Shown: piece after piece, positions 1-32,880 of the stretch
Numbering within the stretch: position 1 is the stretch's first letter
Layout of the letters: each line of letters begins with the position of its first letter
Source: Bacteroidales bacterium
GTDB lineage: Bacteria > Bacteroidota > Bacteroidia > Bacteroidales > JAADGE01
Assembly: GCA_029934515.1 (NCBI GenBank)
Contig: JAOZMB010000009.1
Coordinates: forward strand, 17,845-50,724
Reading direction: 5' to 3'
DNA: 32,880 bases
The notes under the pieces: generated by a model
What the model was told of the DNA's origin: nothing
What the model saw: only the letters and a program-made list of their open reading frames with translations
The model's database searches: none
Translations under genes and position numbers: made by a program

Positions 1-1
1 T

Positions 2-274
2 TCTATTTTTTATATGATAATAAAATTAATTGGTTACCATATTGAATCAGAAATACTGACCAATAAAGGCAGGATTGATTGCGTACTGCATACAGCTGAA
101 CGAATTTACATTATTGAATTTAAAGTTGGAACAGCAGAAAAAGCAATTAAACAAATTAAAGACAAGGCTTATGCCGAAAAATATCTAAAATCAAAAAAAA
201 GAATTACTATTCTTGGAATTGGTTTTGACAAAGAACAAAAAAATATTAGTAATTGGAAAAGTGAAGAATTATAA
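2..274 (+). CDS. AAA-ATPase-like/DUF1703 protein, C-terminal fragment (5' end outside window)
   Basis: This is the last 90 or so codons of a gene that begins before the window. Reading frame 2 is open from the first base, so the ATG at 14 is an internal methionine rather than a start. It encodes the PD-(D/E)XK nuclease-like tail (PDDEXK_9/DUF1703 type), with a Gly-Arg-Ile-Asp motif followed by Glu-Phe-Lys. The protein matches the last 86 residues of the next gene (303-1826) exactly, while the DNA differs at ten positions, all silent. It is therefore the upstream member of a tandem paralogue pair. The family is common in Bacteroidota; its role is not settled. Sure about the family, unsure about function. 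Confidence 0.85.
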   Translation, partial: SIFYMIIKLIGYHIESEILTNKGRIDCVLHTAERIYIIEFKVGTAEKAIKQIKDKAYAEKYLKSKKRITILGIGFDKEQKNISNWKSEEL

Positions 275-302
275 ATTATAAATTATAAAAAATATTTTTA
301 TT

Positions 303-1826
303 ATGAAAAATTTACCTATTGGCGAACCAAATTTTAAAGAGATTATTAAAAATAATTATCTTTATGTTGATAAAACAGAATATTTATTTAATCTGCTTAA
401 AGGAAAGTTCTATTTCCTTTCTCGTCCGCGAAGATTTGGAAAGTCGCTTACAATTTTTACTTTGCAGGAGATAATGTCTGGGAATAAAAAATTATTCAAA
501 GGATTATGGATTTATGACAATTATGACTTCCCGCAATATAATGTTATTCGCATTTCTTTTTCCAGTCTTGATTATAAAGAACTTGGTTTAGAAAAAGCAA
601 TTAAAAATCAACTAAGATTAATTGCCGATGAAAATAATATTACTTTTCAACAAACAACTTATTCTTTGCAATTTAAAGAATTGATTGAAAAACTCGGTGC
701 CAAAAAACAAATAGCCATTTTAATAGACGAATACGACAAACCTATTGTTGACTATATTGATAAGTTGGAAGTTATGGTTCAACATAAAGATATATTAAAG
801 AATTTTTATTCTACATTAAAAGATCTAACAGTCCATATAAAATTACTTTTTATTACTGGTGTTTCCAAGTTCAGCGGAGTCTCTATTTTTTCGGATTTGA
901 ATAATCTTACAGATATTACAATGAACGAACGGTTCTCTACAATGTTCGGATATACACACGAAGAACTTATTTCATATTTTGGAGAATATATTGATATTTT
1001 ACAGAAAAAATATCCGCAAATTGATATTATTGATAAAATAAAAGAATGGTACAACGGATACTCATGGGACGGCAAAAAATCTGTTTATAACCCATATTCA
1101 ATACTTTTACTTTTCTTTAATGAAAAATTTGGTGATTACTGGTTTCGTTCTGGAACTCCAACTTTCCTTGTTAAAATAATCAATAAAAAAAATTATACAA
1201 CTTATGATATAGAAAATAAAAATGTTCACAAAAGTATTTTTGATAAACACGATATTAATAATATAGAGGTAAATTCACTTCTTTTTCAGACTGGATATCT
1301 TACAGTAAAAGAAGAAGACGAATTTTCTATGCGTGTTAAATTAAATTATCCTAACAAAGAAGTTGAGAGTTCTTTTGCGCATCACATGTTGTCAGAGTTC
1401 ACCAACCGACCAGCCGAGCAAAATAGCGCAAGTATTTTTGATATTATTGATGCTTTGGAAGACGAAGATATCAAAGAATTTATGTCTTGTATAAAAGATA
1501 TATTCTCAAACCTTACTTATCCAAATATTGATAAAAAAGAAAAGTATTTCCATTCTATTTTTTATATGATAATAAAATTAATTGGTTACCATATTGAATC
1601 AGAAATATTGACAAATAAAGGCAGGATTGATTGCGTACTTCATACAGCTGAACGTATTTACATTATTGAATTTAAAGTTGGAACAGCTGAAAAAGCAATT
1701 AAACAAATTAAAGACAAGGCTTACGCCGAAAAATATTTAAAATCAAAAAAAAGAATTACTATTCTTGGAATTGGTTTTGATAAAGAACAAAAAAATATTA
1801 GTAACTGGAAAAGCGAAGAATTATAA
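303..1826 (+). CDS. AAA-ATPase-like protein with C-terminal PD-(D/E)XK domain (DUF1703 family)
   Basis: Complete 507-residue member of the AAA-ATPase-like (PF09820-type) plus DUF1703/PDDEXK_9 family, of the length expected. The N-terminus (residues 5-25) has the typical G-x-x-x-F-x-x-I and Y-V-D-K-T pattern. A Walker A-like RPRRFGKS lies at 41-48 and a Walker B-like IDEYDKPI at 141-148. The C-terminal domain carries Asp443 and Glu456-x-Lys458 in PD-(D/E)XK arrangement. The family is abundant and often multicopy in Bacteroidota; proposed roles include mobile or defence nucleases, but none is proved. It follows a near-identical paralogue tail by 28 bp, separated by a short heptad repeat. The ATG at 303 fits the family N-terminus. 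Confidence 0.9.
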   Translation: MKNLPIGEPNFKEIIKNNYLYVDKTEYLFNLLKGKFYFLSRPRRFGKSLTIFTLQEIMSGNKKLFKGLWIYDNYDFPQYNVIRISFSSLDYKELGLEKAIKNQLRLIADENNITFQQTTYSLQFKELIEKLGAKKQIAILIDEYDKPIVDYIDKLEVMVQHKDILKNFYSTLKDLTVHIKLLFITGVSKFSGVSIFSDLNNLTDITMNERFSTMFGYTHEELISYFGEYIDILQKKYPQIDIIDKIKEWYNGYSWDGKKSVYNPYSILLLFFNEKFGDYWFRSGTPTFLVKIINKKNYTTYDIENKNVHKSIFDKHDINNIEVNSLLFQTGYLTVKEEDEFSMRVKLNYPNKEVESSFAHHMLSEFTNRPAEQNSASIFDIIDALEDEDIKEFMSCIKDIFSNLTYPNIDKKEKYFHSIFYMIIKLIGYHIESEILTNKGRIDCVLHTAERIYIIEFKVGTAEKAIKQIKDKAYAEKYLKSKKRITILGIGFDKEQKNISNWKSEEL

Positions 1827-1869
1827 ATTTAATTAAATTACGAATAATAAATCATAAAATCACAAAAAT

Positions 1870-2865
1870 ATGAATACTGAAATTAACATTATAGAACTTA
1901 ATGAAAGAATAAGAAAAGAGAGTTCTTTTGTCGGGGCGATAACATCGGAGATGAATAAAGTAATAGTTGGACAGAAGCATCTTATAAACAGTCTATTGAT
2001 AGGTTTGCTTTCTGATGGTCATATTCTTTTGGAAGGAGTTCCCGGACTGGCGAAAACTTTGGCAATTAATACTTTATCTAATATTATTAGTGCTAAGTTC
2101 TGTCGTATTCAGTTTACACCAGATTTATTGCCAGCAGATTTGATAGGAACGATGATATACAGCATAAAAAATGAAGAATTTGCCGTAAAAAAAGGACCTA
2201 TTTTTGCAAACTTTATACTTGCCGATGAAATAAACCGTTCTCCTGCAAAAGTGCAAAGTGCATTGCTGGAAGCTATGCAGGAACGACAAATAACAATAGG
2301 TACTAAAACATTCTTTTTGGAAAAACCATTCCTTGTGCTTGCAACACAAAATCCTATCGAACAAGAAGGTACTTATCCTTTGCCAGAAGCTCAGATTGAC
2401 CGTTTTATGTTGAAAGTTATTATTAATTATCCTAAAAAACATGAGGAACAATTAATTATTCGACAAAATATCGCAAAGTCTTTTCCCAAAGCAAGTACAA
2501 TACTAAACACTGCCGATATTATAAATGCACGCAACATTGTAAGAGAAATATATATTGACGAAAAAATTGAAAAATATATAGTAGATATTGTTTTTGCAAC
2601 CAGATTTCCTGATGAATACGGTCTCGGTAAATTTAAAAATATGATAGCATTTGGCGGCTCACCACGTGCTGGTATTAACCTTGCACTTGCCGCAAAAGCA
2701 TACGCTTTTATACAAGGAAGAGGTGCCGTCTTTCCAGAAGATATCAGAACTGTTTGCCACGATGTATTAAGACACAGAATAGGTTTGACATACGAAGCAG
2801 AAGCAGAAAATATTACAACAGAAGAAATTATTTCAGAAATACTTAACGTTATTGAAGTACCATAA
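1870..2865 (+). CDS. MoxR-family AAA+ ATPase
   Basis: A 331-residue MoxR/RavA-type AAA+ ATPase (AAA_3), of normal length for the family. Walker A is GVPGLAKT at 56-63, and Walker B is ILADE ending at Asp119-Glu120 and continuing into INRSPAKVQSALLEAMQER, the diagnostic MoxR stretch. Sensor 1 is in ATQNP, and the arginine-finger-containing EAQIDRF and the GGSPRA sensor 2 region are present. MoxR proteins act as chaperone-like ATPases that mature partner proteins, usually DUF58 and von Willebrand A proteins encoded next to them. No such partner follows here; the next gene is a secreted beta-helix protein, so this copy is an orphan within the window. The family is sure, the target unknown. Confidence 0.93.
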   Translation: MNTEINIIELNERIRKESSFVGAITSEMNKVIVGQKHLINSLLIGLLSDGHILLEGVPGLAKTLAINTLSNIISAKFCRIQFTPDLLPADLIGTMIYSIKNEEFAVKKGPIFANFILADEINRSPAKVQSALLEAMQERQITIGTKTFFLEKPFLVLATQNPIEQEGTYPLPEAQIDRFMLKVIINYPKKHEEQLIIRQNIAKSFPKASTILNTADIINARNIVREIYIDEKIEKYIVDIVFATRFPDEYGLGKFKNMIAFGGSPRAGINLALAAKAYAFIQGRGAVFPEDIRTVCHDVLRHRIGLTYEAEAENITTEEIISEILNVIEVP

Positions 2866-2916
2866 GAAAAAACGTTATATAAAAAAATTACTTACTTAAT
2901 ATTTAAATTTAACATT

Positions 2917-4869
2917 ATGAAGTACTTATTTTTAACAATTTTAATGTCGATATTTTCGGTATTGGCATTTTCAGAAAATATACTCGTTACAAACAGCGAA
3001 GATTCAGGAACAGGAAGTTTAAGAGAAGCAATAGATAATTCAGAATCGGGAGATACAATTTCATTGGCATGTGGATTATTATCAATTAGTTTAGAATCGG
3101 GAAGTCTAATAATAAATAATAAAAACCTGACAATACTTGGATGCCACACAGTATTATCAAGAAAAGGCGATGTTTTTAGAATATTGGAGATTAGTGGTAA
3201 CGAAGAAATGACTGTCGTATTTAAGGAATTTGCATTCTCAAACGGCAAAACAGAAACAATTGACGAAAATGGAATTTTGAGTGGCGAACCAGGTGGAGGA
3301 ATTTATATTAGTAATCCAGAAGCAACGCTTATACTCGAAGAATGTGATGTCTTTGATAATGAAACAGGAGAAGGAGACCAAACAGGAAACGGAGGAAATG
3401 GTGCTGGAATATTTATTAACGGCGGAACATTAGAGATGCATTCGTGCAATATTTACGGAAACAGAACTGGAAACGGTTTTGTAAATAAAAAAACTAATGA
3501 TGGAGGAAACGGTGGAAACGGTGGAGGAATTGCGGTTGAAAATGGAACTCTTTATATAAGCAACAGCACAATAAATAATAACAATACTGGAACAGGCAAA
3601 AAAACTACTCTTAATGGAAGTAAAGGTGAAGGACACGGTGGATTTGGCGGTGCTATTTGGCTAAAAGAATCAGTAGCAAATATAGAAAATACTACTTTTT
3701 ATGAGAACAGTACAGGAGGAAGCGATTCCGTTTTTGCTGGTTCGGGTGGTGCAATATACGCTGGAACAAACTCTGAAACAAATATTATTAATTGTACATT
3801 TACTAGAAATTCTACTGGCTTAACGGAAATAGAAATTACAAGCAGTGGTGGTGCAATATTTAACGAACAACAAAGTACAATGACAATGAAAAATAGTATT
3901 GTCTCAGGTAATTTTCTTGGTAATTCAACATCGGAAGAAGCAACTGATATTTTTGGAGAAGTTGTATCAAACGGAAACAATTTACTTGGAAAAACAGAAG
4001 GCTGCATAGGAATAGAGAACAACGAGAACAACGACAAAGCTGGAACAATATCAGAACCTCTTGATGCAAATTTACTTCCACTAACAAATAACGGTAGTCT
4101 AACAAAAACATGTCCGTTGAGTCCAGAGAGTCCAGCGATTAATGCGGGTGACCCTGATAATGTGCCAAATACAGACCAAAGAGGTTATCCACGAGAAGAT
4201 GTAGTTGATATTGGAGCTTTTGAATTTGGAGTATCGCCAATAATTACAAGCGTCTTGGCTATTTCGCAGGACGGAAATTATTTTGCCGGCGAACAGGTAA
4301 TAATAGCTGTTGTTTTTGATGAACCAGTTTGGGTAATTGGTAGTTTCGAAATATTCTTGGAAACAGGAACACAAGATAGAAGAGCAACTTATTATGCTGG
4401 TTCCGGTAACGATACAATTAAATTTTTGTACAACGTTATGCAAGACGATGTTTCGTCAGACCTTGATGTAAAATCATCTTTGTCTTTTGAAATTTGTCAT
4501 AGTTGTCTTATTCAAAATTTCGATTTATTTTATGCTGTATTAGTGCTTCCAGAACCAGGCAGCGAAAATTCATTAAGTATGAACTCAAATATAGTAATAG
4601 GAAATCCTGATGCAATAAATTCAATATCAAAAGAACAAGTTAATATTTATCCAAATCCTGTTACAAATATTTTAAATATTTCAATTCCAAATTTAAAATC
4701 AAATAACAAAATAGAAATTTTTGATTATACTGGAAAATTAATCATAAACAAAAATAATTACGATAATAACAATTTCGTTTATGATATGTCTAATTATCCT
4801 TCTGGTATTTATTTTGTTAAAATTACAGAAAACAGAAATTTTAAAACATATAAATTTGTAATTAAATAA
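2917..4869 (+). CDS. Secreted right-handed beta-helix protein with type IX secretion C-terminal sorting domain
   Basis: A 650-residue exported protein. Residues 1-19 form a Sec signal peptide (Lys, hydrophobic core, small residues before SENI). A TNSEDSGTGSLREAI motif follows, the start seen in many parallel beta-helix/choice-of-anchor Q proteins. Residues about 60-400 are rich in Gly/Asn repeats with recurring GGAI or GGGI turns (GNGGNGAGIFINGGT, GGNGGGIAVENG), typical of beta-helix rungs. SPAINAGDPD and DIGAFEFG close the helix domain. The last 75 residues, from NIYPNPV, are a type A T9SS sorting domain ending in KFVIK. The protein is probably exported across the outer membrane and anchored or released; ligand or substrate is unknown. 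No catalytic residues of a polysaccharide lyase are evident. Confidence 0.88.
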   Translation: MKYLFLTILMSIFSVLAFSENILVTNSEDSGTGSLREAIDNSESGDTISLACGLLSISLESGSLIINNKNLTILGCHTVLSRKGDVFRILEISGNEEMTVVFKEFAFSNGKTETIDENGILSGEPGGGIYISNPEATLILEECDVFDNETGEGDQTGNGGNGAGIFINGGTLEMHSCNIYGNRTGNGFVNKKTNDGGNGGNGGGIAVENGTLYISNSTINNNNTGTGKKTTLNGSKGEGHGGFGGAIWLKESVANIENTTFYENSTGGSDSVFAGSGGAIYAGTNSETNIINCTFTRNSTGLTEIEITSSGGAIFNEQQSTMTMKNSIVSGNFLGNSTSEEATDIFGEVVSNGNNLLGKTEGCIGIENNENNDKAGTISEPLDANLLPLTNNGSLTKTCPLSPESPAINAGDPDNVPNTDQRGYPREDVVDIGAFEFGVSPIITSVLAISQDGNYFAGEQVIIAVVFDEPVWVIGSFEIFLETGTQDRRATYYAGSGNDTIKFLYNVMQDDVSSDLDVKSSLSFEICHSCLIQNFDLFYAVLVLPEPGSENSLSMNSNIVIGNPDAINSISKEQVNIYPNPVTNILNISIPNLKSNNKIEIFDYTGKLIINKNNYDNNNFVYDMSNYPSGIYFVKITENRNFKTYKFVIK

Positions 4870-4999
4870 AATGTAACACAAACCTTTTATACAATGTTTT
4901 AAAAATAAATTCTGTTTTGTTTTTTGTAAAATACTTATTAATATGTGTAAACCAATTCGTAATTTACTATATAAGTTTCTAATTTGAATAACAAAAATA

Positions 5000-6001
5000 A
5001 TGAGAGATTACACAAAAAAAAATGTAGCTGTTCTTGCTGGAGGTAATTCATCTGAGTTCTTTATTTCGCTAAAATCTGCCAAAGTTGTATCCGAAAATAT
5101 TAACAAAAATAAATATAATGTTTTTGAGGTTCAGATAAAAGGAATAGAATGGATATTGACAAATTATTCCGATTGTTGCACGATGATAAATAAAAAAAAT
5201 TTTACTTTCGAAGACAACGGAATAGAAGTAAAATTTGATTGTGTTTTTTCGTTAATACATGGCACACCTGGGGAAGACGGTCTTTTACAAGGATATTTTG
5301 ATATGCTTAATATTCCTTATGTAGGTTGCGGAGTGTTGTGTTCGGCTCTAACTTTTAATAAATATTATTGCAACAGCTTTCTGAAAAATATAGGTATTGG
5401 TATAAATGTTGCCAAATCTGTGCTTGTTCGTAAAAATAAAATTTACGATGTCGATAATATTATTAATAAAACTGGTTTGCCGTGTTTTGTTAAACCTAAT
5501 GCGAGTGGTTCGAGTTTCGGAATTACAAAAGTCAAACATAGAAAAGAAATAAAATATGCAATAGAAAAGGCTTTCAAAGAATCAGAAGAAGTAATTATTG
5601 AACAATATATAAAAGGAGATGAAATACAGTGCGGATTATTTAAAACAAAGAAAGAAATATATATTTTACCTCTTGTTGAAATTATAAGTAAAAATGAATT
5701 TTTTGATTTTCTGGCTAAATACAACAGCGAATATGTAACTGAAATAATTCCTGCACGAATATCAGATGATTTAACAACAAAATGCGGAGATATATCAACA
5801 AAAATTTATGACGCATTAAATTGTAAAGGTATAGTTAGAATAGATTTTATTTTAAAAGAAAAAGAATTTTGGCTACTCGAAGCAAACACAATACCCGGAA
5901 TGACAAATGAAAGTGTTATTCCTCAGATGATTATGAAAACAGAAATGACATTTACCGAAGTATTGGATATATTAATTGATGATTTGTTTCTTGAAAAATA
6001 G
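5000..6001 (+). CDS. ddl: D-alanine--D-alanine ligase
   Basis: An ATP-grasp ligase of 333 residues that joins two D-alanines for peptidoglycan stem peptides in the cytosol. The N-terminal domain begins with VAVLAGGNSSE and SLKSA, the Bacteroidota form of the Ddl glycine-rich start. The HGTPGEDGLLQG motif is the conserved substrate/ATP loop. The central ATP-grasp portion has VKPNASGSSFGITKV and a later IEQYIKG. RIDFIL and LLEANTIPGMTNES carry the metal-binding Asp, Glu and Asn and the C-terminal D-Ala pocket. Length and motif order match the family. It is monocistronic-looking, with 130 bp before it and a likely promoter for the next gene just after it. Confidence 0.95.
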   Translation: MRDYTKKNVAVLAGGNSSEFFISLKSAKVVSENINKNKYNVFEVQIKGIEWILTNYSDCCTMINKKNFTFEDNGIEVKFDCVFSLIHGTPGEDGLLQGYFDMLNIPYVGCGVLCSALTFNKYYCNSFLKNIGIGINVAKSVLVRKNKIYDVDNIINKTGLPCFVKPNASGSSFGITKVKHRKEIKYAIEKAFKESEEVIIEQYIKGDEIQCGLFKTKKEIYILPLVEIISKNEFFDFLAKYNSEYVTEIIPARISDDLTTKCGDISTKIYDALNCKGIVRIDFILKEKEFWLLEANTIPGMTNESVIPQMIMKTEMTFTEVLDILIDDLFLEK

Positions 6002-6019
6002 TTTTGAAAAAAATATTTA

Positions 6020-6027
6020 TACCTTTG
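6020..6027 (+). promoter_or_regulatory. Bacteroidota-type promoter -7 box upstream of tsaC
   Basis: TACCTTTG matches the Bacteroidota TAnnTTTG -7 consensus. A TTTG lies only 13 bp upstream (6003-6006), closer than the usual 19-21 bp, so the -33 element is uncertain. It would give a leader of about 110 nt before the ATG at 6145. Confidence 0.4.
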
Positions 6028-6144
6028 CGAAATAAATAAAAGTACAACAACCTAAAATACATAACAAGAAAGACAATGAAATTTTCAATTATTGAAAATT
6101 AAATAAATAATAATTTTATAAACTAAATAATTAATAAATTACTT

Positions 6145-6756
6145 ATGTTATTAAAAATTTATAATGAAAACCCAGCTGAAAAAAATATCAAAACTATTGC
6201 CAACATATTAAAAAATGATGGCGTTGTAATAATTCCAACAGATTCTGTTTACGGAATAGCTTGTGATATTTTTAGTAAGAAAGCAATAGCAAGAGTGGCT
6301 CAACTTAAAGGTTTGAAGCCAGAGAACGCTGATTTTTCATTTCTATTCTGTGATTTGAGTGAAATATCTGAATATACAAGACCAATGGGAAATGATATTT
6401 TTAAAGTGATGAAGAAAAATTTGCCAGGACCTTTTACATTTATTTTGCGTGCAAATAATAAAATTCCGAAATTATTTAGGAACAAAAAAAGAGAACTCGG
6501 CGTAAGAATACCAGACAATAATATCGTAAGAGAAATAATAAAGGAAATAGGAAATCCGATTCTAACAACATCGGTTCATAAAAAAGATGTTATTAATGAA
6601 TACACAACAGACCCTTCATTAATTCACGATAAATATAAAAACCTTGTTGATATTGTTATAGATGGAGGATACGGAAACAATAAAGCATCAACTGTTATTG
6701 ATTCAACTGAAAATAAAATTAATATTGTAAGACAAGGAGTAAAAGAACTAAAATAA
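6145..6756 (+). CDS. tsaC: Threonylcarbamoyl-AMP synthase (YrdC/Sua5 type)
   Basis: A 203-residue YrdC-domain protein, the length of the stand-alone TsaC/YciO group. It makes threonylcarbamoyl-AMP from threonine, bicarbonate and ATP for the t6A modification of ANN-decoding tRNAs. Visible signatures are the IIPTDSVYGIACD strand near residue 30, the LKGLKP helix, LPGPFTFIL around residue 93, LGVRIPD near 119 and ILTTSVH near 137, followed by a closing STVID. It stands alone between ddl and a glycosyltransferase. A YciO-like paralogue cannot be excluded by eye, but the PTDSVYG motif and length favour TsaC. Confidence 0.88.
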   Translation: MLLKIYNENPAEKNIKTIANILKNDGVVIIPTDSVYGIACDIFSKKAIARVAQLKGLKPENADFSFLFCDLSEISEYTRPMGNDIFKVMKKNLPGPFTFILRANNKIPKLFRNKKRELGVRIPDNNIVREIIKEIGNPILTTSVHKKDVINEYTTDPSLIHDKYKNLVDIVIDGGYGNNKASTVIDSTENKINIVRQGVKELK

Positions 6757-6760
6757 AAAT

Positions 6761-6840
6761 AAAAATTTGCCAAAGTTAATTAAATTGTAGATATATTTTT
6801 ATAAAATATCTGGAATCTAATAGAACTTTGGCAAATTTTT
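6761..6840. terminator. 17-bp perfect inverted repeat with 46-bp loop
   Basis: AAAAATTTGCCAAAGTT (6761-6777) is the exact reverse complement of 6824-6840. The loop holds a second imperfect hairpin (6790-6810). The arms end in T-runs on both strands, so it could terminate transcription after tsaC. The long loop and exact arms also fit a small palindromic dispersed element. It lies 5 bp after the tsaC stop and 16 bp before the next start. Confidence 0.5.
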
Positions 6841-6856
6841 CACAACACATAATTTT

Positions 6857-7732
6857 ATGAAAATATCTGGTTTTACTATCGCAAGAAATGTCTTAAAATA
6901 TGATTATCCTATTATTGAATCTATTAATTCTATTTTGCCTATTTGTGATGAATTTATTGTTGCTGTTGGAAATTCTGATGATTCAACTCTTGATTTAATT
7001 AAAAGTATTGATAGTAATAAAATAAAAATTATAAACACTGTTTGGAACGATTCTTTGCGAACCGGTGGAGAAGTACTGGCCTTGGAAACAGATAAGGCAT
7101 TCAAAGCAATTTCAGATGATACAGATTGGGCTTTTTATATACAGGCTGATGAAATTGTTCATGAAAAATATTTGAAAAATATAGAAAAAAGTACTCGTCA
7201 ACATCTAAATAATAAAAATATTGATGGCTTGTTGTTTGACTATAAACACTTCTATGGTTCTTATAATTACATCGGTACATCTTCAAATTGGTACAGAAAA
7301 GAAATTCGTATCATAAGAAACAACAAAAATATTTATTCTTACAGAGACGCACAGGGATTTAGAAAAGATAATAACAAAAAATTATTTGTCAAACAAATAA
7401 ATGCAAATATTTATCATTACGGATGGGTAAAAGAACCAGTCGCAATGCAACAAAAACAAGAAAATTTTAATAAATTGTGGCATAATGACAAATGGATTGA
7501 ACAAAATATTGTAAAAGCTGACAAGTTTGATTATTCTATAATCGATTCGCTTGATATATTTAAGGACAAACATCCAGACGTAATGAAGAAAAGAATCTCA
7601 ACAAAAAATTGGAATTTCGATTTTGATATTTCATTAAACAAACTTTCTTTTAAAGAAAAAATTAAAAAAATTGTTGAAAAAATTAGTGGATATAGAATCG
7701 GTGAATATAAAAATTATATTTTAATTAAATAA
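6857..7732 (+). CDS. Glycosyltransferase, GT2-like (GT-A fold)
   Basis: A 291-residue protein whose N-terminus (ISGFTIARNVLKYDYPIIESI, then CDEFIVAVGNSDDST) is the nucleotide-sugar binding start of GT-A fold family 2-like transferases that begin with a FxIARN motif. The expected DxD position near residue 97 reads IQADE, so the metal site would be a single Asp-Glu. Residues after about 190 (YHYGWVK) match the C-terminal part of this subgroup. No transmembrane segment is seen, so it should act at the cytosolic face of the membrane on surface glycans. No other glycan genes adjoin; rfbB lies 19 kb away. Donor and acceptor are unknown. Confidence 0.75.
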   Translation: MKISGFTIARNVLKYDYPIIESINSILPICDEFIVAVGNSDDSTLDLIKSIDSNKIKIINTVWNDSLRTGGEVLALETDKAFKAISDDTDWAFYIQADEIVHEKYLKNIEKSTRQHLNNKNIDGLLFDYKHFYGSYNYIGTSSNWYRKEIRIIRNNKNIYSYRDAQGFRKDNNKKLFVKQINANIYHYGWVKEPVAMQQKQENFNKLWHNDKWIEQNIVKADKFDYSIIDSLDIFKDKHPDVMKKRISTKNWNFDFDISLNKLSFKEKIKKIVEKISGYRIGEYKNYILIK

Positions 7733-7811
7733 TTAGTAAATTGTGAAAATAAGATTTTAAAGTAAATTATACAGCTTTTTTTTAGTAATATAAATAAAAA
7801 TAATCAATAAT

Positions 7812-8822
7812 ATGAAATATCCAAAAAAAGTTGAAATAGGCGATATTACAGTTCGCGATGGTTTTCAACACGAAGAAATTTTTATTCCAACAAGTGCAAA
7901 ACTTTGGGTAAGCGAACAGCTTATACTTGCTGGTTTTAAGAAAATAGAAGTTACAAACTTTGGAAATCCGAAAGGTATGCCGCAGTTTAAAGATGCAGAT
8001 GAGTTGATGAAGATGATTCATGCAAGCAAAAAAGTTAAAAATCTTATCAGTAATATCGAAATTACAGCTGTTACAATACGAGAACGTGCTATAGAACGAG
8101 CTATCGAGGCAAAAAAAGAAGGATATGGTCCAGATAGGATTTTAATGATGGTCTCCACAAGTGAATCGCATCACAGAAAAAATTCAGGACTCTCGCTTAA
8201 TGATTATTGGAAAATGTGCGAAACATATATCAAAAAAGCTCACGATGCAGGAATAAAAGTAAATGGAACAGTCAGCACAATTTGGGGATGTCCAATTGAG
8301 GGACCTACAAAAATGAGTAAAGCAATTGATTTTACAAAAAGATGGTTTGACATCGGAGCAGATGATATCGAACACGCAGACCACGACGGCTCAGCATCAC
8401 CAGACCGTGTGTTCAAATATTATTCTATGCTTTTGGATAAATTCCCAAATACAGCAAAACATATAGTACATTTCCATACAACAAGAGGCTGGGGACTTGC
8501 AAATGTTCTCGCTGCTTTGCAAGCGGGAATGACGCGGTACGAAGCTACAATGGGAGGAATCGGAGGACAACCAGCAAATTTTGTCAGCGGAGTTCCAGTA
8601 TCAGGAACAGGTGATTATTATTACAAAGACCCAAATCTTGCAGGTCTGGTTTCGATGGAAGATATGTTAGTAATGATGGACGAAATGGAAATTGAAACCG
8701 GTATAGATATTGACAGAGTAATTAAAATAGGAAACATGGTAGAAAGAATAGTTGGAAGAAGATTACGTTCAGAAAGTATAAAATCGGGTAGAATACCAAA
8801 AAAATTATCAGGACGAAAATAA
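7812..8822 (+). CDS. HMG-CoA lyase-like (HMGL/DRE-TIM family) enzyme
   Basis: A 336-residue TIM-barrel enzyme of the HMGL-like family (HMG-CoA lyase, isopropylmalate/homocitrate synthase relatives). The RDGFQHEE start carries the catalytic Arg15-Asp16 pair, and VHFHTTRGWGLAN carries the metal-binding His220 and His222. GGIGGQPANFVSG (about 248-260) occupies the place of the GGCPYA loop that holds the catalytic Cys in HMG-CoA lyase; here that position is Gln253. The protein is also about 35 residues longer than typical bacterial HMG-CoA lyases. Carbon-carbon lyase or synthase chemistry on an acyl-CoA or 2-oxo acid is likely, but the true substrate is open. It stands alone. Confidence 0.75.
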   Translation: MKYPKKVEIGDITVRDGFQHEEIFIPTSAKLWVSEQLILAGFKKIEVTNFGNPKGMPQFKDADELMKMIHASKKVKNLISNIEITAVTIRERAIERAIEAKKEGYGPDRILMMVSTSESHHRKNSGLSLNDYWKMCETYIKKAHDAGIKVNGTVSTIWGCPIEGPTKMSKAIDFTKRWFDIGADDIEHADHDGSASPDRVFKYYSMLLDKFPNTAKHIVHFHTTRGWGLANVLAALQAGMTRYEATMGGIGGQPANFVSGVPVSGTGDYYYKDPNLAGLVSMEDMLVMMDEMEIETGIDIDRVIKIGNMVERIVGRRLRSESIKSGRIPKKLSGRK

Positions 8823-8835
8823 AGAAAATCATTAT

Positions 8836-8875
8836 GCCGAAGGTTTGAGAACTTTTTTTTCTGAAAATATTCGGC
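8836..8875 (+). terminator. Weak hairpin after HMGL-like gene
   Basis: GCCGAA (8836-8841) pairs with TTCGGC (8870-8875) across a T-rich 28-bp loop, followed by a short TTT. It lies 13 bp after the stop codon. The stem is short, so this is a tentative terminator. Confidence 0.25.
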
Positions 8876-9072
8876 TTTAATGAATAAAATATTTTTCGAT
8901 TTTTAATTTTTAATACAAATGATATTCCTGCTTTTATAGTTGGAATTTTTTTTATTGCATATTACAAAAAAAATAAATAACTATTCTTATATTAAAAAGA
9001 ATATTATTGAGTTATATAAGAACAGAACACAAACAAATTAAATTGAAATAGTTATTAAATTTTAGTAAAATT

Positions 9073-9735
9073 ATGCAAAATAAAAAATTAATAATAATAA
9101 TATTGTTGTTTTATTATATAAATATATCGGCACAATCCAGCAACGAACTTGGTGCAATGGCTGGCGTTTCATATTATCTCGGCGAAATTAATCATTCAAC
9201 ACAGTTTTATTCTATACAACCTGCATTTGGATTTCTGTTCAGAAGTAATATTAATGACAGATATTCGGTAAGAGTAAATGCTATTAGGGCAACACTGAGC
9301 GGAGATGATTTAGATTTCAATAATGGATATCAACAAACAAGAAAACATGCTTTTGTAAATAATATTTATGAAATAAGTTTAAATACTGAATTTAATTTCT
9401 TACCCTACGACCACGAAAGAAATAAATTATCTCCTTACGTAACAGGTGGAATTGCATTACTGATAACACCGAAAGCAGATAAAACAGTAACATTCTCAGC
9501 ACCAATCGGAATGGGAATTAAATATTCTATTTTTAAAAGAATGACGGTAGGTTTTGAATGGATTTTTAGAACTACGGCAACAGATTATCTAGACCTATTG
9601 GAAGAACCAGAAGATAACACAGCTGGTTTAAAACAAATAACAAGTATTAACAATAATGACTGGTATGTTACAGCTGGTTTTTTTGTAAGCTGGCAATTTC
9701 TTGGTAATTATAACAGGTGTTCGGCATATAAATAA
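9073..9735 (+). CDS. DUF6089-like outer-membrane beta-barrel protein
   Basis: A 220-residue protein with a Sec signal peptide at 1-20 (Lys-rich start, long Ile/Leu core, ISAQ cleavage region) followed by alternating beta-strands: GAMAGVSYYLGEIN, FGFLFRSNINDRYSVRVN, YEISLNTEFNFLPY and LSPYVTGGIALL. This matches the DUF6089 family of small Bacteroidota barrels, typically encoded just before uppS and bamA, as here (41 bp before uppS). It probably resides in the outer membrane; function is unproven, though the conserved position suggests envelope assembly. The final stretch SWQFLGNYNRCSAYK lacks a strong terminal Phe but has the GxFxSW strand. Confidence 0.75.
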   Translation: MQNKKLIIIILLFYYINISAQSSNELGAMAGVSYYLGEINHSTQFYSIQPAFGFLFRSNINDRYSVRVNAIRATLSGDDLDFNNGYQQTRKHAFVNNIYEISLNTEFNFLPYDHERNKLSPYVTGGIALLITPKADKTVTFSAPIGMGIKYSIFKRMTVGFEWIFRTTATDYLDLLEEPEDNTAGLKQITSINNNDWYVTAGFFVSWQFLGNYNRCSAYK

Positions 9736-9776
9736 TTGAAAATCGAAATTAGTAAAAACAAAATTAATAATAAAAA

Positions 9777-10505
9777 ATGGATTTCAAAAGTAAATTAAAT
9801 AGAACAAAAATTCCAGAACATATTGCAATAATCATGGACGGAAACGGACGCTGGGCTAAAAAACAAGGATATAAACGAACATTTGGACATAAAAATGGAG
9901 CCGTTGCAGTGGAAAAAACAATCGAAGCAGCAGTAGAAATAGGTTTAAAATATATAACTTTATATGCATTCTCGACAGAAAACTGGAAACGTCCACAAAC
10001 AGAAGTAAATATTATAATGTCTCTTCTGGTGCAAACAATAAAAAAACAAACAGTAAAATTGTCAGAAAATAATATCAAATTAGAAGTTATTGGAGATATT
10101 AAAAAACTTTCAAAAAAAGTTAAATTAGCACTAAACGGGATAATAGACTCGACAAAAAATAATACCGGACTTACATTAATATTAGCTCTAAATTACGGTT
10201 CTCGACAAGAAATTATAGAAGCAGTTAAATCAATTACCGAAGAAGTAAAATCAGGTAAATTAGAAACTGAAAATATTAATGAAAATATTATATCAGAACA
10301 TCTTTTTACTTCTGAATATCCAGACCCTGAATTGCTTATAAGAACGAGTGGCGAATACAGGATTAGTAATTTTTTGTTGTGGCAAATAGCTTATACGGAG
10401 CTTTATTTTCCAAATGTTCTGTGGCCTGATTTTGAAAAAGAAAACCTATACGAAGCAATTTACAATTATCAACAACGAAACAGACGATTTGGAAATATAG
10501 GATAG
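9777..10505 (+). CDS. uppS: Isoprenyl transferase (undecaprenyl diphosphate synthase)
   Basis: A 242-residue cis-prenyltransferase that elongates farnesyl diphosphate with isopentenyl diphosphate to make the C55 lipid carrier for peptidoglycan and surface glycans. IPEHIAIIMDGNGRWAKKQG near residues 12-31 holds the catalytic Asp and the phosphate-binding GNGRWA. YITLYAFSTENWKRP follows at about 60-75. Near the C-terminus PDPELLIRTSGEYRISNFLLWQ and TELYFPNVLWPDF carry the IPP-binding Arg and the magnesium Glu. Length is typical. It lies in the conserved DUF6089-uppS-bamA-ompH order, so membrane lipid carrier and outer-membrane assembly genes sit together. Confidence 0.96.
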   Translation: MDFKSKLNRTKIPEHIAIIMDGNGRWAKKQGYKRTFGHKNGAVAVEKTIEAAVEIGLKYITLYAFSTENWKRPQTEVNIIMSLLVQTIKKQTVKLSENNIKLEVIGDIKKLSKKVKLALNGIIDSTKNNTGLTLILALNYGSRQEIIEAVKSITEEVKSGKLETENINENIISEHLFTSEYPDPELLIRTSGEYRISNFLLWQIAYTELYFPNVLWPDFEKENLYEAIYNYQQRNRRFGNIG

Positions 10506-10652
10506 TAATCTGTTGTTTACATTCCAAAAGAAATTTGAATATTATGAAATAAAAACCGTATATTTTATAATATGTTGATTTTCAATAGATAACCAATTAT
10601 TTTTTGTTAATTATTTTTTACTAATTTACTTAGTTAATATAGATTAAGAATT

Positions 10653-10694
10653 TTAATTTGTATTTCTTAATTCTTAATTCTTAATTTGTATTTT
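10653..10694 (+). repeat. Heptanucleotide array upstream of bamA
   Basis: Six 7-bp units in a row: TTAATTT, GTATTTC, TTAATTC, TTAATTC, TTAATTT, GTATTTT. The array occupies the leader between uppS and bamA, 29 bp before the bamA start. Confidence 0.7.
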
Positions 10695-10722
10695 TTTTAC
10701 CTAACTTATAACTTATATATTG

Positions 10723-13182
10723 ATGTTTAAAAAAGTTCTATTTTTATTACTATTTGTTGGTATTTTTGGTGTAAATTTTGCACAAATTAAAATCGACTAC
10801 GAAAATCCGAAAGATTATATAATTGAAAAAATAACCGTTTCTGGAATTAAATTTTTTAATGCTGGAACATTAATATCCATATCGGAACTTTCAGTAAATC
10901 AGAAAATAAGCATACCCGGAAGCGAAATTACAGATGCCGTTAAAAAATTGTGGAAACAAAAAATGTTCTCAGATGTGAACATTAGTGTAACGAAGATAGA
11001 TGGAGATAAAATTACACTTGACATTTTTTTGCAAGAACGTCCACGACTGTCGAAGGTTAATTTTTTTGGAATAAAAAAATCCGCACAAGATGATATTTAT
11101 GAAGAATTGGATTTACAGAGAGGAACACAAATTACAGATGATATAATAAAAAAAACCAACAATATAATAAAAAACCATTATGCTGAAAAAGGCTTTTCAA
11201 AGGTTATGGTAAAAACATACAAAAAAATTGATACTTCTTTTCAAAATGCTGTTTTTTTGAATATATATATAAATAAATTTAAAAAAACAAGAATCGAAGA
11301 AATTATTATTGAAGGTAATACAGTATTTAAGAAACGAAAAATTAAGAGCCGTAAAATAAAAGAAACAAAAGAACGCAGATGGTGGGGACTGTTCAAACCA
11401 TCAAAATATATTAAATCAAAATACGAAGACGATAAGAAAAACCTGATATACGAATATAATAAAGAAGGATACAGAGATGCAAAAATTGCTGTTGACTCGG
11501 TATATGATTTTGATAAAAAAAATGTTATTGTTTACATTAAAATAGACGAAGGGAAACAATATTTTTTTAGAAATATTAAATGGATAGGAAATAAAAAATA
11601 TAAAACAGAAGTCCTACAAAAAATGCTTGGCATAAATCGTGGAGATGTTTATGATAAAGAACATTTGCAAAATCGTTTGAATATAGATGAAGATGCTGTT
11701 GGAAATTTATATATGGACAACGGATATTTATTTTTCAATATTACTCCAGTTGAGATGAAAATAGAAAACGATTCTGTTGATATTGAACTCAGGCTTTACG
11801 AGGGCGATAAGGCGCGGATAAACAAAATAATTATCAGAGGAAACGACAGAACAAATGACAATGTTATAAGACGTGAAATAAGAACAAGACCGGGAGCGTT
11901 GTTTAGCAAAAGTGATATTATCAGGTCTGTACGTGAACTTGCTCAGTTAGGGCATTTCGACCCAGAACAAATTGCTCCTGTTCCGATACCAAACCGTTCT
12001 AATGGAACAGTTGATATTGAATATTCGCTTGTAGAAAGAGGAAATGACCGTGTTGAAATATCTGGCGGCTGGGGCAGAGGTACATTTGTTGGTTCGCTTG
12101 GTTTTTCGTTTAATAACTTCTCTGTTCATAATATTTTTGAAAAAAGTTCGTGGAGACCACTGCCAACAGGAGACGGACAAAGCCTAAGTATAAGAGCGCA
12201 ATCAAGCGGTTCTGGTTATCAAAATTATAGTATATCTTTTGTCGAACCATGGCTCGGTGGCAAAAAACCAAACTCATTAACAGTTTCTTTATATTTTAAT
12301 AGAATGTCTCGTTACAGCTATCTCACAAGTAGCGAAAACGATGATAATGCAAAAATTATAGGAACAGCTTTTGGTTTTGGTAGAAGATTAAAATGGCCTG
12401 ATGATTATTTTACTTCTTATTTTGAATTGGGTTACAGATTGTATATATTGAATAATTACGGATATTTAATAAGTAACAAAATCTCATCTGGTGAATTTAA
12501 TAATCTTACAATGAAAGCTATCTTCGGTCGTAATTCAGTTGATAATCCTCTTTATTCAAGAAACGGTTCTTTGTTTTCAATTGGAGTTGAATTAACACCG
12601 CCTTATTCGTTGTTAAATAATAAAAATTATTCCACAACAAACCTTGAAGAAAAATATAAATGGATTGAATATCATAAATGGACATTCAAAGCATCATGGT
12701 TTAGTCAGCTAGTTGGCGACCTCGTTCTGAGCACAAAAATGGAAACTGGAATATTATCTTTTTATAATGAAGATGTTGGATATTCACCGCTTGGAGGATA
12801 CAGCGTCGGCGGAGACGGAATGGGATATTACACATACGGAACAGATATTATCGGATTGCGAGGCTATACAAACGGTTCGATAACACCATCGGAGGGAGGT
12901 AATATTTATACAAAATATACAATGGAAATAAGATATCCAGCAGTATTAAGTCAGACAGCTACAATATATGGTTTATTATTTGCAGAAGCAGGAAAATCGT
13001 GGTACGAGTTTGATAAATTCAATCCTTTTGATATGTATAGAACAGGAGGAGTAGGTGTTAGAATATTTTTACCAATGCTTGGAATGCTTGGTTTTGATTG
13101 GGGATACGGATTTGATAAACTGCCAGGTGCAGCAGACATTAGCGGAAGCCAGTTCCATTTTACTATGGGACAACAGTTTTAG
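10723..13182 (+). CDS. bamA: Outer-membrane protein assembly factor BamA
   Basis: The essential Omp85 barrel that inserts proteins into the outer membrane. A TTG at 10720 precedes the ATG at 10723; the ATG gives MFKKVLFLLLFVGIFG, a clean signal peptide ending FAQ, so 10723 is preferred (819 residues). Five POTRA-like repeats span about residues 25-425, seen as recurring IxxIxIxGN strands and ending with INKIIIRGNDRTND. The barrel follows, with the loop 6 motif LRGY in IIGLRGYTNGS and a terminal Phe in the last strand (FHFTMGQQF) as assembly signal. Slightly longer than E. coli BamA, normal for Bacteroidota. It is followed 84 bp later by an OmpH/Skp chaperone. Confidence 0.95.
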   Translation: MFKKVLFLLLFVGIFGVNFAQIKIDYENPKDYIIEKITVSGIKFFNAGTLISISELSVNQKISIPGSEITDAVKKLWKQKMFSDVNISVTKIDGDKITLDIFLQERPRLSKVNFFGIKKSAQDDIYEELDLQRGTQITDDIIKKTNNIIKNHYAEKGFSKVMVKTYKKIDTSFQNAVFLNIYINKFKKTRIEEIIIEGNTVFKKRKIKSRKIKETKERRWWGLFKPSKYIKSKYEDDKKNLIYEYNKEGYRDAKIAVDSVYDFDKKNVIVYIKIDEGKQYFFRNIKWIGNKKYKTEVLQKMLGINRGDVYDKEHLQNRLNIDEDAVGNLYMDNGYLFFNITPVEMKIENDSVDIELRLYEGDKARINKIIIRGNDRTNDNVIRREIRTRPGALFSKSDIIRSVRELAQLGHFDPEQIAPVPIPNRSNGTVDIEYSLVERGNDRVEISGGWGRGTFVGSLGFSFNNFSVHNIFEKSSWRPLPTGDGQSLSIRAQSSGSGYQNYSISFVEPWLGGKKPNSLTVSLYFNRMSRYSYLTSSENDDNAKIIGTAFGFGRRLKWPDDYFTSYFELGYRLYILNNYGYLISNKISSGEFNNLTMKAIFGRNSVDNPLYSRNGSLFSIGVELTPPYSLLNNKNYSTTNLEEKYKWIEYHKWTFKASWFSQLVGDLVLSTKMETGILSFYNEDVGYSPLGGYSVGGDGMGYYTYGTDIIGLRGYTNGSITPSEGGNIYTKYTMEIRYPAVLSQTATIYGLLFAEAGKSWYEFDKFNPFDMYRTGGVGVRIFLPMLGMLGFDWGYGFDKLPGAADISGSQFHFTMGQQF

Positions 13183-13266
13183 GACATTTTCTTTAATAAT
13201 ATTTCCAATTTACGACAATAACAAACTAACATAAATTATAAATTAATTATTTTAAATATTTTAATA

Positions 13267-13779
13267 ATGAAGAAAATATCAATTATTTTTGTTCTTATTT
13301 TATTCAGTATAACTTACGGTTTTTCACAAAAATTAGCTTATGTTGATACAGAATATATTTTGAGTAAAATACCTGCTTACGAAAACGCACAAGATAAATT
13401 AGATGAACTTTCAAAAGGATGGCAGAAGGAAATAGAATCTAAATTTTCGGAAGTAGAGAATAAGTATAAAGAATATCAAGCAGAACATGTGTTGCTGTCA
13501 GCAGAGATGAAAAAACAACGTCAAACAGAGATTATTAATTTGGAAAAAGAAGCTAATAATCTTAAAAATAAATATTTCGGAAACGAAGGAGAACTTTACA
13601 ATAAGCGTAAAGAACTCGTCAAACCGATACAAGACGAGGTTTTTAATGCAATCAAAGAAATGGCAACAGAAGGAAATTACGGTTTTATTCTTGACAAATC
13701 AAGTGGAATGTCGATGATATATACTGATAATAAATATGACCTCAGTAGCGAAGTTCTCAAAAAACTTGGTTATAATTAA
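13267..13779 (+). CDS. OmpH/Skp-family periplasmic chaperone
   Basis: A 170-residue exported protein. Residues 1-20 are a signal peptide (MKKISIIFVLILFSITYGFS). The mature part starts with KLAYVDTEYILSKIPAYENAQ, the diagnostic OmpH/Skp beginning, followed by a long charged helical hairpin (about 45-125) forming the coiled-coil arms. It ends with a short beta segment, GNYGFILDKSSGMSMIYTD. Skp-type trimers hold unfolded outer-membrane proteins in the periplasm for BamA, encoded just upstream. Many Bacteroidota have two such genes in tandem; here only one is present and the next DNA is accessory. Confidence 0.92.
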   Translation: MKKISIIFVLILFSITYGFSQKLAYVDTEYILSKIPAYENAQDKLDELSKGWQKEIESKFSEVENKYKEYQAEHVLLSAEMKKQRQTEIINLEKEANNLKNKYFGNEGELYNKRKELVKPIQDEVFNAIKEMATEGNYGFILDKSSGMSMIYTDNKYDLSSEVLKKLGYN

Positions 13780-13801
13780 TTGATAATTGACTATCGCTTA
13801 A

Positions 13802-13820
13802 TAGGACAAACGCATCAAAA
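13802..13820 (+). repeat. Left 19-bp inverted repeat of DUF416 cassette
   Basis: TAGGACAAACGCATCAAAA matches the reverse complement of 14609-14627 at 18 of 19 positions. With the right copy it frames 826 bp holding a gene remnant and the broken DUF416 gene. Confidence 0.65.
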
Positions 13821-13824
13821 ATAA

Positions 13825-13920
13825 ATCATTCTTGATTATTTTACTGAAATTGTCAGGAATGAAATTCAAAAAAGTGATATTAATAAATTGCTTGAAGCAC
13901 AACTTATTACTTTTTCATAA
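13825..13920 (+). pseudogene. Possible C-terminal gene remnant
   Basis: An open stretch of 31 codons without an ATG, bounded by a stop just upstream and a TAA at 13918-13920. It encodes a protein-like sequence (LDYFTEIVRNEIQKSD, then INKLLEAQLITFS) with normal amphipathic composition. It may be the tail of a lost gene caught next to the left inverted repeat. The family is not recognised. Confidence 0.25.
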
Positions 13921-13958
13921 ATTTGTAATCATTAAAAAGTAAAGAATGGCATTAAAAA

Positions 13959-14591
13959 ATGTCAGTAAATATGAGCACAAAAGAATTAGAATTAAAATTT
14001 GAAAAACCAATTCAAAAATTGTCTTTAAACCATCAATTAGCATTTATTTATTTCCTTGCAGAAAGGTTATTTCCAATCTATAAGACATTTTCAGAAATTG
14101 AAAAGTGGGGTAGACCATAAGTTTTTCAAAAAACAATTGAAATGATAAAAAATATTGCCTTAGAAAATCGGGAAATAACTAAAAATGAATTGCAAATAAT
14201 TGAAGAATTAAACCAAAATACTCCAGACATGGAAGAATTTGGTTCAATTTTATCAACAGCAACACTTGATTTCTGCGTGATACTACTTGAAACATTTGAA
14301 GCGCTCAAAGAAAAAGATAAGGAGATAATTTCATCTTTGGCAACACTCCCATTTAATGCGATTCAAATGTATATAGAAGAATGGAATGGTGTTGACCCAA
14401 ATTATAAAAACTATAATGCCTTTGTTTTTGCACATCCATTAATGAAAGATGAAATGCAATTTCAATACAAACTACAAGAATTACTTTCAGAAATTAAAGA
14501 AATAAATAATGCTTTTTTTAACAAAAATATGAAAATCAACAGAAGTAAATTAGGCGAAAAAATGAAACAATTTGAATTAGTAATAGCTTGA
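13959..14591 (+). pseudogene. DUF416 family protein, interrupted by in-frame stop
   Basis: Reading from ATG 13959 (or 13971) gives a DUF416-like N-terminus, with KPIQKLSLNHQLAFIYFLAE and RLFPIYKTFSEIEKWGRP. A TAA then falls at 14118-14120, and the same frame continues VFQKTIEMIKNIALE to the end at 14591. The downstream part has the conserved DUF416 stretches EEFGSILSTATLDFCVILLE and FAHPLMKDEMQFQ. One changed base (GAA to TAA, for example) would explain the break. The ATG at 14142 could start a 149-residue product lacking the N-terminal helices. DUF416 (YjaG-like) function is unknown. The gene sits inside the 19-bp inverted repeats and looks like a decayed acquisition; a sequencing error is the alternative. 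Confidence 0.75.
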
Positions 14592-14620
14592 TTTTCAGCA
14601 CTTAAATATTTTGATGCGTT
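14587..14620 (+). repeat. Dispersed repeat core, copy A (34 bp)
   Basis: Shares the 30-bp block from CTTGATTTTCAGCACTTAAA to TGATG with the larger repeats at 21048-21077 and (complement) 30404-30437, and the further GCGTT only with the latter. It overlaps the right inverted repeat of the DUF416 cassette and points towards the gene starting at 14650. Confidence 0.8.
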
Positions 14621-14627
14621 TATCCTA
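14609..14627 (+). repeat. Right 19-bp inverted repeat of DUF416 cassette
   Basis: TTTTGATGCGTTTATCCTA is the near-perfect reverse complement of 13802-13820 (one mismatch). It overlaps the dispersed repeat core, which suggests that both belong to one mobile or repeat family. Confidence 0.65.
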
Positions 14628-14649
14628 AAAAATACCAATTTAATATATT

Positions 14650-15051
14650 ATGGAAACACAATTAAAACAATCTCCAACAAATTTACAAGTTGATTTTCAA
14701 ACCGAAATTCAAAATATTTTAGTCAAAATAATATCACAAGAAATTAATAAAAAAGCTACTCGGTCTTTTTATGATATTTTAAATAAAATAACTGTTGAAA
14801 AATGTGAAACGAAATGTGGTTGGACATCTGGCGTTGCACTTTCTGTAACATGTAAATTTACAAAAGGAAATAGCAATAAAATTATATTTGAATTAATAAA
14901 AGGTATTGATAATAAACCAGAAATTTTTTCATTTTTATGTGGACTTTCACCCGATATTTTTCATTTTAATTCGGATTATGTTTACGAAAATACAAATAAT
15001 CTATTTCTTACATTCAAATTAGTCAGATATGAGCGAATTAAGGATATGTGA
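14650..15051 (+). CDS. Hypothetical protein, 133 residues
   Basis: Not recognised. It encodes a soluble, mixed alpha/beta protein with no signal peptide or membrane segment. The first 55 residues look helical (FQTEIQNILVKIISQEINKK), followed by three strands (SGVALSVTCKFT, KIIFELIKG, NLFLTFKLVRYE). Three cysteines lie at 68, 72 and 82. The start is 30 bp after the dispersed repeat core, and the 3' end overlaps the start of the following HNH gene by 23 bp, suggesting co-transcription. It may be a cognate partner of the HNH protein, but this is only inferred from the overlap. Confidence 0.55.
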   Translation: METQLKQSPTNLQVDFQTEIQNILVKIISQEINKKATRSFYDILNKITVEKCETKCGWTSGVALSVTCKFTKGNSNKIIFELIKGIDNKPEIFSFLCGLSPDIFHFNSDYVYENTNNLFLTFKLVRYERIKDM

Positions 15052-15290
15052 TAAATGTAAAGAACTTCATTATTGCGATAAACATCATATATTGCCAAAA
15101 GGAATTTTTGGAGAAGGAGATACTGTTTACCTTTGTAAAAATTGTCATGATAAATTTCATCGTTTTTTTAGGACATAAATATCTCAGAAAAAAGAATAAA
15201 CAAACATTGAAATTTTATCTTGAAAAATGGTATTATTGGCTTTATATTTTGCCTGTGTTATTCATTGTTATATTTTTTTATAGAATGTAG
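15029..15290 (+). pseudogene. Small HNH-type zinc protein, frameshifted
   Basis: From ATG 15029 the frame encodes MSELRICDKCKELHYCDKHH and then ILPKGIFGEGD and VYLCKNCHDKFHRFF, an HNH-nuclease-like zinc module (C-x2-C, His-His, C-x2-C-H, H). It stops at 15176-15178 after 49 residues, just past a 7-T run at 15163-15169. The next frame (+1) continues LGHKYLRKKNKQTLKFYLEK and then WYYWLYILPVLFIVIFF to 15290, which reads as the natural C-terminus with a membrane helix. One extra T in the run would join the two. It is probably a frameshift mutation, slippage site or sequencing error. An HNH endonuclease role is possible, but the protein is too short to be sure. Confidence 0.6.
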
Positions 15291-15351
15291 TTTCATTCTG
15301 AAATTATTTTATTTTTAATAATTTTACGGCAATAGTTATAAACCTGCGCCT

Positions 15352-15384
15352 GTGCTGTGTTTTTCACTGCACCTATTTTTTTTT
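15352..15384 (+). terminator. Rho-independent terminator-like hairpin
   Basis: GTGCTGTG (15352-15359) pairs with CACTGCAC (15365-15372) with one mismatch across a 5-T loop, then a run of T residues follows. It lies 62 bp after the HNH reading frame. A larger imperfect inverted repeat also joins 15344-15367 with 15400-15416 (CTGCG/CGCAG and GTGTTTTTCAC/GTGAAAACAC), so the region could be a structured leader of the next operon instead. Confidence 0.5.
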
Positions 15385-15439
15385 AATTCATAAAGGTCTG
15401 TGAAAACACCTCGCAGTAGCAGTAAAAAAACAAATAAAA

Positions 15440-15745
15440 ATGGAATCAATCCAATACATAACAGATATTGAGGGTAGAAGAACAGGGTTATTTTTTAATT
15501 TACGACATCCTCAAACCCACGAAGTTTTAAAAAAACCTTTGTCAAACTTACAAACAGAGTTATTAAAACTTTATGTAAATAATATCCCTGATGAATATTT
15601 AAAAGATATTAGATTACTTATTGCCAAATATTTTGCCGAAAAAGTTACTACCGAAGCCGACAAAATTTGGGACGAAAAAAAATACAAGGAAGATGATTTG
15701 TTAAATATGCACTTGCGAACACCATATAAAATAACGAAAATATGA
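15440..15745 (+). CDS. Small protein, first gene of toxin-antitoxin-like operon
   Basis: A 101-residue soluble protein. The first 20 residues (MESIQYITDIEGRRTGLFFN) resemble the N-terminus of small antitoxins of the Phd/YefM kind (xxYLTDxxGxxxAVV). The later part, LLKLYVNNIPDEYLKDIRLL then AKYFAEKVTTEADKIWDEK, is a helical stretch like small Bacteroidota antitoxin-like proteins. It overlaps the next gene by the 4-bp ATGA and lies in a three-gene set ending in a nucleotidyltransferase. A role as an antitoxin is inferred from size, position and the N-terminal resemblance only. Confidence 0.6.
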   Translation: MESIQYITDIEGRRTGLFFNLRHPQTHEVLKKPLSNLQTELLKLYVNNIPDEYLKDIRLLIAKYFAEKVTTEADKIWDEKKYKEDDLLNMHLRTPYKITKI

Positions 15746-15951
15746 AAGCAATTATTTATAATTCCAAAATAGACAAGTCATATGTTCGTAAAGGAAAAAT
15801 AAAAGAACAAGGAAATGATTTTTTATTTTGGCAAACACAATCTTATATAAAAAGGTTAGAAACAATTGAACTAATAAGACAAGAATTTAATACTTGGAAA
15901 TATGGTAATAAACAAGGATTTCAAAGAGTTTATACAATTGTTAAACGATAA
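15742..15951 (+). CDS. Small conserved partner protein (69 residues)
   Basis: A 69-residue basic, helical protein: MKAIIYNSKIDKSYVRKGKI, DFLFWQTQSYIKRLETIELI, RQEFNTWKYGNKQGFQRVY, TIVKR. I recall similar short proteins in Bacteroidota directly before small nucleotidyltransferases, usually unnamed. It is translationally coupled to the gene before it (ATGA) and overlaps the next gene by 50 bp in another frame. Both reading frames look family-like in the overlap (QRVYTIVKR here, DFKEFIQLLNDNN there). Function unknown; it could be the toxin-neutralising or substrate partner of the nucleotidyltransferase. Confidence 0.65.
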   Translation: MKAIIYNSKIDKSYVRKGKIKEQGNDFLFWQTQSYIKRLETIELIRQEFNTWKYGNKQGFQRVYTIVKR

Positions 15952-16345
15952 TAATGTAAAATATCTTATAATTGGTGGTTATGCAGTTGGCTTTCACGGA
16001 TATCCAAGATATACAAAGTTAGATATATGGCTTTTGGTATCAAATGAAAATGCTGAAAATGTGATGAATTCATTAAAAGAATTTGGATTTGGTAATGTTG
16101 GATTACATAAAGCCTACTTTCTTAAATACAATGAATTTGTTCAATTAGGTTATCCGCCAAACAGAATAGATCTCGTAACATCTTGTGATGGAATTGAATT
16201 TGAAGAATGTTATAAAAGTAAATTGGAAATTAAAATTGACAATTTGCTGATTAATTTTATTGATTTAGAGAATCTAAGAAAAAATAAAAAAGCATCAGGT
16301 CGTCCACAAGATATTGCAGATTTAGACAACTTAAAACCTAAATAA
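15902..16345 (+). CDS. Small nucleotidyltransferase-fold protein with altered active site
   Basis: A 147-residue MNT/AbiEii-like nucleotidyltransferase of the Bacteroidota group usually starting MNKDFKEF. LIIGGYAVGFHGYPRYTK (residues 22-39) is the Gly-Gly helix and strand. Next, relatives read KDIDIW with the catalytic Asp-x-Asp, but this one reads KLDIW, one residue short with only Asp41 left. LGYPPNRIDLVTS supplies the third acidic position (Asp in RIDL), and ASGRPQDIADL ends the protein as in relatives. The changed DxD suggests reduced or lost transfer activity. It closes the three-gene operon and starts inside the preceding gene. Confidence 0.75.
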   Translation: MVINKDFKEFIQLLNDNNVKYLIIGGYAVGFHGYPRYTKLDIWLLVSNENAENVMNSLKEFGFGNVGLHKAYFLKYNEFVQLGYPPNRIDLVTSCDGIEFEECYKSKLEIKIDNLLINFIDLENLRKNKKASGRPQDIADLDNLKPK

Positions 16346-16825
16346 TTTTGCCCTCGAACAACAAAGACATTTGAGTGTCATTTTTAGTTCTATAAAACCA
16401 AAAATACAATTTTATTCTTTTATTTCTAAATGTTTAAAAACCATATTTTTTAAAACACCACCAAAATATTATTCATCTAATTATGGATTTTTCTATATTA
16501 GACTTGTTAACCTTAATATAACAATTTAAAATATAGATATTTAGATACAAATTAGAATTATAGCAAAAAATGTTAAAATTATAAATATCAGACGAATAAT
16601 TTTGTTTGTTTGTTTATTTTTATTTATTTTTGCATTCTTTATAAGAATTGTAAAAAAACATAATTTTGTTTTTAAAACAAAATATTATCAACAAATAAAA
16701 GTACTAAGTAAATTACGTAATTATAAATTACGAATTGGTTTACACCTGATAATAAGTATTTTACAAAAAACAAATCATGAAGTTATTTTTTTACCATTAC
16801 TAAGTAAAAACTCTAATAATAAAAT
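16346..16825. other. 480-bp AT-rich intergenic region
   Basis: No convincing gene. A 101-codon open frame (16602-16907) here is low-complexity Phe/Ile/Lys and overlaps the next gene, so it is not accepted. A TAnnTTTG match, TAATTTTG at 16597-16604, could be a promoter with a long leader. AAATTACGAATTGGT (16725-16739) repeats in inverse at 4951-4965, one of several short AT repeats in the intergenic DNA. Confidence 0.5.
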
Positions 16826-17818
16826 ATGCAAATTTTACTACAAAATTCAACTAATAAAATTTTTAGAAATATATTTTTCGGATTTCTTTTTTTTCTTACA
16901 ATTTTAGGAATTTTAAGTCTTTTTGTTTTTTCGAAGTCAAATTTAAAAACCAAAACTTATCAAGATACAATAAATAATAATTACAATATTTATGCTTTTC
17001 CTATGCCTGAAAATGTTGATTTTGCAGGAGAACGAATTCCTATTGATAACTTTGATGTTAGAGAATCATTGGACAGAGAAATACTTAAAGTAGCTTATTG
17101 GCATTCTGAATGTTTTTTGTATATAAAACGAGCAAATAGATATTTTCCGTTAATAGAAAAAATTTTGAAAGAAAACGGGCTTCCAGATGATTTTAAATAT
17201 CTTGCCGTTGCCGAGAGTGGTTTGACAAATGCTGTATCGCCAGCAGGAGCGAGAGGAGTATGGCAATTTATGAAAGGTACAGCAAAAGAATATAATTTAG
17301 AAATAAATGAAGAAGTTGACGAACGTTATAACATCGAAAAATCAACCAAAGCAGCTTGCATTTATCTAAAAAGATTGTACAAAAAATATAAAAAATGGAC
17401 ATCCTCAGCAGCAGCATATAATGTAGGACAAGGAAGACTGAGCAAACAAATTAAAAAACAAGGTTCAGAAAGTTATTTCGATTTACTGTTAAATAAAGAA
17501 ACAGGAAGATATGTTTACAGGATTGTAGCGTTAAAACTTATTTTGAGTAATCCGCAAAACTACGGCTTCCGATTCAAAAAAAAAGACCTATATCCAGAAA
17601 TACAAACATATAATACAGAAATAGATACAGCTATTTCAAGTATGGTATTACTTGCAAATTCTTTCGATACTAATTATAAAATATTGAAATATTTTAACCC
17701 TTGGATAAGAAAAGATAAACTTACAAATAAAAAACATAAAAAATATATTTTTAAAATTCCTACATCAGGAGCCAGGAATAAAAATTATTTCAAAGATATT
17801 AATTATAATTCATATTAA
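16826..17818 (+). CDS. Membrane-anchored lytic transglycosylase (SLT domain)
   Basis: A 330-residue murein lytic transglycosylase, MltD/Slt type. A single N-terminal membrane segment spans about 12-33 (NIFFGFLFFLTILGILSLFVF), placing the enzyme in the periplasm. The catalytic Glu is in LAVAESGLTNAVSPAGARG (about 127-145), followed by VWQFM and the YNVGQG motif near residue 195, all diagnostic of the SLT (goose-lysozyme-like) domain. The enzyme cleaves glycan strands to 1,6-anhydro-MurNAc ends. No LysM repeats are seen at the C-terminus, unlike MltD; the last 80 residues may be a degenerate one. Glutamine synthetase follows 19 bp later. Confidence 0.9.
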   Translation: MQILLQNSTNKIFRNIFFGFLFFLTILGILSLFVFSKSNLKTKTYQDTINNNYNIYAFPMPENVDFAGERIPIDNFDVRESLDREILKVAYWHSECFLYIKRANRYFPLIEKILKENGLPDDFKYLAVAESGLTNAVSPAGARGVWQFMKGTAKEYNLEINEEVDERYNIEKSTKAACIYLKRLYKKYKKWTSSAAAYNVGQGRLSKQIKKQGSESYFDLLLNKETGRYVYRIVALKLILSNPQNYGFRFKKKDLYPEIQTYNTEIDTAISSMVLLANSFDTNYKILKYFNPWIRKDKLTNKKHKKYIFKIPTSGARNKNYFKDINYNSY

Positions 17819-17837
17819 AAATACAAAACTAAACAAA

Positions 17838-19343
17838 ATGCGAGAACTTGAAATTTTAATGAACCCAAACAAGTTGGTAAAACATCTAAAAAAACCAGCT
17901 TACGAATTTACGAAGTATGATATAATTAAATTTATTGATGATAATAATATTGAAATGCTTAATTTCAGATATGTAGGCGAAGACGGAAAACTAAAGACAT
18001 TAAATTTTGTTATAACAGGAAAGAACTATCTTGAGTCTATATTATCTACAGGAGAACGTGTTGACGGGTCGAGTCTTTTTTCTTATATTGATGCCGATTC
18101 AAGCGATTTATATGTAATCCCACGTTTCAGTACGGCATTCGTAAATCCTTTTTCTGATTTTCCTACTTTGGATATTCTTTGTTCTTTTTACGAGAAAAAT
18201 GGTAATCCGCTTGAGAGTGCACCAGAATATATTTTGCGAAAAGCACATAAGCAATTCAAAAAAACAACTGGATGTGTTTTCAAAGCTATGGGAGAGCTTG
18301 AGTATTATATTATTAGTGAAAAACAGGACTTATATCCAGCAAAAGACCAAAAAGGATATCATACATCAGAACCGTTTACAAATAGAGAAAGCCTGAGAAC
18401 AGAAGCTATGCAAATTATTGCACACTGCGGAGGTAAAATAAAATATGGACACTCTGAAGTTGGTAATTTCAGTACAAAAAATAAAATGTACGAGCAACAT
18501 GAAATAGAATTTATGCCCGTAGAAGTTGAAAATGCTGTAGACCAATTAATTATATCGAAATGGATACTAAGAATGCTTGGTAAAAAATATGGAGTAACAA
18601 TAAGCTTTGCTCCTAAAATTTCAATAGGAAAAGCTGGCAGCGGTATGCACATTCATTTTCAGATTGATAAAGCTGGTAAAAATCTGATGGCAAATGAAGA
18701 CGGACTCAGTGATGTCGCAAAAAAAGCGATAGCTGGTTTACTTGACAAAGCAAAGTCGCTAACGGCTTTCGGAAATACAATTCCAACTTCATTTTTAAGA
18801 TTAGTCCCGCATCAGGAAGCACCGACAATGATTTGTTGGGGAGACAGTAATCGTTCTGTATTAGTTAGAGTTCCATTAGGTTGGATAGCAAAAACTAATA
18901 TGATAAAAAATGCAAATCCTCAGGAACGAGGAGAAGTTCCTTATATACCTGGTAAACAAACAGTTGAATTTCGTGTTCCAGATGGTTCTGCTGATTTGTA
19001 TCATCTTCTTGCAGGAATGATACTTGCTGCAAATAGTGGTTTAGAATCCGAAAAAGCTTTGGAAAAAGCTGAGAACCTTTATGTAAACGTAAATATTTTT
19101 GACAAAAAAAATAAAGAACTTTTTAATACGCTTGAGGCATTGCCTACATCATGTTTCGAATCGGCAGAAGACCTCGAAAAAGAACGTAATTTTTACGAAA
19201 AAAATGGAGTATTCCCAAAAGGAACAATTGATAATTTTATTGAAAAACTGAAAGGATACAACGATAAAGATATGAAAAAACAAATCGTAGGAAACAAAAA
19301 ATTAGTACGAAAATTAGTAGATAAATATTTGCATTGTATGTAA
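17838..19343 (+). CDS. Glutamine synthetase family protein (type I-like)
   Basis: A 501-residue protein that would form glutamine from glutamate, ammonia and ATP in the cytosol. GERVDGSSLFSY carries the N-terminal DGSS loop. GELEYYI supplies the E-x-E metal ligands, GSGMHIHFQ the HxH strand, and HQEAPTMICWGDSNRSVLVRVPLGW the flap and ATP-site Arg. TVEFRVPDGSADLYHLLAGM supplies the final Glu and Arg. The adenylylation loop (NLYDLP with Tyr) of proteobacterial GlnA is absent near residue 400, so control by adenylyltransferase is unlikely. It is shorter than GSIII and about GSI size but divergent; a gamma-glutamyl ligase of another amine cannot be excluded. The ATG at 17838 may be preceded by no better start. 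Confidence 0.85.
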   Translation: MRELEILMNPNKLVKHLKKPAYEFTKYDIIKFIDDNNIEMLNFRYVGEDGKLKTLNFVITGKNYLESILSTGERVDGSSLFSYIDADSSDLYVIPRFSTAFVNPFSDFPTLDILCSFYEKNGNPLESAPEYILRKAHKQFKKTTGCVFKAMGELEYYIISEKQDLYPAKDQKGYHTSEPFTNRESLRTEAMQIIAHCGGKIKYGHSEVGNFSTKNKMYEQHEIEFMPVEVENAVDQLIISKWILRMLGKKYGVTISFAPKISIGKAGSGMHIHFQIDKAGKNLMANEDGLSDVAKKAIAGLLDKAKSLTAFGNTIPTSFLRLVPHQEAPTMICWGDSNRSVLVRVPLGWIAKTNMIKNANPQERGEVPYIPGKQTVEFRVPDGSADLYHLLAGMILAANSGLESEKALEKAENLYVNVNIFDKKNKELFNTLEALPTSCFESAEDLEKERNFYEKNGVFPKGTIDNFIEKLKGYNDKDMKKQIVGNKKLVRKLVDKYLHCM

Positions 19344-19404
19344 ATTCGTACTTATTTAACATTTAAAAAATATTATTTAACATGTAACAAAACTTAACTA
19401 TATA

Positions 19405-20280
19405 ATGAACTATTGGATTATTAATAAAACCCAAACAAAACCAAGCTATTCACAGGAAAATAAATCTCTAAGCAAAAGTTCTTCTTTTTCTGTAAAAATA
19501 GAAACTTTGAGAGATAAATTATCTGTACGGCATGGCGATGGTTTTGTTTTTTTTGATATGAACGAAGCTAAATTTCAATCATATGGAAAAATTGATGCCG
19601 TAGCAAAAAACGGTCAAATACCTCACAGACATTCCGAAAAAGATTTAAAACCAAAAAATAGCTTCACCGTCTCTGGCGAAATAACAAACAAATTAACAAA
19701 AACAAATTCCATAACAGACCTATCTTACAGCCTTTTAAGAATAAATTCTTATATCAAACCTCAAAATCATTTTAAACATCAGCTAACAACGGTAAATAAA
19801 AACGATTACGAAACAATAGTAAAAGGACTAATATATATATCAAGAACAGCTTTTGGGAAAATTGTAAACTCTCTGCCACATCCTTATAAATTGGAATTCA
19901 AATTGTTGGCAATACAGGAATTTAAAAAAGACGAACTCATAAACGTAGAATATATTAAATTGCTTGATTTTTTGCACAAATATTTGGATAACAAAATATT
20001 ATCAAAAGGACGAATATTAATTGAAACAGATAAACTAATAAAAAAAAAACTATCAGATATTATCCCTGTTTCAGATATAGGTTTTTATGGAAAAAACAAA
20101 GAAGGAAAAATTGTATATGACAGTATTGATGAGCAGGCAAGAATTTTTAGAGAACTATTTGATATAGATGCTAACAACGAAATTATAAATGAAATAAAAA
20201 AAGCAATTAAAGAAAATAAAGAAATTGAAAATAGATTTAATAAATTATTCAAAAGGAAACCATTACCTCTTTATTTATGA
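19405..20280 (+). CDS. Hypothetical protein; possible EVE/PUA-like N-terminal domain
   Basis: A 291-residue protein I cannot name. The N-terminal MNYWIINKTQTKP, with later VRHGDGFVFFD and AKFQSYGKIDAVAKNG, follows the pattern of EVE/PUA-like modified-base-binding domains (MNYW start, GD turn, F-x-G-I-x strand), but the match is weak. Residues 115-220 are helical and basic, and the end (NEIINEIKKAIKENKEIENR) is a charged helix. No signal peptide or membrane segment is seen. The stop codon overlaps the next start by ATGA, so the two are co-expressed and may form a complex. The pair lies between glutamine synthetase and a large inverted repeat, an accessory-like place. Confidence 0.55.
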   Translation: MNYWIINKTQTKPSYSQENKSLSKSSSFSVKIETLRDKLSVRHGDGFVFFDMNEAKFQSYGKIDAVAKNGQIPHRHSEKDLKPKNSFTVSGEITNKLTKTNSITDLSYSLLRINSYIKPQNHFKHQLTTVNKNDYETIVKGLIYISRTAFGKIVNSLPHPYKLEFKLLAIQEFKKDELINVEYIKLLDFLHKYLDNKILSKGRILIETDKLIKKKLSDIIPVSDIGFYGKNKEGKIVYDSIDEQARIFRELFDIDANNEIINEIKKAIKENKEIENRFNKLFKRKPLPLYL

Positions 20281-20945
20281 TGATTGATATATTAGATAAA
20301 ATAAACAAATATTCTCATTATTTGAGCAAAGCAACAAGATGGCACAACAGCAAAGAATTAATCTCCGAAGTTGAAACAAGCAATACGCATGGACAAAAGC
20401 CAGATTTTATATATGAGTTTAAATGTTATATAAGAATAATTAACGATTTGAGAGTTAATAACAATGTTAAATTTGTTGTTGGAAGCGATACTGGAAATTA
20501 TTTCCCTAAAAAACCAGCAAAAAAAGCTGGAAAACCTTATTTCTTAATAGAAAATAATTTTAATGTATTTCAACTTTGTGCAGGAACAAAAATCGAAACA
20601 GCATACAAAACAAACAGAGCGCCAGATATTTCATTCCAATACGGAAACGCATCGGAAACACCTACGTATAAAGATATTTTTATGATTTACGATGCAAAAT
20701 TTACTAACTTAGGTAAAAAACTTAGTTATAATTCATTCTCTTATTTTGTTACGATGATAAAAGACCTCGGACTCGGAACAAAAAAAGAAAATAATGTTGT
20801 TTTTGATAAATTTTGTAATTTCGATACAAACTGTATAATGACAAATACAAAAGGAATTAATGAAAATAAAGAATATCACGAACTACACAATTTAAAAGTT
20901 GTTGAGTATTTTACTTTGGATAAAAAATTTAATGTAATAGGATAA
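20277..20945 (+). CDS. Hypothetical protein with PD-(D/E)XK-nuclease-like signature
   Basis: A 222-residue cytosolic protein, translationally coupled (ATGA overlap) to the gene before it. A second ATG follows at 20280. RAPDISFQYG (115-123) and then IFMIYDAKF (134-142) give Asp117 and Asp139-x-Lys141 spaced as in PD-(D/E)XK nucleases. An earlier helix with IYEFKCYIRIINDL (45-58) could give the extra Glu. This resembles the nuclease part of some restriction enzymes and McrC-like proteins, but no named family is recognised. With a possible base-recognising partner upstream it could be a small restriction-type defence pair; this is inference. Confidence 0.55.
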   Translation: MMIDILDKINKYSHYLSKATRWHNSKELISEVETSNTHGQKPDFIYEFKCYIRIINDLRVNNNVKFVVGSDTGNYFPKKPAKKAGKPYFLIENNFNVFQLCAGTKIETAYKTNRAPDISFQYGNASETPTYKDIFMIYDAKFTNLGKKLSYNSFSYFVTMIKDLGLGTKKENNVVFDKFCNFDTNCIMTNTKGINENKEYHELHNLKVVEYFTLDKKFNVIG

Positions 20946-20984
20946 GTAATATCAAAAAATAATTTAAGATTCTTATATAGTTTT

Positions 20985-21019
20985 TAGTGGTTAGTTGTTA
21001 GTGGTTAGTTGTTAGTTTT
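20985..21019 (+). repeat. Heptanucleotide array next to repeat copy B
   Basis: Five 7-bp units: TAGTGGT, TAGTTGT, TAGTGGT, TAGTTGT, TAGTTTT. It abuts the 143-bp inverted repeat copy. A related array lies beside copy C in inverse orientation. Confidence 0.75.
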
Positions 21020-21021
21020 TG

Positions 21022-21164
21022 TTATCTATTTTTCAAAATAGTAATTCCTTGATTTTCAGCACTTAAATATTTTGATGTGTGCCATATTATTAGTAACTTT
21101 TGTAAAACTGTAAGAAGCAAAAACTAATTTATACAGAATACTAATTTATTATTTAATGATTACT
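21022..21164 (+). repeat. Large inverted repeat, copy B, upstream of rlmD
   Basis: About 143 bp nearly identical (five mismatches and one indel, about 96%) to the reverse complement of 30320-30463. It contains the 30-bp core also found at 14587-14616. Inside it a TTTG (21071-21074) lies 19 bp before TAACTTTTG (21094-21102), close to the Bacteroidota TTTG-N19-TAnnTTTG promoter, so the repeat may carry the promoter for rlmD. The copy ends in the leader just before the preferred rlmD start. Confidence 0.9.
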
Positions 21165-21185
21165 AACAAAAAAATAAAATTTATA

Positions 21186-22634
21186 ATGGGAAGAAGAAAA
21201 AAAAAAAGATATCCAGCATACAAAAATGTTGAAATTATTGACCTTGCGATAGAAGGTAAAGCAGTAGCAAAAGTAAAAACAGAAATTTTTGTTGACGGAA
21301 AGAAAGAAACAAGCGAAATGACTATATTTGTAAATAAAGTTGTACCTGGCGATATTGTTGATGTTCAGATTAATAAAAAAAAAAGAAATTATAGAGAAGG
21401 ATATCCAGTGAATTTTCATAAATATTCAGAAAAAAGAATCGAACCTTTTTGTGAACATTTCGGAACTTGCGGAGGTTGTACACGACAAAGTATTAGCTAC
21501 GAAGACCAATTGTTTTATAAACAAAAACAAATTAAAGAAACACTTAAAAGAATTGGAAAAATTGATTTCGAAGAACTCGAAACAATATTGCCCGCACCAG
21601 AAACAACATTTTATAGAAATAAACTTGAATATACTTTCTCGGACAGTCGCTGGCTTACAGATGCAGATATTAATACAAATAATGAAATTAAAAATCGAAA
21701 CGCATTAGGTTTTCATATACCCGGACGATTTGATAAAGTGATTGATATAAAAAAATGTTGGCTACAAACAGAATCATCAAACAAAATAAGATTATGGATA
21801 AAAGATTTTGCAAATAAAAATAAATATGAGTTCTTTAATCTAAGAAAACAAACAGGACTGTTGAGAAATTTAATCATCAGAACAGCAACAACAGGAGATA
21901 TTATGGTTATCGTTTCGTTTTTTAAGAAAGATACAGAAAAAATATTAAAATTGCTCGAAAAATTATCAAAAGAATTTCCAGAGATAAGTTCTTTAATGTA
22001 TGTAATAAATCCTAAAAAAAATGATACTATAACAGACCTAAAAATAGAACTTTTTAAGGGTAAAGACCATATAATGGAAACAATGGAAGAGCTGAAATTT
22101 AAAGTCGGTGCTAAATCATTTTATCAGACAAATTCAAAACAAGCTTATAATTTGTACAAAATTGTTAGAGAATTTGCTGGACTCACTGGCAAAGAAATTG
22201 TTTATGATTTATATACCGGAACAGGAACTATTGCAAATTTCTTGGCAAGTAATGCAAAAAAAATTATTGGAATTGAATATGTATCAGAAGCAATAAATGA
22301 TGCAAAAATAAACTCAAAATTAAACAAAATAAATAATACAGAGTTCTATGCTGGAATGATGAAAGATATTCTTAACAAAAAATTTATAACAAAAACAGGA
22401 AAACCAGATGTAATTATTCTCGACCCGCCAAGAGCAGGAATGCATAAAAATGTTGTAAATATTATACTGGAAACAGAACCTGAAAAAATAGTATATGTAA
22501 GTTGTAATCCTGCGACACAGGCAAGAGATATACAACTAATGAATGAAAAATATGAACTTCTAAGAACAAAGCCAGTTGATATGTTTCCGCATACACATCA
22601 TACCGAGAATGTAGTTCTTTTACATAAAAAATAG
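21186..22634 (+). CDS. rlmD: 23S rRNA (uracil-C5)-methyltransferase RlmD-like
   Basis: A methyltransferase that uses S-adenosylmethionine to make m5U in 23S rRNA. The ATG at 21156 lies in the repeat; the ATG at 21186 gives MGRRKKKRYPAYKNVEIIDL, a basic N-terminus leading into the TRAM domain, and is preferred (482 residues). CEHFGTCGGC and a later KKCW supply the four Cys of the iron-sulfur cluster. DLYTGTGTIANF is the SAM-binding loop, LDPPRAGMH the motif IV site, and YVSCNPATQARD has the catalytic Cys. HHTENVVLL closes the fold. A RlmCD-type broad specificity is possible since one enzyme often serves two sites outside Enterobacteria. Confidence 0.9.
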   Translation: MGRRKKKRYPAYKNVEIIDLAIEGKAVAKVKTEIFVDGKKETSEMTIFVNKVVPGDIVDVQINKKKRNYREGYPVNFHKYSEKRIEPFCEHFGTCGGCTRQSISYEDQLFYKQKQIKETLKRIGKIDFEELETILPAPETTFYRNKLEYTFSDSRWLTDADINTNNEIKNRNALGFHIPGRFDKVIDIKKCWLQTESSNKIRLWIKDFANKNKYEFFNLRKQTGLLRNLIIRTATTGDIMVIVSFFKKDTEKILKLLEKLSKEFPEISSLMYVINPKKNDTITDLKIELFKGKDHIMETMEELKFKVGAKSFYQTNSKQAYNLYKIVREFAGLTGKEIVYDLYTGTGTIANFLASNAKKIIGIEYVSEAINDAKINSKLNKINNTEFYAGMMKDILNKKFITKTGKPDVIILDPPRAGMHKNVVNIILETEPEKIVYVSCNPATQARDIQLMNEKYELLRTKPVDMFPHTHHTENVVLLHKK

Positions 22635-22723
22635 AAAAAATGTTATGGTATTTTAAAAAAAAGTAGTAAGTTTGTCTAACTTACAACTTCATAATCATTT
22701 TTATTCTAATACTTAAAACACTG

Positions 22724-22731
22724 TATATTTG
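22724..22731 (+). promoter_or_regulatory. Putative -7 box for the Sia cluster
   Basis: TATATTTG matches TAnnTTTG and lies 107 bp before the SiaB-like start. The following 35 bp repeat TGTATAT-like words (22722-22760), which could be a binding site or low-complexity DNA. No good -33 box is seen. Confidence 0.35.
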
Positions 22732-22837
22732 TATATTAGCTGTATATGTATGTATATAGTGTAATAAATTTTCAAAAAAAATTTTATAATTAACAACAAA
22801 ATAATAAATTTACACTTTGATTTAAAATATAAAAACA

Positions 22838-23926
22838 ATGACAACAAAAACAATTTATGATTTTTTTACTTTGCTGAAGAAAGACTATTTAAGTTTTACA
22901 TATCGAGGAAGTTTTAACAATAGTGTACTTGCAATGGCAACTGATTTGATAAAAAATAGCATGGACGAAGAGCATTCTAGACTGAGAAATAAACTTTCTT
23001 TTTTGATGATAGAAAGTTTTCAGAATATTGCGCGATACGCAGATAGTAAATCGAAAATTATTGAGCCATCTCCAAATTCTGATTTTTTTATGACAAGGAA
23101 TATAGGCTCGACATTTTATATTATATCTGCAAATCTAATTGATAATGATAAAATTGATGTTGTAAGAAGCAAACTTGAAAAAGTTAATACATTAGGAAAA
23201 AGAGAACTAAATAAATTTTATAGAGAAATCCTCACAAACAGAAAAATGACAAAAAAAGGCGGTGCAGGATTAGGATTTATTGAAATGGTAAGAAAAACGA
23301 GAGGTAAATTGCCTTTTGATTTTGTGAAAATTGATGACAAGAAGTCAATGTTTTTTATGCAAATTCAACTCACAAACCCAAATTATGAATCAATAGAAGA
23401 AAAAGTCCCTTTGGATGAGGCAAAAAAAATTCAAAAACTTGTCGGTAAAGAAAGTATCCTGATGATGCACAAAGGAAGTTTTTCGCAAGATGCAGTAGGA
23501 CCAGTACTTAAAATGGTAGAAGATAACATGTACAGCATGAAACTAAGAATACAAAAAAAAGTTTATCATTTTATTGTTGAAATACTTCAAAATATAAGTA
23601 AACATTCATATCCAATAGACGGCGATAGGGAAGGTATTTTTTTAATCGGTGTGAAAGGAGGACGATTTAATATTGGAACAGGAAATTATATAGAAAACAA
23701 AAAAATAGAAAACTTAAAAATGCAATTAGAACAAGTAAACTCTCTCTCACGCGAAGAACTTAATGTGCTTTATAGGAAATATTTACGTGAAGGTAGAGAT
23801 ACTGAAACAAATAGCGCAGGGCTTGGATTGATTGACCTTGCAAGAGAGACTGACAAAAAAATAAGTTATTGTTTTAATCAAATTGATGATAAATATTCAT
23901 TTTTTTCTTTAACTATTAAATTTTAA
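22838..23926 (+). CDS. Double-domain SiaB-family protein kinase (DUF6272 tandem fusion)
   Basis: A 362-residue protein made of two SiaB-like (DUF6272) GHKL ATPase domains, about residues 8-180 and 198-362. Each has an N-box (ESFQN at 59-63; EILQN at 248-252) and a G-box (GGAGLG at 141-146; SAGLG at 326-330), and the same internal pattern LExVNxLxxxELNxxYRxxL. Known SiaB proteins have one such domain (about 180 residues) and phosphorylate the SiaC partner in a partner-switch with the SiaA phosphatase and the SiaD cyclase. Here both ATP sites look intact. Three SiaC-like genes follow, the first only 2 bp after the stop. The cognate phosphatase is not in the window. Confidence 0.8.
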   Translation: MTTKTIYDFFTLLKKDYLSFTYRGSFNNSVLAMATDLIKNSMDEEHSRLRNKLSFLMIESFQNIARYADSKSKIIEPSPNSDFFMTRNIGSTFYIISANLIDNDKIDVVRSKLEKVNTLGKRELNKFYREILTNRKMTKKGGAGLGFIEMVRKTRGKLPFDFVKIDDKKSMFFMQIQLTNPNYESIEEKVPLDEAKKIQKLVGKESILMMHKGSFSQDAVGPVLKMVEDNMYSMKLRIQKKVYHFIVEILQNISKHSYPIDGDREGIFLIGVKGGRFNIGTGNYIENKKIENLKMQLEQVNSLSREELNVLYRKYLREGRDTETNSAGLGLIDLARETDKKISYCFNQIDDKYSFFSLTIKF

Positions 23927-23928
23927 TC

Positions 23929-24327
23929 ATGTTAGAACCATTATTTATATCAAAAACAAGAAACAATCCTGAAGTTAATCTGGACAAACAGAAAAACTAT
24001 TTCAGGATATCAGGACGTTCTATTCTCGAAGACCCAAATAAATTTTATATGATGATTTATGAATGGTTAGACGAATATATTAAAAATCCAAATCCTGAAA
24101 CTGAATTCTATTTTGATCTAGAATATTTCAATTCATCATCTGCAAGACAAATTATGAAATTAATAATCTTGTTAGAAAATATTCAAAAAACAAAAAATAG
24201 AATAACTATAATATGGCTGTACGAAGAAGGAGATGAAATGTCCGAAGAAAGAGGTGAAGAAATAAAAATTATATCAAAATTAAATTTCGAACTACGTGAA
24301 TATCCATCAGATGATATTGATTTCTAA
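23929..24327 (+). CDS. SiaC-family regulatory phosphoprotein (DUF1987), copy 1
   Basis: A 132-residue DUF1987/SiaC-like protein, the usual length. LEYFNSSSARQIMKL (around 64-78) holds the acceptor motif: N68-S69-S70-S71, matching the Asn-Thr/Ser-Ser-Ser stretch that carries Thr68 in Pseudomonas SiaC. FRISGRSILEDPNKFY (25-40) and YEEGDEMSEERGEEI are the other family signatures. It starts 2 bp after the double SiaB gene, so the pair is clearly one operon. SiaC acts as an anti-/co-regulator whose phosphorylation by SiaB sets downstream signalling, cyclic-di-GMP in Pseudomonas; the target here is unknown. Confidence 0.82.
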   Translation: MLEPLFISKTRNNPEVNLDKQKNYFRISGRSILEDPNKFYMMIYEWLDEYIKNPNPETEFYFDLEYFNSSSARQIMKLIILLENIQKTKNRITIIWLYEEGDEMSEERGEEIKIISKLNFELREYPSDDIDF

Positions 24328-24364
24328 AAATTAAATATGTAAACAAAATTGATTATGTAAAATT

Positions 24365-24991
24365 ATGAAATCAGAGACGGTTATAAAGCAAAATATACCT
24401 GAAATTGAAATTTCAAAAGAATATCAAGAGTTTCTTGATGAAACATCTGAACGCACAAAGTACGAATGGATAGACGGTAAGTTGGTGTTACACTCGCCTG
24501 TTACTGACCTTCATGGTTCTATAAATTTAAAACTGACATTGATGTTAAATTCTTATGTAATAAGAAATAATCTTGGACATCTTGTCTCTGGAAATGCTTT
24601 AATAAATTTTGAATTTGCTGTTAATAATTTTAAATCTGATGCTGTATTTTTTTTACCAAAGAAAGCTAAATTTATAAATAATACTACATCTTTGTATAAT
24701 GTAATTCCAGATTTTATAGTTAAGATAGCTTCGAAAGGTACTCGCAATTACGACCGCAATATAAAATACAAGGTATATCAACAACATGGTGTTAGCGAAT
24801 ACTGGATAATCGAACCTTTTAAAAAAACAGTAGAACAATTTATTCTACACAATGGCAAATACAAAAGTCCAATTTTTTATAAAATCGAAGATACAATAAA
24901 GAGTCATATTGTAAAAGGTTTCAAAATAAAAATTAAAGCATTGTATGAGGATATATTTTATCTTGCAGAACTTGATAAACATGCTCGATAG
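24365..24991 (+). CDS. Uma2-family (DUF820) PD-(D/E)XK-like protein, possibly inactive
   Basis: A 208-residue DUF820/Uma2 protein: YEWIDGKLVLHSPVTDLHG (33-51), SDAVFF (91-96), then PDFIVKIASKGT (115-126) and YKVYQQHGVSEYWIIEP (135-151). The nuclease core normally reads PDLVVEI with the catalytic Glu; here this residue is Lys120. The Asp92 and later Lys residues are kept. The protein may thus be a non-cutting member. It sits 37 bp after SiaC copy 1 and before two more SiaC genes, so it interrupts the Sia cluster and may have been inserted there. Uma2 proteins are very common in cyanobacteria and occur widely; physiological role unknown. Confidence 0.78.
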   Translation: MKSETVIKQNIPEIEISKEYQEFLDETSERTKYEWIDGKLVLHSPVTDLHGSINLKLTLMLNSYVIRNNLGHLVSGNALINFEFAVNNFKSDAVFFLPKKAKFINNTTSLYNVIPDFIVKIASKGTRNYDRNIKYKVYQQHGVSEYWIIEPFKKTVEQFILHNGKYKSPIFYKIEDTIKSHIVKGFKIKIKALYEDIFYLAELDKHAR

Positions 24992-25027
24992 TATAAAAAA
25001 CTTTTAATCAAACGTAACAATCAGATT

Positions 25028-25129
25028 ATGCGTCTTTATTTTATAAATAAAAAACCGATTGGAGAGATTATTGTACGAACAAATAAAAGCAGAGAATACA
25101 TAAAAAAATACTTGGGTTGGATTGATTAA
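25028..25129 (+). CDS. Small ORF (33 residues), possible gene remnant
   Basis: ATG 25028 opens 33 codons encoding MRLYFINKKPIGEIIVRTN and KSREYIKKYLGWID. The KSREYIKKYL part looks like a recognition helix of a helix-turn-helix protein, but the chain is too short for a domain. It may be a remnant of a longer gene or a real small protein. It lies between the Uma2-like gene and SiaC copy 2. Confidence 0.3.
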   Translation: MRLYFINKKPIGEIIVRTNKSREYIKKYLGWID

Positions 25130-25178
25130 GACCTAAATAATTAAAAATATTTTACAAATATTTTGTTTTTTTATTATT

Positions 25179-25568
25179 ATGACAACAAAATTAATACTCG
25201 AACAAACAGAAGATACGCCCGGAGTTATATTTGACCCAGAGAATGATAGATTTGAAATCTTCGGGAAATCGTTGCCTGAAAATGCAACTGAATTTTACGG
25301 AAAACTGATTGATTATCTCGAAATGTATGCTTTAGAACCTAATAAGAAAACAAAACTAGTACTTAATTTTAAATATTATAATTCCTCAACTATCCGTAAA
25401 ATTTTAAATATACTGTCAATATTAGAAGAAATGCACCTTGACGGAGATGAAGTATCAGCAGTATGGATGTACGAAGAAACAGACGAACTAACAAAAGAAA
25501 ACGGCGAAGATTTTAAAGATAACTTAAATATTCCATTTGAAATTAAATCATTTAAACTTGACTATTAA
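25179..25568 (+). CDS. SiaC-family regulatory phosphoprotein (DUF1987), copy 2
   Basis: A 129-residue SiaC-like protein. The acceptor region is FKYYNSSTIRKIL (65-77), with N68-S69-S70-T71. It keeps the family pattern TPGVIFDPENDRFEIFGKSL (13-32) and YEETDELTKENGEDF. Together with copy 3 it shares the N-terminal TPGV/LPGV opening that copy 1 lacks, so copies 2 and 3 look like a more recent duplication. The stop overlaps copy 3 by one base. It could be a substrate of the second SiaB domain upstream, by inference. Confidence 0.8.
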   Translation: MTTKLILEQTEDTPGVIFDPENDRFEIFGKSLPENATEFYGKLIDYLEMYALEPNKKTKLVLNFKYYNSSTIRKILNILSILEEMHLDGDEVSAVWMYEETDELTKENGEDFKDNLNIPFEIKSFKLDY

Positions 25569-25948
25569 TGATGTTTGAAAAATTATATATAAAACAGACT
25601 GACGATTTGCCAGGTGTTATACTTGATGCAAAAAATAATATATTCAATATATTCGGAAGAGTACTACCCGAAGACGGAAATAAATTTTTTAAACCAATTA
25701 TTAGTTGGGTCTCGGAATATGTTAAAAACCCTAATCCTGAAACAGAATTTTGTCTTAGACTGGATTATTATAATTCCTCAACAGCAAGGATGTTAATAAA
25801 AACAATAGTCGAACTTGAAAAAATCCAAGAAACAAGCAATAAAGTTAAAATTATATGGGAATACGGCGAAGATGACGAAGTCATGGAAGAAAGAGGCGAA
25901 GAACTAAAAAGCATATCGTACCTTCCTTTTGAATTAAGAGCATTTTAA
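25568..25948 (+). CDS. SiaC-family regulatory phosphoprotein (DUF1987), copy 3
   Basis: A 126-residue SiaC-like protein. Its acceptor motif is LDYYNSSTARMLI (65-77), N69-S70-S71-T72, and its tail is YGEDDEVMEERGEELKSISY. The 56-60 region NPNPETE matches copy 1 (NPNPETEF), while the LPGVILDAKNN opening matches copy 2, so it is intermediate between the two. Its start codon shares one base with the stop of copy 2, or begins 3 bp later at the second ATG. It ends the + strand Sia cluster; rfbB converges from the other side. Confidence 0.8.
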   Translation: MMFEKLYIKQTDDLPGVILDAKNNIFNIFGRVLPEDGNKFFKPIISWVSEYVKNPNPETEFCLRLDYYNSSTARMLIKTIVELEKIQETSNKVKIIWEYGEDDEVMEERGEELKSISYLPFELRAF

Positions 25949-26004
25949 TCTCTTAAAAATTGGGAATATTCCAACTATTGTTTTTATCATGGTGTTAATC
26001 AATT

Positions 26005-27063
26005 TTACCTGATATTGTATTGTTTATCATAATATTTTTCATATTTTCTATTTATAATATTCTTAATCCATTTCTCATTCTGAAGATACCAATCGACTGT
26101 TAGTTCTATACCTTTTTCAAATTGTAAAGAAGGACTCCAGCCGAGTTCTCTTTTAATCTTCGACGAATCAATTGCATATCGCAAATCATGTCCAGCTCGG
26201 TCTTTGACAAAAGTTATAAGTTTTGCAGATTCGCCATCAGCACGTCCAAGTCTATTGTCCATTACTTTGCACAATTTGTAAATAAGTTCTATATTTGTCA
26301 ATTCATTGTTCCCGCCGATATTATATGTTTCACCTTTTTTGCCTTTATGAAAGACAAGGTCAATCGCAGAGACATGGTCTTTTACATACAACCAATCTCT
26401 TATATTCTCACCTTTACCATAAATTGGAATATTTTTATTATTTTTAATATTGTTTATTGCAAGAGGAATTAGCTTCTCTGGAAATTGATTCGGCCCATAA
26501 TTATTTGAACAATTTGAAATAACAATAGGAAGTTTATATGTATGCCAATAAGCTCTCACAAGATGGTCGGCGCTTGCTTTTGAAGCAGAATAAGGACTAC
26601 GTGGGTCGTATGCTGTTTCTTCCGTAAAAAGACCATCGATGCCAAGTGAACCATAAACCTCATCTGTTGAAATTTGATAAAATAATTTATCCGAAAAATC
26701 ATCATTCCAACATTCTCTTGAGGCGTTCAATAAATTTAGAGTTCCTATTATATTAGTTTCAATAAATTCATCGGGATTACTTATAGAACGGTCAACATGC
26801 GACTCGGCGGCAAGATGAATTACACCATCAAATTTATATCTTTCAAAAAGTGTATTAATAAATGCAGACAAAGTTATATCACCTTTAATAAATTCGTAGT
26901 TGGGTTTTGAAATAATATCTTTCAAATTATCAAGATTCCCAGCATAAGTTAAGTTATCAAGATTAATAATTTTATAGTCTGGATATTTGTTTACAAAATA
27001 TTTTACTAAATGTGAACCTATAAAACCAGCTCCACCAGTTATTAGAATTTTCTTTTTATTCAT
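26005..27063 (-). CDS. rfbB: dTDP-glucose 4,6-dehydratase
   Basis: A 352-residue extended short-chain dehydrogenase that makes dTDP-4-keto-6-deoxyglucose for rhamnose and other surface sugars, in the cytosol. The NAD-binding GGAGFIGSHL lies at 9-18, LDNLTYAGNLDNL at about 35-47, HLAAESHVDRSI at about 82-93, TDEVYGSLG near 134 and the catalytic YSASK at about 158. Length and motifs match RfbB/RmlB. It is oriented opposite to the Sia cluster, ending 56 bp from it. No other rml gene is nearby, so the rest of the pathway must be elsewhere. Confidence 0.95.
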   Translation of the reverse strand: MNKKKILITGGAGFIGSHLVKYFVNKYPDYKIINLDNLTYAGNLDNLKDIISKPNYEFIKGDITLSAFINTLFERYKFDGVIHLAAESHVDRSISNPDEFIETNIIGTLNLLNASRECWNDDFSDKLFYQISTDEVYGSLGIDGLFTEETAYDPRSPYSASKASADHLVRAYWHTYKLPIVISNCSNNYGPNQFPEKLIPLAINNIKNNKNIPIYGKGENIRDWLYVKDHVSAIDLVFHKGKKGETYNIGGNNELTNIELIYKLCKVMDNRLGRADGESAKLITFVKDRAGHDLRYAIDSSKIKRELGWSPSLQFEKGIELTVDWYLQNEKWIKNIINRKYEKYYDKQYNIR

Positions 27064-27150
27064 ATATTATTGAAAATATTTAAATGTTTAAATTAAAAAA
27101 AATATTGATATTATTGGAAATAAATATATAAAAATTAAACGACAAATAAA

Positions 27151-28260
27151 CTAAAAAAAGTTAAAATCAGCATTCATATAAAAACCAAATGAATATTCAA
27201 AAATTTTATTTCTCGTATCGTAAAACATATCACAACCTAGCCCGATTTTAAATTCCTTGTAGATTTTCTTTTGATAAAAAAAATTTCCAACAATTAATGA
27301 GCGTTTATCTTCGTAATAATCAGCGTATCTGTGTGAAATAGATTGAAAAATAGGATTTCCAGATTTTGAAAAAAAATTTCTTGCTGTCCAGTACATAATT
27401 TTAAAATCATAACTATCTGAATTTAATTCTATTCCAGATAATATTCCATATCCATTTGAATAATGCAATCTTTTTTCGGGCGACAAATCGGCTGCAATAA
27501 TATAATTAACAGAAAGACAGATATTTTTTAATAATTTTTTTTTAACACTATTATTATATTTAATTCCAGAGATTATATTTGCAAGAGTCTCAACTGGAAC
27601 ATCGCTTGTATCGATTTGTCCACCTGTATGACATGCAATTCCAGACAGTTCTAATGATAAATTTTGTTGTTCTGTTTGTTTAAAAAGTATTAATTTGCTT
27701 GAAACTCCTCCTTCAACAATTTCTGGATATGTTGAATTTTGAATAATAAATTGTTTCCAATTTACCCAAAAATCAGCTTTTAACATTTTATTATCTAACA
27801 GAATTTGCATACCATTTTCTATATTATTAGTCAAAAAATTTTCGTAATCAAAAACTTGGTCTGGTAATTCGTGGTTTGTTGTTGCATATATTTCACCAAA
27901 AATTATTTTAATATTTTTACTTGGAGAATATTCAATAGAAAAAACTGGTTTAATTTCACTAAACTTCTTTGTACCAAAATATTTTAGAGCATAAAAACCA
28001 GCCTTTAATTTAATATTATTATACGGTAAAAACACAAATTTAGGTTTTATTCCGTAACCGGGCAATGTATAACCAGCAATAAAATCACCAAAAAATTCAT
28101 TATTCTTGAAAAAATTTGTACTTTTTATATTAATATTATATCTGTTGCTATCAATTATATTTCTACTACGAAAAAAATTTTCAAATCCTTGTCCTGAAAC
28201 ATTTATCGAAACAAATAGAAAACATAATATTATAATTATTTTTGTTTGATATTTTTTCAT
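27151..28260 (-). CDS. Exported beta-barrel-like outer-membrane protein, hypothetical
   Basis: A 369-residue protein from the ATG at 28260. An upstream ATG at 28302 would add 14 residues before the signal peptide, so it is not preferred. MKKYQTKIIIILCFLFVSIN ends in VSGQ, a clear signal peptide. The remainder alternates hydrophobic and polar residues in strands (FGDFIAGYTLPGYGIKPKF, KLKAGFYALKYFG, KADFWVNWKQFI) and ends FYMNADFNFF with a terminal Phe, typical of outer-membrane barrels. No named family is recognised. It lies downstream of the UbiD gene on the same strand with its own -7 box. Confidence 0.7.
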   Translation of the reverse strand: MKKYQTKIIIILCFLFVSINVSGQGFENFFRSRNIIDSNRYNINIKSTNFFKNNEFFGDFIAGYTLPGYGIKPKFVFLPYNNIKLKAGFYALKYFGTKKFSEIKPVFSIEYSPSKNIKIIFGEIYATTNHELPDQVFDYENFLTNNIENGMQILLDNKMLKADFWVNWKQFIIQNSTYPEIVEGGVSSKLILFKQTEQQNLSLELSGIACHTGGQIDTSDVPVETLANIISGIKYNNSVKKKLLKNICLSVNYIIAADLSPEKRLHYSNGYGILSGIELNSDSYDFKIMYWTARNFFSKSGNPIFQSISHRYADYYEDKRSLIVGNFFYQKKIYKEFKIGLGCDMFYDTRNKIFEYSFGFYMNADFNFF

Positions 28261-28302
28261 AATTCTATAAATTTCGATTCCTTTTTTTATTACTATCAAC
28301 AA

Positions 28303-28320
28303 TTACATATAAATATGTAA
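28303..28320 (-). promoter_or_regulatory. 18-bp operator-like palindrome
   Basis: TTACATAT-AA-ATATGTAA has perfect 8-bp arms. It lies 43 bp upstream of the outer-membrane-like gene start and just downstream of a -7-like box, a place where a repressor would block transcription. It could be chance in AT-rich DNA. Confidence 0.35.
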
Positions 28321-28325
28321 TTTTG

Positions 28326-28333
28326 CAAATTTA
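28326..28333 (-). promoter_or_regulatory. Putative -7 box for the outer-membrane-like gene
   Basis: On the - strand this reads TAAATTTG, a match to TAnnTTTG, 66 bp upstream of the ATG at 28260. No -33 TTTG at the usual spacing is seen. Confidence 0.35.
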
Positions 28334-28391
28334 AGAAATAAAATAAAATAAAATATTTTTTATTGCAAATATTGTTTGTTATTTTACCAAT

Positions 28392-30305
28392 TTATATTTC
28401 AAAATTATTTTCTACAACTGCTTTATCGCTCAGTACAAGTTGTTTATATTTGTTCGATGGTGATTCTATAAATTCTCCAATCTTATATTGTTTCCATTTT
28501 CTATCTACAAGTTTTATTGTATCTTCATCGCCAGTTACAATATCTGGCCAATCTCTTTTAAAATTATCAATATCAGTTCTTTTTCGTGTTCCGTCTATTA
28601 CAGCTTGCGAAATTGAATTATTATTTTTTGCAGGAAATATATAACAGTCTCGTAGTGGTTCCATATTATTTGTAAATATCCATGTAGTTTGTTCAATATC
28701 AAAAACATTAACAGGATAATCTACAAAAATAATAAATTTTATTTTGTTGAATCCTGTTTCTTTTAGGAGTTGTTCGGATAGAAGTTTTACATGATATTTT
28801 TTATTTTTTTGAATTGAAATAAATATAAAAGATATTTTATTTTTGATAAGCGTGTCATTAATTTCCTTTATTTCATGGTATTTATTTTTAATATAATTTA
28901 TATTTATTTTACAATATTTATATTTAATTTTCTGAAAATTTTCGTTTTTTAATTCTTCTTTATATTTTCTTGTTGCATCGATACCCATTTTGCTACCGTA
29001 TGCAAATTTTGATGATGAATGGTCAAGAACATCAAGAGGGCCTCGACTAAAAAGTATATCTATTTCAGGGTCAGTGTGTTCGGATAATATACGTGCCGCA
29101 TGAGTATAATCACAGATTTTAATATCATTGTCAAAAACGACAAGTATTTTATTAAACATCATTTGTCCTGCACCCCATAGTGAGTTCATTACTTTTTGGG
29201 CATGTCCAGAAAAGCTCTTTTCGATACTTACAATAGTTAAATTATGAGCAGTTCCAGCATCAGGGATATTCATATCAGTCATCTCTGGAAGCATAACAAG
29301 TTTTATAGGAGACAAAAATATACGCTCAGTAGCACGTGCAATATAAGCGTCCTCCATTGGAGGAATGCCAACTATTGTTGCTGGATAAACTGCATCGCGG
29401 CGATGCGTAATACATGTAACATGAAATTTTGGATACCAATCAGGCAGCGAAAAAAATCCAGTATGGTCGCCAAATGGGCCTTCCCAGATTAGCTCTTCGT
29501 TAGGGTCAATATAGCCTTCTATTATAATATCGGCATCATGAGGGACTTCAATATCCTGAGTTATTGCTTTGACTAATTTTACTTTTTCTTTCCGCAAAAA
29601 ACCAGCAAACATATATTCATCAACATTATCAGGAAGAGGAGCTATTGCAGAATAAGCATATATAGGGTCGCCACCAAGCGCAACTGCAACAGGCATTAAT
29701 TTATTTTTTTTTTTGTATTCTCTGTAATGTCTTGCTCCGACTTTATGTTTATGCCAGTGCATTGCTGTAATATTTTTCCCGAAAACCTGCATCCTATACA
29801 TACCAACATTTCTAATTCCTGTGTTTGGGTCTTTTGTTATTACCTGAGGAAAAGTAAAAAAACTCCCTCCGTCTCTACTTCTTGATTTCAGAATAGGCAA
29901 AATAGATAAATCTGGTGTCGTGTGTATTACTTCCTGTGATTTACATTTCGATGATACTATTTTTGGCATATAAGAAGCAAGACGAGATAGAAGAGGCAAT
30001 AATTTTAATTTTTCAAAAAGATTTTTATTAGGAGATGTAAAATCTTTAAATAGATTTTCTATTTCAATTCCTATTTCATTGAAATCATTTACACGAAGTG
30101 CTATTTGCATTCTTTTAATCGAGCCGAGTGCGTTTATTAGAACAGGAAAATTTGTTCCAGTATTTTCAAAAAACAATGCTTTACCTCCGAGTGGTTCTTT
30201 TGATATTCTGTCTGCGATTTCCGATATTTCGAGATACGGACTAACTCTTTCTTTTATGCGAATTAGTTCGTCAGCTAATTCTATTTTGTTGATGAAATTT
30301 TGCAT
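28392..30305 (-). CDS. UbiD-family decarboxylase
   Basis: A 637-residue prenylated-FMN-dependent decarboxylase. In Bacteroidota this group is often assigned to menaquinone synthesis. The GPFGDHTGFFSLPDWYP stretch, with VGIPPMEDAYIARATERIFL and KICDYTHAARILSEHTDPEID after it, are strong UbiD signatures; the Arg/Glu/Asp proton network lies within these. SRGPLDVLDHSS and AYGSKMGIDATRKY follow. The span after about residue 450 is Lys/Asn-rich and less conserved than the core. The catalytic partner UbiX (flavin prenyltransferase) is not in the window. Repeat copy C ends 14 bp upstream of its start and may supply its promoter. Confidence 0.9.
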   Translation of the reverse strand: MQNFINKIELADELIRIKERVSPYLEISEIADRISKEPLGGKALFFENTGTNFPVLINALGSIKRMQIALRVNDFNEIGIEIENLFKDFTSPNKNLFEKLKLLPLLSRLASYMPKIVSSKCKSQEVIHTTPDLSILPILKSRSRDGGSFFTFPQVITKDPNTGIRNVGMYRMQVFGKNITAMHWHKHKVGARHYREYKKKNKLMPVAVALGGDPIYAYSAIAPLPDNVDEYMFAGFLRKEKVKLVKAITQDIEVPHDADIIIEGYIDPNEELIWEGPFGDHTGFFSLPDWYPKFHVTCITHRRDAVYPATIVGIPPMEDAYIARATERIFLSPIKLVMLPEMTDMNIPDAGTAHNLTIVSIEKSFSGHAQKVMNSLWGAGQMMFNKILVVFDNDIKICDYTHAARILSEHTDPEIDILFSRGPLDVLDHSSSKFAYGSKMGIDATRKYKEELKNENFQKIKYKYCKININYIKNKYHEIKEINDTLIKNKISFIFISIQKNKKYHVKLLSEQLLKETGFNKIKFIIFVDYPVNVFDIEQTTWIFTNNMEPLRDCYIFPAKNNNSISQAVIDGTRKRTDIDNFKRDWPDIVTGDEDTIKLVDRKWKQYKIGEFIESPSNKYKQLVLSDKAVVENNFEI

Positions 30306-30319
30306 ATTAATTATAATTA

Positions 30320-30463
30320 AGTAATCATTAAATAATAAATTAGTATTCTGTATAAATTAGTTTTTGCTTTTTATAGTTTTACAAAAGTTACTAATAATAT
30401 GGCAACGCATCAAAATATTTAAGTGCTGAAAATCAAGAAATTATTATTTTGAAAAATAGATAA
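30320..30463 (-). repeat. Large inverted repeat, copy C, upstream of ubiD-like gene
   Basis: About 144 bp matching 21022-21164 in reverse complement with five mismatches and one indel. It lies between the ubiD-like start and the dnaG stop and points into the ubiD-like gene, as copy B points into rlmD. It has the same promoter-like TTTG and TAACTTTTG, spaced 20 bp here. Confidence 0.9.
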
Positions 30464-30469
30464 ATAGCC

Positions 30470-30525
30470 ACTAAAAACTAAAAACTAAAAACTAAAAACT
30501 AACAACTAACAACTAACCACTAACC
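30470..30525 (-). repeat. Heptanucleotide array next to repeat copy C
   Basis: Eight 7-bp units on the + strand: ACTAAAA four times, ACTAACA twice, ACTAACC twice. It abuts copy C just as the related array abuts copy B, but the unit composition differs, as expected for slippage. Confidence 0.75.
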
Positions 30526-30540
30526 TGTTTTTAATAAAAT

Positions 30541-32472
30541 TCACAGAAGAGCTGATTTTTCTACATAATTTATCAGCAATACTTTTGTTTGGTCAAGTTT
30601 TTTTAGTTCATTTAATAGTTTTATCAATTTCTCATCATATTCTTCTGGTTTGAGTTTTTTTATTTCTTTATTAATATCATTAATTCTTATTTGAACAATT
30701 TTTAATTTGAAACGTTCAATAGCCTCTGGAACTGTTTCGCCAAGCCTATTTTCAGGCATATCAATTGTGCCACCTCGTTTAGTCCACAATTTACTTAATT
30801 CTTTTGTAGGACTAATAATTTCTGTTGTAATACTTCTAATATTTTCGTCTGTGTGTCTAATAAAATATTCAATTTCTGGAAATTCATTTTTAGATAGGAA
30901 TAAATCAAAATCCTCAAAAATTTTTACATAAACAAGATTAATAAATTCAAGTTCATCAGATTTCATTTGCGATATAATAAATTCGGCAACTGTTTCGTCA
31001 TCTTCGTTTGTTCCATCGTTAAATGAAATTATATTTTTTCCATATTTCAAAAGATATTCAATAATTTCTTTTTCATTTGCTTCTGAATAAATTCCTTTTA
31101 AGCCAGCTGGAAGTTGAGGTGTTTGTCTTAATTTGTTTTTTGATTTGCTTATTGGTTTTGTTTTTGCTCCTCTCATAATTCTTGACAGAGCAAAATACAA
31201 GGTCTCTTCTCTTACATTAAGCATAGCACTACATTCTTTAATATATTCAGAACGTAAAATAACATCTGGAATTACTGATATTGATTTTACAATATTTCTT
31301 ACAAGTCCAGCACGTTTTATAGGGTCATTTTTTGCTTCATTAAGAAGGAGTCCAGTTTTGAATTTAATAAAATCTTGTTCATTTTTGGTAATATAATCAA
31401 TAAAATCTTTGTTGCTAATAGAACGTGAAAAGGAGTCTGGGTCTTCGCCTTCTGGGAGTAGTACAATTTTAACATTAAGTTCTTCGGAAAGTATCATATC
31501 TATACCTCGCAGTGATGCTTTTATTCCAGCGTGGTCTCCGTCATAAATAACAGTTAAATTTTTTGTGAAACGCCGTATAAGTTTTATTTGTTCTTTTGTC
31601 AAAGATGTACCTGATGACGAAACAACATTTTCGATACCAGACATGTGCATAGAAATTACATCGGTATAACCTTCTGTAAGAAAGCATTTATCTTTTTTGA
31701 CAATTGAATTTTTGGCAAAATAAATACCATAAAGAACATTAGACTTATGATAAATTTCAGAATCGGGAGAGTTAAGATATTTTGCAATTTTCTTATCGGA
31801 ACGTAAAGTGCGTCCACCAAAACCAAGAACTTTGCCAGAGAGTGAATGAATCGGGAAAATAACACGTTCCGAAAATCTATCGAATATATAATTTGTATTT
31901 TTTTTGACAATTGTTAGTCCTGTTTTTTCGAGAAGTTTTAATTTATATCCAGCTTTTATGGCTTTACGGCTCAGAATATCTCGTTTTGTTGGACTCCAAC
32001 CGAGTTCAAATTTCTTTATAATATTTTCCGAAAAACCTCTTTCTTTAAAATAACTTAGTCCAATTGTTCTGCCTTCTGTTGTGTTGTGCAATGTTCTTAC
32101 AAAAAATTTCTTGGCATGTTCGCTAATTATAGAAAGACTAGCAAGTTCGCTATTTTTGGATAGTTGCTCAGCTGTAAGTTTTTTTTCTATAATTTCTATA
32201 TGATATTTTTTTGCAATATATTTAAGTGATTCTGGATATGTAATCTTCTCATGCTCCATTACAAACTTAACAGCATCGCCGCCAACACCACAACCAAAAC
32301 ATTTGTAAATTCCCTTTGCCGCTGAAACAATAAAAGAAGGAGTTTTTTCGCCATGAAAAGGACAAAGCCCTTTATGATTTACTCCTGCACGTTTAAGAGA
32401 TACAAAATCACTAACAACTTCAACAATATTTATAGAATCATATATTTTCTGAACAGTCTCATGAGGAATCAT
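30541..32472 (-). CDS. dnaG: DNA primase
   Basis: A 643-residue DnaG that lays RNA primers at the replication fork. The CHC2 zinc finger is at the N-terminus: Cys37, His40, Cys58, Cys61 in LCPFHGEKTPSF and YKCFGCGVGGDAVKF. The TOPRIM core follows with CFLTEGYTDVISMH and VIYDGDHAGIKASLRG, the acidic residues that bind magnesium. An RNA-polymerase domain region (ILSRKAIKAGYKL, FGGRTL) lies between. The C-terminal part is divergent, as usual for the helicase-binding domain. The start at 32472 gives IPHETVQKIYDSINIVEVVS, the expected DnaG beginning. No rpsU or rpoD neighbour is seen. Confidence 0.95.
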   Translation of the reverse strand: MIPHETVQKIYDSINIVEVVSDFVSLKRAGVNHKGLCPFHGEKTPSFIVSAAKGIYKCFGCGVGGDAVKFVMEHEKITYPESLKYIAKKYHIEIIEKKLTAEQLSKNSELASLSIISEHAKKFFVRTLHNTTEGRTIGLSYFKERGFSENIIKKFELGWSPTKRDILSRKAIKAGYKLKLLEKTGLTIVKKNTNYIFDRFSERVIFPIHSLSGKVLGFGGRTLRSDKKIAKYLNSPDSEIYHKSNVLYGIYFAKNSIVKKDKCFLTEGYTDVISMHMSGIENVVSSSGTSLTKEQIKLIRRFTKNLTVIYDGDHAGIKASLRGIDMILSEELNVKIVLLPEGEDPDSFSRSISNKDFIDYITKNEQDFIKFKTGLLLNEAKNDPIKRAGLVRNIVKSISVIPDVILRSEYIKECSAMLNVREETLYFALSRIMRGAKTKPISKSKNKLRQTPQLPAGLKGIYSEANEKEIIEYLLKYGKNIISFNDGTNEDDETVAEFIISQMKSDELEFINLVYVKIFEDFDLFLSKNEFPEIEYFIRHTDENIRSITTEIISPTKELSKLWTKRGGTIDMPENRLGETVPEAIERFKLKIVQIRINDINKEIKKLKPEEYDEKLIKLLNELKKLDQTKVLLINYVEKSALL

Positions 32473-32825
32473 ATTTATTTTATTTTATTGAAAGTTGTTT
32501 ATTTTTGTTTGATTATTTAAATATGTATTATTTGGCATCTTTCATAAGCTCTAAAAAACAGTTTACAAAAAAACAATAAAAAAAAAAAAAACAATAATAT
32601 TTTGCAATAAAAGTATCAAAAAATAATATATTTTTAAATTCAATTTTATTATTTAAAATAACATTTTTTTTGATTTTAATTTATCAGACTCAAAAAAAAT
32701 TGTATTATTTTAAATAAATTACAAAGAAATATTATATTTGCCAGATAGATATTCTATCATTCTTTATTTTTTTGAATACAAATATCAAAAATAGATAATT
32801 TTTTTAAAATAAACCCTATAAATAC
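32473..32825. other. 353-bp AT-rich divergent intergenic region
   Basis: No gene seen. It separates dnaG (- strand) from a + strand start at the window end, so it should hold promoters for both. A 14-A run with neighbouring A-tracts lies around 32565-32595. The only good promoter word is the -7 box listed separately. Confidence 0.6.
32733..32740 (+). promoter_or_regulatory. Putative -7 box for the terminal gene
   Basis: TATATTTG matches the Bacteroidota TAnnTTTG box, 86 bp before the ATG at 32826. The -33 box is not evident. Confidence 0.4.
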
Positions 32826-32880
32826 ATGCAATTAGAAATAATAAAAATAGACAGAACAATAAATCGTTCATATTTCAGAC
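32826..32880 (+). CDS. Start of an unidentified gene (truncated by window end)
   Basis: ATG 32826 opens a frame with no stop to the end of the window, encoding MQLEIIKIDRTINRSYFR. It is preceded by a promoter-like -7 box. Eighteen codons are too few to name a family. Confidence 0.4.
   Translation, partial: MQLEIIKIDRTINRSYFR

Follow-up and report, generated by a model that had tools for sequence, protein, structure and literature searches.

A conserved tandem SiaB-family kinase with an array of SiaC genes in a family of Bacteroidales

What a Sia-type partner-switch regulates when neither its phosphatase nor its cyclase is encoded next to it is the question raised by a kinase and SiaC cassette (Table 1) in a 32,880-nucleotide stretch of a Bacteroidales genome, referred to below as the window. 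The genome is a draft of 3.34 Mb in 201 contigs and is about 98% complete. The original prediction, made from the sequence of the window, had seen a fusion of two intact SiaB domains with two ATP sites, three SiaC genes with different acceptors and no SiaA or SiaD, possibly allowing branched or graded signalling to another output than the known one.

Table 1: Features of the cassette and its upstream neighbour (positions within the window).
Feature	Position	Strand	Description
rlmD	21156–22634	+	23S rRNA uracil methyltransferase, TIGR00479 9.7e-100; upstream neighbour of the cassette
SiaB-SiaB tandem kinase	22838–23926	+	362 aa, PF19788 matched twice
SiaB domain 1 (residues 1–185)	22838–23392	+	PF19788 1.1e-30; N-box IESFQN, G1 ISAN, lid KGGAGLG
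SiaB domain 2 (residues 186–362)	23393–23926	+	PF19788 2.1e-34; N-box VEILQN, G1 GTGN, lid TNSAGLG
SiaC1	23929–24327	+	PF09345 8.9e-34, 116 bits; YFNSSSAR
Uma2-family gene	24365–24991	+	Putative endonuclease, PF05685 4e-26; between SiaC1 and SiaC2
SiaC2	25179–25568	+	PF09345 6.3e-34, 117 bits; YYNSSTIR
SiaC3	25568–25948	+	PF09345 1.9e-31, 109 bits; YYNSSTAR

Composition of the cassette

The whole tandem protein matches the Pfam family PF19788 in two stretches (E 1.3e-64) and the NCBIfam model NF038262 ('SiaB family protein kinase') with 2.9e-73. Each half also passes on its own, with 106 (domain 1) and 118 bits (domain 2) for PF19788 (cut-off 26.6) and 123 and 133 bits for NF038262 (curated cut-off 85), so that the predicted fusion of two SiaB-family domains holds, including its coordinates. 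The two domains share 30% identity. With the equivalog model NF038264, which represents SiaB of Pseudomonas aeruginosa, the whole protein reaches 103.6 bits and stays below the threshold of 225; judged by sequence, it is a member of the SiaB family and not a SiaB equivalog. Domain 2 matches the sequence of SiaB in 6KKO at 2.5e-9 and SiaC2 that of P. aeruginosa SiaC in 6K4F at 1.2e-19 (phmmer), and the SiaB and SiaC family matches are not chance.

An AlphaFold2 model of the tandem protein (five sequences; mean pLDDT 78, pTM 0.75) was used for a Foldseek search, in which both SiaB chains of 6KKO were the sole matches below 0.001. Using VIA-align, domain 2 (model residues 189–362) was superimposed on chain A of 6KKO over 164 residues with Z 18.9 and an rmsd of 2.3 Å, and the comparison of the model with SpoIIAB/RsbW-type kinases gave Z 10–12. 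Domain 1 (model residues 16–182) reached Z 11.2 with SpoIIAB (1TIL), which places it in the same fold class, its assignment to SiaB being by sequence.

All three SiaC proteins exceed the PF09345 cut-off of 24.5 bits, in agreement with the three SiaC genes expected after the kinase, except that a Uma2-family gene intervenes. SiaC1 starts after a gap of two bases behind the kinase and the start of SiaC3 overlaps the stop of SiaC2 by one base, both of which fit co-transcription. In the clusters of related genomes no gene of at least 100 aa lies between the SiaC genes, and the Uma2 gene was not seen there. This gene matches the PADLOC candidate-defence models PDC-S03. A defence system was considered for the cassette and rejected, as this inserted gene alone matches such models and PADLOC recognised neither the SiaB nor the SiaC proteins.

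The phosphorylation of P. aeruginosa SiaC at Thr68, within the sequence LLYLNTSSIK, has been published (PMC7647112). In an alignment to this protein Thr68 (NTSS) corresponds to the first residue after the conserved Asn, and all three SiaC proteins of the window have Ser there. The three different acceptors proposed before (NSSS, NSST, NSST) therefore have to be given up, because the variation is found two residues off the acceptor. Every SiaC in the window-type clusters of the same family carries Ser at this position and nearly all other SiaC proteins of the window genome carry Thr (NTSS, NTAS, NTST); thus Ser marks the entire cassette, in contrast to the Thr of the remaining SiaCs of the genome. 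A lone SiaC on another contig (C8, locus L060, 6404–6799) has LSSAS in the acceptor region and lacks the conserved Asn.

The ATP-site motifs of the kinase were compared in a motif table with the patterns E..QN for the N-box, TGN or AGN for G1 and GxGLG for the lid. Glu and Gln-Asn of the N-box as well as the GLG of the lid are retained in both domains. The G1 motif of domain 1 (ISAN) has Ala in place of Gly compared to TTGN, next to a complete lid (GGAGLG), and in a family alignment ISAN or VSAN is fixed in this domain across all same-family orthologues. Domain 2 shows GTGN in G1 and a weakened ATP lid (SAGLG), in which the first Gly pair of KGGAGLG is replaced, and nearly all domain 2 sequences have lost the lid's leading Gly. 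SiaB of P. aeruginosa also has a non-classical G1 (SAGN). Of the 'two intact domains' the family match thus stands for both, but their ATP-site motifs are only partly intact, and the presence of two ATP sites appears doubtful; the change in G1 of domain 1 or in the lid of domain 2 could have left one site inactive.

Conservation, origin and genomic setting

Counterparts of the tandem kinase with 64–72% identity were found in 19 of 20 genomes of the same family, the exception being a genome that is 70% complete. Of the 20 same-family loci, 15 have rlmD immediately upstream, and most of the others end at a contig edge. The typical order is rlmD, the tandem kinase and two to five SiaC genes: among the 18 same-family clusters with sequence downstream of the kinase, the window included, five have two SiaC genes, nine have three, three have four and one has five. 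Each of the three window SiaCs clusters with its positional counterpart from other genera, with clade supports of 96/92 for SiaC1, 99/96 for SiaC2 (a small set) and 100/99 for SiaC3 (a clade of seven). SiaC1 orthologues adjoin the kinase in the same-family clusters, and one genus (g4) has retained SiaC1 and possesses further copies of its own. For close pairs, dN/dS was 0.02–0.05 for each kinase domain and 0–0.18 for the SiaC genes (Biopython estimates, some with large dS), and the cassette is under purifying selection.

Outside the family, full-length tandem matches occur in 11 of 39 other sampled families of the order, and a draw of 296 genomes from the phylum contained a tandem SiaB (E ≤ 1e-32) in only one genome besides that of the window. 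The tandem form is the rule within the family, of scattered occurrence across the order and rare in the phylum. The case against the original prediction, a form that is standard in the phylum and has known outputs, thus applies by half: the arrangement is general in the family, and tandem SiaBs recur in several further families of the order, but they are not general in the phylum and have no known output. Tandem SiaBs elsewhere accompany one SiaC or a single fused SiaC, and at three loci from a few other families (L127, L132, L155) no SiaC follows directly.

To the evolutionary origin of the fusion a phylogenetic tree of 94 SiaB domains gives an answer. The first domains form one clade (99/98, found in 99% of bootstrap trees) and the second domains another one (94/58, 93%), with long branches that make the outer order uncertain. 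One old fusion explains the tandem SiaBs found in part of the order, covering the window type, the type found on contig C42 and those fused to SiaC.

The genome of the window encodes 12 SiaC matches and 10 SiaB domains in seven proteins, three of which are tandem: the kinase of the window, one on contig C42 with a single SiaC behind it, and a 509-aa SiaB-SiaB-SiaC fusion within 11299–13810 of contig C105 (locus L059). SpoIIE (PF07228) is present with 29 matches in more than 20 proteins, none of them on the contig of the window (C141), which leaves the cassette without an operon SiaA. No SiaD was found near the cassette and GGDEF (PF00990) had no match genome-wide, an absence that is strong but not absolute in a draft about 98% complete. 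A SiaD-type output thus appears unavailable and phosphatases would act from elsewhere. In addition we found two STAS matches and no HATPase_c_2 match above the cut-off in this genome; with more than 20 SpoIIE proteins facing 12 SiaC and two STAS matches, SiaC could be the principal family of substrates for these phosphatases.

The original prediction of a system lacking SiaA and SiaD is hence correct locally, and the lack of GGDEF matches extends the missing SiaD to the genome and supports an output other than the known one. It does not extend to phosphatases, since besides the numerous SpoIIE proteins the genome has a complete SiaA-SiaB-SiaC operon within 3460–10631 of contig C137 (locus L055), with a SpoIIE/PAS protein as SiaA. 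This operon was read in the window genome and 14 relatives (loci L159–L172), and in all 15 a large protein of about 790–1090 aa follows it; two of these proteins were scanned and contain TerB, ABC ATPase and ABC-2 membrane regions. Lipoprotein-like and secreted-looking proteins often come next, and two proteins related to the secreted-looking protein of ~150 aa from the end of this neighbourhood are encoded directly upstream of the SiaB-SiaB-SiaC fusion on contig C105. This arrangement suggests, by neighbourhood and with no direct involvement of the window cassette, that SiaC outputs in the order include a transporter, and the TerB-ABC-ABC2 membrane transporter is the only neighbour-based lead for them. 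For the window cassette itself a neighbour-based output was sought and rejected, as only rlmD upstream is kept across the family and the downstream genes vary by lineage; no phosphatase or output was linked to a window-type cassette in the loci read. Two adjoining genes upstream of rlmD (19405–20945) had no PADLOC match and no Pfam match above the cut-off either, the first reaching 0.23 at best and the second giving no match at all.

Proposed mechanism and competing explanations

On balance we favour a conserved Sia-type partner-switch, in which a tandem pseudo-dimer kinase acts on an array of SiaCs, phosphatases work in trans and the output is probably not a cyclase. As P. aeruginosa SiaB has been reported to form dimers (PMC7278518), the tandem protein may be regarded as a covalent and asymmetric pseudo-dimer whose two sites would no longer be equivalent. 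By analogy to the family it would phosphorylate the Ser of each SiaC and thereby keep the SiaCs off their targets, until a SpoIIE/PP2C phosphatase from elsewhere in the genome, or several of them, is stimulated, removes the phosphate and sets SiaC free for its output protein. A diguanylate cyclase is an improbable candidate for this output. The SiaB-SiaB-SiaC fusion physically ties a tandem SiaB to SiaC, and the maintenance of SiaC1, SiaC2 and SiaC3 as separate orthologous lines fits distinct roles; probably the three either have targets that are related without being identical, or work in mixed complexes. More tentatively, the pseudo-dimer could be obligate and drive non-equivalent SiaCs within a network of 12 SiaC and more than 20 SpoIIE proteins without c-di-GMP output, in which SiaC would have been rewired to targets such as ABC-2 transporters.

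How the two halves share the work is where the explanations differ. One of them could be a pseudokinase, either domain 1 by its Gly to Ala change in G1 or domain 2 by its lid, and serve as a regulatory half that binds SiaC or nucleotide while the other half catalyses. Kinase/pseudokinase pairs are known among other kinase classes, and both the fixed ISAN/VSAN of domain 1 and the loss of the leading lid Gly from nearly all second domains point in this direction. On the other hand, both domains conserve Glu and Asn of the N-box together with the GLG core of the lid, the G1 change is small and the SAGN of P. aeruginosa SiaB itself departs from the classical motif, so that we give a pseudokinase half a little less than an even chance. 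This idea does not conflict with the pseudo-dimer, of which it would be the sharper version. That both domains are active kinases, each with its own preferred SiaC as a branch point for graded or multiple outputs, would agree with the separation of the two domains since one old fusion, with the three separate SiaC lines and with the purifying selection on all components. We nevertheless consider it unlikely, as each domain has one departure from the usual ATP motifs, the SiaC number varies from two to five behind an unchanged kinase, which speaks against a one-to-one match, and tandem SiaBs elsewhere do with one SiaC or a single fused one. A redundant or decaying SiaBC duplication without a role of its own might be read from the missing link to a phosphatase or output and from the Uma2 gene inserted in the window genome, but the occurrence of the cassette in 19 of 20 genomes of the family, for the most part at one and the same site, the low dN/dS and the acceptor Ser in every cluster SiaC already disfavour it and make it highly improbable.

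The favoured partner-switch can be placed among known systems. With SiaABCD of P. aeruginosa (PMC7647112, PMC8457831, PMC7278518) it shares a SiaB-family GHKL kinase neighbouring SiaC, the SiaB fold (6KKO) and a Ser/Thr at the Thr68 position after the conserved Asn, but it is set apart by the pair of SiaB domains on a single polypeptide, by a set of three SiaCs that carry Ser in place of Thr, and by the absence of SiaA nearby and of any GGDEF/SiaD match genome-wide. The partner-switching modules SpoIIAB/SpoIIAA and RsbW/RsbV likewise pair a GHKL Ser kinase with a small STAS-like antagonist and resemble it in fold (Z 10–12), whereas the window proteins belong to PF19788 and PF09345 and not to HATPase_c_2 and STAS, the kinase is tandem and no sigma factor is linked. 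The SiaA-SiaB-SiaC operons on contig C137 of the same genome and in 14 relatives use the same SiaB and SiaC families with the kinase before SiaC, but have a single SiaB, one SiaC with a Thr acceptor (NTAS), SpoIIE in the operon and the ABC-2 transporter downstream. The SiaB-SiaB-SiaC fusion on contig C105 and its same-family relatives contain a homologous tandem SiaB that goes back to the one old fusion event; here SiaC forms the C-terminus and G1 of domain 1 is intact (TTGN).

In summary, the cassette is a real and conserved variant of the Sia partner-switch that is more ordinary within its family than first thought. The papers found do not describe the tandem SiaB and SiaC array architecture, and a search on DUF1987 or DUF6272 in Bacteroidota returned nothing beyond the P. 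aeruginosa papers. In the literature found, SiaC-type switches have been studied only as regulators of a diguanylate cyclase in P. aeruginosa. A conserved cassette in a genome that yielded no cyclase match indicates other outputs for the SiaB/SiaC module, and the tandem kinase is a natural fixed pair for asking which role each half of a SiaB dimer plays.
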